Origin: Ignavibacteriota bacterium
GTDB taxonomy: Bacteria; Bacteroidota; Ignavibacteria; Palsa-1295
DNA: 64,000 nucleotides
Direction of reading: 5' to 3'
Assembly (NCBI GenBank): GCA_003151825.1
Contig: PLYO01000041.1
Coordinates: 1-64,000 of the forward strand
A model generated the notes under the pieces. It was given only the letters and a program-made list of their open reading frames with translations. It was not told the origin of the DNA and ran no database searches. A program made the translations under genes and the position numbers. Shown piece after piece: positions 1 through 64,000 of the stretch. The first letter of the stretch is position 1. Every line of letters begins with the position of its first letter.

Positions 1-241
1 TACCAATATAAGCAATTTAAATGGCGATGTCAAGTATTTTAAAATTATTTTTGAAATTCGTGGCTTGCTATAAGAAACGTATTCGGCTAAATTTTTCTTC
101 TAAAACCGAGTACCATTTCGTCTTTTTCTTTGTATATTGGGGTAAAGCGGTTGCCGCTTTGAGCCCGCCGATAGATTGACGGACCCATTTTAGTTTGAAA
201 ATTGAATCGTTTTTAAGGAACCATTTAACAAAACAAAGATC

Positions 242-3200
242 ATGAAAACACATTCGTTTTTCTTTAGAGCAGCGATAATGTTAGCTCTCGTTCTTGCCTG
301 CTCGATGAGCGCCGCAGGGCTGCGCGCGCAGGTCGCGTATAATTTCCAGCACCCCGATGAAGTCGCCGTGCCCTTCCATTACTATACGACTCCGGTTGGT
401 TGGGACGTTCTGACGATGGACTGCCTTGCCGCTAACGGTTACGGACAATGGACCTCTTCAAGTTCGACAACGAATGCGAACGGAGCACCTTCGTGCTTTC
501 TTTTGGCGAATAAATTGCAACACATGCCAAATGATTCAGGAAACCCTATATGGGACGATGCACAAACGGGAGTGCTCGCGTCAAAAAAGTTTACATTCAT
601 CGGAACCGATAGCTATCCGACCGCCGATGCAATAAAGAATGCAGCCAATCTTCAGGGGAATGTGCGGTGGGTATGGCTCAATAATGCCAGGAACGCATTC
701 TACATCGAAGGTTTCGATCCTGGCTCAAGGGGCATTGACATCAGTTTTTCGTCACTTAATGCCCCGACATCCGATCCATCCATTGTCAAGGCATCTAATG
801 CACTGGGATCCACTTATCCTCTAACGACAGGCCACACTGTTGTTAGTTCCTCTGCGGAAGGAAGTCCACTCGACCGGTTCGATATAGCAATGGATGCATC
901 CTATACCTACATCGTTTGGGAAGAAGCAACCACCTCTCACGGTGTGCTTAGCTATTCGATTTGGGCGATGGTCGTTAAGTTATCGGACGGCAGCATTGCG
1001 CTCGCACCCACTCGAGTAGATCCGTTGGGCGGTTTAGGCGGAGTAAGGCCGACCATTGCGGTCGATGTTCGTAACTCCGGTTCCATAACGCCGTTCGATA
1101 TTGTTTATATCGATCCTGGTATTCCTAATAATTTCGGAAATGTTTGGTGGACCCAATATAACGGCACCGGCTTTAACCCGCCGCTCATCATCCCTCATAC
1201 GTATGGCGTAAACGGCGGTGGAAACTGGGAAGCGCCGTTGCATGCAAGGATTCTTGTGGCAAGCGAGGCTTCCCAGACGCCATCCACGCTGAATCAGCGC
1301 GCGGTCTATATCATCGCCGGGACGAGTTGCCTCAGGGGCGGCACGAGATGCAAACAGCATTTATTCCTGGATTATATTTATTCTGGCTCGCCCTTCACCC
1401 CGTGCGAATATTGCGACGGGCTCTTCAATAATACTCGGCCGCCGGGATGTCCGGTTCGATCCGCATCGCCTCATGATCCCTCGCAGTTATATTTTTTCCA
1501 AGTAATCGATAATCCGATTATTGCATTCGCTAATCCTTACGAAGGCTATAATTCAAATGCACCCTTAAATGATGCAGTTGATTTTACGGAATTTCATTGC
1601 CTCTATCAGCTTTTGAGAAGTGGCTATGACATCGGTGAATACGGCACCCCGGCCGCTAACAGCCCTTTGATGATTATTCCGGGAAGCAATGTCGCGAGCG
1701 GTTACTGCGTGAATGGCAATGGTCCCGGCGCTTTCTATGACGATCCCGGAACGAATCCAATTGGGTTCGCCGCATATTGCGGTGCTGTCAATCAAATGGG
1801 CATCCACGTTCATTGGACCGACGGAAACGGAGACCATTACTACCGTAGAGACATCCGCGAATTCGATCAGGATATTGAAGAGAATACGCTCCTAACCGAC
1901 TCATGCGACGTTGGAAATTCGAGGTCTCAAGTAGGAACTTCATCTCCTACGGTGCATTCGAATTTGTATTTTACACTTTACGCCGATCCGAATAATTCAG
2001 TTTGTGAAGCTTTGGTAAATGCCAGCCCATACCATGCCGAGATTACTGACTTGAATTTCGAAGATGGTGCTACCCTTAATATCGGTTCCTCATCCTACTC
2101 AAAAGCCGATTTCGTAATCGTTGGCTCACCGTACAATACATCGAACTGGGGCCTGGAACCAGGGAACCCTTCCGTTAGCAGCAATTCCTGGACCGTTACG
2201 TTCGGGCCAGACAATTCATTAGACGATTATGATTATGGTTCCCCATCCTTCTATGGCAACGGCCAATTTACTTTGACGGGTTCTGGCGAAACCATGGACT
2301 GGACAACACGGAGGGATAGTTTGAGTAGCGAATACGTCTCCCATATTGCACACCCGGCCAAATGGACGTTCTATGGTAGTGGCCAAATTACATTAAACGA
2401 CCTTGATAACACTGACTTTGTGCTTTTACCTCAAGATCAAGGGGATAATATTAATATCGCTGCCACCGACGGCATTTTTGACTTCAGAGGGCTTTTCACT
2501 TCTGAAACCATAGGCCAAGAAACTTATAACCATGTCTCGTCTGGATACTTAACCACATACGGTAATGGATCGTACACAAACTGTCAGTTCCTTACCGATC
2601 CCGCCTCATCAGGAGAGATCGGCGACTATTGCATGGCGGTGTGTGGGAACGGAACGTGGGATGGAACCCATGGAACAGGCGATGGGAACTATGATTATTC
2701 TATAAACCACGATGAGAATCCTTCACCCGAATGTCATACGGTTACGTTCACGAATTGCTACTTTACTACTGGATTAAACTTAGGGGGGACCGCATACTAC
2801 GGGACCGGCAGTCAGGAACTAATGTCACCTCCTATCGTTGACGTTGAAGGAGGGTTATTCGATGGTATTGAAACACCCTATTATTACGACTTAACAGGTA
2901 GGGACCCTGGTGTATTACTATACAGTGGCTTGGGGATTGTCTCGGGCGTTTCCAACGCTAGTGTCAATCAGGTACCGTTACCTGTCGCGCCTTGGTGGCC
3001 TATAACTGTTAATGGGGCCACGTTCAGGAACATGCTCGGCAATGGAATACTTATCGACTTGGCTAATAATGCTGCCACTGTCCTTGAACCTGACGGATTG
3101 AAACATCAGCTTTATGGAATCAACATTACCTGGAATGACTTTGAAAATTATGTCAATTACAACTTCTTTGAATACTCTGTAATTATTGACCTCTTCTATG

Positions 3201-5092
3201 GTCCAGCGGGCATAACCTTGGCCAACGCACCCGATCTTCTTGCCGGAACTAACCCTTCCCCCGAGGAAAATGCTATCCGCTGGGATATTTTCGTACAGGG
3301 TAACTACTTTGAATCGGGTAGCGAGGATATTTTCGACGTACAGACGAACTCCTATGTACCAGCTGGCAGCGAAACGCCTGGCTTCATCCCCGCGGCTATT
3401 CACTTCATCAATGCAACCGGCACTATCGAAGAAAATGAGATTACTCCGAATTGGACAGGACGGGATGTAGGTTCGAAGTATCAGAACGGAATTTGGAATG
3501 AGAGTTCTACAGCATATATTTCTCCGAACATGACTTGGTCGTATATTTGCAGTAATATTGTTTCCGGCGCAGCTCTTGGCCCTGTAGCAAATGTTACTGT
3601 ACCAAGCGCTGGTTTAACAACAGACTATTACTTCGGTTATTCAAAATTAAATAATTTTTCATACAATAATTTCGGCCAATTTAGCGGTTCGTACGACAAT
3701 GGCCACATCGACGGGGCAACTTACAATAACAATGCTTACGGGTATGAAGGAATTTCGAACAGCGTAACCGATCTCACCGGCATTCACCATCCTACCGATC
3801 ACAGCCTCGATGAGGTCGGTGGTAATACGATCACTGGTGGTGGCTTGCCAATTTTACTGAATGGAGACATTAATGGGAATGAGAGTGCTACCGTTTATCT
3901 TGGCAAAGCGCCTATTCCGCTACCCTGGCCGAGCACTTCACCATACGGTTTTAACGATATTGAGACTACAGGAGGGGGTATTGATATTCAAGCAGAATAC
4001 CCTAACTTGAACTTAGGAGACATCAGCAATAATTATTGGGGTGGGGGAAGCTATGTGCTTGGAAACGTTACTGCTTCAGGCGGCTATCTTCCTAATCCAC
4101 TTTGGTTATTGTTACCGCCAAGCGACATGTATTGTGGCACGGGCGATTTGCTCACAAAACCAAAAGGACCAGTTCCTCTTTCCATTCCCCCGGACACATC
4201 TTTTTCCGACACTTCATGCGGCTGGTACTTCTCGCTCGGTTACTCCTACGCTACCAACGGAATCGAGCCGCAGGGTTACGACACGCTGCGCGCCTTCATC
4301 GAGCAATGTCCATTTTGGACAGATAGCGTGAACTACTCCTGGAATGCATTTTCGCTTATCGGAGGAGCTGCAGAAGGCTGGATCGCTCTCGGAGACGGCA
4401 CCTGGCCTGAATTTTTATCGCTCTTGAAACAGGTGCTTTGGCTCAATCCCGATCCCAATTGGTACTGTAATGACGTGGGTGATATGATTACGGCGGTTCA
4501 GGATCAAGGTGCAGCTGAAGCAATATGCCGGTACGTTGTCGAAAACAACAAGTGCCCGGGGATGACGGCATATTTCGATACGGTATATAAATATCAATCA
4601 CTCGGTCGTCATTTGATGTGGCAGGAAGCCATCCAGAATAAATATGAGTATTTGGATTCCCCCCCTTCAGCATTCGGAGTACAAAAGATGGACGATTCCA
4701 TAAAGGCCGATACGCTGGCTAATCCGTACGATACTGCGGTTCCAACTTTATGGCAGGATAGCCTTGAAGTTCTCATCGGCCCGGATGCGAGCGTTCAGCC
4801 GGCATCGCCCATGACTTCGCAAGCGTTGCTATCGGCAAAGCTTTTAGAAAACCCTGTAAGTGATGGGGAGATTGGCGTATCGTTCCAAATGGGCCGCACC
4901 GCGCTTGTTACGATGGAGTTACGGGATGTTCTGGGAAGAATGGTTCCGCTCACCTATGCAAAATACCAACTTGAGCAGCCCGGTCAGCACAACGCAACCA
5001 TCCCAGCGCCAACATTACCAGCGGGAACCTATTATCTCCGCATCACCACCGATACGGGGGATGCGATTACGCTAAAGATCGTGAAGGAATAA
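242..5092 (+). CDS. Very large secreted protein with C-terminal T9SS (type A) sorting domain
   Basis: 1616-aa ORF; N-terminal signal peptide; Asn/Gly/Tyr-rich beta-helix-like body; C-terminus VTMELRDVLGRMVPLTY...LPAGTYYLRITTDTGDAITLKIVKE typical of T9SS CTDs. Confidence 0.85.
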   Translation: MKTHSFFFRAAIMLALVLACSMSAAGLRAQVAYNFQHPDEVAVPFHYYTTPVGWDVLTMDCLAANGYGQWTSSSSTTNANGAPSCFLLANKLQHMPNDSGNPIWDDAQTGVLASKKFTFIGTDSYPTADAIKNAANLQGNVRWVWLNNARNAFYIEGFDPGSRGIDISFSSLNAPTSDPSIVKASNALGSTYPLTTGHTVVSSSAEGSPLDRFDIAMDASYTYIVWEEATTSHGVLSYSIWAMVVKLSDGSIALAPTRVDPLGGLGGVRPTIAVDVRNSGSITPFDIVYIDPGIPNNFGNVWWTQYNGTGFNPPLIIPHTYGVNGGGNWEAPLHARILVASEASQTPSTLNQRAVYIIAGTSCLRGGTRCKQHLFLDYIYSGSPFTPCEYCDGLFNNTRPPGCPVRSASPHDPSQLYFFQVIDNPIIAFANPYEGYNSNAPLNDAVDFTEFHCLYQLLRSGYDIGEYGTPAANSPLMIIPGSNVASGYCVNGNGPGAFYDDPGTNPIGFAAYCGAVNQMGIHVHWTDGNGDHYYRRDIREFDQDIEENTLLTDSCDVGNSRSQVGTSSPTVHSNLYFTLYADPNNSVCEALVNASPYHAEITDLNFEDGATLNIGSSSYSKADFVIVGSPYNTSNWGLEPGNPSVSSNSWTVTFGPDNSLDDYDYGSPSFYGNGQFTLTGSGETMDWTTRRDSLSSEYVSHIAHPAKWTFYGSGQITLNDLDNTDFVLLPQDQGDNINIAATDGIFDFRGLFTSETIGQETYNHVSSGYLTTYGNGSYTNCQFLTDPASSGEIGDYCMAVCGNGTWDGTHGTGDGNYDYSINHDENPSPECHTVTFTNCYFTTGLNLGGTAYYGTGSQELMSPPIVDVEGGLFDGIETPYYYDLTGRDPGVLLYSGLGIVSGVSNASVNQVPLPVAPWWPITVNGATFRNMLGNGILIDLANNAATVLEPDGLKHQLYGINITWNDFENYVNYNFFEYSVIIDLFYGPAGITLANAPDLLAGTNPSPEENAIRWDIFVQGNYFESGSEDIFDVQTNSYVPAGSETPGFIPAAIHFINATGTIEENEITPNWTGRDVGSKYQNGIWNESSTAYISPNMTWSYICSNIVSGAALGPVANVTVPSAGLTTDYYFGYSKLNNFSYNNFGQFSGSYDNGHIDGATYNNNAYGYEGISNSVTDLTGIHHPTDHSLDEVGGNTITGGGLPILLNGDINGNESATVYLGKAPIPLPWPSTSPYGFNDIETTGGGIDIQAEYPNLNLGDISNNYWGGGSYVLGNVTASGGYLPNPLWLLLPPSDMYCGTGDLLTKPKGPVPLSIPPDTSFSDTSCGWYFSLGYSYATNGIEPQGYDTLRAFIEQCPFWTDSVNYSWNAFSLIGGAAEGWIALGDGTWPEFLSLLKQVLWLNPDPNWYCNDVGDMITAVQDQGAAEAICRYVVENNKCPGMTAYFDTVYKYQSLGRHLMWQEAIQNKYEYLDSPPSAFGVQKMDDSIKADTLANPYDTAVPTLWQDSLEVLIGPDASVQPASPMTSQALLSAKLLENPVSDGEIGVSFQMGRTALVTMELRDVLGRMVPLTYAKYQLEQPGQHNATIPAPTLPAGTYYLRITTDTGDAITLKIVKE

Positions 5093-5179
5093 AATCAATT
5101 ACGAATGATGAATGGGGATGCTCAGCCCTCATTTGTCATTTGTCATTCGTAATTTGTCATTCGCGCGCACGCCGATACG

Positions 5180-6244
5180 CTACGCCGCCTGCGTTCCGAG
5201 CACGCCCGCTTTGGCCAGGATGGCGCCGGCATTATCCACAATGGCGCGCTTCATTGCTTCGAGCGTGCGCGCTTCCTGGACTCGCGCGCCGGCGGCATGG
5301 AAATGTCCGTTGCCGCCAAAGGTCTGGGCAAAGTGCGCGGCGGAGACATTGTCCTTCGAGCGGGTCGAGACTTTCCATCCCTCCTTTAATTCGAGCAGAA
5401 AAACCGAGAACACAATGCCCTTGACCTGAAATGGGAACTGCACCAAGCCATCCACATCCTCCTCATCGACGTTCGCGGCACGTATCTGCGATTGCAGTAT
5501 GCACTGAAAAGCCATACGTCCGTCGTAGTGGTATTCAAGCGAATTAAGCGCGTCGCGAATAAGCTCTAATCGTCCTGGCGGCGAGGTGTTATAGATTTCA
5601 TTGTAGATTTTAACGGGATCGGCGCCAAGATCGAGGAGATTGGCGCACATGCGAAAAACAGCCGACGTCGTGCGTGGAAATCGGAAGCTGCCCGTGTCGG
5701 TCATGATAGCGGCGTAGAGCGCCTGAGCAGCTTTCGGCGTGATTTGCCCGCCAAGCGTTGGTTGCGCCTCGGCAATGAGCCGCATGATGAGTTCGCCCGT
5801 CGAGCAGGCGTCCTCGTCAATGAAATATTCGGTGGCAAACGGTTTCGGATTCAGATGATGATCTATCACAACCACCCCCTGCCCCCTCCTTGAAAAGGAG
5901 GGGGCATCTGAACGGAGAAGAAAAGCTCCCAACGATCGGGTTCGCACGGGATCGTTGACATCGAGGACGAAAATCACATCTGCTTCCTTTATTATCGCGG
6001 GATGTTTTTTCTCGTCAAATTGCTCGATGATGGGCTCTGGCGTATCGAGAAAGGCAAAATTGTATGGAGTCGGGGAGTGATTGATAATGCTCACCCGTTT
6101 CCCGATAGAGAGGAGCCATTCGGCGAGGCCAATTTCAGATCCAAGCGCATCGCCATCGGGACTAACGTGCGTGGTCAGCACGAAGGACTGATGCCCGCTG
6201 ACGAAACGAATAAACGAGGTAGAGTCTATTTCGGAATTGGCCAT
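5180..6244 (-). CDS. DHH/DHHA1 family phosphoesterase (NrnA-like oligoribonuclease/pAp phosphatase)
   Basis: FVLTTHVSPDGDALGSEIGL, VFVLDVND, VVVIDHHLNP and C-terminal GGNGHFHAAGA motifs. Confidence 0.9.
   Translation of the reverse strand: MANSEIDSTSFIRFVSGHQSFVLTTHVSPDGDALGSEIGLAEWLLSIGKRVSIINHSPTPYNFAFLDTPEPIIEQFDEKKHPAIIKEADVIFVLDVNDPVRTRSLGAFLLRSDAPSFSRRGQGVVVIDHHLNPKPFATEYFIDEDACSTGELIMRLIAEAQPTLGGQITPKAAQALYAAIMTDTGSFRFPRTTSAVFRMCANLLDLGADPVKIYNEIYNTSPPGRLELIRDALNSLEYHYDGRMAFQCILQSQIRAANVDEEDVDGLVQFPFQVKGIVFSVFLLELKEGWKVSTRSKDNVSAAHFAQTFGGNGHFHAAGARVQEARTLEAMKRAIVDNAGAILAKAGVLGTQAA
5876..5905. repeat. Palindromic repeat CCCCCTCCTTGAAAAGGAGGGGG inside the DHH gene
   Basis: Perfect 10-bp stem with GAA loop (5882-5904); identical 23-mer at 50564-50586. 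Confidence 0.8.
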
Positions 6245-6293
6245 AAGAAGCGTTTAACAGGCCGCTGCGCTAAAGAAATTCACGGTTACAGAC

Positions 6294-8225
6294 ATGAATA
6301 GCCGATTCCACGTAAGCACGCTGCTACCCATAGCGGCTTTGGCCTTCTCGATGATGGCCCCACCCAAAATGTTCGCGTTTGGGACGACGCTCATCGATAA
6401 CGATTCTTCCTTTCATGTCACCTACGTGCGCATGGACATTACCGTGCGGCCGGACACGAACTACGTTGCCGGCTCGGTGCTGCTCAGGTGCGTCGCGCGG
6501 TCGCTCGATTCGAATAAGCGCATTCAACTGAGTCTTCGATATTTGCATGTTGTCGATTCGGTCTGGAATAACGGAGTTCCCACTCCCTTTCAGCATATCG
6601 GGGATTCGCTCTTCGTCACGCTTCCAGAGCAGTATGCGGCGGGCTCGACGTTCGATGTGACCGTCTTTTACCATGCCACGCAGGATGCTGGAACCGGCGA
6701 TTGGGGCGATCCGGTGCATTCCATCGAAATCTGGGATTCGCTTGGACAAGCCACGCATCCGAATTATCCCGCGAGTTGGACGCTTTCGGAACCGTTCGGC
6801 GCAAAATACTGGTGGCCCTGCAAAGATAACCCCGCCGATAAGATCGACTCCGCCGATCTGTATTTCACCTGTGCCAAACCGAACCGCGTGGTTGCCGAGG
6901 GAACTCTTATGGCAATTACCGATCACGACAGCACGCGGACGTTCTGGTGGCATGAATCGTATCCGATCGATCATTATCTCATTGCGTTTATCTGCTGCGT
7001 ACTCGATAGCGTGGGCCATTGGCACCATTTCGCGGATGGCGACAGCATGATCGTCACAAATTATCTTTTTCCCGTCACGCAGGATTCCATAACTACACAA
7101 CTCACCATACTCGATACGATTCTCGATGTCTATGAACGCTGGTATGGCCCCTACGCATTCCGCAAAGAGAAGTACGGAATTGCCCAGTGGCATGGCGGTG
7201 GGATGGAAAACGAGACGCTCTCGTTCTGCAACGACGCGGATTCGGGAACCCTTGCGCACGAAACCGCGCATCAATGGTTCGGCGACGCCATCACCTGCAA
7301 GACCTGGAACGATTGCTGGCTCAACGAGGGCTTTGCCGTCTATACCACGGACTTGTTTTTTCGCTATTGCGATGGCGAGACTATCTTTGACACGTTGATA
7401 AGCCAGCAGGAACAATCTGCGACCTCCGAGCCGGAAGGCACTGTCTATACACCGGACAGTTTGCTTCCAACGGAAGCGGTAGGCGCGCTCCTCTACGTAA
7501 AGGGGCCGTGGGTTCTTCACATGCTCCGTTTTGTGCTCGGCAGCGATTCCGCCTTTTTCCGCGCGCTCCGAGAATATGTGACCGGCCCCTTGCGCTATGG
7601 CGTGGCGAGCACTCAGGATTTGCAGACATCGGTCGGGAAATCCATGGGAAAAGACTTTGGATGGTTTTTCAATGAGTGGGTCTATGGAGATGGTTATCCC
7701 ATTTATTCCATTTCCTGGGATGCGCACGATGGACTGCATCCTGCCGTAACGATCGAGCAAACAGGCTCGACTTCCGCAAGCCCGTTTTTTACCATGCCGA
7801 TTGAACTCGAATTTATCGGAAACGCTATCGATACCTTCGTGCAGGTATGGGACGATCAGCCGCTGAAATCCTTCGGATTTTCTTTTCCAAGCCCCGTTAC
7901 GGAAATGATTTTCGATCCGCACAATTGGCTGCTCGATGGGATGCTCCCCCGCGCGCTTGCCGCGCAGCCTTCGGTGGCCGAGCTTTCGGTACTTCGGCAG
8001 TTAAACACATACACCATCGACTTTTCGATTGTGCATCCAAGTGAAATAACCTTTGAAATATATGATTTGTTAGGCCGCAATGTGGCATCGCTCGCGGAAG
8101 GGATGCAGAATGCCGGCGCGCATTCGATTACATGGCAGCCGAGCGGTTTAAGTTCCGGCGTCTATTTTTGCCGCATGATCGGGGCGGGACAAGATGTGGC
8201 GACTCACTTTGTCGTAAGCAATTAA
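6294..8225 (+). CDS. M1-family metallopeptidase with T9SS C-terminal sorting domain
   Basis: GGMENETLSF ... HETAHQWFGD ... WLNEGFAVY; C-terminal EITFEIYDLLGRNVASL...LSSGVYFCRM. Confidence 0.92.
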   Translation: MNSRFHVSTLLPIAALAFSMMAPPKMFAFGTTLIDNDSSFHVTYVRMDITVRPDTNYVAGSVLLRCVARSLDSNKRIQLSLRYLHVVDSVWNNGVPTPFQHIGDSLFVTLPEQYAAGSTFDVTVFYHATQDAGTGDWGDPVHSIEIWDSLGQATHPNYPASWTLSEPFGAKYWWPCKDNPADKIDSADLYFTCAKPNRVVAEGTLMAITDHDSTRTFWWHESYPIDHYLIAFICCVLDSVGHWHHFADGDSMIVTNYLFPVTQDSITTQLTILDTILDVYERWYGPYAFRKEKYGIAQWHGGGMENETLSFCNDADSGTLAHETAHQWFGDAITCKTWNDCWLNEGFAVYTTDLFFRYCDGETIFDTLISQQEQSATSEPEGTVYTPDSLLPTEAVGALLYVKGPWVLHMLRFVLGSDSAFFRALREYVTGPLRYGVASTQDLQTSVGKSMGKDFGWFFNEWVYGDGYPIYSISWDAHDGLHPAVTIEQTGSTSASPFFTMPIELEFIGNAIDTFVQVWDDQPLKSFGFSFPSPVTEMIFDPHNWLLDGMLPRALAAQPSVAELSVLRQLNTYTIDFSIVHPSEITFEIYDLLGRNVASLAEGMQNAGAHSITWQPSGLSSGVYFCRMIGAGQDVATHFVVSN

Positions 8226-9694
8226 AACAGAATCTTGAGGCCCACGACCGCGTCCGTGCGGCCGTTGTTTGCAAAAAGACCGTTCAGTCCATCCGTCCCG
8301 GCGTCGATCAGGATGCTATTGGCAATCCCGAATCCAATAGCGAACGTCAAATCAGTCATTCCGTCCTGTGTGGTCATGCCAATCGCAGTGTGTAAAGAGA
8401 AAGCCGCGCTCGGATGCTCCATTGTGATCGCAAATCCAAACCGGCCATTGGTTGGCGCGCCAACGGTGTTGATCAAACCCAGCGCGTATTCGGCGGCCAT
8501 GCCGAGCTTCACGCCATCGAAGGTCAGGCCAATTTCCGAAAAGTCCATCGCGCCGGCAATATGCAGCGTAGTGGGCAATGGCGTGGTGAAAGAGCCAGCG
8601 TTCGTATCGAGCGTCCCGCCCAGAGCTTTGAGTTGATTGTTGAGCGTGTCCTTATTGCCAGCATCAGCGGTGGTAGATTGATTTAACACCGTATTGACGC
8701 TGCGCAGGCTCACATTCTTATTCCACTGGATGCTCCCAATATCCGATACACTAACAGCAAGTTCCCATGGGGAATTATGTAAGCTGTCGAAGATTCCAAG
8801 CGTGATACCAATATCGGCGCCCACGCCGCTTCCGGCGGCCGCATTCGCGAGGAGATTTAGGGAAAACGAGCTCGGTAAACTATTGAAGTTAAACTCGTTG
8901 GGATAGGCAGAACGAATTAGATAATCGGCCCCCACCCTATATTGACTGGTTGAGAGTGTAGATTGAGGGTAGTTGATGGAAAACTCGCCTGGGCTCATCT
9001 CCATCGCTGCGATGCCGGTGATGTATTTGAACCCCACTCCACCGAGCAATTGCAAATCGCTCGAAGAGGGCACGCCGATGACGGTGCGCGCGTATGACAA
9101 TGTGTATTCGCTGTACCACAACGCCTGAACATTCACTTGCTGAGGCACGAGCTGATTGCCCTGAATAATCTTGGATAAAGCATTTACTCCAATATAGTTT
9201 AAGAGCGCATCCGGGACAGATGCCTCGATCGCGGCGTGCATCGTCCACGTCAGGGCAAAGCCTCCTACATCGGGATTGAAATACGACATGCCAAACACTC
9301 GCACAGCGAGCGTGCTCGAAAGATTATTACCGCCAATCAGATTAGCGATCGACTCTCTCGTCGAATCGCCCTTCGTCAGCCCATTGGTCGAGGGAGCCTG
9401 CGAAGAAAGCGCCGTATCCTGAAAGCCGTTCGAGATACTATTTATTTGTTTCAGGCTCGGCCCGGCATTGATCCCGAGCGACGAGATCGGGGCAATCGTA
9501 ATTTCGAATGGCTGCGGCGTTCCGAGCGCGAGCAGGGATGGGTTCAGCCCGACGGCGTCGAGTCCGCGCGCGGAAATGGCATACGTACGGCCCGCGCCCG
9601 TCGCATACGGGGAAAGATGCTCGAGTTCATCCTGCGCAGAAGCGACGCGAGAAATAAGTATGAGCATCAGGATCAGGACAATGGGTTTCATCAT
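8222..9694 (-). CDS. Outer-membrane/secretion-associated hypothetical protein (DUF5723-like)
   Basis: Signal peptide, ARGLDAVGLNPSLLAL start, beta-rich sequence, terminal aromatic residue; family assignment from memory. Confidence 0.55.
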   Translation of the reverse strand: MMKPIVLILMLILISRVASAQDELEHLSPYATGAGRTYAISARGLDAVGLNPSLLALGTPQPFEITIAPISSLGINAGPSLKQINSISNGFQDTALSSQAPSTNGLTKGDSTRESIANLIGGNNLSSTLAVRVFGMSYFNPDVGGFALTWTMHAAIEASVPDALLNYIGVNALSKIIQGNQLVPQQVNVQALWYSEYTLSYARTVIGVPSSSDLQLLGGVGFKYITGIAAMEMSPGEFSINYPQSTLSTSQYRVGADYLIRSAYPNEFNFNSLPSSFSLNLLANAAAGSGVGADIGITLGIFDSLHNSPWELAVSVSDIGSIQWNKNVSLRSVNTVLNQSTTADAGNKDTLNNQLKALGGTLDTNAGSFTTPLPTTLHIAGAMDFSEIGLTFDGVKLGMAAEYALGLINTVGAPTNGRFGFAITMEHPSAAFSLHTAIGMTTQDGMTDLTFAIGFGIANSILIDAGTDGLNGLFANNGRTDAVVGLKILF

Positions 9695-9714
9695 ATTCTT
9701 ATTTGGAGAAGCGC

Positions 9715-11145
9715 TTATCGTTGCATCATTTTTTCCACGTCATCGACCTTACGTGGGGAGTGAATGGATAAAATCTCGGGACCGTGATCGGTAACCAAAA
9801 TATCGTCCTCGATACGGCAGCCGGTATTCCACCACTTCGGATCGCAGGGACTGCCGGCGGCGATATAGATGCCCGGCTCGACCGTCAGCACATTCCCGGG
9901 TGCAAGCGGCCCGCCAGTTCCTGCATCATGAACGTCAAGCCCCAGATAATGGGACGTACCATGCATAAAATAACGCTTGAATTGGTTGGAATCCTGGAGA
10001 ATTCCCAGTTTTAGGAGGCCATTCTTGATCACGCTCAGCGCCGCAAAATGCGCGGACTGAAATGGGGCGCCGGCAATACATGCCTTGATGCCGCTATCCT
10101 GCGCGGCAAGCACGAGCGAATAAATTGCGCGCTGCTCCGGCGTGAATTCGCCGGAGATGGGAAAGCTGCGGGTTATATCGGCGCAATAGCCATGATATTC
10201 CGCGCCCATATCCATTTCGATGAAATCGCCGGACTCCGTTTTGCGGCGATTGGTTTCGTAATGCAGGATGGTCGAGTTTGGCCCGCTACCGACGATGCAC
10301 GGATACGCCGTGTATTCCGCGCCGCTCTTAGTAAAAATATCTTCCGCCTCGGCCTGAATTTGATATTCGAACCATCCGGGCCGCGCATCGTGGATCACGG
10401 CATTGTGCGCTTCGTTCGAAATGGCAATAGCTTTACGCATGAGCCGGAGTTCTTCGGGCGTCTTGACTTCACGCAATTCGGCAAGCACATGAGTGAGCGA
10501 GGTCGTTATTTCCAAATTTCGATAGGTCTCTTTTATCAAATCGCGGTCCCCGACATCGGTCAGGAGAACGGTATCGTTCAGCACCGGCTCGTGCGGGGTT
10601 CCGAAATGGGGATCGTAATAAAAGAATTGTGCTTTGGGCAAAACAGCCCGAAGCATCGCCGGCAGGCTATCGATAGACATGGCGGTGTCGAACTTCAGTA
10701 CCGAGCGCGCACCTTGCTGCCCCAACCGGCGTCCCGTCCACGTTTCCTGCTTAGGATTTCGATTTTGAAGAAAGAGAATTTCATGCACAAATCTGCCATC
10801 GGGAAGACTCACGCCATCCTTGCTGAGCAGGAGCGCACTCGAAGGTTCAAGACAGCCCGTCAGGTAATAGAACTTCGGGTCCTGATGGTATTCATAATTA
10901 TTATCGTTGGAGCGGTTCTTTTCTTCCGACGCTCGAAAGAGCGCGATGGAATTGGGCTGCATGGAATCTAAGAGAAGCTTTCTGCGGCTTGCGTGAAACG
11001 AAGGAGGCAGGCGGTCCCCGTCATAAATCCCATATTTGGTGAGCGTGTCGATTGGGACTTCACTCGCGAGGTCTTGCGCGAAGACAAGGGTCGGCGCTAA
11101 AAAAAACGAAAGAAAAAAAAGGGTGAGAAAACTAAATTTTCGCAA
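9715..11145 (-). CDS. pepP: Xaa-Pro aminopeptidase (M24B), secreted
   Basis: GDFIEMDMGAEYHGYCADITRSFPISGEFT, HGTSHYLGLDVHD, LTVEPGIYI. Confidence 0.9.
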   Translation of the reverse strand: MRKFSFLTLFFLSFFLAPTLVFAQDLASEVPIDTLTKYGIYDGDRLPPSFHASRRKLLLDSMQPNSIALFRASEEKNRSNDNNYEYHQDPKFYYLTGCLEPSSALLLSKDGVSLPDGRFVHEILFLQNRNPKQETWTGRRLGQQGARSVLKFDTAMSIDSLPAMLRAVLPKAQFFYYDPHFGTPHEPVLNDTVLLTDVGDRDLIKETYRNLEITTSLTHVLAELREVKTPEELRLMRKAIAISNEAHNAVIHDARPGWFEYQIQAEAEDIFTKSGAEYTAYPCIVGSGPNSTILHYETNRRKTESGDFIEMDMGAEYHGYCADITRSFPISGEFTPEQRAIYSLVLAAQDSGIKACIAGAPFQSAHFAALSVIKNGLLKLGILQDSNQFKRYFMHGTSHYLGLDVHDAGTGGPLAPGNVLTVEPGIYIAAGSPCDPKWWNTGCRIEDDILVTDHGPEILSIHSPRKVDDVEKMMQR

Positions 11146-11156
11146 GTTAAGTCTTT

Positions 11157-11462
11157 CTATACTGCGAGCTTATCGATGGCCCGTGCCATTTTGAAGTCCA
11201 TTTGAGTGATGCCGCTCGCCGAATGGGTGGAAAGCATCACCTTGACATTCTTATAGTCCGATAAAAGAATATCGGGATGGTGATCGTGCTTTTCAGCCAC
11301 GTTGGCAATTTGCTGAATGAAAGCCGCAGCATCTAAGAAGTTCTTTCGAACGAACGGTCGTGCGATCCTTTTATGCGCTTTGTCGTAGGACCACTTCGGA
11401 ACCGAGGGGAGTTCCTCTTCGATTTGTTTATTCGTCAGGCGATCGGTAGTTGTTTTTCCCAT
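11157..11462 (-). CDS. 4a-hydroxytetrahydrobiopterin dehydratase (PCD/DCoH)
   Basis: AEKHDHHPDILLSDYKNVKVMLSTHSASGIT motif; start trimmed to MGKTTTDRL. Confidence 0.88.
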   Translation of the reverse strand: MGKTTTDRLTNKQIEEELPSVPKWSYDKAHKRIARPFVRKNFLDAAAFIQQIANVAEKHDHHPDILLSDYKNVKVMLSTHSASGITQMDFKMARAIDKLAV

Positions 11463-11557
11463 GGTTTGAACCCTTGCGGGCCGAAATTGTTCATAAGACA
11501 AACCCTTTATTTGTCAAAATAATCCGTTTTTGAAGGTTGCATCTATTTTTTATAAAG

Positions 11558-11591
11558 TTTTTTTGTAACCCGAGCGACTTTGTGCGTTTTA
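11558..11591 (+). promoter_or_regulatory. Conserved upstream motif TTTTTTTGTAACCCGAGCGACTTTGTGCGTTTTA
   Basis: Near-identical to 61091-61124; each lies upstream of a secreted/lipoprotein-type gene. Confidence 0.6.
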
Positions 11592-11644
11592 CTATTAGGA
11601 GAATCCCTTATTATTAGGGATTCGATCAAATTTAGAAAAACCCC

Positions 11645-12076
11645 ATGAAAAAAATCAACAGCTTCGTTTTTTACACCGCGTTGTTCACGGCCATCGGTGC
11701 CGTATTCAATTCCTGCGCGCCCACCGCGCCGATTGAGCAAGACACGACCACCTTTTTTACGACTTCATCGAGCTTGTCCCTCACGGCTACAGACTCGGTA
11801 GCTTCGTCATCCATTAGCCTTAGCTGCGGCTGCATGTTCGGGCCGCTCGATGTAACTTCCGGGCCGCTGAAGGTGGTCGCGTATGGCTCTACGAGCGTAA
11901 TCCATTTCTCCTATAAAGATATCGATACATTGCTCTATACTCATACGATTTCCGCATCTATCTTTCCATCTACGCTGAAATCGCCCGGCCTCGACACGGC
12001 CTGGATCGCGTTGTACTTTCTCGACGAGGGAAAGTACCCGCTCTACGATACCATCCGTGTGATCGCGAGCTATTAG
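11645..12076 (+). CDS. Hypothetical lipoprotein
   Basis: Lipobox-like FNSCAPTAP after signal peptide. Confidence 0.6.
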   Translation: MKKINSFVFYTALFTAIGAVFNSCAPTAPIEQDTTTFFTTSSSLSLTATDSVASSSISLSCGCMFGPLDVTSGPLKVVAYGSTSVIHFSYKDIDTLLYTHTISASIFPSTLKSPGLDTAWIALYFLDEGKYPLYDTIRVIASY

Positions 12077-12104
12077 TCGCGCAGCAAAATCTAAGAATGA
12101 GCCG

Positions 12105-12623
12105 TTAGCGCTCACGATTCTTCATAATCCACTCCGCAAAGTCTCGGAATGCGCCGTAGCCGCCCATCGCCTTCGCAGCATAGTGGGCCACTTTTCGCGC
12201 GGCGGGCATAGCGTCTTCGGGGCAGGCGGTCAAGCCCGCGCGAGCGATCTCTTCCATAATGCCCACGTCGTTCACGTCATCGCCGATGTATGCAAGCTCG
12301 TGGAGCTTTAATCCGGTCTTCTTCAAAACATCGGAAAGATACGCCTTTTTATCAAGAACGCCTGGAAAATAATATGGAAGTGCGAGCTTCTTCGACCGCG
12401 AAGCGACTCGTGGGGAATCTTCGCGCGTCAGCATCGCACTTCCTATCCCGCGCTCTTTTAATAGTTCCATTCCCATTCCATCGCGAATGCTGAAGCGTTT
12501 CATCTCCTCGCCATTTGCGGAGTAATACACTCCGGTATCGGTTAGCACGCCATCGACATCGGTCAGCACTAATGTGATGCGTTTCGCACGGCGCCGGATT
12601 TCGGTTTCAGTTAACTTTTTCAT
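12105..12623 (-). CDS. kdsC: KDO-8-phosphate phosphatase-like HAD hydrolase
   Basis: LVLTDVDGVLTDTGVYY, DGMGMELL, YIGDDVNDVGIM. Confidence 0.9.
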   Translation of the reverse strand: MKKLTETEIRRRAKRITLVLTDVDGVLTDTGVYYSANGEEMKRFSIRDGMGMELLKERGIGSAMLTREDSPRVASRSKKLALPYYFPGVLDKKAYLSDVLKKTGLKLHELAYIGDDVNDVGIMEEIARAGLTACPEDAMPAARKVAHYAAKAMGGYGAFRDFAEWIMKNRER

Positions 12624-13761
12624 GAGCTAATATTATCAAGCCTTCCAACGTGGGTGTCGAATGGCTGTCACCATCTTTCACAGCTTTTTTGCGCGATAGG
12701 GCGATCAAAGTATATCCCAGCACCGCCCACAGGGCTTCCCGCGAACGTTTGATCACCAAAAACGCTGCGGCAAGCGAGCCGGAGTTCCCGGCGGCCATAA
12801 GAATGCTCACATAACCGGTATCCTGCACGCCAATGCCACCCGGAACCATGGGAGCCGAAGAACGCAAGAGTACGCAGGTCACTTCCATCAATAATGCTTG
12901 TGGTATGGTAAGATTGGCTCCGAGCAATGCGAGAATAAGGAGCGTCTCAATATTTTCGAAAAGCCAAATGAGCGTATAGGCTCCCGCCGCGCCAAGAATC
13001 GGCCGGACGCCACGGAGCGCGCGGAGATCGGCATTGAACTCGTGAAATTGCGGCTCTTTGCGCTCGAACCATCGCTGTAGGCGATGGAAGGGAATTTTTC
13101 CAAGCCAGGAGTGCAGTTTTGCCACAAACCTGCTGCTGCAGAAGAGCGCCGTCAACACAGCATAAAACAATGCTACCGCACTTGCAAGAATAAAGATCGT
13201 CCAGATCTTCGTACTACCAAATGCGGGCGACGAAAAATCATTCGGATAAAGAATTGCTAACAATGCTACAGACAATGCAACCAGGCACTGCGTAAGACTA
13301 AGCAATGCTTTACGAAGTACAATACTTCCCGCACTCTTCGAAATCGGAAGCCCGAATTCGCGCTTGAGCATCCATGCCTTGAAGGGATCCGAAAGAATCG
13401 AACCAAGCGGAAGCGTGATGACAATGGCTTCGGTCGCCGTTCGAATACGGAACATTTTTCCATAGGCGATTCGCGCGCCTCGCGTAATCTCACGACCTCC
13501 CAGAATCAGCAACCTTCGCCAGGTCTCGGTATCGAGCAGCGCGGCGATCGTATAGGGAACTAAGATTATGGCGATCGTCCATGCTCCGAGCCGAAGAAGA
13601 ATGGCGGGTGCATCAGAAAAATCAGTCGTCTCAATGACATGGGCGATCAGGAAAATCCCAACCAATATTCCGAATACGCCAGCCAGCACCCGAGTCCGCG
13701 TCCAGACGTGTGCGCCGTTTAATGGCAACCCCGTTTCATTCTTACTGGAAATTTTTTGCAA
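12607..13761 (-). CDS. Flippase-like / lysylphosphatidylglycerol synthase TM-region family membrane protein
   Basis: Polytopic; EVTCVLLRSSAPMVPGGIGVQDTGYV; overlaps kdsC start. Confidence 0.7.
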   Translation of the reverse strand: MQKISSKNETGLPLNGAHVWTRTRVLAGVFGILVGIFLIAHVIETTDFSDAPAILLRLGAWTIAIILVPYTIAALLDTETWRRLLILGGREITRGARIAYGKMFRIRTATEAIVITLPLGSILSDPFKAWMLKREFGLPISKSAGSIVLRKALLSLTQCLVALSVALLAILYPNDFSSPAFGSTKIWTIFILASAVALFYAVLTALFCSSRFVAKLHSWLGKIPFHRLQRWFERKEPQFHEFNADLRALRGVRPILGAAGAYTLIWLFENIETLLILALLGANLTIPQALLMEVTCVLLRSSAPMVPGGIGVQDTGYVSILMAAGNSGSLAAAFLVIKRSREALWAVLGYTLIALSRKKAVKDGDSHSTPTLEGLIILAHEKVN

Positions 13762-13912
13762 TCTTCCGTAAAATAATTGCTTAAAACGGCGATTTCATCA
13801 AGGTAACTCCACAAAGGTTATTATGTTACCATTACGCTATCGAATCGCGAAAATCACAAATGACAAATTAGAGGAAAAAAACTCTTTCCTCCAATTCGTA
13901 ATTCGTAATTAA

Positions 13913-14629
13913 TCACCCATGCGCTTTGATCGCTTCCACCGCATCGATCTTCACGCTCGGCCCCATCGTCGAGCTGATCGCGACGGACTTCACGAATTGC
14001 CCCTTCGCCGTTGCCGGCTTTGCGCGGATGATCGTGCTGAGGAACATATTGATATTATCCACCAATTTCGGCGCCTCGAACGAAGCCTTCCCCACCGAGG
14101 CATGGATATTCCCGCCTTTATCGACGCGGAATTCTATCTTGCCGGCTTTCACTTCTTTCACCGCCGTCGTAACGTCCTGCGTGACCGTTCCCGATTTCGG
14201 ATTCGGCATCAGCCCGCGAGGTCCAAGAATGCGACCAAGCTTGCCAAGCTCGCCCATCACTTCGGGCGTGGCGATGATAACGTCCGTATCGGTCCATCCG
14301 CCGCGAATTTTTTCGAGGATCGGCTCGAAGCCAGCTTCGTCTGCGCCGGCGGCGAGTGCTGCGGCTTCCTGATTGCGCGTCACGACCGTAACGCGAACCG
14401 TTTTGCCGATGCCATGCGGCAGCGAAACCGTCCCGCGAATCGCCTGATCGGCTTTACGCGGATCGACTCCGAGATTGATCGCAATATCCACCGACTCATC
14501 GAACTTCGCCGATGCGGTTTGCTTCACTTTGCTCACTGCTTCGGCGAGCGAAACCGGCTTGCGCGACTTAACGTCCTCGGCGCCGATTTTCTTCAAAAGA
14601 TTAGTATAGCGTTTACCGTGTTTTATCAT
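13913..14629 (-). CDS. rplA: 50S ribosomal protein L1
   Basis: MIKHGKRY...GRILGPRGLMPNPKSGTVT. Confidence 0.98.
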   Translation of the reverse strand: MIKHGKRYTNLLKKIGAEDVKSRKPVSLAEAVSKVKQTASAKFDESVDIAINLGVDPRKADQAIRGTVSLPHGIGKTVRVTVVTRNQEAAALAAGADEAGFEPILEKIRGGWTDTDVIIATPEVMGELGKLGRILGPRGLMPNPKSGTVTQDVTTAVKEVKAGKIEFRVDKGGNIHASVGKASFEAPKLVDNINMFLSTIIRAKPATAKGQFVKSVAISSTMGPSVKIDAVEAIKAHG

Positions 14630-14632
14630 AGC

Positions 14633-15058
14633 TTATCCCTCCACGGTTATGCCCATCGAGCGGGCGGTGCCGGCGACCATGCTTATCGCCGCTTCGATCG
14701 AAGCTGCGTTTAGGTCCGCCATTTTTTGCTTTGCTATTGCCGCGACATCGGCCTTCGAGACTTTCGCGACCTTCAACCGGTTTGGCTCTTTCGAGCCTTT
14801 TTCGATGCTCGCCGCTTTCAACAGCAGCGATGCCGCCGGTGGGGTTTTCGTGATAAAAGTGAAGCTCTTATCCGAAAAAACGGTGATTACAACCGGGATG
14901 ATCGCATCGCCCTCTTTTTGAGTCCGCGCATTGAACTGCTTGCAGAACTCCATGCCGCTGACGCCTTTTTGTCCGAGCGCCGGGCCGACAGGAGGCGCCA
15001 TCGTCGCCTTCCCTGCCGGGATTTGCAGCTTAATAAATCCAGTTACTTTTTTCGCCAT
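14633..15058 (-). CDS. rplK: 50S ribosomal protein L11
   Basis: [33 protein letters not shown]; start trimmed from 15172 because the upstream part is a repeat. Confidence 0.98.
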
Positions 15059-15082
15059 TGATAGTTTATGGTTTAGTGGTTT

Positions 15083-15166
15083 CGACCTCTCCCTAACCCT
15101 CTCCTTGCAAAGGAGAGGGAATAAACTCCCCTCTCCTTTGCAAGGAGAGGGGCTGGGGGAGAGGTC
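15083..15166. repeat. Nested palindromic repeat (CCCTCTCCTTGCAAAGGAGAGGG family)
   Basis: Two adjacent hairpins plus outer inverted arms upstream of rplK. Confidence 0.75.
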
Positions 15167-15562
15167 TCCCACGGTGATTAATTTTCAAACTTCGCCTGCT
15201 GCGAAGTGGCACGTAAGCAATTTTCAGATTACTTTGGTTCGGAGTGATGCCCTGTTTCATGCTAAAATTGGCGGCTTTTGTGCGGGGGGAGTTTAAAGTT
15301 CATGAACTGTGGCGTTTCCGAGCTACTTTCGCCACTTTTCCAAAATTATTCATAATTCTGCCATCTCACAGAAACCTACTTATGCACATTCTATATCCCC
15401 GCTCTATTTTCAATGAACAACCGCAGCCCCCTTCATCTTTCATCTTTCCTATTTCATCTTTGCCCAATTGGGGTGCCCATCAATGCACTACCAAATATAA
15501 TACATCCAAAACCCAAAAGCAAGCAAATTCAAAATTATTTTAAGAATTTTTCAATACACCAT

Positions 15563-15638
15563 GTCATTCCCGCGAAAGCGGGAATCCAGACCCCGGAGCT
15601 GCGATAATCTATTGGATTCCCGCTTTCGCGGGAATGAC
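15563..15638. repeat. GTCATTCCCGCGAAAGCGGGAATCCAG palindromic repeat pair
   Basis: Two inverted arms, each internally palindromic. Confidence 0.85.
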
Positions 15639-15681
15639 ACGAATCCATCCGCATAATCCATCCAATCTGCGTAATCCAGGT

Positions 15682-16950
15682 TCACCTCTTCACCACCGGC
15701 AGCGTCTCCACCTGCCCATTCATCCGCACGAGACATTCATACATCCCCGTGGTGCAGGCATCCTTGCCTGCATCCCAGGTGAAGGAATGCTCTCCCGCAC
15801 CCAGCTCACCCGTTAGAAGCCGCGCAACCTCCACGCCAAGCATATTCACAATGGATACCTCCGCATACCCCGCAGCTTGCGGGGTGAAGGAGATTGTTGT
15901 GGACTGCGAGAGGGGATTGGGGTAACTTTGAATTGAATTTTGGATCGGAGTGATTTGCGAAACATCGCTTATTCCGAAATCCGAAAGCGGGCGGCGCCAG
16001 ACGCCGTTATACGCAGTCCAGGTGTTATACGCAGTCCCGGCAAAGAGGTTCGTGCCGATCACCGCAAAGGCATCAACAGAATAAGAAGCTCTCGTCAATC
16101 CGGCAGTGTCCGCCCTCCATGTTGTGCCGCTGTCGGCCGAGAAATAAAGGCCGTTGTAAGTCCCGGCAAAGAGATTCGTGCCGATCACCGCAAAAGCATA
16201 GACATAAGCGTTCGCTGGCAACCCGGTACCCACCGACCTCCAGCTTGTACCGTTGTCGGTCGAGCGATAAACGCCATCATAGTGAGCCGCGGCAAAGAGA
16301 TTCGTGCCGATCGCCGCAAGGGCTGTGACATAAGCGTTCGCTCCCATGCCGTTAGTGTCCGCCCTCCAGCTCGTGCCGTTGTCGGTCGAGCGATAAACGC
16401 CGTTGCCGGGAGTCCCGGTAGTCCCGGCAAAGAGATTCGTGCCAATCACTGCAAAGGCATAGACATGATCGCTCGCTGGCAATCCAGTATCCGCCACCCT
16501 CCAGCTTGTGCCGTTGTCGGTGGAGAGATAAACGTCGCCGATTGTCATGGCAAAGAGATTCGTGCCGTTCACCGCAAGGGCAGGGACATAAAGGCCATTG
16601 CCGCCCGTCAAGCCGGTCCTCGCCGCCCTCCAGCTTTTGCCGGTGTCGGTCGAGCGAAAAACGCCGCTGCCGTCAGTCCCGGCAAAGAGATTCGAGCCGA
16701 TCACCGCAAGGGACCAGACATACTGCAATCCCATGCCCATGGTGTCCAGCGTCCAGCTTGCGCCGTTGTCGGTCGAAAGATAAACGCCGCCATTAGTCCC
16801 TGCAAAGAGATTCGTGCCGATCACCGCAAGGTCATGGACATCACTACCCTCATACGGTCCATTCGTTTGCACCCACTGCGCGCGCGCGGCGGGCGCGGAG
16901 GTGAGCGCGAGCAAAAGAATCGAAGCCAGGAGGATGAGTTTTGGTTTCAT
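15682..16950 (-). CDS. Secreted beta-propeller (BNR/YCF48-like) repeat protein with T9SS sorting domain
   Basis: Repeated VIGTNLFAGT...STDNGTSWRA units; C-terminal AGYAEVSIVNMLGVEVARLLTGELGAGEHSFTWDAG; start trimmed to MKPKLILLAS. Confidence 0.85.
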   Translation of the reverse strand: MKPKLILLASILLLALTSAPAARAQWVQTNGPYEGSDVHDLAVIGTNLFAGTNGGVYLSTDNGASWTLDTMGMGLQYVWSLAVIGSNLFAGTDGSGVFRSTDTGKSWRAARTGLTGGNGLYVPALAVNGTNLFAMTIGDVYLSTDNGTSWRVADTGLPASDHVYAFAVIGTNLFAGTTGTPGNGVYRSTDNGTSWRADTNGMGANAYVTALAAIGTNLFAAAHYDGVYRSTDNGTSWRSVGTGLPANAYVYAFAVIGTNLFAGTYNGLYFSADSGTTWRADTAGLTRASYSVDAFAVIGTNLFAGTAYNTWTAYNGVWRRPLSDFGISDVSQITPIQNSIQSYPNPLSQSTTISFTPQAAGYAEVSIVNMLGVEVARLLTGELGAGEHSFTWDAGKDACTTGMYECLVRMNGQVETLPVVKR

Positions 16951-17004
16951 GTTCGCTAAAAAGTTAGGGAATAAGTTATTAGGAATGGAATGCAGATAGG
17001 CCAA

Positions 17005-18471
17005 TTATAGCGCCAGGATTGTAAACTCCACTCGCCGGTTTTTCGCCCGTCCCGCTTCGGTGCCATTGGTGGTTAGAGGCTTTGTTTGGCCATACCCCTT
17101 ACCCGTAAGCTGATTCGAGGGAATGCCCTTGCTTGTCAGGTAGGCGATCACGGCATTCACTCTCGCCAGGGAAAGTGTGTAGTTATGACCAGATGATCCG
17201 ACATTGTCGGTGTGCCCTCCAATTTGAATGCGTAGTGAAGGGTACGAGCGCAGATAGCCACATAGCCGATCCAATTCCGTAAATGACGTTGCTTGAAGCT
17301 CTGCCTTGCCCGTTTCAAAGAACAGGTTCTTGAGTCCGATGGTCGCGCCCACCTCCATCGGCATCATCAGGATATCTTGGTTGATTTCCTGGTACGTGCT
17401 CACTGTTGTCAGGTCGAGGAAATCTGAGAGTGCATAAAAATGCTCGGCTCGCGCCGCGATGCTATACTTTTTCCCATATTGAAGGACTACGCTGTATTTA
17501 CCATCGCGCGCATTCGTCTTCGCTTCGCCGGCATTCTGATTCGCTTCAATATCATCATAAGTGATCTCCGCTGCGAGCGGTTCTTTTGTCTTTGCATTGA
17601 TGACGGTCCCCGTGATTAGAGCGACAGGGTTAGGGCGTTCTTTGGGATCGATTGTGACCCTGTATAGGTCACCATTCCCATCCGCCTGACTCGCCACATA
17701 AGCATCGTCGCCAGCGGCACTCATATAGAAATATGATTCCCAAGCGGGAGAATTAATAGTACTGTCAAGATCTTCCGGTGTGCTCCAATCCAACCAGGAA
17801 TCGTCCAGTCGGGTAGTTCTCACGATGTCGTTTCCTCCGAGTGTTCCATACCCGTCGGCGGAAAAGTAAAGAGTCCTGTTGTCCGAGGCGAGAAACGGAG
17901 TATAGGAAGATGTCCCTGCATTTAGCTTCGAGATGGCGACTGGGTCGCTCCAAACTTCACTCGAACGAAGAACGCTCAAATACAGCTTGGTACCATTGGA
18001 AAGAATCATCACTTTACCGTTAACGCTGAACGTAGCATCCAAATAATCCAAATCAAACACCCCTAAAGTGTGCTCGAACGGAATAGGCCGTGGTTCGGAC
18101 CACGAAGTCCCGTTAAAATCTGTCACGAACAAACCAGCGATGCCTCCATAGTTACCTCTGAGCACTAAGCGGTTGCCATCGGGATAAGCGAACTCTACCT
18201 CACCCTTTCCTCTCTTGTCGAGTTCGGAAATTTCTACGGCCTTCCCCCATCCATCCTTGCCGTTCCATTCCGAACGGAAAATACTCTTTGTCCATAGATC
18301 GCCCCGGAAAAAATATAAATATTTCCCATTTGGTGAAAGCACAGGATGCGACTCGGTGGAATCCGGAGTGTTGATATTGGGGCCGAGGTTGACTCGGGCC
18401 TTAGCGACGCTTTGAGCATGCGCGGTGGTGAATGCGAAGAGAAGCGAAAGTGTAAATATGGATGATTTCAT
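17005..18471 (-). CDS. PD40 (WD40-like) / carboxypeptidase-regulatory / OmpA-domain protein, PorE-like
   Basis: PNGKYLYFFRG PD40 repeats; LITGTVINAKTKEPLAAEITYDD; C-terminal IQIGGHTDNVGSSGHNYTLSLARVNAV. Confidence 0.82.
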   Translation of the reverse strand: MKSSIFTLSLLFAFTTAHAQSVAKARVNLGPNINTPDSTESHPVLSPNGKYLYFFRGDLWTKSIFRSEWNGKDGWGKAVEISELDKRGKGEVEFAYPDGNRLVLRGNYGGIAGLFVTDFNGTSWSEPRPIPFEHTLGVFDLDYLDATFSVNGKVMILSNGTKLYLSVLRSSEVWSDPVAISKLNAGTSSYTPFLASDNRTLYFSADGYGTLGGNDIVRTTRLDDSWLDWSTPEDLDSTINSPAWESYFYMSAAGDDAYVASQADGNGDLYRVTIDPKERPNPVALITGTVINAKTKEPLAAEITYDDIEANQNAGEAKTNARDGKYSVVLQYGKKYSIAARAEHFYALSDFLDLTTVSTYQEINQDILMMPMEVGATIGLKNLFFETGKAELQATSFTELDRLCGYLRSYPSLRIQIGGHTDNVGSSGHNYTLSLARVNAVIAYLTSKGIPSNQLTGKGYGQTKPLTTNGTEAGRAKNRRVEFTILAL

Positions 18472-18565
18472 GGCGTTGTTCGAGATTAGAACTTAAAAAA
18501 TTGCGCTGCAAACGCAGGTGATGACCTAAGGCCATCACCTTGCGAAACGAGATTTTCCGGTTCGC

Positions 18566-19141
18566 TCAGAACTTGAAGTCGAAACCCACGCAAAATGGAA
18601 GATAGTCCAAACCATATACCGCACGAATCGCCATCGACGGTGAAAAGAAATATCGCACTCCAACCTGCCCGGTGAAAAACAAGCCGCTTCCATAACTCGA
18701 CGAAGGATTGAAGCCATCGCCAATGGCAGGCCCAGAGTAACTCGAACTGACGATGACGTATCCGAGCCCAATCCCGATAAAAGGATCCCACTTGGACTGG
18801 ATCCCTTTCGGATCAAGAAGCACAAAGTGATAATCGCAAAGGACTCCAATAGGAATGTACGAATACGTATAGGAATAATCGGAATAAGCATTATCCGACC
18901 AACTCCAATAATCGATCCGAGCGGCAATGGCGAGCCGGCCCGGTCCGACGGTGCCGGGATTCGTGATCGGCGTTTCGAACATTCCGCCAATCATAACACC
19001 GTTGCCAAAACCAATTCCCAGCCCGAGTTCCGGACCGATATAGTTCGAGCCATTGGTAAACTGCGCACTCGCGCGCGAAGGAAGGAGGGCCGTAGCGCCC
19101 AGGAGCGATGCGGCAGCATAAAGAAGCAAGTGTTTTTTCAT
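18566..19141 (-). CDS. Outer-membrane beta-barrel protein
   Basis: Signal peptide and glycine/aromatic alternating strands ending FDFKF. Confidence 0.6.
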   Translation of the reverse strand: MKKHLLLYAAASLLGATALLPSRASAQFTNGSNYIGPELGLGIGFGNGVMIGGMFETPITNPGTVGPGRLAIAARIDYWSWSDNAYSDYSYTYSYIPIGVLCDYHFVLLDPKGIQSKWDPFIGIGLGYVIVSSSYSGPAIGDGFNPSSSYGSGLFFTGQVGVRYFFSPSMAIRAVYGLDYLPFCVGFDFKF

Positions 19142-19317
19142 AGAAATTCGATAGAAAAAGGTTAGAAAGGGGAATATGCTGGCGTTTCCAGGCGTATTAT
19201 CGGAGCATTGGAGCGGGCCGGGACCGGGGGACTTGTCACCTCGCGAGGCGGTTCGAACGAATGTTCAACTACAAATATAACACATTTTATTGCCTGTGCG
19301 CTCAAAAGCGTACCGCC

Positions 19318-19416
19318 CTACACCGGTGCCGGTGCCGGTTCCACACACAGCAAAGGTTCCGGCATCACCGCAAGCGCGGCGAAGAAGGTGGGCGCGAGAA
19401 GCCGTTTCGTGAGCAT
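19318..19416 (-). CDS. Signal-peptide-like micropeptide, terminal copy of cassette repeat (MLTKRLLAPTFFAALAV...)
   Basis: Shares ~48 nt with copies at 20042, 20400, 21033, 21609 and 47070. Confidence 0.4.
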   Translation of the reverse strand: MLTKRLLAPTFFAALAVMPEPLLCVEPAPAPV

Positions 19417-19430
19417 GGGAACGTTAACTT

Positions 19431-19664
19431 TTATGCTGCGAGGCGAAGGTCGGCGAGAACCGGGATACTCCAATCGCTGCTTTGTTCCATTCGCTTGCTG
19501 AAAAAGAGAATTTCGAGATTCTCCACGGCATTCGTTGTCGGGTTCAGACGCACGACGATCTCGTCCTCCAGCATCTCGGACTCCTGCCCGAGATAGGGTT
19601 CGCAGTTATTGATATAAAGAATGTCGCCGGTGCGATCGTAGTGGAATTTTAGCCGTGTGTCCAT
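19431..19664 (-). CDS. DUF2283-family protein (antitoxin-like)
   Basis: MDTRLKFHYDRTGDILYINNC...EDEIVVRLNP; overlaps upstream nuclease-like gene by 16 nt. Confidence 0.75.
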   Translation of the reverse strand: MDTRLKFHYDRTGDILYINNCEPYLGQESEMLEDEIVVRLNPTTNAVENLEILFFSKRMEQSSDWSIPVLADLRLAA

Positions 19665-19984
19665 AATGGTATTCCCTTCGGTTGATATCGTGAAATAAAA
19701 GCGGTAATAACCCAGTTTCGTTCGCTCGATGATATTACGATAACGACCACCCATTTGCCGCCGTATAGTTTAGCATCCCATCGTCCGAAGATGATCCCGT
19801 CCGCGTCCTTTCGCGATCGTACCACGATGGAGGGATTTTCTATGGTTATTCGAATGGTTTGTACCATTGCGCTCAGCTCCATTGCCTTAAACTCTGGATG
19901 CCCGCTTCGAATGTGGTCGATGCGCTCAGAAGTGAGATGTACGTTCTCGCCGAGGAACGGGCAAGGGAAAAGAGCATCAGACAT
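19649..19984 (-). CDS. Small nuclease-fold (PBECR/DUF4258-like) toxin candidate
   Basis: LTSERIDHIRSGHPEF...GIIFGRWDAKLYGGKWVVVIVISSSERNWVITAFISR; paralog of 20633-20962. Confidence 0.6.
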   Translation of the reverse strand: MSDALFPCPFLGENVHLTSERIDHIRSGHPEFKAMELSAMVQTIRITIENPSIVVRSRKDADGIIFGRWDAKLYGGKWVVVIVISSSERNWVITAFISRYQPKGIPLWTHG

Positions 19985-20042
19985 CTATAGGATGGGTTAG
20001 GGTAGCGAAGAGGATGAGCGCGAAAAGCCGTTTCGGGAACAT
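19977..20042 (-). CDS. Micropeptide MFPKRLFALILFATLTHPIDV, overlaps nuclease start by 8 nt
   Basis: ATG...TGA 21 codons; stop lies within the start of the 19984 ORF. Confidence 0.45.
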   Translation of the reverse strand: MFPKRLFALILFATLTHPIDV

Positions 20043-20053
20043 GGTGGTGTGCT

Positions 20054-20311
20054 TTAGGGCCGGTTCATATTTCGCAGTTGTTCGGAAATCTCGGCGAATA
20101 ATTCGTTTTGCCGTGCTTCGATGCGCTCCGACCGGTCGATGCGGTCTCCTTCGAGGACGAGCAGACGCTCTGTGTTTTCCAGCGCGCGTTCGAGGACTGC
20201 CATTCGCTCATCGTGCATCCCGATTATATCGTGAAGAGCGTTCATTCGCTCATCGTGTTTGATGATCAACTCTTCGATTTTACTTAGACGCCCATTTTGG
20301 TTTGCTTCCAT
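20054..20311 (-). CDS. Coiled-coil hypothetical protein
   Basis: Heptad-rich MEANQNGRLSKIEELIIKHDERMNALHDIIGMHDERM. Confidence 0.55.
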   Translation of the reverse strand: MEANQNGRLSKIEELIIKHDERMNALHDIIGMHDERMAVLERALENTERLLVLEGDRIDRSERIEARQNELFAEISEQLRNMNRP

Positions 20312-20343
20312 AGAAAAAAAACCTCAAATAGTGATACAATAGT

Positions 20344-20400
20344 TCAAGAACCCGCGAGCGCGGCGAAGAGGGGGAGCGCGAGAAGCCGTTTCGGGAGCAT
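20344..20400 (-). CDS. Micropeptide MLPKRLLALPLFAALAGS
   Basis: Complete 18-codon ORF; copy of the cassette repeat. Confidence 0.45.
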   Translation of the reverse strand: MLPKRLLALPLFAALAGS

Positions 20401-20414
20401 GATGAGTTTTATTT

Positions 20415-20648
20415 TTATGCGGCGAGGCGCATTTCGGTCAGGAATGGAAGCGTAAAATCGTTCGTCTGCTTCAGACGCTTCGAGTAGAAGAGAATTTCCA
20501 CATTCTCGACTTCGTTAGTGCCGGGGTTCAGCCGCACGACGACATCGTCGCCAAGCGCCTCCGATTCCTGTTCGGCGTAGGGCTTACACCGGTCGATATA
20601 CAGAATATCGCCGATCTGATCGTAGTGAAACGTTAATCTTCCTGCCAT
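20415..20648 (-). CDS. DUF2283-family protein
   Basis: Paralog of 19431-19664; overlaps upstream gene by 16 nt. Confidence 0.75.
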   Translation of the reverse strand: MAGRLTFHYDQIGDILYIDRCKPYAEQESEALGDDVVVRLNPGTNEVENVEILFYSKRLKQTNDFTLPFLTEMRLAA

Positions 20649-20962
20649 AGAATTTCTCCTTCCGGTACCTCGTGCGAACTATATGCCGTGATAATCCACT
20701 TCCGTTCCGGGTCATCGATTACAACAACAAGCAAGAACGTTCCGTTGTGCAATTCCGGATGCCATTTAACGAATACTATCCCGTGTTTGTCCGTGCTTGA
20801 TGTCTGAATGATTGACGGAGTGCGAAGTGTCTCCAAAATCATCGTTTCCAACTCTTCCGAGGAACCTAAGTCCGAATGCCGGGAAAGAATATGACTTCTG
20901 CGTTCGGATGTCAAAACGACCTCCGTTTTGAAGTATGGTGCATAGAATAATGTGTTATTCAT
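20633..20962 (-). CDS. Small nuclease-fold (PBECR/DUF4258-like) toxin candidate
   Basis: LTSERRSHILSRHSDL...GIVFVKWHPELHNGTFLLVVVIDDPERKWIITAYSSHEVPEGEILW. Confidence 0.6.
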   Translation of the reverse strand: MNNTLFYAPYFKTEVVLTSERRSHILSRHSDLGSSEELETMILETLRTPSIIQTSSTDKHGIVFVKWHPELHNGTFLLVVVIDDPERKWIITAYSSHEVPEGEILWQED

Positions 20963-21033
20963 TCGTTATTCCATCTCATAGCTACCGCGAGCGCGGCGAA
21001 GAGGGTGAGTGCGAGAAGCCGTTTCGGAAACAT
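20959..21033 (-). CDS. Micropeptide MFPKRLLALTLFAALAVAMRWNNE, ATGA overlap with nuclease gene
   Basis: 24 codons; TGA stop overlaps ATG of the 20962 ORF. Confidence 0.5.
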   Translation of the reverse strand: MFPKRLLALTLFAALAVAMRWNNE

Positions 21034-21043
21034 TCTTATGCCA

Positions 21044-21253
21044 TTAGTGCGCATGTTCGAAGGCAACTCGCAATTCACTCGGGTGTGGATAATGGACGTT
21101 CAGCTTTTCGAAGCCGAGAACCTTCCCACTGCCGGACTTCATCACAATGATCTCATCTCCAATTTCCTCTGCCACCGATTCCTGAGCAGGGTCATCGAAC
21201 CAGACAGTCAGCGTCCGTCCGGTTTCATCGTAATAGACTTTTATCTGGTCCAT
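21044..21253 (-). CDS. DUF2283-family protein
   Basis: MDQIKVYYDETGRTLTVWFDDPAQESVAEEIGDEIIVMKSG. Confidence 0.75.
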   Translation of the reverse strand: MDQIKVYYDETGRTLTVWFDDPAQESVAEEIGDEIIVMKSGSGKVLGFEKLNVHYPHPSELRVAFEHAH

Positions 21254-21566
21254 ATTCTATCTCCCTCCTTGATCGCTTCGGTAATATAAGCTGTGACCAA
21301 AAATCCCGATGTTTCGTTCAACTCTTTAACTACCGCGCAGACCCAGCGTTTAGAACGCACGGTCGGTAAAAAAGATACACCGAGGGGTCGCTTTTGCTTT
21401 GGCGAATCTCTTCGGGATCTTGAATGGTGGCGCGGACAAGCTCTTCTTGTCCTTCCATGACCGGATGCTTTTGGGTGGTGATCGTGCGCCAATACGCTTT
21501 CGTTACTCGCACGTTGAACCCAAGCGGCGTATCGACCTCAAAGAGAATATCGTCCTGGGTTATCAT
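21241..21566 (-). pseudogene. Nuclease-fold (PBECR/DUF4258-like) toxin candidate with apparent frameshift
   Basis: N-part MITQDDILFEVDTPLGFNVRVTKAYW...DPSVYLF (frame of 21330-22022) joins C-part LPTVRSKRWVCAVVKELNETSGFLVTAYITEAIKEGDRIW (frame of 21241-21492) at a T6 run. Confidence 0.65.
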
Positions 21567-21609
21567 TAGGGGCGAAGAGGGTAAGTGCCAGAAGCCGTTT
21601 CGGAAGCAT
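21538..21609 (-). CDS. Micropeptide MLPKRLLALTLFAPNDNPGRYSL
   Basis: 23 codons; overlaps start of the nuclease gene by 29 nt. Confidence 0.45.
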   Translation of the reverse strand: MLPKRLLALTLFAPNDNPGRYSL

Positions 21610-21638
21610 GATGTACTGCCCTGAAAAGCCGCGCGGGA

Positions 21639-21675
21639 AGTTGAAAGTGCCCACGGCGGAAGGTAAACTCCGAGT
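21639..21675 (-). promoter_or_regulatory. Leader element GGCACTC-N-TTACC-N-GGGCACTTT
   Basis: Same spaced blocks as 45814-45851 and 47004-47042. Confidence 0.5.
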
Positions 21676-21690
21676 GCCGAAATGGCGACC

Positions 21691-21729
21691 CTGAAAAAGC
21701 CACTCCTTTTCAAGGAAGGGGGCTTTTTC
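21691..21729. repeat. Palindromic AAAAAGCC...CCTTTTCAAGG...GGGCTTTTT element, terminator-like
   Basis: Inverted arms ending in T-run; CTCCTTG/CAAGGAG repeat family. Confidence 0.6.
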
Positions 21730-21848
21730 ATTGAATTAAAAAATCTATCAACGATTCCGGTTACGGTTGTGTTAAGCCTCTCCTGCATCGAAGCGACTTT
21801 GGCGAAATCAGCGTGTTTTTGCCAAAAACGGAGGAATATCACTAAGGA

Positions 21849-22517
21849 ATGCTCAATCTCATATTCGTAATCATCGCGGGCTATCTCATCGGCTCGATCC
21901 CGTTCGGCATTATTATTTCGAAAAAATTTCGCGGCTTCGACATCCGCTCGAAAGGCTCGGGCAACATCGGTTCGACGAATGCGTTTCGCGTGCTCGGCTG
22001 GAAACTCGGTCTGGCGGTTCAAATTCTCGATTTAGCGAAAGGCTTAGGCGTCATTTTGCTCGCAACCTATTTTTACAATGGCCTTCCATTTCATAATGCC
22101 ACGCCGTTTCAGGACATCACCGTGTTCCGGCTGATTGCCGGCGGTTCTGCCGTGCTCGGACATGTCTTTACCATTTTTGCAGGATTTCGCGGCGGCAAGG
22201 GAATCAGCACCGCAGCGGGTATGATGATTGGCGTTGCGCCGGTCGAAGTTGCGGTCGCGGTAGGAATTTTTCTTTTGGTGGTATTCTTCAGCGGTTACGT
22301 CTCGCTCGCATCGATTATCGCCGCCATCACGCTGCCCACGACGATGTTCCTTCGGGAGAATGCTTTCGGCGTTCAAATCACCGGCTATAACACGCTTATT
22401 TTCTTCGCCATTGGCCTCTCGTCCTTTTTGATTTATACGCACCGTTCGAATATCGCGCGGCTGCTTGCGAACCGCGAGCACCGTTTCGAAGGCCTTCGCA
22501 TCTTTAGTAAAGGGTGA
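21849..22517 (+). CDS. plsY: Glycerol-3-phosphate acyltransferase PlsY
   Basis: GYLIGSIPFGIIISKKF...KGSGNIGSTNAFRVLG...FRGGKGISTAAG. Confidence 0.96.
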   Translation: MLNLIFVIIAGYLIGSIPFGIIISKKFRGFDIRSKGSGNIGSTNAFRVLGWKLGLAVQILDLAKGLGVILLATYFYNGLPFHNATPFQDITVFRLIAGGSAVLGHVFTIFAGFRGGKGISTAAGMMIGVAPVEVAVAVGIFLLVVFFSGYVSLASIIAAITLPTTMFLRENAFGVQITGYNTLIFFAIGLSSFLIYTHRSNIARLLANREHRFEGLRIFSKG

Positions 22518-23512
22518 ATGCGGCCGTCATTGGCGCCGGTGGCTGGGGAACCACGCTTGCCCGATTGCTGGATGAGCGCGGTCACTGCGTAACGCTCTGG
22601 GCGCGGCGTGAAGCATTTGCCGAAGAGCTTCGACGCACTCATGAGAATGCCGTTTACCTTCCCAGCATCGAGCTTTCTCCCACCATTGAAATTACGCACG
22701 AGGCTTCCGCGCTTTCGGGCCAGGAACTTTATGTATTTGCGCTGCCGTGTCAGTCCACGCGCGAAGTTATTGTAGAACTCTCCAAATATATTGCTCGAAC
22801 GGACGCGATTTACGTTAGCGCGTCAAAAGGAATTGAAAAGACCACGCTCTTTCGAGTGACAGAAATTATTTCCGATGCGCTTGCCGTGGATGCATCCCGC
22901 ACCGTTGCGCTTTCCGGGCCGAGCCACGCAGAAGAAGTTGCGCGAAGGGTTCCCACCGCAATCGTTGCCGCAAGTTTGGAGCATGATGTTGCGCGTGAGG
23001 TGCAGAGCGCGTTTTTTCTGCCCTATTTCAGAGTCTATTCCAGTTCCGATGTCGTTGGCGTCGAGCTTGCTGCTGCGCTGAAAAATGTTATTGCGATCTG
23101 CGCTGGCATTACCGAGGGCGCGGGTTTCGGCGACAACACCAAGGCGGCGCTCGTAACGCGCGGGCTTGCCGAAATGCAACGATTGGGCATCGCGCTCGGC
23201 GCCGAAGAGCATACGTTTAGCGGACTCGCGGGACTCGGCGATCTCTTCGTCACCTGTTCGAGCAAGCATTCTCGCAATCGCTTCGTCGGCCAGCAAATTG
23301 GACGCGGAAGAAAACTTCCCGAAATTTTGCATGATTTAAAAATGATCGCCGAAGGCGTCTCGACGGCGGAATCGGCTAAGAATCTCGCCGAGCTTCATAA
23401 GATCGAAATGCCGATTGTTCAGCAGACCTACAAAATCCTGTTCGAACACAAAGACCCGCGCGAGGCCACGAACGACCTGATGAACCGAGATCCAAAATCT
23501 GAACGTTGGTAA
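22514..23512 (+). CDS. gpsA: NAD(P)H-dependent glycerol-3-phosphate dehydrogenase
   Basis: AVIGAGGWGTTLA; VALSGPSHAEEVARRVPTAIV; overlaps plsY by 4 nt. Confidence 0.96.
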   Translation: MNAAVIGAGGWGTTLARLLDERGHCVTLWARREAFAEELRRTHENAVYLPSIELSPTIEITHEASALSGQELYVFALPCQSTREVIVELSKYIARTDAIYVSASKGIEKTTLFRVTEIISDALAVDASRTVALSGPSHAEEVARRVPTAIVAASLEHDVAREVQSAFFLPYFRVYSSSDVVGVELAAALKNVIAICAGITEGAGFGDNTKAALVTRGLAEMQRLGIALGAEEHTFSGLAGLGDLFVTCSSKHSRNRFVGQQIGRGRKLPEILHDLKMIAEGVSTAESAKNLAELHKIEMPIVQQTYKILFEHKDPREATNDLMNRDPKSERW

Positions 23513-23610
23513 ACCAAACCACGATTTACAGGATGAAAAGGATGCACAGGATAGGTTTCGTGAACGAATCCAGCGTGAGATGCTTTTAGGACTTTGAGGT
23601 ACGATTTATT

Positions 23611-24165
23611 ATGCTGCTAACCACCGAAAAGCGATATACGAAAGAAGATTACGAGCAACTGCCTGAAGGTGCGCCGTATCAACTGATTGGCGGAGAATTA
23701 ATTATGAGTCCGAGTCCGACATTTTTTCATCAAGGGATTATTGCTAATATTTTTGAAAAACTCAGGCCTTTCGTTCGAAAGAACGGCCTTGGTGAGTTGG
23801 CGCTTTCACCCTTGGATGTCCACCTTACGGAAGAGGATATTTATCAGCCCGATCTGATCTTCATTCGGAAGGAAAAGCTACCCTCCATCGGCCCGCATGA
23901 CCGTATTCACTTCGTACCTGATTTAGTGATTGAAATTCTTTCGCCTTCGACCGCCTATTACGATTACTCTCACAAGAAAGCTGTGTATTGCGAGCGTGGG
24001 GTGAAAGAATACTGGATCGTTGACCCCGAAGACCAGACCATTGAGATCATGGTCAATGACGGAAATTTTTATCGGACTGAAGCTTTGCTACGTGCTCCTG
24101 CTGTGCTCGAATCCGCGATGTTCCCGGGATTCAGCATGAACGTCGAAGAAGTATTTGCCCTCTGA
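23611..24165 (+). CDS. Uma2-family endonuclease-like protein
   Basis: PDLVIEILSPSTAYYDYSHKKAVYCERGVKEYWIVDPE. Confidence 0.88.
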   Translation: MLLTTEKRYTKEDYEQLPEGAPYQLIGGELIMSPSPTFFHQGIIANIFEKLRPFVRKNGLGELALSPLDVHLTEEDIYQPDLIFIRKEKLPSIGPHDRIHFVPDLVIEILSPSTAYYDYSHKKAVYCERGVKEYWIVDPEDQTIEIMVNDGNFYRTEALLRAPAVLESAMFPGFSMNVEEVFAL

Positions 24166-24176
24166 TTATTTATACA

Positions 24177-25163
24177 ATGCTTCGAATCGGTATTGCCGGA
24201 GTCGGCCATTTAGGGAAAATCCACGCCAAACTTTGGAAGGAAGTCGATGGCGTTACCGTCACCGGAATTTATGATGTAAGTCCTGAGGCAGCAAGCACCG
24301 TTTCGAGCGAAACGGGCATCGAAAGCTTCGAAGATTTTTCTACGTTCTTGCACCAGATCGATGCCCTTTCCATCGTAACATCCACGCCATCGCATTATGC
24401 GATTGCAAAGCAAGCCATCGAAGCGGGCAAGCATGTCCTGATCGAAAAACCGATCACAACTACGACCGAGCAAGCCGAAGAATTGATCGAGCTTGCGAAA
24501 AAGCGTAATGTAAAAATTCAGGTTGGGCATATCGAGCGGTTCAATCCTGCGCTGCTGGCTGCGGAGCCATATCTCGACGATCCCCGATTTTTCGAATCGC
24601 ACCGCATGGCGCAGTTCCAGCCGCGCGGCAGCGATGTTGCCGTGGTGCTCGATCTCATGATTCACGACATCGATGTTATTCTTTCGCTCGTTAAATCTCC
24701 CGTGAAATCCATCGATGCTTCGGGAGTAGCCGTCGTTTCCGAAGAATTGGATATTGCAAACGCCCGCATTAAATTCGAGAATGGAGCGGTTGCCAACGTG
24801 ACGGCCAGCCGCATTTCGCAAACGCCGATGCGCAAGCTCCGAATTTTTGCGAAGGAAGCGTATCTCTCGCTGGATTTCGGAACGAAATCCGTGGATGTCT
24901 TTCGGCTGGAATCTGGTGGCGAGGACGCCACCAGCCACGCGGGGTTGACCATGAAGCTTGGGCAAATCGAAAAAGGAAATGTTCCCAGGAACATTATTTA
25001 CGAAAAGCCTAATGTGCGCGATATGAACCCGCTGAAATACGAGCTCGAAATTTTCCGCGATGCCATTCTGAAGGATACCACCCCCCTCGTTTCCGGCGTG
25101 GATGGACTGAACGCCCTCCGCGTCGCCGAGATGATCCTGAAAGCGATCGAAGCGGGAATGTAG
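24177..25163 (+). CDS. Gfo/Idh/MocA-family oxidoreductase
   Basis: GIAGVGHLGKIHA; GKHVLIEKPITTT; VGHIERFNPA. Confidence 0.9.
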   Translation: MLRIGIAGVGHLGKIHAKLWKEVDGVTVTGIYDVSPEAASTVSSETGIESFEDFSTFLHQIDALSIVTSTPSHYAIAKQAIEAGKHVLIEKPITTTTEQAEELIELAKKRNVKIQVGHIERFNPALLAAEPYLDDPRFFESHRMAQFQPRGSDVAVVLDLMIHDIDVILSLVKSPVKSIDASGVAVVSEELDIANARIKFENGAVANVTASRISQTPMRKLRIFAKEAYLSLDFGTKSVDVFRLESGGEDATSHAGLTMKLGQIEKGNVPRNIIYEKPNVRDMNPLKYELEIFRDAILKDTTPLVSGVDGLNALRVAEMILKAIEAGM

Positions 25164-25477
25164 GTGCATGGCCAGCAAAGCCAAAAAAGACCTGCTTAGA
25201 GTACACTACAACAGGCCTCAATCAATTTTCAATGAACTCCGGTGATCGATGTCCCCCAAGCTAAGGGTAGACCCGCCCAGGACTTTTTGATCACCCCCAG
25301 TGCGCCAAATAGATTTCAGTGGATGAGGGGTCATCGCGTTAGCCAATCATCGCATTTTATGCGAATCTCATCCATGTGCAGGGATAACTCATGCCTGTAC
25401 CGGCAGCGGAATTTATACACTCTCAACGCTCGCAGTGGGCTTTATACGTGTAAAAAGACAAATGTTTCATTTTATCA

Positions 25478-25485
25478 TATAAATT
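25478..25485 (+). repeat. Left target-site duplication TATAAATT of IS
   Basis: Matches 27879-27886. Confidence 0.8.
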
Positions 25486-25578
25486 GATGATTATCCCCTT
25501 CACAAACCTGTTTTCCGTGAGAAAGACAACGTAATTCAAGGCTGTTGATTGGAAATTTCGTATCTTTGTAATTTTGAA

Positions 25579-25776
25579 ATGAAATCAGACCTATACACCA
25601 AGATCGTCCTGACCGTTATCGCCATTGTATTGACGGGTATTTTAATCAAGGATAGTGGAATTATTTCAGCCGCACGCGCAGCGAAACCCAACGATGGCGT
25701 AGTCCATGTTTACATCGATGGAGCAAGCTCCACAGCCTTTTACCTCGCCGAGCCTATTGAAGTGAAGGTTCAGTAG
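25579..25776 (+). CDS. Small membrane-anchored/secreted hypothetical protein (MKSDLYTK family)
   Basis: MKSDLYTKIVLTVIAIVLTGILIKDSG...AFYLAEPIEVKVQ; inside IS boundaries. Confidence 0.55.
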   Translation: MKSDLYTKIVLTVIAIVLTGILIKDSGIISAARAAKPNDGVVHVYIDGASSTAFYLAEPIEVKVQ

Positions 25777-25822
25777 TTTAGCCCGGAGTTCCGTCATTAA
25801 TTCCCGACACTCCTTCTAATAA

Positions 25823-26257
25823 TTAGGGGTCGTCATCCTTGTGGGGTATAATTTCTATACCTCGCGCCCAGCACACGTCTTTAAAATCCCTATGGTTGAA
25901 GGTTATCAGTGCATCAATGCGTAAATTATCGTCGGAAAGAATTGCTCTGATTATCCAGTCAGTAAGATTTGGATGTCCTCCGAAAAAATTTGGCTCAAAC
26001 ACTTTTTCCAATGCAAATTCTCGGTAAGGGGAGTCGTCAATCCTTGTCAGGGTCGGCAGAAGTTTTTCAAAGGCAGAAAGCTTTTCAGGTTGTTTAACGA
26101 GGCGCGTGGAAACCGTCTCATAAAGACAGGGCCACGGTATTAACAGCTCGTGCGTACCCGCATCGGAAAATAGCTTTATCGAAGCCTCGTGGTGTTGGTC
26201 GGAAGGATCAACCAAACCAAGACAATAGCATGAATCGGCGATTGCTCTTTTAGCCAC
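25823..26257 (-). CDS. PIN-domain nuclease-like protein, GTG start
   Basis: AIADSCYCLGLVDPSDQHHEASIKLF...DALITFNHRDFKDVC; PIN-like acidic residues. Confidence 0.7.
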   Translation of the reverse strand: MAKRAIADSCYCLGLVDPSDQHHEASIKLFSDAGTHELLIPWPCLYETVSTRLVKQPEKLSAFEKLLPTLTRIDDSPYREFALEKVFEPNFFGGHPNLTDWIIRAILSDDNLRIDALITFNHRDFKDVCWARGIEIIPHKDDDP

Positions 26258-26259
26258 GT

Positions 26260-26661
26260 CTATACCACTGCGGGTGTATCGGCAGGAACTTCTTGCTGAA
26301 TGCCGTACCCTTCCCAGGGAGCCTTAGTTCTCCGTCCACCAACAATAAAACGACCCGTTATTAGGCGCTTTTCGGGTTGGCCTCCTGCTCCGATTAAGTA
26401 AACTCTATCGGTATCTTTCAGGCGGATTTTATCCCGAAGTTCTGCTACAATTTCGTTTGCTACCTCTTCGGCATCCCCGCTCGTCGGCAGTTCTCTTTCG
26501 AAATACGCTAACGTACTTGCGCACTCTCTCGCGCCCATTGTGTCAAGCCATCCGAAAAGACCCTTGTAGTCGCCCTGCAAGCCCAAATCATAATTCATCC
26601 AAAAGCCAATTTTGGGGTTTGTGGCTGGTGGCGCTTGGGTTGTAAGTGGTGGTAATGCCAT
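26260..26661 (-). CDS. Uncharacterised protein upstream of PIN gene
   Basis: KIGFWMNYDLGLQGDYKGLFGWLDTMGARECASTLAYFE...RFIVGGRRTKAPWEGYG; stop directly abuts PIN GTG. Confidence 0.6.
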   Translation of the reverse strand: MALPPLTTQAPPATNPKIGFWMNYDLGLQGDYKGLFGWLDTMGARECASTLAYFERELPTSGDAEEVANEIVAELRDKIRLKDTDRVYLIGAGGQPEKRLITGRFIVGGRRTKAPWEGYGIQQEVPADTPAVV

Positions 26662-26680
26662 GAGATAAGATGAATTACGG

Positions 26681-26887
26681 CTAAAACGTGAAAAGGTTTA
26701 GCTGGTTCCACGCAATTTCTTCGCGCCTGAACGCTTTTGGGGCTTTGCCGCAAACAGGGCAACGATTGCCTCTTCCGTTGTGAGCGGCGCGAGCGTAAGC
26801 CGTGAGCCATCTTTGCGCTTGACGGGCTTTGCGTTCGTGCTGTTGGATGATTTTCTTCTGGCGTTGCTCTTCACGGATTAGCTTGCC
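26681..26887 (-). CDS. Possible small CxxC (zinc-ribbon-like) ORF overlapping transposase 3' end
   Basis: Open frame LIREEQRQKKIIQQHERKARQAQRWLTAYARAAHNGRGNRCPVCGKAPKAFRREEIAWNQLNLFTF*; no ATG. Confidence 0.35.
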   Translation of the reverse strand, partial: GKLIREEQRQKKIIQQHERKARQAQRWLTAYARAAHNGRGNRCPVCGKAPKAFRREEIAWNQLNLFTF

Positions 26888-27816
26888 GATGGCCTGGAGT
26901 CCCGGTACATCAAGCGTTTCCCTTCAAATCCCCGAATCGCACGAATAGTTCGCTCTCCGTCGCTGATCTTGCGTCCGTTGTATCGGAACTCAAACTCCGC
27001 GAGATAGCGTGGAAGATGCTGGTGGCTCACATGCTGATAGACTCCACTGACACCGCGCTTTAAGATTCCGAAAAATCCTTCCACTGTATTCGTGTAAGCG
27101 TCACCGCGCACGTATTCGTTTGCGCTGTGCATCACCTTTTCGTGGCCCGCAAACTCTGCATCGAGTCCGCGATACGCCAAGAGTTCATCCGTCATGATCG
27201 TAGCTTCTTTGCTGACGTTCTCCCGGATATGCTTTTTCAAAGTTTGAGCACTTGCACTCTCGATTGGGAACACCCGCACATCCCCGCCACGCTGTACTAC
27301 TGCAAAGATGGCTGGCTTGCTTGTCCCGCGTCCTCTCTTGCCGCCAAAACGAGGATGGCGAGGGCCGATATACGCTTCGTCTGCCTCGACCACACCATTC
27401 AGCTTTTCGGCGAACGGCGATTGTGCCATTGCGAAGCGAATACGATGGGCCATAAACCATGCGCTCTCGTAGCTGATGCCAAGTTCTCGATGCAGTTGAT
27501 GAGCACTCATTCCCTTTTTCGAGGAACACAATAAGTGAATGCCATAGACCCATTTTTGAAGCGGAATATGGCTATCCTCGAAGATCGACTTCACGGTCAC
27601 GGTGAATTGCTTCTTGCAATCACCGCACTTGATGAGTCCCTTACGTCCGGGCTTCTTCGAATCGGCCTTTGGACGCAAACGGTAAGCCTTTGTCGAGCCG
27701 CAATGCACACAGGCAATGCCATCCGGCCAGCGCAAGTTCTCCAAGAACTTACGAGCCGCGTCCTCATCATGATAATGTTCAGCGAGTTGTACTAAATTCC
27801 CTACTTGTTTTTTCAT
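26878..27816 (-). CDS. IS1595-family (ISXO2-like) transposase
   Basis: FLENLRWPDGIACVHCGS zinc ribbon; GVVEADEAYIGPRHPR; NTVEGFFGILKRGVSGVYQHVS. Confidence 0.93.
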   Translation of the reverse strand: MKKQVGNLVQLAEHYHDEDAARKFLENLRWPDGIACVHCGSTKAYRLRPKADSKKPGRKGLIKCGDCKKQFTVTVKSIFEDSHIPLQKWVYGIHLLCSSKKGMSAHQLHRELGISYESAWFMAHRIRFAMAQSPFAEKLNGVVEADEAYIGPRHPRFGGKRGRGTSKPAIFAVVQRGGDVRVFPIESASAQTLKKHIRENVSKEATIMTDELLAYRGLDAEFAGHEKVMHSANEYVRGDAYTNTVEGFFGILKRGVSGVYQHVSHQHLPRYLAEFEFRYNGRKISDGERTIRAIRGFEGKRLMYRDSRPSAS

Positions 27817-27972
27817 AGCTCAATAAGCATCCAACTACGTGCCACAGAGAAAACAGGTTTGTGAAGGGGATAATCACCTATAAATTTTGCTTTTTTCTCA
27901 AAAATTCCGTTTTTCCTGCCAAAAAACGCATATTATAGGACTTTTACAGGGGGAAAATGCCAGCAGTGCCCC

Positions 27973-28053
27973 TCATTCCTTCACAAATTTCGCCCGCGTG
28001 TGCCCATCGCTTACAAAATACACGCCGGAGGGAAGCAGGTTATGATGAGGCAG
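27973..28053 (-). pseudogene. T9SS C-terminal sorting-domain remnant
   Basis: LPHHNLLPSGVYFVSDGHTRAKFVKE* preceded by in-frame TAA. Confidence 0.65.
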
Positions 28054-28070
28054 TTATTTGTGCGAGATAT

Positions 28071-29480
28071 TCATTCAGACTCATCACGAGGCCAGTTCGG
28101 ATAAGTGACGACAACAGGAGCACCCTGTGACTTAACAATCAGTTCGAAAGAATCCCGTTCGGGATCCTCTAACTCTTTTTGTAGGCGTTCTCGATCCTCC
28201 AAGAGCGCATCTTGAATTGTGTTAATTTCCGGACCAACAATAATTGGTTGCCCCATTAATTCGAAAGCCATCTCGCCTGAGAACACTACCTCTGCTGTTT
28301 CATTTGGTCGCGTAGCTTTGAGAATTCTTTCCAACATAGCTCGGTCAACCTTCATCTCGGCTTTATACGCCGAACCTTCACGCTTACCATCGGTTATAAT
28401 TTGGTGTATCTCATCAGCGATATTTGCTTGCTCTTCGAATTCTTCCTCTCCCGGCAATTGAAAAACCCGTTTAAAGGCTTTTTGAATGTCAAGAATTCTT
28501 TCTAATAGTTCCACAAACCCATTGGCTCCTTCTTCAAGGCCAATAGGTTCTGACCTTCCGATTTCCTTCCCGAAGTCATCAAGAAATATTTTGCAACCAT
28601 ACTCTTTCATGGAATTCGTAAACCTATATGCCGGTAACACATCCAGAACAGTTGAATTTGTTGCGCTAATATGAATTTTTGTTGAAGCAGCTGGGCTGGT
28701 GTGGCTCAGGCGTAGCTCTATCGAATAAGGTTCTTTCTCAATTGTTTCGAACACGGTCTCTTCAATGCCCTGACGCTGAATTTTGAATCGCTGATTATCT
28801 AATGAAATTTTTTGCTTAGTATCAAGAGATACGAGAGAAAAGTGAAAAACTCGCTTGTCTGGTGTTCTGCTTACTGTGATTATCTTTTCGCCTTTTTCTG
28901 AGAGCAGATTTACCAAATCGGAAGGTGCGTTTAGTTTCGGTAATGCAGTAATTGGAACGCTTGCTGGAATGCCTAAGCGAAAGAGTTTTGATAATCGCTC
29001 ATCGACAACTTCTCTGGGTATCTCTTCCTCAATAGATGGGCCGATCGACTGAAAGTGAGAAACAATTTCCCGAGTCAATTCCACACCAAGTTCTTCCTTT
29101 TCGGTATCATTAATTTTGGACAAAGGTTTTTCTGGATCATTAAAAAACTGCATTTGTTTAATAGTTGGATCCAAAAAATAACTGCTCGGTCTTACCGCGA
29201 TTGGAATAACACGAATGCTATTTTTCTTAAGAAGAGGTAACTCTTTTTCAAGCACGTATGAGGAGTTCAAGAGGCTCTGACTTACAAGTAAAATTGCTAA
29301 TCCTGCATTGGAAAAGGTCTTTGCGATAGCTTCGTCGGGGTCGGTGCCAGCAGGGATATTCCTGTCGCTCCAATATCGTATTTGTTGATGACGTTTTAGC
29401 ACAGCAAGATGCCTATCAAGCCATTCAATATAGCTGGCATCCTCATGCGCATAGCATATGACGATTGACCTTGAAGTCAT
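28071..29480 (-). CDS. TIR-domain protein with uncharacterised C-terminal region
   Basis: SIVICYAHEDASYIEWLDRHLAVLKRHQQIRYWSDRNIPAGTDPDEAIAKTFSNAGLAILLVSQSLLNSSYVLEKELPLL. Confidence 0.85.
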   Translation of the reverse strand: MTSRSIVICYAHEDASYIEWLDRHLAVLKRHQQIRYWSDRNIPAGTDPDEAIAKTFSNAGLAILLVSQSLLNSSYVLEKELPLLKKNSIRVIPIAVRPSSYFLDPTIKQMQFFNDPEKPLSKINDTEKEELGVELTREIVSHFQSIGPSIEEEIPREVVDERLSKLFRLGIPASVPITALPKLNAPSDLVNLLSEKGEKIITVSRTPDKRVFHFSLVSLDTKQKISLDNQRFKIQRQGIEETVFETIEKEPYSIELRLSHTSPAASTKIHISATNSTVLDVLPAYRFTNSMKEYGCKIFLDDFGKEIGRSEPIGLEEGANGFVELLERILDIQKAFKRVFQLPGEEEFEEQANIADEIHQIITDGKREGSAYKAEMKVDRAMLERILKATRPNETAEVVFSGEMAFELMGQPIIVGPEINTIQDALLEDRERLQKELEDPERDSFELIVKSQGAPVVVTYPNWPRDESE

Positions 29481-29517
29481 ACAGTTACAATAATTTCCGT
29501 TCTGGGGCTCCTATATC

Positions 29518-30978
29518 CTACGATTCCATCCCCGCCTCTTTCTTCAACCGATGAATCTCTTGCGGTGTAAGCGGGCGGGATTCGCCGCGCGACATGCCGC
29601 GGTGCGTGAGTCCGGCAAAGGTTACGCGGTCGAGCTTTTCTACTTCATAGCCTAAGGTTTCGAAGATACGGCGCACCTCGCGGTTTTTTCCTTCCTTAAT
29701 TTTCAGCACGATCTCCATGGGCGTTTCCATGATGGAAAGTTCCGCCGGGCCGGTCACGTCGCCTTCGCCAATGTCAATTCCTCCGGCAGCGATTTTCTTT
29801 GCGTCTGCGATCTCTAATTTTTTATCTAATGTAATATGATATTCTCGCTCGATCTCGAAACTTGGATGCGTGAGCCGGTTCGTAAGTTCCCCATCGTTGG
29901 TGAGCAGCAGCACTCCGGTGGTGTTGCGGTCGAGCCTGCCGACGGGATACACGCGCTCCTGCGTATTCACATAATCGAGCACGGTCGTGCGATCCTTCTC
30001 ATCGCTCGTGGTGGTGATGGTATCCTTCGGCTTGTTCAGCAGGAGATACAGATAGCGCGGGCGCAGCGAAATCGTCTCGCCATTGACTGTCACATGATCT
30101 TCATACGCCTTCACCTGCACACCAAGTTCGGTAACGACTTTACCATTAATAGTTACCAGACCTTTGGTGATAAGCTCATCCGCTTTTCTACGCGAGGTAA
30201 TTCCGGCGTTCGAGATAAATTTATTCAGCCGCACGGTTCCCGTTTCTCCGAGGGTGCTGGGCACGCCTGGCGGAGCTTTTTCCGGCGCTTTCTTGACGCG
30301 CTTCAGAGTAAGCGCCGGTGAAGGTATAGGCGCGGGCGTCGAAAGCGATCCATCCGCCGTTCGGATACGCAGTGTTGGCGAAACCGCTCGCGGCGGAAAA
30401 ACTTTTCTATCGCGCGGAGGGCCGGAGGAGGGTCTGCCCACACTTCTTCTCGGCGTAATACTTCGTTCGCCATCTCGTGGTGTAAATGGACGAGAACCGG
30501 ATCTTGGAGTAAAACTTCGCGCGCCTGTTCTTGGCGTGATGCTACGGGAACCTGTTCTTGGCGTTATGCTACGGGAACCCGTTCTTGGCGTTATGTTACG
30601 GGAACCCGTTCTTGGCGTCAGACTTCGAGCGCCTGTTCTCGGAGTGAAACTTCGAGAACCGCTGCGCGGAGTAGCCGTTCGCGGCCCTCCGCGAAAACCT
30701 TCGCGCGGTTTTGCAAGGCGTGGGCGCGTGGCCGGCGATGCCGGGTCATCTTTCCTCGCGGGCCGATCCGTTCTTTTCACGAGTTTCGATAGCGAGGACG
30801 ATGCGGGTTTTGCGCTGTGAACGCGCGGCCGGTCTCCCATCGGCTTTGCTTTTAGTGCGGGGCGGCGTGTGGGACGCGCGGTTGGCCCGTCGCGTCTTGC
30901 TTGGCGCATCGTGGACGATCCTGACCGTGCGGAAGGTTTACCGGTCGATCGTTTACTTTCTCGGCGTGGTGGGGGCAT
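29518..30978 (-). CDS. rluB: RsuA/RluB-type pseudouridine synthase with long basic repeat N-terminal extension
   Basis: VRLNKFISNAGITSRRKADELI S4 domain; VYPVGRLDRNTTGVLLLTNDGEL; ~230-aa (TPRTGSRSI)n N-terminus. Confidence 0.9.
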   Translation of the reverse strand: MPPPRRESKRSTGKPSARSGSSTMRQARRDGPTARPTRRPALKAKPMGDRPRVHSAKPASSSLSKLVKRTDRPARKDDPASPATRPRLAKPREGFRGGPRTATPRSGSRSFTPRTGARSLTPRTGSRNITPRTGSRSITPRTGSRSITPRTGARSFTPRSGSRPFTPRDGERSITPRRSVGRPSSGPPRDRKVFPPRAVSPTLRIRTADGSLSTPAPIPSPALTLKRVKKAPEKAPPGVPSTLGETGTVRLNKFISNAGITSRRKADELITKGLVTINGKVVTELGVQVKAYEDHVTVNGETISLRPRYLYLLLNKPKDTITTTSDEKDRTTVLDYVNTQERVYPVGRLDRNTTGVLLLTNDGELTNRLTHPSFEIEREYHITLDKKLEIADAKKIAAGGIDIGEGDVTGPAELSIMETPMEIVLKIKEGKNREVRRIFETLGYEVEKLDRVTFAGLTHRGMSRGESRPLTPQEIHRLKKEAGMES

Positions 30979-30993
30979 AGTTGCGAGAGGAGA

Positions 30994-31860
30994 TTATTGT
31001 GATTGCTCGACGTTCTCAGCGGAGGCGTCTTCTGCGTATTCGGAAAGTTCCCTTGCCGCAGCAATGGCTTCATCGACGGTGACATCCATTTCGGACCCGG
31101 CAAATTCAGGATCGACAAATTCTGTCGCCGCTTCTTCGAGCGTTGTGGCGCGGACGGATTCTTCTTTCATCAGTTCGTCTATTTCGCGCGGGCGTGGAAG
31201 ATCCTGAATTCTTGGAAGTCCGAAATGACGGAGGAAGTCGATGGTGGTTCCATAGAGCAGCGGCCTTCCCACCGTTTCCGCGCGGCCCGTGATGGTGATG
31301 AGGTTTTTTTCGAGCAAGGATTTCAACACTTCGTCGCAATTGACGCCGCGGATATTTTCGATGTCGTTTTTCGAGACGGGCTGTTTGTAGGCAACGATGG
31401 CCAGCGTTTCAAGCGCCGCGCCGGAAAGCCGCCTGCGGGATCGTTCCCGAAAAAGCCGCGCAACATACTCGCCAAACTCCGCGCGCGTGGAAAATTGATA
31501 CCCTCCCGCAATCTCGATCAAACGAAATGCGCGGTTGCTCGATTCGTAACTGGCATTCAGAAGCTCAACAGCTTCGTGGATGATGGGAAGTTCGATGAGT
31601 TGTCGTTTTTTTCGCTTTTTTTCTGGCGCAGCTTCTGACGGTGGTTCGCCCGGGCCGGCAGCGACATCCATGTCCGGAGTGAGCGCGAACGGAGTCTCTT
31701 CTAATCCTAATTGTGCCTCAATTACTGGAGGCAGTTTTTCTTCTTCAATAAATTCTTCCCCGAGCACGAGCGCGCGAAGTTCCTGCGCGCTGAGTGGCTC
31801 ATCGCTCGCAAAGAGCAACGCTTCGATGATGGGCGCGAGAGATTCGGAAGTGTAGGTCAT
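30994..31860 (-). CDS. scpB: Segregation and condensation protein B
   Basis: IIEALLFASDEPLSAQEL; ALETLAIVAYKQPVSKNDIENIRGVNCDEVLKSLLEKNLI. Confidence 0.95.
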   Translation of the reverse strand: MTYTSESLAPIIEALLFASDEPLSAQELRALVLGEEFIEEEKLPPVIEAQLGLEETPFALTPDMDVAAGPGEPPSEAAPEKKRKKRQLIELPIIHEAVELLNASYESSNRAFRLIEIAGGYQFSTRAEFGEYVARLFRERSRRRLSGAALETLAIVAYKQPVSKNDIENIRGVNCDEVLKSLLEKNLITITGRAETVGRPLLYGTTIDFLRHFGLPRIQDLPRPREIDELMKEESVRATTLEEAATEFVDPEFAGSEMDVTVDEAIAAARELSEYAEDASAENVEQSQ

Positions 31861-31863
31861 CGG

Positions 31864-32703
31864 TTACGGCTTGAACAAAATTATGTCATCGAATATGCCG
31901 TGCTGTCGGATAGCAACGAGGCGGCTTCTCACAAGGTCGAGAATAGCAATGAAGGTGACGGCGATGCGCAGTTTCAGCGCCGGCGAGAAATCCTCGACGT
32001 CTCCTTCCTCTAAGAATTCCGCAAAAATATCGGCGAAGTTGACTTCGCCGCGCATCGAAACCGTTGTGAGGACCATCTCCGATTGTTCCTCGACCGATAC
32101 CGGAATCAGCTCCACATCATGCGTCCGCTTGATGCGCGGCGCGCGCTCGACCGCGCGGCGAAATGCGTTCATCAAATGGAAGATCGTGACATTTTTCAGC
32201 AGATTTTCTTCTTCCTGAGGAGCGTCCGAACGCTCGTCGGCAGCGTAGTATTTTCGGAAATAGACTTTGCGCTGCTCCTCGCTCATGGTCAGAAGCTCTT
32301 CCGCCATTTCCTTGAACCGGCGGTATTCGAGCAATCGCCGGACAAGATCGGTGCGCGGGTCTTCTTCTTCTATGCCATCGACGCGTTCCTCACGCGGTAG
32401 CAGCATTTTGGCCTTGATCTGGCATAGCTCGGCGGCAACGACGATGAACTCCCCGGCGATCTCCAGATCGAGCGCGACCATGAGGCGCAGGTATTCGAGA
32501 AATTCCCGCGTGATCCGCATGATGGGAATATCGTAAATATCAAGCTCGTCCCGCTTAATGAAAAAAAGCAGCAAGTCCAGCGGCCCTTCGAACACGGATG
32601 AGCGGTCATCCTTCGAAAGCCGGACTTTATAAAGCGGCTGCGCGGTTGCGGCTAAGGTGTCTGCGAGAGCATCCATCGTCTCTCTAATCATTTTCGAGCG
32701 CAA
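31864..32703 (-). CDS. scpA: Segregation and condensation protein A
   Basis: FEGPLDLLLFFIKRDELDIYDIPIMRITREFLEYL. Confidence 0.95.
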   Translation of the reverse strand: MRSKMIRETMDALADTLAATAQPLYKVRLSKDDRSSVFEGPLDLLLFFIKRDELDIYDIPIMRITREFLEYLRLMVALDLEIAGEFIVVAAELCQIKAKMLLPREERVDGIEEEDPRTDLVRRLLEYRRFKEMAEELLTMSEEQRKVYFRKYYAADERSDAPQEEENLLKNVTIFHLMNAFRRAVERAPRIKRTHDVELIPVSVEEQSEMVLTTVSMRGEVNFADIFAEFLEEGDVEDFSPALKLRIAVTFIAILDLVRSRLVAIRQHGIFDDIILFKP

Positions 32704-32805
32704 TTAGATTCGTCAAACTGGAAATTTCTTTGTTATCTGAGGGAAACCGAGCGTGTCTTTCAATGTTATGGCAAACCATTTAAATTGTTATTGCACTCTT
32801 ACCTG

Positions 32806-34644
32806 ATGCCTACCTCGCCTGATTCCTCAAGCCGCATTCCCCTCCGGGATTTTTTTCGTAATCCCGAAAAAGCCGTTTACCGTATTTCTCCGGATGGGCA
32901 CTTCGTTTCTCACACCGAATCCTATGAACGCCGTATGAACGTGTTCGTCGAGCCGCGCGATGCCATCGGGCAAGGCAAAGCCATCCGCGTTACCTCCGAG
33001 ACCACGCGGGACATCACGAGCTACGGATGGAAAAATAACACGACCCTCATTTATACACGCGATTTCGATGGCGATGAAAATTTCCATCTTTTTGCCGTCG
33101 ATAAAGAAGGAACAAACGCGCGAGACCTGACACCGTTTCCCGGCGTGAGAGTCGAGATCGTCGATCAGCTCGAAGACATCGATAACGAAGTGCTGATCGG
33201 GATGAACCGGCGCGATCCGGAATGCTTCGATGTTTATCGGTTGAACGTCATGACAGGCGCGATGGAACTCGTCGCCGAAAATCCCGGCAATGTCACCCAG
33301 TGGGAGACCGATCACACCGGCGCAGTGCGAATCGCCATTCGGACGGACGGCGTTAATAGCACGTATCTCTATCGCGCGAGCGAAGCCGAGTCCTTCCGGG
33401 AAGTGTTGACCACCAATTTCAAGGAATTACTCGCGCCGCTCTTTTTTACATTCGACAACAGCGCCATTTACGCACTCAGCAATCTTGGCCGCGACCGGTC
33501 GGCCGTTGTAAAATACGACATTACCAATGCGCGCGAGCTGGAAACGATTTACGAGCACCCGGAAGTCGATCTCGATAGCATGGAATTTTCGAGGAAGCGA
33601 AAAGTGCTCACGACCATTCGCTACTCGACCTGGAAACCGCAGCGGGAATTTTTGGATGACACAACCAAAACGCTCTATGCTCAGCTTACCGCAAAACTTC
33701 CCAATTACGAAATTACCATCGTCGATCATACGAAGGACGAGCAGACCTTCATTGTCCGAACATACAGCGACCGCTCACTCGGCACATTTTATATTTATGA
33801 TTTCGCGGCGGACCGGCTCGATAAACTTGCGGATGTGAGTCCGTGGCTGCACGAGAATGAACTCGCGTCCATGAAGCCCATAACCTATGAGTCGCGCGAC
33901 GGGCTGACGATTCATGGCTATCTCACGCTTCCGGTCGGTAAAGAGGCGAAGAATCTTCCCGTAGTCGTCAATCCGCATGGCGGGCCGTGGGTGCGCGACC
34001 GGTGGACGTACAATCCCGAAGTCCAGTTTCTCGCCAATCGCGGCTATGCCGTGCTGCAAGTGAATTACCGCGGCTCGACAGGATATGGACGTAAATTTTG
34101 GGAATCTTCCTTCAAGCAATGGGGACGCAAAATGCAGGACGATGTCAGCGATGGAGTCCTCTGGCTCATCAAAGAGGGAATTGCAGACCCGAAGCGTGTT
34201 GCGATCTATGGCGGCAGCTATGGCGGATATTGCACGCTTGCCGGGCTTACGTTCACGCCGGAGCTTTACGCCTGTGGCATCGACTATGTCGGTGTATCCA
34301 ATCTTTTTACCTTCATGAAGACGATCCCGCCGTATTGGAAACCCATGCTGGAATCGATGTACGAAATGGTTGGAAATCCAGAGAAAGATAAGGAGTTGCT
34401 CGCCGCCGCAAGCCCCGTATTTCATGTGGATAAAATTCGCGCGCCGCTCATGGTCGTGCAAGGTGCGAAAGATCCTCGCGTGAACATCGAGGAATCGAAC
34501 CAGATCGTCGAGGCGCTGCGAAAGCGCGGGATTGACGTGCCCTATCTCGTAAAAGAGAACGAGGGCCACGGCTTCCACAACGAAGAAAACCGCTTCGAAG
34601 TCTATGAAGCGATGGAATCGTTCTTAGAGAAGCATGTGGGGTAG
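32806..34644 (+). CDS. S9-family prolyl oligopeptidase-like peptidase
   Basis: VNPHGGPWVRDRWTYNPEVQFLANRGYAVLQVNYRGSTGYG; AIYGGSYGGYCTLAG; QGAKDPRV. Confidence 0.93.
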   Translation: MPTSPDSSSRIPLRDFFRNPEKAVYRISPDGHFVSHTESYERRMNVFVEPRDAIGQGKAIRVTSETTRDITSYGWKNNTTLIYTRDFDGDENFHLFAVDKEGTNARDLTPFPGVRVEIVDQLEDIDNEVLIGMNRRDPECFDVYRLNVMTGAMELVAENPGNVTQWETDHTGAVRIAIRTDGVNSTYLYRASEAESFREVLTTNFKELLAPLFFTFDNSAIYALSNLGRDRSAVVKYDITNARELETIYEHPEVDLDSMEFSRKRKVLTTIRYSTWKPQREFLDDTTKTLYAQLTAKLPNYEITIVDHTKDEQTFIVRTYSDRSLGTFYIYDFAADRLDKLADVSPWLHENELASMKPITYESRDGLTIHGYLTLPVGKEAKNLPVVVNPHGGPWVRDRWTYNPEVQFLANRGYAVLQVNYRGSTGYGRKFWESSFKQWGRKMQDDVSDGVLWLIKEGIADPKRVAIYGGSYGGYCTLAGLTFTPELYACGIDYVGVSNLFTFMKTIPPYWKPMLESMYEMVGNPEKDKELLAAASPVFHVDKIRAPLMVVQGAKDPRVNIEESNQIVEALRKRGIDVPYLVKENEGHGFHNEENRFEVYEAMESFLEKHVG

Positions 34645-34652
34645 GATGCAGC

Positions 34653-36254
34653 TTAGTTCTTTCGTTTCAAAAATGTATAGCCACCGATCGTCGTATCTGC
34701 TTGATAGTGGGGAAGGATAAGGCTATCGAATCCTTCCAGATCGTGAATGCTTTGCGAAGGCGGAATACGCACCCAATCGATGATCTCCGCCGGTCCGTTT
34801 CCGAGAACGATATAGTAGGGCTTATCTGCAATTAAAGAATCAAGGAACTCTCTGCGCCACGCTTGTTGGAACTCCGGATGCGTACCATCGGGAGCACACA
34901 TCGAAAGAGGATAAAATGTTGTGAACCGGCTCACACATGGATGCGCAGTGCGCCAGCGAATACCCGCAGTGAGCGTAACACAAGCGACATGCTCGCCAAG
35001 AGGCGCCGTTTTATCAAGATATGCTGCGACTTCCGCATCCACATTGCTTCGAAATCCAGCTTCCGCCGAGGTCATTTCGCTTTGCGGGATTTCAAGGGGC
35101 TCTCCGTTCAGAATCGCATGGGCGAAAGGAGTGGCTAAGTAAAGCGGATAGACTCGGAACAGGGAAAAAATACATAGCGATGCAATGGCCACAATTTTCC
35201 ATGGCCTTCCCGGAATCGCTGCGATCAGCGATTCAATTCCCAATGCCGCAAACGGCATCAGGACAAGCATGAGCGGCTCGAAATGATACGGTAAGAATTT
35301 GCCCATTGTGAGGAGTGAGATGAGCGCGCTAAGTCCGTATCCTATGAAAAGCCAGCGTTGTCTCAACATTGGAGGGGTAATGGATTGCCAAAACGCGCGA
35401 ACGCTGGACGCGCGGCGAAGGGAAGGATAAATCGCGAGCAATATGCCAACGAAGCCTGGAACGAAGAATAACTTTCGCATCCAAAATTCCTTGAATACTA
35501 ATTTCAAGGGAGTACGAATCACGCCATAAATATCGAGATTGTATCGTACCGTGCAGAGATAGAACTGCTCGATCCCTCCCGCCCGAACTGCATACGGTAT
35601 GAAGAGAGCGAGCATCACACAGGTGACGCCTGCCGTGTAAGAGGCTGCAAGCGGTATGCGATTTTTATCCTGAAAAAGAAGAAAAGCAAACCCAACAAGC
35701 GTGAACGTTCCATACGTAGGCCGGATGGTGAACATGATCGTAAGGGCGATTCCGGAGCCAATGGCAGCAAAATACTTCGCAGTGCTGCGTTCGAGGTGTT
35801 TTGTCGCAGCGAAGAGCAGAAGGGTTCCCATGAGCAAAAATGCGACGGCAAAAGCATCGCGCTGGCCGGCCATCATAAAGCCGTTCGCGATATAATGCAG
35901 CATATAAAGTACGACCGCGAGGAATGCCGTTCGCGGCGCGAGCCATCGGATGAGCAGTGAAAAAAACATCCATGCCATGCCCAGATGAACCGTGAAGTCG
36001 AACAACCGGAAGCCAATCGCGGAATTTCCAAACAATGCAATCGAAAGCCAGTGCATATAGACGATGCCCGGAAAATTTTGATCCCATGAACCGAGATATG
36101 GAAGCTGATGAAACCGTAGAAGGTCGCTTGCCATCGACTGATAGATCTCATTATCCCAGCTAAGTGGAAAAAACAGATCTAAAGAAAGCAGGGCAATCGT
36201 TGCTGCCAGCGTTGCGATGAGGTATCGCCGCCGTTGTTGCGTGAGGTCAGTCAT
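34653..36254 (-). CDS. ArnT/PMT-like (GT39-type) membrane glycosyltransferase
   Basis: Polytopic; DNEIYQSMASDLLRFHQLPYLGSWDQNFPGIVYMHW. Confidence 0.65.
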   Translation of the reverse strand: MTDLTQQRRRYLIATLAATIALLSLDLFFPLSWDNEIYQSMASDLLRFHQLPYLGSWDQNFPGIVYMHWLSIALFGNSAIGFRLFDFTVHLGMAWMFFSLLIRWLAPRTAFLAVVLYMLHYIANGFMMAGQRDAFAVAFLLMGTLLLFAATKHLERSTAKYFAAIGSGIALTIMFTIRPTYGTFTLVGFAFLLFQDKNRIPLAASYTAGVTCVMLALFIPYAVRAGGIEQFYLCTVRYNLDIYGVIRTPLKLVFKEFWMRKLFFVPGFVGILLAIYPSLRRASSVRAFWQSITPPMLRQRWLFIGYGLSALISLLTMGKFLPYHFEPLMLVLMPFAALGIESLIAAIPGRPWKIVAIASLCIFSLFRVYPLYLATPFAHAILNGEPLEIPQSEMTSAEAGFRSNVDAEVAAYLDKTAPLGEHVACVTLTAGIRWRTAHPCVSRFTTFYPLSMCAPDGTHPEFQQAWRREFLDSLIADKPYYIVLGNGPAEIIDWVRIPPSQSIHDLEGFDSLILPHYQADTTIGGYTFLKRKN

Positions 36255-36260
36255 TTATTA

Positions 36261-37280
36261 TCAGAGCGACAACCCCATTTTGTGTTTGACGTCTCGCAGT
36301 CGTGGTTCAGAAATGGCGCGCGCTTTTTCGGCGCCGAGTTTCATCAGTCGTTCGAGTTCTGCGCGGTCGGAGATGATCTCACTGTGGCGCGCGCGTATCG
36401 GCTCCGTCACAGAAATTACCACTTCGGCAACAGCCTTCTTGAGATCGCCATAACCGCGTGCATTTGCAAAATCCTGTTCGACGGCTTCCTGCGATTTACT
36501 CGTCAGCACCTGATAGATCGTAAGCAGATTATTAACGCCGGCTTTTTCAATATCTTTCGAGAAACGGATCTCGGGCGCATGATCGGTCATGCTTCCAGAA
36601 TCGGTCTTTGAGCGCATGATCGCACGCTCGATGTCCTTCGGATCATCGAGTAAGCGAATGGCATGCCCTTTTATATGCGAACTGCTCTTCGACATTTTAG
36701 ATGTCGGGTCATCCAAACCCATAATGCGCGCGCCGTATGAGCCTATCATCGGTTCGGGAACGATAAACGTCTCGCCATAATGATAATTGAATCGCTCCGC
36801 GATATTACGCGCCAGCTCCACATGCTGCTTCTGGTCTTCGCCGACGGGAACTTCATGCGTATCGTAAAACAAAATATCGGCAGCCATCAGGACGGGATAA
36901 TCGAGCAGGCCGGTAAGGATGGTCTCCTGTTTAATAGATTTATCCTTGAACTGCGTCATCTTGTTCAGCCATCCAATCGGCGTGATGCAGTTCAGCAGCC
37001 ACGCTCCCTCGGCATGAACGGTAACGTGACTCTGCACGAAGAGCGTGCTCTTCATCGGATCGAGACCCACGGCGAGAAAGAGCGCCATGAGTTCCAGCGT
37101 CCGGTCGCGCAATACCAGCGGATCCTGCGGAACGGTGAGCGCGTGCAGATCGACGATGCAGAAGATATTATCCTTTTCGGGATTCTCCTGCAACTCGACC
37201 CACCGCCTGACCGCACCGATATAGTTACCGATGTGGATCACGTCCGATGGTTGTATGCCGCTAAAGACTCGTCGTTTCAT
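36261..37280 (-). CDS. trpS: Tryptophanyl-tRNA synthetase
   Basis: VFSGIQPSDVIHIGNYIGAVRRWV; IMGLDDPTSKMSKSS; start trimmed from 37529 to MKRRVFSG. Confidence 0.96.
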   Translation of the reverse strand: MKRRVFSGIQPSDVIHIGNYIGAVRRWVELQENPEKDNIFCIVDLHALTVPQDPLVLRDRTLELMALFLAVGLDPMKSTLFVQSHVTVHAEGAWLLNCITPIGWLNKMTQFKDKSIKQETILTGLLDYPVLMAADILFYDTHEVPVGEDQKQHVELARNIAERFNYHYGETFIVPEPMIGSYGARIMGLDDPTSKMSKSSSHIKGHAIRLLDDPKDIERAIMRSKTDSGSMTDHAPEIRFSKDIEKAGVNNLLTIYQVLTSKSQEAVEQDFANARGYGDLKKAVAEVVISVTEPIRARHSEIISDRAELERLMKLGAEKARAISEPRLRDVKHKMGLSL

Positions 37281-37331
37281 AATAGAATTGAAGAAAGCGA
37301 GAGCGCGAAAAGAAAGTTCAATCCATACCAC

Positions 37332-37466
37332 GTCATTGCGAGGAGGATGTTCGACCGGAGGGAGAACATCCGACGAAGCAATCCCTTGGCGGAGTAGCAA
37401 ACTGCATGAGATTGCTTCGTCGAGATGCAATCGGCTGTCGCCGTTTGCATCTCTCCTCGCAATGAC
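37332..37466. repeat. GTCATTGCGAGGAGG...CCTCGCAATGAC imperfect palindromic repeat
   Basis: Inverted arms CGTCATTGCGAGGAG / CTCCTCGCAATGAC and inner GACGAAGCAATC / GATTGCTTCGTC. Confidence 0.85.
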
Positions 37467-37518
37467 CGAGATGATGAAGGGCGAATCATAGTGCGGCAAG
37501 ATTCGTAGGAGTTCACTC

Positions 37519-39426
37519 ATGTGTGGCATCGGCGGCGTATTCGATTATGGCTTTGCAACGCGACCGGAAATTACTCCGGAGCTGCTCACGCGTATGTCCG
37601 ACGCGATGGTGCATCGCGGGCCGGACGACGCCGGCTATTACATTGCGCCATCGGGCATTTGCGGCCTGACGTTTCGCCGCCTTGCAATTATCGATCTCAC
37701 CCCCGCCGGCCATCAGCCGATGAGCACGCATGATGGCCGCTACACCCTCGTCTTCAACGGCGAAATTTATAATCATCGCGCCATTCGCTCGGAACTCGAG
37801 GCAAAGGGGTATCGCTACAAGTCCCAATCCGATACCGAAACCATTCTTTACGCCTATCGGGAGTGGGGCGAGGCTTGCCTCGAAAGATTTTTCGGCATGT
37901 TTGCTATTGCCATTTGGGACAATGAGAAAAAAGAGCTGTTCTGTGCGCGCGATAGGATAGGAATTAAGCCGCTTTACTATGCCACGCCAAACGGACGCTT
38001 CATTTGGGGGAGCGAAATCAAAGCGCTGCTCCAGCATCCCGCTCTTCACGCGCAACTCAACGAGCGCGCGCTGCCGCACTATCTTTCGCTTATGATGCCG
38101 CCCGCGCCGACAACAATGTTCGAGGGAATCTTCAAACTTGAAGCGGGTCACTCATTGAGAATCGATACGAAAGGAAATATCACAAAGCGAGCATGGTGGT
38201 CGCTGCTGAATGCCGGTGCGCCGCTTGAAAATATTTCAGAAGAAGAAGCGATCGAAGAAATCCGGCGATTGCTGCGGCAATCCATTAAAGATCGCATGAT
38301 GTCGGATGTACCGTTCGGCGTGTTTCTTTCGGGCGGAATCGATTCGAGTTTGAACGTCGCCTTGATGGCGGAACTGATGTCTCGCCCGGTACAAACATTC
38401 TCGGTTGGCTTCAAGGACCTCGAAAAATATAACGAGATGCACTACGCGCGCGCGATTGCGAAAAAATTCGGGACGGATCATCACGAGGTTTTGATTGACT
38501 CGCACGACGCCGAAGGCGTGCTTTCAAATCTTGCCTATCACGAGGACGAGCCGAACGGCGACCCGGTTTGCATTCCGCTTTATTTCGTCAGCAAGCTGGC
38601 GCGCGATTCGGGAACGATCGTCGTGCAAGTCGGCGAAGGCTCGGATGAGGAGTTTGCGGGTTATCCGTGGCTCGTCCGCGATATTAAGCTTTACGATAGG
38701 ATGTGGAAGCCGCTTGGGATGGCCGCGCCAAAAGTTGTGCGGCGAGCAGCTTATCTCGCTGCAAGCCCGCTCGTAAAAAATCCGCTCATCCGCGAATACC
38801 TGCGCCGGTTCTCACGCGGCGAAGAACTATTTTGGGGCGGCGCGTTGGCATTTACCGAAGAACACAAGCGGCGGATGCTTAAAGGTTACGATGACCAAGA
38901 TTCATCATTCGGCTTTGCTGAGCAATGGCATAAGGAAATCAACGCGGCATATCCAAACACCGAATATACGCGCCGCATGATGTATCTCGAATTCAAGCAG
39001 AGACTCCCGGAACTTCTTTTGATGCGCGTCGATAAAATCGGGATGGCGGCGAGCATCGAGGCGCGGGTGCCTTTCTTGGATCACCGTATTGTGGAATTCG
39101 CGTTTCGGTTGCCGAGAAGAATAAAACTTGGCCCGAACAATGTGCCGAAATATATTCTGAAGAAAGCGTCGGAGGGAATCCTTCCCAATGAGCACATTTA
39201 CCGCAAAAAGATGGGCTTCGCCGCGCCGGTGAATGAATGGCTGAAAAAAGATTTGCGCGCCTTCCTTGAAGACCATCTCTTCCAAAGCGAACTATTAAAA
39301 ACGCATACGAACATAGTCTATATTCGGAGGCTCGTTCACGAGCATACGAGTGGCGCGCGCAATAACGGGCAGCTTTTGTGGTCGCTGCTCAATCTAACAT
39401 TGTGGGAAGAGCGATACTTAGTCTGA
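37519..39426 (+). CDS. asnB: Asparagine synthase (glutamine-hydrolysing)
   Basis: MCGIGGVFDYG; MVHRGPDDAGYY; FLSGGIDSSLNVALM. Confidence 0.97.
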   Translation: MCGIGGVFDYGFATRPEITPELLTRMSDAMVHRGPDDAGYYIAPSGICGLTFRRLAIIDLTPAGHQPMSTHDGRYTLVFNGEIYNHRAIRSELEAKGYRYKSQSDTETILYAYREWGEACLERFFGMFAIAIWDNEKKELFCARDRIGIKPLYYATPNGRFIWGSEIKALLQHPALHAQLNERALPHYLSLMMPPAPTTMFEGIFKLEAGHSLRIDTKGNITKRAWWSLLNAGAPLENISEEEAIEEIRRLLRQSIKDRMMSDVPFGVFLSGGIDSSLNVALMAELMSRPVQTFSVGFKDLEKYNEMHYARAIAKKFGTDHHEVLIDSHDAEGVLSNLAYHEDEPNGDPVCIPLYFVSKLARDSGTIVVQVGEGSDEEFAGYPWLVRDIKLYDRMWKPLGMAAPKVVRRAAYLAASPLVKNPLIREYLRRFSRGEELFWGGALAFTEEHKRRMLKGYDDQDSSFGFAEQWHKEINAAYPNTEYTRRMMYLEFKQRLPELLLMRVDKIGMAASIEARVPFLDHRIVEFAFRLPRRIKLGPNNVPKYILKKASEGILPNEHIYRKKMGFAAPVNEWLKKDLRAFLEDHLFQSELLKTHTNIVYIRRLVHEHTSGARNNGQLLWSLLNLTLWEERYLV

Positions 39427-39523
39427 ACTATGATTTTTGTGATTAGAATGATGTGCATGATTGGTAGAATCTAATCACACTAATCACACTAATCAATGGA
39501 ATCACAAGAATCATAGTTCAGAC
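39421..39523. repeat. Inverted repeat GTCTGAACTATGATTTTTGTGATTAG...AATCACAAGAATCATAGTTCAGAC
   Basis: Arms provide the stop codons of both convergent genes. Confidence 0.8.
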
Positions 39524-40930
39524 AATGCGTCCGCCGAATGCATCCCCATGCTCAGACGAGTTCCCATCGTGTTGGGTCACCACTTCCTCTTGAATGGCTT
39601 GCACCACAACCCGATTCCCGGTCATTTGAATGACGGATACCGCAGTTCCCGGCGCGATAAATTCTCCATTGGTGACGGCATCGATCTTGCGGTCTTCGAT
39701 GAGAACGATTCCCGCCGGACGAAGCATGGTTTGCGTAATTCCTTTTTTGCCGATGAGAAGCGCCTGCTCGTTCGTGTAGAACGTAGTGTCGGCGGTCGTC
39801 GCTAAGAGGCGGAATTTTTGCAGCCACTCGGCTTTCGGCCCGAATTTTACGATGAGGTACCCGAGCACGATGACGCCCGAAAGCGAAATGGCGAGCGTCA
39901 CGAAGGTCTGCGTAAGCCGTGCCGGGGTGAGCGTTTCAAGATTGCCGGCCAGCGCGAGGAAGAGTCCGGCCACGACACCAATAATTCCCAGCACACCGGC
40001 CAGCCCGAACGTCGGCACCGGCGAGACTTCGATGAGCAGCAGCGTGATGCCCGCCAGAAACAGAACGATGGCGATAAATGGCGCGACATTTGTAATATAT
40101 TGTCCGCCAAAAAAGAGCGCGAACGCCGCGACGGCCGCGATGGTGATTGCGCCGAAATGCCCGGTCTTGACGGTATAAAAAGCTCCCGCCATGCCGATCA
40201 TAATGAGGAGGGAACTAACTATTCCAGAAGTAAGAAAGCGAATCAGTTTATCGCCAAAGCTTTCCTCGGTATTGATAATATCGGTGGCCTGAATTCCGGT
40301 GGCTGCGAGCGCGGCGTCGATGGTTTCCGCAGTGGTATCGGCGTATTTTACTTTGATGGCGTCGTCCGTTGTGAGCGTGAGCAGCTTGCCGGGTGGTAGC
40401 GTAATGCCAATACTTGAATCGAGTCCAACGGATTCATCCACCATCGCTTCGGCAATGCGTGGGTCGCGGTGGTTGCGCTCGGCGGTCGAGCGCATTTCCG
40501 CGCGCATGTAGGAATTTACTTTTTCGGATGCTTTCTCGCCCGTCGCGTAGATCGGCGTAGCTGCGCCCATTGTCGAGCCGCTGGACATCACGATCTTTTG
40601 CGCAGCAAGCGAAATAAGCGAGCCGGCGGAAATCGCGCGTTTATCTATGAAAGCAATCGTCATCGGAACTTTTGCATTCAGGATTGCATCCCGAATTTTT
40701 ATTGCCGCATCCAGCGCGCCGCCGAGCGTATTGACGTGCAGCAGGATAACCGCATGGTCTTTCTCCGCCTGTTCCACGGCTCGCTCGACATAAGAAGCCA
40801 TTCCGGCATCGACTTCATTCGCGATCTCGATCACAAGCACGCGATGCGGGCCTTTTACGCTATCAGACTGCGCGTAGGACGATCGAAAAGCCAGGAAAGG
40901 AATACAAAGGAGGAAGACGGTGGTTTTCAT
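39518..40930 (-). CDS. NfeD-family (ClpP-class) membrane serine protease
   Basis: VILLHVNTLGGALDAAIKIRDAIL; SAGSLISLAAQKIVMSSGSTMGAATPI; C-terminal NfeD OB-like region. Confidence 0.93.
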   Translation of the reverse strand: MKTTVFLLCIPFLAFRSSYAQSDSVKGPHRVLVIEIANEVDAGMASYVERAVEQAEKDHAVILLHVNTLGGALDAAIKIRDAILNAKVPMTIAFIDKRAISAGSLISLAAQKIVMSSGSTMGAATPIYATGEKASEKVNSYMRAEMRSTAERNHRDPRIAEAMVDESVGLDSSIGITLPPGKLLTLTTDDAIKVKYADTTAETIDAALAATGIQATDIINTEESFGDKLIRFLTSGIVSSLLIMIGMAGAFYTVKTGHFGAITIAAVAAFALFFGGQYITNVAPFIAIVLFLAGITLLLIEVSPVPTFGLAGVLGIIGVVAGLFLALAGNLETLTPARLTQTFVTLAISLSGVIVLGYLIVKFGPKAEWLQKFRLLATTADTTFYTNEQALLIGKKGITQTMLRPAGIVLIEDRKIDAVTNGEFIAPGTAVSVIQMTGNRVVVQAIQEEVVTQHDGNSSEHGDAFGGRIV

Positions 40931-40980
40931 AACTCACGTAAAGGCGTGGAAGGGCGAGAGGGTTTCCGAGTTTATTCCAT

Positions 40981-41280
40981 TCAATCAGATCCCATCAGCA
41001 AAAAATCGCGCGACATGTGAATGAGTCCGACGATTTCAATCGAATCGAAGACCAATCGATACATCATGCGATAGCTATCAATAAAAATCTCGCGTACCGG
41101 GGATTCCGGATATTCGGGAATGATTCTTCCGCGATTAGGGAATGACTTCAACGATTGTGCAGCTTCCCGAGCTTTAATCAGAAATCGTTTGGCATAGAGT
41201 GGAGAGCCACAGCGGAGATAGCGGTAGATCGACTCTAAATCATTTCGCGCAGAGTAGGACCAAACTATTCTTCGAGCCAT
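40981..41280 (-). CDS. RelE/ParE-family toxin
   Basis: IVWSYSARNDLESIYRYL...LKSFPNRGRIIPEY...VREIFIDSYRMMYRL. Confidence 0.88.
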   Translation of the reverse strand: MARRIVWSYSARNDLESIYRYLRCGSPLYAKRFLIKAREAAQSLKSFPNRGRIIPEYPESPVREIFIDSYRMMYRLVFDSIEIVGLIHMSRDFLLMGSD

Positions 41281-41453
41281 TGCCTAAAAGTAGCTTCCAT
41301 CGCTTCTTCTGAAATAACGCGACCTGTCTCCAAATCTTTTATACCCTCGTCGATTTTTTCGCGGACGAAAATATGATAATGCACGTCGTCGAATGTCACA
41401 TCGTCAGGAAGAACTTCGAGCAATTCCCTTACTTGTTCTTTTGCATTTAGCAT
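41265..41453 (-). CDS. Cognate antitoxin candidate
   Basis: LEVLPDDVTFDDVHYHIFVREKIDEGIKDLETGRVISEEA; overlaps toxin start. Confidence 0.8.
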   Translation of the reverse strand: MLNAKEQVRELLEVLPDDVTFDDVHYHIFVREKIDEGIKDLETGRVISEEAMEATFRQWLEE

Positions 41454-41513
41454 GGCTATTTTCTAACCGGATTAACTCTGAATGGGTTCAGTCAACTTCT
41501 CAGCTATCAAATA

Positions 41514-41546
41514 AAAAAGCCCCTGAAAAAATTCCAGGAGCTTTTC
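41514..41546. terminator. Bidirectional-type terminator AAAAGCCCCTG...CCAGGAGCTTTT
   Basis: Inverted arms with flanking A/T tracts downstream of rplQ. Confidence 0.7.
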
Positions 41547-41567
41547 AAATTTAGAGCAGCACGAATA

Positions 41568-42119
41568 TTAGGCTGCTTCCGCCTTCTTCCGCCGCGTAGC
41601 ACGCGGTTTTTTCGGGCCTTCCTCGGCGGCTTCCGCTTCGGCGAGTTTCGCTTCGGCGGTGTTGGCTTTGTTGCGCGTTGGGCGCGGCTTGGCGGCGGTT
41701 GCTGTGGGCGCGGATGGAGTTTCGGTTCCGCTCCAATCGACAAGCTCGATGATCGCCATCTCCGCGTTATCGCCGTGACGGTAGCCGAGCTTCACCACGC
41801 GCGTGTATCCGCCCGGACGGTCTTTCGAGCGCGGCGCAATCTCGGTGAAGAGCGATTTTATCGCAGCTTCATCCTTGATAACCTTCCCGATCTCACGTCG
41901 AGCGTGGATGAGCGATGCAGCAGCGTTCGCGCCTTCAAGCGCAAGCGAACGCTTCGCCCGCGTGATAATCGGCTCGACGTAATGCCGCATTTCCTTCGCT
42001 TTCGCTTCGGTCGTCTTAATGTGCTTATGCAGGAAAAGCGACGTCGCAAGCCCGCTCATCGTCGCGGCGCGATGGCTTGCGGTGCGATTTAATTTTCTTC
42101 CTTTTACTCCGTGTCTCAT
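41568..42119 (-). CDS. rplQ: 50S ribosomal protein L17 with Ala/Lys-rich C-terminal extension
   Basis: MRHGVKGRKLNRTASHRAATMSGLATSLFLHKHIKTTEAKAKEMR. Confidence 0.97.
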   Translation of the reverse strand: MRHGVKGRKLNRTASHRAATMSGLATSLFLHKHIKTTEAKAKEMRHYVEPIITRAKRSLALEGANAAASLIHARREIGKVIKDEAAIKSLFTEIAPRSKDRPGGYTRVVKLGYRHGDNAEMAIIELVDWSGTETPSAPTATAAKPRPTRNKANTAEAKLAEAEAAEEGPKKPRATRRKKAEAA

Positions 42120-42122
42120 GTG

Positions 42123-42221
42123 AGTGCTAAGTGCTAAAGTGCTAAGTGCTATAGTGCTGAACGCTTAAAATGTTATAGTGTGGTCTTAGACTCAGCACTT
42201 AGCACTTTAGCACTCAGCACT
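42123..42221. repeat. Long hairpin built of AGTGCTAA repeats between rpoA and rplQ
   Basis: Perfect 21-bp arms 42130-42150 / 42194-42214, extended with one mismatch. Confidence 0.85.
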
Positions 42222-42223
42222 TC

Positions 42224-43216
42224 TCAATTGGCTTCCGTCGGTTGCGGTTCGAGATAGTGATCGACGTCCATCCCGAACGTCAGTCCGAGTGAATCGACGA
42301 TCTTGCCGAGTTCGTCGAGCGATTTGCGTCCGAAATTGCGGAAGGTCAGAAGATCGCGTTCGTCCTTGCGGACGAGTTCGGCGATGTTCTTGATGTTCGC
42401 GGCGCGCAAGCAGTTTTGCGAACGGACCGAAAGCGTGAGCGTATCGACGGGCGTGAGCAGCACCTGCTTGATGCGCTCGGTTTCGCTGTCGGCAATAGGC
42501 CGGCGCTCTTCTTTTTCTTCTTCGCCGCCAAAGCGGACGAAGAGGTTGATGTGATCGCGTAAAATGCGTCCGCCGATGGTCACCGCTTCTTCCGGCGTAA
42601 GGGAACCATCGGTTTCGACCTCGATGATGAGGCGCTCGTAATCCGTTTTTTGTCCGACGCGCGTCGGCTCGACATTGTAGCGGACGTTCACGATCGGCGT
42701 GTAGATCGAGTCGATAGCGATGGTGCCAAGCGGCGCATCGAGCGTTTTGTTTTCTTCGGCAGGAACGTAGCCGCGTCCGTGCCCGACGCGAAGCTCCATC
42801 TGCACGCGAGCGCCGTTTGACATCGTAAACAAATGGTGCTTCGGATTCAGGACTTCGATTTCCGGCGAAAGCTCCTGCAAATCACCGGCAGTAAAATCCT
42901 TCGGCCCTTTGACGTCGATAAGCACGCGCGTGGAACTCGATTGCTCCGCGCGCAGCCGAACGCCCTTCAAATTCAGGATAATCTCGGCCACGTCTTCGAC
43001 GACGCCTTTCATCGTCGAGAATTCATGGAGCACCCCATCGAATCGGACGCTGGTAAACGCAGTGCCGGGTATCGAAGCGAGCAGAACGCGGCGCATCGAA
43101 TTACCGAGCGTCGTTCCATATCCTTCTTCGAGTGGCGAGGCGATAAACCGCCCGTAGGTATTCGTTCGGGACGAGCCATCAAGCTCGATCCGGTCTGGCA
43201 TGTGTAGATTAGTCAT
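42224..43216 (-). CDS. rpoA: DNA-directed RNA polymerase subunit alpha
   Basis: RFIASPLEEGYGTTLGNSMRRVLLASIPG; CTD FGRKSLDELGKIVDSLGL. Confidence 0.98.
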   Translation of the reverse strand: MTNLHMPDRIELDGSSRTNTYGRFIASPLEEGYGTTLGNSMRRVLLASIPGTAFTSVRFDGVLHEFSTMKGVVEDVAEIILNLKGVRLRAEQSSSTRVLIDVKGPKDFTAGDLQELSPEIEVLNPKHHLFTMSNGARVQMELRVGHGRGYVPAEENKTLDAPLGTIAIDSIYTPIVNVRYNVEPTRVGQKTDYERLIIEVETDGSLTPEEAVTIGGRILRDHINLFVRFGGEEEKEERRPIADSETERIKQVLLTPVDTLTLSVRSQNCLRAANIKNIAELVRKDERDLLTFRNFGRKSLDELGKIVDSLGLTFGMDVDHYLEPQPTEAN

Positions 43217-43398
43217 TTCTTTTTCGTGCTCCTCTTAAATAAGTGCTAAGTGCTAAAGTGCTAAGTGCTTAGTTCCAAAAACTTCTTTTCCAGTTGTTCT
43301 TAAGAACGGCATTTAACGACTTAACTTTGATTCTATAATTTTTTTTATGCTTCTTCATACTAAGCACTTGCCAGCACTTAGCACTTCAGCACTTAAAG

Positions 43399-44031
43399 TT
43401 ACTTGGAATAGAGTTCGACGATCAGCTGCTCGTTGGCATTGAGTGGAATATCCGTTCGCTCGGGAACCGCCAGAAACACTCCGGAGAGATTGGCTTTGTC
43501 GAGCGAGAGCCAATTGGGCACCGCCGAATCGCCGCGCGTCCGCTGAAGCGATTCATGCACGACGGAAAGCCTACGGCTGGATTCTTTCACCTGAATGGTA
43601 TCGCCCGGCGAAACGAGCGCGGAAGGAATGTTCAAAATCCCGCCATTGACCGTAATGTGACGATGCAAAATAAGCTGGCGCGCGGCCTTGCGGCTGGGCG
43701 CGAGATTTAATCGATAGACCACATTATCCAATCGGCGTTCGAGCAGCTTTACTAAGTTCTCGCCGGTGACGCCGCGAAGTTTCGCGGCCTTTTCGAAGGT
43801 ATTGCGAAATTGCGTTTCGAGCATTCCATAGAGGCGGCGAACCTTCTGCTTCTCACGAAGCTGAATGCCATATTCGGAGACCTTCTGCCGCCGGTTCAGG
43901 CCATGCTGACCCGGCGGATAGGCCCGTTTTTCGACGGGACACTTTTCCGAGTAACACTTTGCGCCTTTCAAAAAAAGCTTTTGCTTTTCGCGGCGGCAAA
44001 GCTTGCACGATGAATCGGTATAACGAGCCAT
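43399..44031 (-). CDS. rpsD: 30S ribosomal protein S4
   Basis: [48 protein letters not shown]. Confidence 0.98.
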
Positions 44032-44189
44032 TCTTTTTAATTACGAATTACGAATGACGAATTACGAATTCGCAATTTGTCATTCTTGCCTTCTTCCTCC
44101 ATGATGGTTCCACTGGAGTTTACAGCTTTAAAAAAACTCCCTCTCCTTACTAAGGAGAGGGCCGGGGAGAGGTCCCCCCCAAAAAAAAA

Positions 44190-44591
44190 TTATACTCTAC
44201 GTTTCTTCGGTGGGCGGCAGCCGTTGTGCGGCATGGGCGTGATGTCCCGGATGGTCAGGACTTCAATCCCGGCGGTTTGGAGCGCGCGCACTGCCGCTTC
44301 GCGTCCCGAGCCGGGGCCTTTGATCAGCACATCGACTTTGCGCAAGCCCATATCGAAGGCTTCCTTCGCGCAGTTTTCCGCCGAGACCTGCGCGGCGAAC
44401 GGCGTGTTCTTGCGCGATCCCTTGAAGCCCATCTTACCCGCCGTGGCCCACGAAAGCGTGTTGCCGCGAATATCCGTAAGCGTGATAATCACATTGTTGA
44501 ACGTCGCCTTCACATGCGCGACGCCCAGCGATTCCGCCTGGATCTTTTTCTTCTTTTTGGTACCCTTGGTTGCTGCTGCTGCTTTTGCCAT
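44190..44591 (-). CDS. rpsK: 30S ribosomal protein S11
   Basis: [40 protein letters not shown]. Confidence 0.98.
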
Positions 44592-44606
44592 TCTTTCGAT
44601 CTTGTT

Positions 44607-44674
44607 GCGTAGGTCGGTGCTTCCAGCCCGACCTTCCTTGGGGGTGGTGTCGGGCTGGAAGCACCGACCTACGC
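44607..44674. repeat. GCGTAGGTCGGTGCTTCCAGCCCGAC hairpin between rpsM and rpsK
   Basis: 26-bp perfect arms 44607-44632 / 44649-44674. Confidence 0.9.
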
Positions 44675-44681
44675 GTTAAAA

Positions 44682-45059
44682 TTACTTTGTTGCTTTCTTC
44701 TTTCCGGCGACGGTCTTGCGGCGGCCTTTGCGGGTTCGTGCGTTCGTGCGGGTGCGCTGGCCGCGCACCGGAAGCCCTTTGCGATGCCGGAGTCCGCGAT
44801 ACGCGCCGATGTCCATCAGACGCTTGATGGCAAGCTGCATCTCGCTGCGGGCCGTGCCTTCGACTTTGTAATCGGCGGTGATAACCCCACGGATGGTCGT
44901 TACTTCATCCTCGGTCAGATCGTTAATTTTTTTATCGTCAGGAATCCCGGCGGCCACAAGGATTTTATGCGCATTCGTTTTGCCGATGCCGTAGATATAC
45001 GTCAGTCCGACGACGGATCGTTTGTTTTTCGGAAGATCAATGCCGGCTATTCGAGCCAT
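44682..45059 (-). CDS. rpsM: 30S ribosomal protein S13
   Basis: [50 protein letters not shown]. Confidence 0.98.
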
Positions 45060-45169
45060 TCGTTAAAAAGTGCTTAAAATACTAAAGAATCGCTAAGTGT
45101 CTGATGGAAAAGGTGCCTATTTTGCGTGTGCTCGGTTAATACTCATCAAACTTTTCATGAACTCTGAGG

Positions 45170-45286
45170 TTACCCCTGACGCTGCTTATGCTTCGGATTC
45201 GACTTGCAAATTACGCGCACCACGCCCTTTCGGGTGACGACCTTACAATTTTCGCAGCGCTTTTTTACCGATGCCTGAACTTTCAT
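45170..45286 (-). CDS. rpmJ: 50S ribosomal protein L36 (below ORF-track cutoff)
   Basis: [38 protein letters not shown] read directly from minus strand. Confidence 0.97.
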
Positions 45287-45302
45287 GTTCGTGTTTCAAT
45301 AT

Positions 45303-45521
45303 TTACTTATACCGGTACGTAATCCGCCCCTTGCTGAGGTCATACGGGGAAAGCTCGATGGTTACGCGGTCGCCCTGCAGGATTTTGATGTAATTCATCC
45401 GCATCTTGCCGGAGATCCGTGCGAGGATTTCATGGCCGTTTTCCAGCTTGACCCGAAACGTTGCGTTCGCTAACGCTTCTGCTATGATCCCATCGACCGT
45501 AATCGCCCCTTGTTTGGCCAC
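45303..45521 (-). CDS. infA: Translation initiation factor IF-1
   Basis: [53 protein letters not shown]. Confidence 0.97.
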
Positions 45522-45813
45522 TTATCCCTTATTCGTGCTTTCCCGTTTGCGCTTCAAATAGGGGAAATCGACGCTAAACCCTTTATTATCAAAGGCTTCA
45601 CATAAATTTAATACAATAAGAACCCCATTTGCCTTTTTCAGCGCGGGCCTTTAACCGAAAGGAGGGCAGGATTGTTCCATAGGTGTCTGAACCGGGATTT
45701 GTGGGATGTGTGGGATGTATGATTTGCGTGTAAACCGGGTTTTTAACCCGGTTCAAAATTTGCACTGGGTTGAAACCAGCATCGTCGGCGATGCGTGGTG
45801 TACACCAATTATA

Positions 45814-45851
45814 AGGCACTCATTATTACCCCACTCACCTGGGCACTTTTG
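45814..45851 (+). promoter_or_regulatory. Leader element copy A (AGGCACTCATTATTACCCCAC...GGGCACTTTTG)
   Basis: Direct repeat of 47004-47042; 25 bp upstream of DUF4258 ORF. Confidence 0.6.
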
Positions 45852-45875
45852 AGATAAATCCCACCTTACTCAGCT

Positions 45876-46142
45876 ATGCGAGAAATTAATCTTCCGATTC
45901 GGCTAACAAAACATGCCGACGAGCAATGCCACGAACGAGGCGCTACGGAGGATGAAGTTCGTGAAGCGATTCTTTTCGGCGAGTGGGAGGAAGTCAAGAA
46001 TGGAAGAACGATCGCAAAGTTGAATGTGCAATTCGGTAAGACATGGGCGGGAAATATGTATCCAATTAAACAGGTCGCGCCGGAGTTCGTTATAGAAGCA
46101 AGGGAGATCGTCGTGATAACAGTTTATACTTTCTATTTTTAA
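45876..46142 (+). CDS. DUF4258-family toxin-like protein
   Basis: LTKHADEQCHERGATEDEVREAILFGEWEEVKNGR...EIVVITVYTFYF. Confidence 0.8.
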   Translation: MREINLPIRLTKHADEQCHERGATEDEVREAILFGEWEEVKNGRTIAKLNVQFGKTWAGNMYPIKQVAPEFVIEAREIVVITVYTFYF

Positions 46143-46163
46143 TTATGAAGATCAGCTACGATT

Positions 46164-46385
46164 ATGAAGATCAGCTACGATAAAGAAGTCGATGCGCTCT
46201 ACATTCGCTTGCTCGAAGGCGAGCAGCAGTCGCGTACCCTGCGGTTGACGGATGAAGTCGCGCTTAACATCGGGAACGAGGAGCAGCTTATCGGCGTCGA
46301 AATTTTAGACGCAAAAAATATTCTCGGGCATGGCCAGCTTCCGAAGCTCCTCATCGAGAATATCAATTTTGCAGTTGCGCCGTAA
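46164..46385 (+). CDS. DUF2283-family protein
   Basis: MKISYDKEVDALYIRLLEGEQQSRTLRLTDEVALNIGNEEQLIGVEILDA. Confidence 0.88.
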   Translation: MKISYDKEVDALYIRLLEGEQQSRTLRLTDEVALNIGNEEQLIGVEILDAKNILGHGQLPKLLIENINFAVAP

Positions 46386-46421
46386 ATTTCAAGATCATCA
46401 GTATTCGGCCAATACGGATCC

Positions 46422-46736
46422 ATGTTTGAAAAAATCCGAGAATGCTTCAAGCGGCAAGCTGTGATTTTTTCGAAACATGCTGCAATGGAAATGGAGTATG
46501 AGCCGCTCGGTGAGATATTGACGCAAGATGTATACGATGCCGTGTTGTTCGGCGAATGCCTTCGGGAGTATGAGGACGATAAGCCCCTGCCATCGTGCCT
46601 TATCTTTGGATGGGTAGGCAACCAAAGGCCCATTCATGCCGTTTGCGGATACGATGCGGAGCGGGACAGGGCGGTCGTGATAACCGTCTATGAGCCGCAT
46701 CCAAATTTGTGGATAAATTTTCGTGAAAGGATCTAA
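46422..46736 (+). CDS. DUF4258-family toxin-like protein
   Basis: VIFSKHAAMEMEYEPLGEILTQDVYDAVLFGECLREYEDDKPLPSCLIFGW...AVVITVYEPHPNLW. Confidence 0.88.
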   Translation: MFEKIRECFKRQAVIFSKHAAMEMEYEPLGEILTQDVYDAVLFGECLREYEDDKPLPSCLIFGWVGNQRPIHAVCGYDAERDRAVVITVYEPHPNLWINFRERI

Positions 46737-46992
46737 AAAGATGAAATGTGTCGTATGCCACGGCGAGGACATTCAGGAGCAGCACGTCGAAGAAGAGATG
46801 CGCAGCGGGAAGGACATCGTCCTTGCTCCGGTCACCTGTCTTGTCTGCCAAACATGCGGCGAACGCTATTTCGATACTGCAACGATGCGGCGTCTCGAAA
46901 CGCTGCGCGCCGAACTTCGTTCCGGAACGATTGCCCTGAAACAGATCGGTAAAGTGCTGGCGATTGATCCCGTTTTCGCCAAAGCGGCGTAA
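46723..46992 (+). CDS. YgiT-type zinc-finger antitoxin candidate
   Basis: MKCVVCHGEDIQ...VLAPVTCLVCQTCGERYFD; overlaps upstream DUF4258 gene; start likely 46741. Confidence 0.88.
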   Translation: MKGSKKMKCVVCHGEDIQEQHVEEEMRSGKDIVLAPVTCLVCQTCGERYFDTATMRRLETLRAELRSGTIALKQIGKVLAIDPVFAKAA

Positions 46993-47003
46993 GTGCGTGA
47001 TTT

Positions 47004-47042
47004 AGGCACTCATAATTACCCCACCCCACGCGGGCACTTTTG
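47004..47042 (+). promoter_or_regulatory. Leader element copy B
   Basis: Aligns to copy A over 38-39 bp with few mismatches. Confidence 0.6.
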
Positions 47043-47069
47043 CCCGAACAGGTTCCTTTCATTCCTGCC

Positions 47070-47147
47070 ATGAACCCGAACCGCTTCCTCGCGCTTGCCC
47101 TCTTCGCCTGGCTTGCCGCCGCGCCCGCCGGCGAAGCCGGAACTTAG
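47070..47147 (+). CDS. Truncated signal-peptide ORF MNPNRFLALALFAWLAAAPAGEAGT
   Basis: Sixth copy of the micropeptide repeat, opposite strand from the 19-21 kb array. Confidence 0.5.
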   Translation: MNPNRFLALALFAWLAAAPAGEAGT

Positions 47148-47173
47148 CCTTCTGAAAAAGCTTTTCCAACACA

Positions 47174-47222
47174 AGCCCGTTTGCCAGCATGTAATTGCGC
47201 AAGCGGGCTATTTTGTTTTTTC
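47174..47222 (+). terminator. Intrinsic terminator
   Basis: AGCCCGTTTGC...GCAAGCGGGCT stem followed by ATTTTGTTTTTT. Confidence 0.75.
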
Positions 47223-47254
47223 TATTACTTGTCATTTCTATTTCACAAAACCAC

Positions 47255-48385
47255 ATGAAAAAAGGTTACATCTCCTTCATCGAAATTCTGCTTCTTGCTT
47301 CGGCGCTTCTAACCGGATGCAGCCACTCGACGCAAGTGACGAATAACACGACGAATTCATCAGGGCCGTGGGTTGTAACTGGCTCCGACCCAATGGTTCC
47401 GCTTACGGTGATTGATTCGACGGGAGAAACCCTCTCAGCGATTCTGGATACTTCCGCCAACTCGATAATCGGATGTGTCTATAGAGATGCGCAAAATGAT
47501 ACGGCCGTGATTTGGATAGGCGACAGTGCGTTGCCCTCAAAAGCCGTTATTGGGAACTACGAGTTCCTATTCGCGAATTACACTGATAGTAGTGTTGACA
47601 TCGCCATAACGGATACGGCCGGTGACATCGGAATAGCTCAAAACATGAATATCGGTGCCGCATTACAAGCATCGAGCATCCATACTAATAAGTTAGGTAT
47701 TGCCTTCAAAAAAGGTGGGGCTATTCCATTGGACTTGACCGAGACAATAAGTAAAATTTTCGAAGTAATCTATCAAGATCTGGCTGCTACATTGTGTGCA
47801 GCGGCAGCCATGGAGGCGGCGAAGATTGTAGTCGACGCCATAATAGGTTCGGCACTCACACCAGGAGGAGGGATACTTGCGACGCCTTTAGCTCTACTTT
47901 TGCCTGCAATTGCAATACTCGGGGAAGGTTGCGAAGAAGCATTTAAAGAGGCGTGGCCGGAAATCGAAAAACTCATAATGCAAATTGGAACTTCTAATCC
48001 GGCCGCCAGCCCTTCAACACCCGTCATGCAACCTCAGAAACCTTGGATGAATGCTAATTCGCTAGATCAATACATTAGCAATATGGGACCATATTGGCAA
48101 GCTGCTATAACCGGTACTGATTCGGTCTGCCAATTCAGCACTTTTGCAAGTGGGAATAACCCAGACCAGTATTTCGCTCCTAATGGTGGCATACAGGGTT
48201 TTCCTTTTACAGATACCTTATGCCAAGGTGTCTATGGTCACTTTTCAGTCGTTGGGAATGCAAACTACTCAATAGTCACCACTCCTTACCGCAAATATGT
48301 AACGTTCTCTACCTATGACGGAGAGGTAATCAGCGGAGGCGCAGGTTTAATGTCATGTAAAGCTGTCGGCTCCTTCCGTCAGTAA
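47255..48385 (+). CDS. Hypothetical lipoprotein
   Basis: MKKGYISFIEILLLASALLTGCSHS lipobox; internal hydrophobic Ala/Gly segment. Confidence 0.65.
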   Translation: MKKGYISFIEILLLASALLTGCSHSTQVTNNTTNSSGPWVVTGSDPMVPLTVIDSTGETLSAILDTSANSIIGCVYRDAQNDTAVIWIGDSALPSKAVIGNYEFLFANYTDSSVDIAITDTAGDIGIAQNMNIGAALQASSIHTNKLGIAFKKGGAIPLDLTETISKIFEVIYQDLAATLCAAAAMEAAKIVVDAIIGSALTPGGGILATPLALLLPAIAILGEGCEEAFKEAWPEIEKLIMQIGTSNPAASPSTPVMQPQKPWMNANSLDQYISNMGPYWQAAITGTDSVCQFSTFASGNNPDQYFAPNGGIQGFPFTDTLCQGVYGHFSVVGNANYSIVTTPYRKYVTFSTYDGEVISGGAGLMSCKAVGSFRQ

Positions 48386-48591
48386 AAAATTGGAGCTTTG
48401 TACCCGAAAACCGAATCCGAATCAACTTCTCATGCAGAACTTCCTTCCAGAAATTCCAAGCTTGCGATGCCATTTGATTTGCGGCTACAACAGAACCGTT
48501 CGATAGCCTGACTCTGGAGCCGGAGCAACAGCAGCGGCGGCCCGCGCTTGGCGCGTGGCACGAAACCGGCCTGCAAAACCGTTAAGATATT

Positions 48592-48828
48592 ATGACAACA
48601 ACCTTTCGATTGGCGGCGAACGAACTCGATCAAACTTTTCTCGATCGCGTAAAAGCGATGTTTCGGGAGAAGCAGGTCGCTATTGTCGTTTATGAGGAAA
48701 ATTATGCAGCCAATTTAACCCACGCTCAGGCAAACGGCGCGGCGACCTACCGCGAGCGTGCCCGCGCCCTTCGCGGCGCCGCTAAAGGGATCGATACAAC
48801 CGTCGAGCGAGATGACGACCGGGTATGA
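48592..48828 (+). CDS. Antitoxin of VapBC-type module
   Basis: MTTTFRLAANELDQTFLDRVKAMFREKQVAIVVYE; ATGA overlap with PIN gene. Confidence 0.75.
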   Translation: MTTTFRLAANELDQTFLDRVKAMFREKQVAIVVYEENYAANLTHAQANGAATYRERARALRGAAKGIDTTVERDDDRV

Positions 48829-49205
48829 ACGTCGTAGATTCATCCGGATGGCTCGAATACTTCGCAGACAGCCCGTTGGCATCTGAGTTTGCTGCTGCAA
48901 TCGAGGACGCCGAGCATTTGATCGTCCCGTCAATTTCGATTTATGAAGTCAATAAGCGGCTCCTCGCGCAGGGCCGCCATAGTGTCGCGGCCGACGCCAT
49001 GATTCTCATGCAGGGTGGGCGCGTCATCGGCCTCGATCCTTCTCTTGCAATCGAAGCATCGAGGCAAGCTGTGACCAACAAGCTACCGCTTGCCGATAGC
49101 ATCATCTACGCGACGGCAATCCAACACTCCGCAACCATTTGGACGACGGATTCCCATTTCAAGGGACTGCCTAACGTCGAATACAGAGAGAAAGCTGGCA
49201 AGTGA
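48825..49205 (+). CDS. VapC-type PIN-domain toxin
   Basis: MNVVDSSGWLEYFADSP...LPLADSIIYATAIQHSATIWTTDSHFKGL. Confidence 0.92.
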   Translation: MNVVDSSGWLEYFADSPLASEFAAAIEDAEHLIVPSISIYEVNKRLLAQGRHSVAADAMILMQGGRVIGLDPSLAIEASRQAVTNKLPLADSIIYATAIQHSATIWTTDSHFKGLPNVEYREKAGK

Positions 49206-49380
49206 TATTTGACTGCCCAACCCTTCTAAAAATACTTGAGTTGAAAATTACAATACCACCATTAGATTCGCAGCTATAACAGAACCGTTCGATAGCCTGT
49301 CTCTGGTGCCGGAGCAACAGCAGCGGCTGCTCGCGCTTGGCGCGTGGCACGAAACCAGCCTGCAAAATCGTTAAAATGAT

Positions 49381-49626
49381 ATGACAACGACCTTCCGGCT
49401 GCAGCCGGGTGAACTAAATGAAAGCTTTTTAGAAAAGCTGCGGGCGATGTTTCGAGACCGCGAATTGGAAGTAGTCGTCCATGAAACGGACGAGGAAACC
49501 GAGGCAGACTATCCGTTCGATAATCCCGCGCAAGCGAAATTTCTCGAACAGGAAATCCGGCATGTCGAGAATGGCGGCGAGATGGTCAGAGTCACGCTCG
49601 ATGATTTGCGATCGACGGCACGATGA
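49381..49626 (+). CDS. Antitoxin of YoeB-type module
   Basis: MTTTFRLQPGELNESFLEKLRAMFRDRELEVVV; ATGA overlap with toxin. Confidence 0.8.
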   Translation: MTTTFRLQPGELNESFLEKLRAMFRDRELEVVVHETDEETEADYPFDNPAQAKFLEQEIRHVENGGEMVRVTLDDLRSTAR

Positions 49627-49880
49627 GGAATTTTGCCTTTACGCCGCGAGCCTTCGCGGAGTTCAACGAATGGTCCCAACTCGATCCAGAAATTCATCGG
49701 AAGATCGTTCGCCTTCTTGAAGATATTACACGGCAGCCATTTACGGGGCTTGGCAAGCCGGAGCCATTGAAGGGTCAATTCAGAGGCCGCTGGTCGCGAA
49801 GGATTACGCAGACAGATCGTCTCGTTTATCAAGTAAACGATGAAGAGATTGTGATTTTCTCCTGCAAGGACCATTACTAA
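49623..49880 (+). CDS. Txe/YoeB-family toxin
   Basis: FTPRAFAEFNEWSQLDPEIHRKIVRLLEDITRQPFTGLGKPEPLKGQFRGRWSRRITQTDRLVYQV...CKDHY. Confidence 0.93.
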   Translation: MRNFAFTPRAFAEFNEWSQLDPEIHRKIVRLLEDITRQPFTGLGKPEPLKGQFRGRWSRRITQTDRLVYQVNDEEIVIFSCKDHY

Positions 49881-49930
49881 CCTTCCAGCGCCTTCACGCC
49901 CGGCAGCACTTTTCCTTCCACTCGCTGCGG

Positions 49931-50188
49931 CGGGCAACGCCATCCGCAGCTGCCCCAATCTTCTCGCAATCTACGGAGATCGCGTTTACATCCGCCACTG
50001 CGGGCTATGCGGAAGTATCGGTGGTGAATATCTTAGGCGCGTCCGTAGCGCATCTGTTTTCCGGTGAGTTAGCTGCGGGCGAGCATGATTTCGCGTGGGA
50101 TGCACAAGGGATGGCGCCGGGAAGTTATTGGTGCGTTGTGCGAATGGGCAATAGCGTGGAGCGGGTTGCGCTATCGGTGCAGCGGTGA
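49931..50188 (+). pseudogene. Orphan T9SS C-terminal sorting domain (gene remnant)
   Basis: QSTEIAFTSATAGYAEVSVVNILGASVAHLFSGELAAGEHDFAWDAQGMAPGSYWCVVRMGNSVERVALSVQR*; homologous to C-terminus of 15682-16950. Confidence 0.8.
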
Positions 50189-50190
50189 TT

Positions 50191-50493
50191 GTCTGAACCA
50201 TGATTTGGGGCGATTTCAGAGATTAAGGAGATGGGGATTAAGAGGGTATAGAGTGTCATGTCATCCTGAGCGGAGTTCTTTCCGACGAAGGAGGAAAGAA
50301 CAGAGTCGAAGGATCTCCGGACGTTCACCAGTAAGCGAAACTACATGAGATCCTTCGACTCCGCAAAATTCCGCAGTCGCTACGTTTTGGCCCAGAGGGC
50401 ACCCTGCTCAGGATGACAGGTTGAGATGATATTCTTTTACTCAAATTCCCCATCTTTTTAATCTCTGAAATCGCCCCAAATCAAGGTTCAGAC
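50191..50493. repeat. Nested palindromic element: outer GTCTGAACC... arms around inner GTCATCCTGAGCGG...ATGAC
   Basis: Outer arms share TGATTTGGGGCGATTTCAGAGATTAA; inner element 50260-50417. Confidence 0.85.
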
Positions 50494-50563
50494 ATTCCCC
50501 TCCCCGTGAACTCCCTTCCTCTTATAGTAGTTTGCCGCCACTTGCCACAATGACCACCCCCAA

Positions 50564-50586
50564 CCCCCTCCTTGAAAAGGAGGGGG
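50564..50586. repeat. CCCCCTCCTTGAAAAGGAGGGGG hairpin
   Basis: Identical to 5882-5904. Confidence 0.85.
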
Positions 50587-50625
50587 AGTTCTTGAGGGAA
50601 CTCGGTTTGTGTTTAATAAGTAACA

Positions 50626-52992
50626 ATGGCTAAATCATTAGTAATCGTAGAATCGCCGGCGAAGGCAAAGACCATCAATAAGTATCTTGGTCCGGGTTAT
50701 ATCGTGGAGGCTTCGGTCGGGCATATCAAAGATTTGCCGAAATCGAAGCTGGGCGTCGATGTGGAGAACGGCTTCGCGCCGACCTACACGACCGTCAAAG
50801 GCAAAAAGGAAATTATCGACCGGCTGAAAAAGCTCGCCGCAACCTCGAAGGAAATCTTCCTCGCGACCGATCCGGACCGCGAGGGCGAGGCCATCGCGTA
50901 TCATCTCGCGGCTATTGTATCGGAGAAAAATAAGAATATCAAGCGGGTACTCTTTACGGAGATAACGAAGAACGGCATCACCGAGGCGATGAAGCATCCG
51001 CGCGATGTTGATCAGGCGCTCTTCGATGCACAGCAAGCGCGGCGTGTGATGGACAGGATTATCGGCTATCAGGTCTCGCCGATCTTGTGGAAGGCCTTTA
51101 TCGGTAAGAGCGCCGAAGCGCTTTCTGCCGGGCGTGTGCAGTCTGTTGCATTGCGCCTGATTTGCGAGCGCGAGGAAGCCATTCGCCGCTTCCAGCCGAT
51201 CGACTATTGGAATCTCTGGGCTGATTTTTCGACGGAATCAACTGAGTTCCCAATCCATGCCCGCATGATCTCGGTGGATGGTAGCGAAATCCGTAATCCC
51301 GAAGGCAGCTTGCAAGATTTATCCGAAGCGGAGAAAACGGGCTTCATCGGCAACGAAACGACTGCGCGAGGATATGCAAAGGATGCGCAATCGAAAACGT
51401 ATCGCATTGCCTCGCTCACGAAGCGCGAGGTAAAGAAAAACCCGCCGCAGCCCTTTATTACGAGTTCCCTTCAAGCGGCGGCGAGCAGCAAGCTTCGGTT
51501 CAATCCGCGCAAGACGATGGGCCTCGCGCAACGATTGTATGAAGGCGTGGAACTCGGCGAAGAGGGCCTGACCGGACTCATCACCTACATGCGAACGGAT
51601 TCCACCCGCATCGCGCCGGAAGCGCGGGAGGAGGCGCTGCAATATATCGAGCGCAACTATGGCGCGAAATACATGGGCGAAGAGCGCAAGACCAAGCAAA
51701 GCAAGCTCGCGCAGGAAGCGCACGAAGCCATCCGTCCAGCGTCTGCCATGCGCGATCCAAAAAGTGTGCGCCGCTTTTTGGAAGCGGAAGATAAACAGTT
51801 GTATGCTCTCTATGAACTGATATGGAAGCGATTTGTCGCAAGCCAAATGGCGCCCGCGCTGATCGACCAGACGACGGTCGAGATTGAATCGCTCGAAAAA
51901 GAAGGAAGCCAATATCGTTTTCGCGCAAGCGGATCGGTCGTGACATTCAACGGCTATATGCAGGTGATGGACGATGTGGATGAATCGGCGAAAAAAGGCG
52001 AGGAAGGAGCCGATGCGTTGGAAGAATCGAGTAAAACGAAATTACCAAATGGCATTCGTGAAGGACAATCTTCGAATGTGGAGCATGTCGATCTGGTCGG
52101 CAGCGCAACCAAGCCGCCGCCCAGATTTTCCGAGAGTACGCTTGTGAAAGAACTCGAATCGCTTGGTATTGGCCGGCCATCCACGTATGCATCCATTGTT
52201 GGCACGGTGCAGGAGCGCGGATACGTCGAGCAGGAAGAGCGGCGCTTATTTCCAACGCCGCTTGGCTTGGATGTGAATCGGATTCTCGTAAAATCCTTCC
52301 CTGAAATCTTCAACGTGGATTTCACGGCACAGATGGAGCAGGAGCTTGATACTATTGCCTCGAACGAGCGAACCTACGAATCGGTCATGACCGATTTTTA
52401 TGTGCCGTTCAAGAACGTGCTCGATCAGGTAGAAGAGCGGCTTGCAGAAGAGCTGCCGGTTCGCGCGTGCCCGAGTTGCGGCTCGAAAAATACGGAGGTA
52501 AAATCAGGCTGGTTCGGCATGTATCTCGATTGCGCGGACTGCGGTAAAAAGACTTCCCTAAAGAACGAAGGCAGGCCCGCGCCGGAAAATACGGGCGAGC
52601 AATGTCCCGAATGTATTCAGCGCAATGATGGCGAAGGGATCGGTGAATTGCTCATTCGATCGAGCCGCTTCGGGAAATTCATCGGTTGCAGCCGATACCC
52701 GAAATGTAAATATACCCGCCCGATGCCGACGGGAATTAAATGCCCGAAATGCCTCGTGGGCGATATTAGCGAACGGCGCGGCGGCAAAGGAAAACGCAAG
52801 TTCTGGGGATGCTCGCGCTATCCCGACTGCGATTTTATTTCCAACGATAAACCGGTGAACGCCGCGTGTCCGATATGTAACAACAATTGGCTCGCAACCA
52901 AATGGGTCCGCGATCGCGGCGAATTCTTAAAATGCCCGAACTGCAAACGCGAGTTTACGCCCGAAATGAATGAGATAGCGGAACCGGGATGA
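50626..52992 (+). CDS. topA: DNA topoisomerase I
   Basis: MAKSLVIVESPAKAKTINKYLG; ATDPDREGEAIAYHL; LITYMRTDSTRI; C-terminal zinc fingers. Confidence 0.98.
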   Translation: MAKSLVIVESPAKAKTINKYLGPGYIVEASVGHIKDLPKSKLGVDVENGFAPTYTTVKGKKEIIDRLKKLAATSKEIFLATDPDREGEAIAYHLAAIVSEKNKNIKRVLFTEITKNGITEAMKHPRDVDQALFDAQQARRVMDRIIGYQVSPILWKAFIGKSAEALSAGRVQSVALRLICEREEAIRRFQPIDYWNLWADFSTESTEFPIHARMISVDGSEIRNPEGSLQDLSEAEKTGFIGNETTARGYAKDAQSKTYRIASLTKREVKKNPPQPFITSSLQAAASSKLRFNPRKTMGLAQRLYEGVELGEEGLTGLITYMRTDSTRIAPEAREEALQYIERNYGAKYMGEERKTKQSKLAQEAHEAIRPASAMRDPKSVRRFLEAEDKQLYALYELIWKRFVASQMAPALIDQTTVEIESLEKEGSQYRFRASGSVVTFNGYMQVMDDVDESAKKGEEGADALEESSKTKLPNGIREGQSSNVEHVDLVGSATKPPPRFSESTLVKELESLGIGRPSTYASIVGTVQERGYVEQEERRLFPTPLGLDVNRILVKSFPEIFNVDFTAQMEQELDTIASNERTYESVMTDFYVPFKNVLDQVEERLAEELPVRACPSCGSKNTEVKSGWFGMYLDCADCGKKTSLKNEGRPAPENTGEQCPECIQRNDGEGIGELLIRSSRFGKFIGCSRYPKCKYTRPMPTGIKCPKCLVGDISERRGGKGKRKFWGCSRYPDCDFISNDKPVNAACPICNNNWLATKWVRDRGEFLKCPNCKREFTPEMNEIAEPG

Positions 52993-53005
52993 CGCGGAGG
53001 GGACA

Positions 53006-53311
53006 GAACCTGGATTACGCGGATTTAAACGGATTGCGCGGACGATTTTTGGGATTGATTTTTAGGATGAGAAACCTGCACTTGTGCCTTCATGTCATCC
53101 TAAGCGGAGTTCTTCCGACCGAAGGGAGGAAGAACGGAGTCGAAGGATCGGGTTGCTCTACCAAAGATTCTTCGACTTCGCAAAACTCCAGCGCATGATC
53201 GATCATGCGCGTATTGCTCCGTTTTGCCCCGCTCAGAATGACAAGCTCTATCAATTTTACATCCTGAAAAATCGTCCGCGTAATCCGCTTAAATCCGCGT
53301 AATCGTGGTTC
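53006..53311. repeat. Nested palindromic element: GAACCTGGATTACGCGGATTT... arms around GTCATCC...ATGAC
   Basis: Outer arms share GGATTACGCGGATTTAA/GCGGACGATTTTT; inner element 53094-53242. Confidence 0.85.
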
Positions 53312-56300
53312 ACTCCTTCGCCATCTTCAGCATTTGCGGCGGCTCGCCATTAGCCTGGAACTCGTAGAAATAAATTCCGGGAGTAAGCGAGGTCGCATCG
53401 ATCGTGGTCTCGTACCGGCCCTGCGCGAAGGCTTGATGATCGATGGGCCTGAGCACTTCGCGGCCCGTTGGGTCGAGCAGGCGAATAGTGACGATGGTGT
53501 TGTCGGCATCCACGCTGAAGGGCAGCGTGGTACTCGAAGAACCTATGCCAAACGGATTTGGAACATTTTGCTCGATGAAGTTCGCGATCGGTTCTCCGCC
53601 ATCGAGAAGATGGATCGTGCCGCAAATGGAATCGAGGAAAATCGTCGTCGATGCATCCGATGCAATGACTTCCTGGTTGCCCGGAATCGTATCGAATCCA
53701 AGCAGCGGTGAGCTTGCGCCCTCCTGGAGGTTCGTATGCAGCTGGAACATCAAGTTGATGAGTGAGCCGGGTGTCGTGAATTCACTTGAGTCGGAATAAA
53801 TGTCATAGTGGATGGCTCCCGGACGAACGGTGAAGGTGGCGCTGTCTTTTTGATCGAGATTTCCAGGCCCAACTTCTTTGAAATCCACCATCGTTGGATC
53901 GAAAGTGATCGTCCCGCTGAAGTGGTTAATTCCGAGCGTATCGGGAATAACAGATTGCAAATCCAGTTCGGCGGCAATCTTATCTCCCGGCCGTCCCCAA
54001 TAGGCATGTGGGAACCCAATTTGCACGTGGAGCGGCGGCACATCGTTTGCGATGAGCACGAGCGTGTCCGTCGATCCATCGTCAAGCGTCCAGACGATGT
54101 AGCCGATGCGAGGAGTCGATTGCAACTGCAACGGCTGCGATGCTGTGAAGGTAACAGAGTAAGTGGCCATCCCATTAGTGTCGATCGTCGTATTCGCTGG
54201 GATGATCGGCGTCGGCGTGAAGTCATTCTTATTCGGGCCGGTTACACCCACGTAACTTACGGTGAGTGGCCAGTTGCCCAGGTTGGAAAGAGAAAAGCTT
54301 CTCGTGATACTGCGGCCCAGCGCGACCGTATCGAAATTGAGCGTATCGACCGAAAGCTTGGGAACCGGCGCTGCGCCAATGCCAACCAAAACGACCGAAT
54401 TACGAATCGAATCGCTGAATGGATAACCTTTCCCGGTAATAACCGATTGTACCGGCCCAATAACTTTCGGCGCAAATGAAATTTGTACCGGTTGAGAACT
54501 ATCGCTACCCACCCTGATCGGAGGCGCGGCAGGAATGGCGGAAAAAGGCGATTGCGGCTCGTTGATCTGTGTAGCGGTAAGCACCGTATCCGAGGTGTTG
54601 ATAAGCAGAAGTGTACTGTCCGGAGGTGGCGTGCCGACACGCACCACCCCGAAATTAATCGTGTCACGATCGAAGGCAAGGAAACCGGCGCGGTCCTTAC
54701 CGATGAGGATGACTGTGTCCACGGTTCCGTCATCATAATGGAAGATGAGTTTGGCCTCGTGATCGGGAAGCTTGGGCAGGCGTGGGGTGAATGTCACGGA
54801 ATAAGTCGAAGAATCGCCGATCGCGACGGAATCCTCGGCGATCGGATCGACGGTGTCGCCCGTTCTTACAACCACGACAGTAAATTCCGAATCCGAATCG
54901 CCTATCTTTTGCAGCTCTACCGCGAGCGGCCAATCGCCCGTATCCCGGAGCGTTAGCGTCATCGGGTTGCTCGTATTGAGCAGCGTAACCTTCCCGAAAT
55001 TCATCGTGTCAGCCGAAAGCACGGGCACCGATTGCGCGCCAATACCCGAAATCGGAACGGAATCCTCGATCATGGCGCCGCCGCCGCCGTGCAGCCAGCC
55101 CGAAAAATGGGAACGAAACGGCGGAGTAAAGACGACCGTATCGTAATAAGTTCCATTGGCCGGTACCGAGGCCGTCTTATCCCTTGGGTAGAAAGGCTCT
55201 CCATTTAGCGTGATCCAAACCCTGCCGATGGTCTGATCGATGCCTTCGTTATTTCCAAAGCAGACCCCTGTGTTCCGGCTGCTGCCGACGCGAACCTTAC
55301 CGAAATCAATCGGAATGTGGCTGCAAAACTGAATAGATTCCGTGGCTTCCGTTGCTTCGAGCAGGACCGTGTCCATCGAGCCATCGCAATAATGGATTTC
55401 GAGCGTGGCCCAGTGGACGCCTCCGGTGTGGGCGTTCGTCATAAAGGTAAAGCCGATCGCCAGCGAGCCAGCCCCGCTATCTGCGACGGTGTCAGGGAAA
55501 TATTTCGGGCTCAGCAGCGTGAACTCGCTCGAGTAAGGCCCGACAACGTCCATGCTGCAAATGTCGAGGGGATAATCCCCCGTGTCCGTGAGGACGGTCG
55601 AACCATAATACTTCTCGCTATCCTTACAAATACCATAACCGACGATCGGCGGAGTGAAGACCGGCTGTGCCACCGCTCCAAATCCATACATATAGATCGA
55701 ATCGACTTGGCCGTTATAGCATTGCATGTGTATCCATGCGCCTGCCGGACTATGAACGGTAGGCTGGAAAACGAAATGAAGGCTATTCGTGCCCAAATTG
55801 AACGTAGTCGAATCGGTCCCAATTAATTGGAATTCCAACGGCCCTGGCCGTGGGACGGCCTGAACGAATTGATAGTTGAACGAGACGTTGCTCGGGCTTG
55901 CGTTGTCCACTCCCACCGAAAGCTCGAGTGAATCTCCTACTTTTACGCGGCCAAAATTGATGATATTGGTATCGTATTTTACCTGCCGCTGCTTCTCTAC
56001 TCCGCTGAGTTGGACGATAACCGGCTGCGAGCCATCGTCGGAATAAAATTTCAAACAGGCATCGAGCGATGCATCGATGGTCGTGACTGGACGGAATGTG
56101 ATCCCATAAATACGCGAGGCGCCCGCATCCAGATAAAAGCTCGTGTCCGATGGATCGAAGCTAAAGTCGCTGGTATCGGCGCAGCCTAATCCTGCCCGGA
56201 CGACATGTGCCGTCCAGTTGCCGATATTGCTGATCGTATCGAAGAGCACGGTGTCATCGTTCGTAAAGAGCGAGCCGAACACAAGCGCGGAATCCGAGGC

Positions 56301-57611
56301 GATGACATGCGGCATGGCCCCGTTGCCGATCAGGACGACGGTGTCCACTTTTCCTTCCCCGTCCGTGATAATGGCTTTTGCCTCGTAAAATTGCGCGGCC
56401 GCCGGGGTAAATTGAAATGGAATTAGCATATTCTCAAAAGGAGGATCGCTGCCGGGCGTGTGGAAGTTCGTTGCAAAAATGTTGCTGCCGGTTCCGGGCA
56501 TAGGGACGATCGAAATGGAATCAATGAGATAAGCCGCTGACCCCGAATTCCAGGCGCTCGCGCTTTGCAAGGAGGATGATCCCACGCGGACGGTTCCGAA
56601 ATCGATCGTGTCCGGCCCGATCGATCCATTCGGCGCGGCACTGAGGCCGCTCAGGACGATAGGGAATATGTGTTGGCAGCCGGTGTTGGTGCAGTGAATG
56701 TGGAGCGTAGCGGAGCTAGTCACATTAGGTATGGGAGGCGCATAGGAAACCTCGAACTCATTGGTGGAAACCGAATCGAGCGCGAAGGGATAGCCCCGCT
56801 GAGAAATGAGGCTAAAGTTGGAAGCTTGAGGTCCATCGATCCACACGCTGTCGATCAGGAGCGGGTCGAGTCCATAGCTCGCAATCGAATCGAGCAGGTG
56901 GCGAACCTGGCCGACATTCGTCTTCAGGAACGAAAGCGTGTCGTGCTGAATGGAAATGCCGGCAGTGAAACGCGCGCTCCGAATGGTAATTCCGCCGGTG
57001 GCATTTTTATATTGGGAGCCATCGGGGTAGGTGTTGAGCTGGTTATAGACTCGGAAATAAAAAAGGCTGCCGTCGCCAGGATACACCACGCTATATTCAT
57101 GATTGGGCTGATAGCTGTTCTCATCAACGTGAAGCGAATCGGAGGTCGCAAAAGCGTTGTTGTGGTTATTTATCTGGAGATAGACCTGATAATTCGTGCC
57201 ATTCCACGTTGGGGGATTTGCCAGCGGGTGTGGTGGAGGCGAGACTGGATCGCTGAACAGGTAGCGCGCATCGAACCCGGTCGAGACCTGCCATGGGAAG
57301 ACTCCGAAGGTCCCGCTGAAATAAAACTTCGTCGAGATACAACCTGCAGTGTAAGCAAACCCGGTATTGCCATTCATGCTGCGAGCAGAAATGAAAGTAG
57401 TGTCGCGCGGAGTGGTCGTTCTCCATTGCTGTGCATGGGCGGTATTCGCGCCGAGGGCGCATACGGCGAGGGCGCATACGGCGAGGGCAACCGCGAGGGC
57501 TGCCGTGCCGAAGGTAACCGGGAAATACCGTAATTTCGTGCTGCGCCCGCGCCTCTCACGAATGAAATTCATTCTTATGGTGTGGCTAACGCTTCTCGTC
57601 GTTCGTTTCAT
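53310..57611 (-). CDS. Giant secreted protein with choice-of-anchor-D/ASPM-SPD-2-like repeats and T9SS sorting domain
   Basis: Repeated FGKVRVGSS.../DTVNFGTV... units; C-terminal TIVTIRLLDPTGREVLRPIDHQAFAQGRYETTIDATSLTPGIYFYEFQ. Confidence 0.88.
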   Translation of the reverse strand: MKRTTRSVSHTIRMNFIRERRGRSTKLRYFPVTFGTAALAVALAVCALAVCALGANTAHAQQWRTTTPRDTTFISARSMNGNTGFAYTAGCISTKFYFSGTFGVFPWQVSTGFDARYLFSDPVSPPPHPLANPPTWNGTNYQVYLQINNHNNAFATSDSLHVDENSYQPNHEYSVVYPGDGSLFYFRVYNQLNTYPDGSQYKNATGGITIRSARFTAGISIQHDTLSFLKTNVGQVRHLLDSIASYGLDPLLIDSVWIDGPQASNFSLISQRGYPFALDSVSTNEFEVSYAPPIPNVTSSATLHIHCTNTGCQHIFPIVLSGLSAAPNGSIGPDTIDFGTVRVGSSSLQSASAWNSGSAAYLIDSISIVPMPGTGSNIFATNFHTPGSDPPFENMLIPFQFTPAAAQFYEAKAIITDGEGKVDTVVLIGNGAMPHVIASDSALVFGSLFTNDDTVLFDTISNIGNWTAHVVRAGLGCADTSDFSFDPSDTSFYLDAGASRIYGITFRPVTTIDASLDACLKFYSDDGSQPVIVQLSGVEKQRQVKYDTNIINFGRVKVGDSLELSVGVDNASPSNVSFNYQFVQAVPRPGPLEFQLIGTDSTTFNLGTNSLHFVFQPTVHSPAGAWIHMQCYNGQVDSIYMYGFGAVAQPVFTPPIVGYGICKDSEKYYGSTVLTDTGDYPLDICSMDVVGPYSSEFTLLSPKYFPDTVADSGAGSLAIGFTFMTNAHTGGVHWATLEIHYCDGSMDTVLLEATEATESIQFCSHIPIDFGKVRVGSSRNTGVCFGNNEGIDQTIGRVWITLNGEPFYPRDKTASVPANGTYYDTVVFTPPFRSHFSGWLHGGGGAMIEDSVPISGIGAQSVPVLSADTMNFGKVTLLNTSNPMTLTLRDTGDWPLAVELQKIGDSDSEFTVVVVRTGDTVDPIAEDSVAIGDSSTYSVTFTPRLPKLPDHEAKLIFHYDDGTVDTVILIGKDRAGFLAFDRDTINFGVVRVGTPPPDSTLLLINTSDTVLTATQINEPQSPFSAIPAAPPIRVGSDSSQPVQISFAPKVIGPVQSVITGKGYPFSDSIRNSVVLVGIGAAPVPKLSVDTLNFDTVALGRSITRSFSLSNLGNWPLTVSYVGVTGPNKNDFTPTPIIPANTTIDTNGMATYSVTFTASQPLQLQSTPRIGYIVWTLDDGSTDTLVLIANDVPPLHVQIGFPHAYWGRPGDKIAAELDLQSVIPDTLGINHFSGTITFDPTMVDFKEVGPGNLDQKDSATFTVRPGAIHYDIYSDSSEFTTPGSLINLMFQLHTNLQEGASSPLLGFDTIPGNQEVIASDASTTIFLDSICGTIHLLDGGEPIANFIEQNVPNPFGIGSSSTTLPFSVDADNTIVTIRLLDPTGREVLRPIDHQAFAQGRYETTIDATSLTPGIYFYEFQANGEPPQMLKMAKE

Positions 57612-57681
57612 AATACAAACCAGCTTTTAACAGACAAGAATGTAAGTCTATTCATTCCCATCCATCGATGTGTTGTGTTCC

Positions 57682-57847
57682 GCATCGCCGGGGCGATGCA
57701 CGCATCGTTGCCGATGCGGGTAGCCTCGGGGCGGAGGCTAACGGAGTGAAGTCGAGCGCGAGCACTTCAAAGTGTTTAGTGCTCACCGCATGGGCATGCG
57801 GATCGTCGAAGAAGTGAGTTAGCGGTTTTTCGCGGGGCATCCGCGAA
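57682..57847. other. Cluster of six consecutive stem-loops; candidate structured RNA or repeat cluster
   Basis: Stems at 57682-57699, 57701-57718, 57721-57740, 57760-57784, 57786-57801, 57829-57847. Confidence 0.5.
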
Positions 57848-58432
57848 GTACCAAAACATAGAGGGGCGGCAATTCTCGTTTTTCGCTGCGCGCGTCGTTG
57901 GGCTTTTAGCGCAATGAAAAACTGAAACCCCGCAAACCGGGAGCATACATAGGCGGTTCCAACCAAATTGACGATTGGGGTTTTAGGGATCAGAAAGTTG
58001 GCATTGTGGGGAAATATGGGGCAAAAATTCGGGTATTTTTAAGCCAAATACCGTTTTTCATGGGAGCCCTCGAAAAATTGATTAATTTCGCATCCCTATT
58101 TCTGCTTTCTACCCCATCCTTCGTTTTGACGCTACCCAAAGTACACCCCGAGGAACCCCGATCGCCGAGCGTGAACCAATTCCATGACACGGCGTTCACA
58201 ATGCACCGCTTTTCCCCGCGCGGAAGAATTTCGTCTCCCTGGTGCGATGCGCGAGACGTTAGAAATGTCGCCGCGATAGGAATGTTCGAGGTCCCAAACG
58301 GGACGGTTTGATGATGACGCTTTTTATTAATTGTTACACTCTATCGGTTTTTTGAGTTGCCCCGGAAAAACAGCATGGGGCGCTCGGCCGAAGGGAGTTT
58401 TTTTACATTACGTGACTGAAGATCAAAATAGC

Positions 58433-61006
58433 ATGAAGGTTCGCATTTTACTCCAAAAACTTTTTATTCTAACCCTGCTCCTCACGATCGGAGCCACCCG
58501 AACGCCGAGCGCGATGGCCGCGTCCGGTGGCACGCCCGGCGTAGCCGATTCCGTGGCCGCCAAGCTCGTTCCCAAGCCGCCGGTCAACCCCGATAGCGGC
58601 AAGAGCGCGTTTGCAAAGCTCGTCGTCAAAAACCTGGGGCAACAGGTGAATTCGAAAGGCAACGATTTCGCACCGACCGTCACCGCCGATGGCCGTACCA
58701 TGTTTTTTGTCTCTGATCGCCCGGGGGGATTGGGCTATCAGGACTTTTGGGAAACGAATAGTCCAGAAAACAACGACACGACGTGGGGTCCACCCTTCGA
58801 TGTGACGGAAATTAATTCCGATCAGGCTGATGGTGCTGCGTCTATTGCTGCCGACGGTCAAACAATTTATTTTGCCTCGAATCGGCAAACGACCGTCGCT
58901 AACGATGTGAATATCTGGGTTGCGACTCTCGATGGCATCCATTGGAAGAATGTGCATGAGGTCGGCGCTCCCATTAATACGACGTGGTGGGAATCACAAC
59001 CCGCGATCTCGCCAGATGGTAAGAAGCTCTTCTTCGCCTCTAATCGTCCGGGAAGAATTGGCTCCGAGGACAAGGAGAATGTGGATATTTTCGTTAGTCA
59101 TCAACTCCCCGACGGCCGGTGGACGGAGCCCGTGAACCTCGGTTCAAAGATCAATTCTAAATATTACGAAGGATCGCCATTCATGGCTGCGGACGGTACA
59201 ACGCTTTATTTTGCGTCCGATAACCCCAATCTCGATCCGAATGAGCCAGGCCTCGGAGGTTACGATATTTATCAGTCCGAATGGAAGGGACCTTCCGATA
59301 CCGACTGGACTACTCCTACACGGCTTCCGCCACCGATCAATTCGCCTTCCGACGACTTTTTTCTGACCGTTCCGGCATCCGGCAATGTATTATTTTTTAG
59401 TAGCAATCGGTCGGGGGGCAGCGGCGGATTCGACCTCTATCTTGCCACGAACCCACCCGCGCCGAAGCCAACGCTCGTGCTGCATGGCCGTGCCTTCGAT
59501 GTCAATGACCAGACGAATCTGGCCGCGCACGTCGTCATCATCGAAGCACGCACGAAGGATACGATATATGACAAGCTTACCAACAGCGCCACGGGCGAGT
59601 ATCTTGCTATCCTCCCGAGCGACGCCGATGGCAATCTCGGCGGCACCTATATTATCAGCGCCACCGAATCCAACCACTTCCCCTACCCACCGACGCAGGA
59701 AGTGATTGCGCTGCGTAACGACACCTCGCGCAGCGTCACTCACGACATCCCGATGAATAACGAGGTGCCACCCGTCATCCATTGGGTGACGCAGACCCCG
59801 CAGCTCTTGACGGAGAAGCCATCGCTTTTCCCGAATTTCAAGGGCGTCATTATTCGCGAGCAAAAGACGATCGAGCTGTTCGCGCTGCTCCCGATGGTTT
59901 TTTACGACGCCGGAATCGGCGTGCTTCCTTCGCGGTATATGCTCTTTACCAGCCCGCAGCAGACACAAGGATTCACCGAGGACACCATCACCGGCACCCT
60001 GACCGCTTATTATAATTATTTGAACATCATCGGCCTTAGGATGCGGAATAATCCCGATACGAAGATCGGCCTTACGGGCACGAACTCGCAGGATACCGAG
60101 GTGGAGATGTCGCTTGATCTTTCGCGGCAGCGTGCGGAGTCGGTCAAGAAGTATTTGGTCGAGATTTGGGGGATTCAGCCCGAGCGTATTTCCGTCGAAG
60201 CGCGGAAACTGCCGGAAAGCCCCACGCTCCCGACCACACCCGAAGGAATCTCTGAGAATCGACGTGTCGAGCTTTCGAGCGATTCCTGGGAGATCATTCA
60301 TCCCGTGCTTCACAACAGTAATGTCAGGCGCCCGGACGCGCCGACCGGCGGGTTTACATGGGAAAATGGCCTTCGGGACGCAGTTATCCAAAAGCGCGAT
60401 CTGATTATCTCGTATCATGGCAAGCCATGGTCAACCATCTCCGATCTCGGCCCGCTTTCCACAACGACATTCAACGGATTTAACTGGCGTTCCGCCGAAG
60501 GCAACAAGCTGCCGGACGGCGAGGACAAAATGTCCGTTCAGTTGAAAGTCACCGATAAGAATGGCCGCGAGGTGCTCTCGAATTCCGATCCCATTGATGT
60601 TCGTCAGTTTTCCGTTAGCAATATCGTCGCCGAGCATTTAGCCGATAAAACGCGCGAGACCTACAATCTCATTCTTTTCACGTACAATAAGTCCGACATG
60701 GGCAAGTGGAATCATAAGATTTTGGACTCGTATGTCTATAGCCGCGTCCAGCCGAATTCGGATGTTTCCGTTGGTGGATACACCGATATTCTCGGAACGG
60801 AAGATTACAATACGAAGCTTTCGACGAACCGCGCCAATGCCGTTCGGGCAGACATTGCCGGCCATATCAAGGGGCGCGTCAAGTCGCTGGTGGCACATGG
60901 CTATGGAAAAACCCAGCCGCTTTATCCGAACGACCTGCCCGAAGGCCGCTATTATAATCGGACGGTACAGGTTCTTGTAGAAACCCCACTTGACTCGAAC
61001 CCATAG
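58433..61006 (+). CDS. PD40 / OmpA-domain outer-membrane protein with two OmpA-like segments
   Basis: TADGRTMFFVSDRPGGLGYQDFW repeats; LSLDLSRQRAESVKKYLVEIWGI and VGGYTDILGTEDYNTKLSTNRANAV; start trimmed from 58331. Confidence 0.85.
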   Translation: MKVRILLQKLFILTLLLTIGATRTPSAMAASGGTPGVADSVAAKLVPKPPVNPDSGKSAFAKLVVKNLGQQVNSKGNDFAPTVTADGRTMFFVSDRPGGLGYQDFWETNSPENNDTTWGPPFDVTEINSDQADGAASIAADGQTIYFASNRQTTVANDVNIWVATLDGIHWKNVHEVGAPINTTWWESQPAISPDGKKLFFASNRPGRIGSEDKENVDIFVSHQLPDGRWTEPVNLGSKINSKYYEGSPFMAADGTTLYFASDNPNLDPNEPGLGGYDIYQSEWKGPSDTDWTTPTRLPPPINSPSDDFFLTVPASGNVLFFSSNRSGGSGGFDLYLATNPPAPKPTLVLHGRAFDVNDQTNLAAHVVIIEARTKDTIYDKLTNSATGEYLAILPSDADGNLGGTYIISATESNHFPYPPTQEVIALRNDTSRSVTHDIPMNNEVPPVIHWVTQTPQLLTEKPSLFPNFKGVIIREQKTIELFALLPMVFYDAGIGVLPSRYMLFTSPQQTQGFTEDTITGTLTAYYNYLNIIGLRMRNNPDTKIGLTGTNSQDTEVEMSLDLSRQRAESVKKYLVEIWGIQPERISVEARKLPESPTLPTTPEGISENRRVELSSDSWEIIHPVLHNSNVRRPDAPTGGFTWENGLRDAVIQKRDLIISYHGKPWSTISDLGPLSTTTFNGFNWRSAEGNKLPDGEDKMSVQLKVTDKNGREVLSNSDPIDVRQFSVSNIVAEHLADKTRETYNLILFTYNKSDMGKWNHKILDSYVYSRVQPNSDVSVGGYTDILGTEDYNTKLSTNRANAVRADIAGHIKGRVKSLVAHGYGKTQPLYPNDLPEGRYYNRTVQVLVETPLDSNP

Positions 61007-61090
61007 AAAAGATAATGAAAAAGCGATAAATTAGCCTTTTTTACAGCAGTTCATGAAAACTCTGAAAATCAAGTTTAATTATTCATAATT

Positions 61091-61124
61091 TTTTTTTGTA
61101 ACCCGAGCGACCTTGTGCGTTTTA
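61091..61124 (+). promoter_or_regulatory. Second copy of conserved upstream motif TTTTTTTGTAACCCGAGCGACCTTGTGCGTTTTA
   Basis: 33/34 identical to 11558-11591. Confidence 0.6.
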
Positions 61125-61331
61125 AATATATGGGGGAATCGGTTTTAGGATCGGGACCCCGATGAACCGAACTCCTGGTGAACGGAACTTAGGATACGAA
61201 GGATGAGATATACTATCGCGGAAGCCTTCGAATCTTAAAGCCGTCCGGATGAGCGAGGAATACGTTTTACTAACCGCTTCTTTTTCTAACTTTCTGCTTT
61301 TTTTCAATTCGTTTCTAATTTAAGCAAGATC

Positions 61332-64000
61332 ATGACACATTCAGACTCTTTCGTTTCTTCCAAATCGCCGGCGATGCATATGGTATTACGGGCGCTCTTG
61401 GCCGTCTTCTTTGCGGCAGTGCTCGTTTCGAGCGGCGGCCCCTCTGCCAGGGCGCAGGGCTCGCTCATTCACCATGTAATTACCACTCAGAAGCTGCACC
61501 AGAACCCTATGGGCCGCGATTTTTGGTACACCCCGATGTCGAACTACTGGGGCGAGGACCTTGGCGGGAAATACATTCGGCTCTATATTACCGCTGCAAA
61601 AAACACGACCGCCTTCGTTGTGTCGGAGGGTCAAACGGCCGCCGTGCCGATCCAAGCCTATAAGGTCGGGAGCTTCAAGGTCCCCGAGTTTTGGGAGATA
61701 GAGTCGAGCGGTATCCCGGAACAGAAGGTCATCCACATCTATTCGAACGATGCCGACCTGACGTGCTACGAGATGTCCCATAATCCCTACACCTCCGATG
61801 GGTCCTATATCATTCCTACGATCGGATGGGGCACGGATTATGTGGTCGCCGCGTATGGGTCGCTCTTCGAAGGCGCCACCGGCGGTTACGTCTATGACCT
61901 TCCCTCCACGATGGTCGTCGTGGCGGATCAGGACAACACCACGGTCACGATTACCCCCTCGTGCGATTGCCGCCAGTGCATGAACGGAAGCCCAAATGGA
62001 AATGCCCAGGCCAACGTCGTGGTCTTCCCGCAGGGATCGCCTCAAACGTTCACGCTCAATCGCGGGTGGGCCGTGGAGCTCCTGCCTATATGGGCAACCG
62101 GTCCGGACAATTTCGACCTGACGGGAACCATCGTTCATGCCAGTGTGCCGGTCGGCGTGGAAGGCGGCTCGGTCTGCCCGAATATCCCGGACGAGTTCCC
62201 TTATTGCGATCACGTCGAGGACATGATGCCTCCGACCCGTACCTGGGCCGAAACCTACTATACGACGAGCTTCGCTGCGCCGCCCAACAAGCCCACTCAT
62301 GATTATGCTCGTTATTTATTCATTGCGTCCCAGCCAAATCAGACCATTTACCGTCACGATTGCGCGACGGGCGATCATACCGAGTGCCAGATCTCCAATC
62401 AATATGGCTTCTATTGGGACGAATTGGAGCAAGGGCAAAAGTTCTGGAGCGACGCGCCGTTCTCCCTAACTTCCTACATCAATAGCGCGAGCTACCCCGA
62501 TATGAATAACGGCGTGGGCGACCCGGCGGAGGTCGTGATCAATCCCCGCGAGCAATTTAGCGACACGATCATCTTTCAGACGCCGCAAAGTATCGGTAAT
62601 ATCATACCCTATACTAATTACTGCAATATTATCGTCAATGTAAAAGACGCGGGTCGCGTACTCTTCGATAACAAAAAGGTCACTGGCATTCCCTCTCAGT
62701 GTATCGATGGGAGCTGGGAGATTTTTACCATTACAGGTATCGCGCCGGGAACGCACACCATCTATGGCAGCGATTCCGGCGTCGGGTGCTATATCTATGG
62801 TTACGGCTATGACGAGTCCTACGCCTGGACGGGTTCCTTCGGAACGGCTACGTACCACTCGCCGGATACCATACCGCCCGTCGCCGACACGTCGGGGCAC
62901 TGCTATCAGTCGTTCGTCCATCTGACCGATTCCGGGTTTCTGCCCGGTGGCGTGGACAAGCAGAGCGGGCTCCAGTCGATCGCGATCGACTCCGTCTATA
63001 ACATGTCCTACTTACTCGATCCGGACTGGCTCGATGGCCGGGGGGTCGATTCGGGTGGCTACGGCATGTTCGTCGTCGATCCAACCAAGCCGGCGATACT
63101 CATCGTCAATGTGTTCGATGCCGCCGGAAACGAGACGACCATCACCAGCACCTACCAGCCGCAAGTGGCCGAAATCGTGCCGCCGCTAAACAATCTTGGG
63201 GTTTACAACAACGGCAGCCCACCGAATATCGGCTGGGATACCCTCATCAATTTAGGGACGACTCCGTTTAATATCGACTCACTTCAGCTGAAATATGGCA
63301 CCGCCGGATTCTCGCTACACAACGCCGCCGGCGGTCCCGTGGATAAATCTCCACTCGCGCCGAAAGACTCCAGTACGGGGCAGAGTGGGCGCAGGCTGAT
63401 TCAGATTCAATTCGTTGACCCCACTAACCAGAGTCAGGTCGATAGCATTATCTTTGGCGATTTTTGCGATTTACAGGTCGTCGCGGTCATCGGAAGCGGT
63501 GGCGCCCCGGACTTTGCCGTCACCAGCAATACGTGGCCTAACGTGCTCCTTACCAAGCCGGTGCCGACGTGCTATCAGGGTTCTGTCAGGATCGAAAACC
63601 TTTCGAAGAGTCCGATAACGATCGATTCGGCATCATGGCCGGACGGTCATTTCACGGCAGCACCCATCCAATTCCCTGTCACCGTTCCGCCTTCGCCTGC
63701 GAACGTTCCGATCAATATCACCTATTGCCCGGATAACGGTTCGCTGACCGTTCCCAACCGGACGCAGGGGAAATGGTATAGCCATGAAGTTCTCGAAGCC
63801 GATGGCAAGACCCCGAGCCCCCGGAATGACAGCTTAATCGGCTGGGCCATCTCGCCGAGCGAAACCTTCGGAAGCGACACGGTCATCGTGACCAACTGCA
63901 ACCAACAGGGCGATACGATTCCCATTACCTTCACGATTGCCGCGACGGGAACGAGCACGACTACCATCAAGCACGTCTATCAATCCGACACGACCGACTT
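61332..64000 (+). CDS. Large secreted protein with IgGFc-binding-like N-terminal region, 3' end outside window
   Basis: ORF open from ATG at 61332 to window edge: MTHSDSFVSSKSPAMHMVLRALLAVFFAAVLVSSGGPSARAQ...TAFVVSEGQTAAVPIQAYKVGSFKVP; absent from ORF track. Confidence 0.85.
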   Translation, partial: MTHSDSFVSSKSPAMHMVLRALLAVFFAAVLVSSGGPSARAQGSLIHHVITTQKLHQNPMGRDFWYTPMSNYWGEDLGGKYIRLYITAAKNTTAFVVSEGQTAAVPIQAYKVGSFKVPEFWEIESSGIPEQKVIHIYSNDADLTCYEMSHNPYTSDGSYIIPTIGWGTDYVVAAYGSLFEGATGGYVYDLPSTMVVVADQDNTTVTITPSCDCRQCMNGSPNGNAQANVVVFPQGSPQTFTLNRGWAVELLPIWATGPDNFDLTGTIVHASVPVGVEGGSVCPNIPDEFPYCDHVEDMMPPTRTWAETYYTTSFAAPPNKPTHDYARYLFIASQPNQTIYRHDCATGDHTECQISNQYGFYWDELEQGQKFWSDAPFSLTSYINSASYPDMNNGVGDPAEVVINPREQFSDTIIFQTPQSIGNIIPYTNYCNIIVNVKDAGRVLFDNKKVTGIPSQCIDGSWEIFTITGIAPGTHTIYGSDSGVGCYIYGYGYDESYAWTGSFGTATYHSPDTIPPVADTSGHCYQSFVHLTDSGFLPGGVDKQSGLQSIAIDSVYNMSYLLDPDWLDGRGVDSGGYGMFVVDPTKPAILIVNVFDAAGNETTITSTYQPQVAEIVPPLNNLGVYNNGSPPNIGWDTLINLGTTPFNIDSLQLKYGTAGFSLHNAAGGPVDKSPLAPKDSSTGQSGRRLIQIQFVDPTNQSQVDSIIFGDFCDLQVVAVIGSGGAPDFAVTSNTWPNVLLTKPVPTCYQGSVRIENLSKSPITIDSASWPDGHFTAAPIQFPVTVPPSPANVPINITYCPDNGSLTVPNRTQGKWYSHEVLEADGKTPSPRNDSLIGWAISPSETFGSDTVIVTNCNQQGDTIPITFTIAATGTSTTTIKHVYQSDTTD

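Follow-up and report, generated by a model that had tools for sequence, protein, structure and literature searches.

Accessory genes between the probable surviving ends of a T9SS BNR-family locus: one case of a layout that recurs in the genus Kapaibacterium

Chromosomal integrons carry cassette arrays rich in toxin–antitoxin genes, in which small, mostly promoterless modules stand in tandem behind one promoter-like leader and are separated by a short recurring sequence. The arrays described here share this organization, but they come with no integrase over the cut-off and no attC-like core or fold, and the sequence that recurs in them belongs to a host gene, as the coding end of a T9SS or other gene. 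Mobile promoters, or horizontal regulatory transfer, place the same upstream region before unrelated genes, whereas here the repeated piece takes in the coding start, and gene 3′ ends are repeated too. Our literature searches returned nothing on point for mobile promoters as such or for toxin–antitoxin cassette arrays in Bacteroidetes. The Vpma genes of Mycoplasma agalactiae form a surface-protein multigene family that is reported to rearrange at a common 5′ end (PMC2268961); here, by comparison, we found no recombinase, the repeats are direct, and the cargo consists of unrelated accessory genes rather than family bodies. In homology-facilitated illegitimate recombination, foreign DNA is anchored through a single homologous arm and joined at its other side without homology (PMC3240628). 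The joint at 47138/47139 of our locus is of this kind, but the arms here are the ends of a multi-copy gene family, tandem units accumulate, and in this group the process is a putative one.

The window, a stretch of 64,000 nt analysed as a whole, corresponds to bases 1–64000 of contig C11 of a metagenome-assembled Kapaibacterium genome (3.59 Mb in 51 contigs, estimated contamination 6.6%), which was compared with six congeners, giving a set of seven genomes. Intact members of the T9SS family concerned begin with the same signal peptide, followed by BNR repeats and a C-terminal domain (CTD), and some of them pass the TIGR04183 model of the T9SS CTD (cut-off 23 bits). Across the genus, family genes are preceded by a leader of ~75 nt (consensus GGCACTC..CCCT..GCGGGCACTTT..CGCTTT.AATGG..ATC-ATG), which together with the signal peptide makes a unit of ~125 bp. 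A signal-peptide model found 16 copies at E < 1e-7 in the source genome, and R2, a genus model of leader plus signal peptide, found copies in six of the seven congeneric genomes, with signal-peptide flavours that are genome-specific. In the most probable reading, the signal-peptide ORF at 47070 and the CTD remnant at 49939–50188 are what survives of a locus of this family in which accessory genes have replaced the central part, one instance of a process that recurs in the genus. The features of the window that bear on this reading are the following.

15682–16950, minus strand: intact T9SS protein with BNR repeats, a family member lying downstream of the second array (TIGR04183 26.9 bits vs 23)
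19366–21689, minus strand: second array, leader plus five truncated signal peptides (ATG at 21609, 21033, 20400, 20042 and 19416)
45809–45870, plus strand: promoter-like leader copy without signal peptide, running into the DUF4258 start codon (R2 match E 0.0027, model positions 8–69)
45876–46142, plus strand: DUF4258 gene (PF14076 E 1.6e-5, 25.5 bits vs cut-off 25)
46164–46385, plus strand: DUF2283 gene (PF10049 E 7.5e-13)
46422–46736, plus strand: second DUF4258 gene (PF14076 E 2.4e-18)
46741–46992, plus strand: MqsA/YgiT-like antitoxin (TIGR03831 E 9.8e-8, over cut-off)
46996–47069, plus strand: conserved leader 5′ of the T9SS signal peptide (nhmmer 46996–47117 E 9e-21; R2 46997–47117 E 1.8e-19)
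47070–47147, plus strand: truncated signal-peptide ORF of 25 codons (C5 homology ends at 47138)
47139–47254, plus strand: start of the foreign segment, homologous to the region 5′ of a lipoprotein paralog on contig C43 (69% alignment from 47139)
47255–48385, plus strand: lipoprotein gene, 376 aa (46% identity over 304 aa to the C43 paralog)
48470–48591, plus strand: copy 1 of direct repeat D1, 5′ of the first antitoxin-like ORF (83% to 49259–49433)
48592–48828, plus strand: antitoxin-like ORF of a VapBC-type pair (assigned by position and by the start it has in common with the ORF at 49381; no Pfam match)
48825–49205, plus strand: PIN-domain (VapC-type) toxin (PF01850 E 2.5e-15)
49259–49380, plus strand: repeat 5′ of the second antitoxin-like ORF, copy 2 (D1 repeat comparison)
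49381–49626, plus strand: antitoxin-like ORF of a YoeB pair (assigned by position and by the start it has in common with the ORF at 48592)
49623–49880, plus strand: YoeB-family toxin (PF06769 E 3.9e-30; TIGR02116 over cut-off)
49882–49918, minus strand: pgk 3′-end fragment, antisense to the toxin–antitoxin genes (95% over 37 nt to pgk at C11:186272–187486)
49939–50188, plus strand: orphan T9SS CTD remnant (84% identical in DNA to its counterpart in an intact C5 protein)

The sequence-only reading had described a signal peptide that stops after 25 codons, an orphan T9SS CTD on the same strand with no start of its own, and a lipoprotein gene, a VapBC-type and a YoeB-type module between them, all of which held up, with matches for both ends that lie well outside chance expectation. 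The ORF from the ATG at 47070 reads MNPNRFLALALFAWLAAAPAGEAGT and ends at a stop codon at 47145–47147, and the CTD frame stays open to 50188, with homology to its intact paralog from 49939. The PIN and YoeB toxin genes each stand directly behind a small antitoxin-like ORF, as in type II toxin–antitoxin pairs, whereas the DUF4258 and DUF2283 genes are putative toxin–antitoxin cargo, assigned by domain only. The 376-aa lipoprotein gave no Pfam, NCBIfam or PADLOC match. Since the ATG of the first DUF4258 gene, at 45876, directly follows a second leader copy, we take the island to begin earlier than the signal peptide, spanning ~45.8–50.2 kb. The D1 repeat has a third, partial copy at C27:117014, and the pgk fragment lies within the 58-nt gap between the YoeB stop and the CTD remnant; a second antisense pgk match, at 48441–48466, was too weak to rely on (81% over 26 nt, E 3.6). 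The two antitoxin-like ORFs have the same start (48592–48690 and 49381–49480, MTTTFRL..ELxxxFLxxxxAMFR), different C-termini and different toxins, and the antitoxin thus looks as if it were modular.

Comparisons within the genome bear on whether the two ends belong together. The signal peptide has its best DNA matches on contig C5 (91%, E 1e-26 and 8e-22), and so does the CTD remnant (E 3.9e-71); these C5 matches lie within 2.7 kb of each other, and the next-best in-genome matches are much weaker (E 2.4e-6 for the signal peptide, 4.2e-21 for the CTD). That the closest relatives of both pieces sit at one locus supports their being two ends of one gene family locus. The same signal peptide opens intact BNR and CTD proteins of 707 and 714 aa, which places the fragment in the family. 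The CTD remnant alone scores 15.1 bits and the C5 CTD 19.0, both below the TIGR04183 cut-off, and the assignment of the remnant as a T9SS CTD therefore rests on paralogs with homologous CTDs that pass it (26.9 and 38.9 bits). The left joint is base-exact: the signal-peptide match runs up to 47138, and the match to the C43 lipoprotein locus takes over from 47139. Between the signal peptide and the CTD of the window we found no remnant of a BNR body; a control region gave 13 matches.

The further claim, that a T9SS gene had its body interrupted or replaced, stands in part. It gains support from the C5 relatives of both ends, the exact left joint, the lack of a BNR body between them and parallel loci on contig C27 and in genome G005. 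The check proposed for it, an uninterrupted ortholog with signal peptide joined to CTD, came back negative at the position next to topA in the six congeners. TopA was identified in each of them, and the region 5′ of its gene holds no signal peptide, CTD or toxin–antitoxin island; nor do the six congeners contain an empty site of the window locus. As they offer no intact ortholog, we infer gene-body replacement from paralogs and parallels. The C5 locus reads, in order, signal peptide, DUF4160/DUF2442, signal peptide, a 250-aa PDC-S31-like protein and an intact T9SS protein. The latter carries its own, different signal peptide, preceded by the two orphan ones, an order that makes a chain of unit insertions possible as against one replacement. 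The best reading of these comparisons remains that both ends once belonged to one gene locus; their ancestor here may have been a locus of several units and not a single intact gene. A one-off interruption of one gene does not account for the island, because truncated leaders recur in arrays.

Truncated leaders stand before accessory genes in ~20 cases in five congeneric genomes (G000, G001, G002, G005 and G006), often in tandem arrays, and leader copies with ORFs of ≤45 codons are about as frequent as intact ones. In the second array of the window (minus strand, 21.7–19.3 kb), small accessory genes follow each of the first four signal peptides. Further truncated leaders occur twice on C5 and at C17:6.1 kb, and one on contig C74 of G006 is accompanied by DUF4258, a DUF4160-type pair and a 916-aa protein (L083 11468–14215), which is similar to the defence protein Dsr1 (PADLOC E 3.5e-14). 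G001 and G002 both show leader plus truncated signal peptide, toxin–antitoxin pair, second signal peptide and T9SS gene. The signal-peptide fragments end at varied points, between +33 and +72, so the crossover is not directly visible. We also considered whether the signal-peptide mini-ORF is translationally coupled to the gene that follows, and set this aside: the several −4/−8 overlaps look striking, yet the frequency of starts within −20 to +15 (11/18) does not differ significantly from that for the two alternative frames (14/36; one-sided P 0.10), in a set that includes L141, whose start codon offset was one base off.

The 3′ side shows a corresponding pattern. CTD remnants begin 0–20 nt past the stop codons of accessory genes, namely an HTH gene on C21, a DNA-methylase-domain protein on C9, the C43 lipoprotein, a C27 gene and an antitoxin in G005. 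On contig C198 of G006 (L155), four CTD fragments lie in ~5.5 kb and may form an array of units bounded by CTDs. The whole layout of signal peptide, accessory genes and CTD remnant is present at three loci in two species. Besides the window, these are C27:24.2 kb, with signal peptide, TPR lipoprotein, another gene and CTD remnant, and contig C76 of G005, with leader plus truncated signal peptide, DUF4258-like gene, MqsA-like gene, CTD remnant and leader.

Such cargo is found at the ends of other genes too. In G003, three copies of a Gfo/Idh oxidoreductase 3′ end (80–92 nt, 89–92% identical, including L183 3395–3486 and 4197–4279 in minus-strand numbering) flank and separate a family-A toxin–antitoxin pair and a VapBC pair, and on C43 a Bro-N-like gene has its 3′ end repeated ahead of both a DUF4926 gene and the lipoprotein gene. 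Close members of toxin–antitoxin families A and B stand at such gene ends in 8/8 cases from five genomes, with chromosomal neighbours that vary by species. Exact joints at module start or stop codons are seen in the pattern as a whole. The fetched loci of distant homologs of the two families contain no leader or CTD.

The recurrence of this layout across the genus, which is the new part, suggests that foreign genes dock at the conserved ends of the family. Accessory modules, mostly of toxin–antitoxin and defence type, are repeatedly found right behind a truncated leader or right before a CTD remnant, and these leader/signal-peptide and CTD ends, common to a large gene family, would serve as homology arms. 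The mechanism we favour is general homologous recombination via the family ends, whether by unequal exchange or by the uptake of end-bearing DNA, and modules landing behind a T9SS leader may be retained because the leader expresses them. A bolder formulation, which we put forward tentatively and regard as fairly unlikely to hold, is a gene-cassette system that works without an integron integrase: the ends of a secreted-protein family, and of a few other genes, would act as docking sites and expression leader, and arrays of promoterless toxin–antitoxin and defence modules would be gathered and passed between loci and species. If family ends are docking sites, accessory and defence genes can pile up and find expression with no integrase dedicated to them, signal peptides and T9SS sorting domains that stand alone would be scars with a readable history, and the genus offers a concrete place to seek gene-capture mechanisms in Bacteroidota relatives.

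Among the alternatives, the two pieces could be independent remnants, with a dispersed leader module before toxin–antitoxin genes on one side and, on the other, the 3′ remainder of another T9SS gene that decayed and lies downstream by chance. Leaders with truncated signal peptides often have no CTD behind them, and orphan CTDs without leader exist on C9 and C21; we nevertheless consider this origin unlikely, because both pieces have their closest relatives at the single C5 locus and the same pairing returns on C27 and in G005. Plain decay, in which modules inserted at random into dispensable T9SS genes and only insertions near the ends are recognisable now, would fit the clear pseudogene copies at C27:81.6 kb (L071) and on contig C74 of G006 (L083 15107). 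Simple insertion would not, however, produce gene-end fragments repeated beside each module, and the joints cluster either no more than ~72 nt from the start codon or immediately at the stop codons of accessory genes, which makes this explanation distinctly improbable. That the assembly or binning of a fragmented, partly contaminated metagenome-assembled genome created the island is hardly credible, given that several independently assembled genomes show the same architecture with their own signal-peptide flavours.

A site-specific recombinase that moves promoterless cassettes and recombines them at signal-peptide sequence, as in an attC-less integron, would explain why unrelated modules stand in arrays under one leader with the same ~50-nt sequence between them and why module homology begins exactly at the toxin ATG. 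We judge it about as improbable as plain decay, since the 3′ ends of the repeats vary and the same toxin–antitoxin family also lies between repeats of a quite different gene end (Gfo/Idh). An integron proper was rejected on three negative searches, which also count against such a recombinase: the integron integrase model TIGR02249 scored over cut-off in 0/7 genomes, with weaker matches also in 14/14 control genomes; an attC-like core (GTTRRRY/RYYYAAC) was absent from 7 joints; and the 4 sites folded as single strands showed nothing unusual (z-scores −1.5 to +1.2). No fixed crossover site was found. As regards a transposon with target-site duplication, the repeats beside the modules vary in length from about 30 to 90 nt.

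Small inverted-repeat sequences were also seen next to or within family genes. Palindromic MITE/REP-like pieces (GTGTGGCGCATGCTTAAGCTTGCGC...) lie within signal-peptide sequence in three species (L083 2901, L085 1846 and L146 1749). Directly 3′ of the CTD remnant of the window, an element at 50184–50500 has 61-nt inverted ends that are 87% complementary, and a similar end (CTGAAATCGCCCCAAATCA) is located just 5′ of the leader of an intact T9SS gene on C17.
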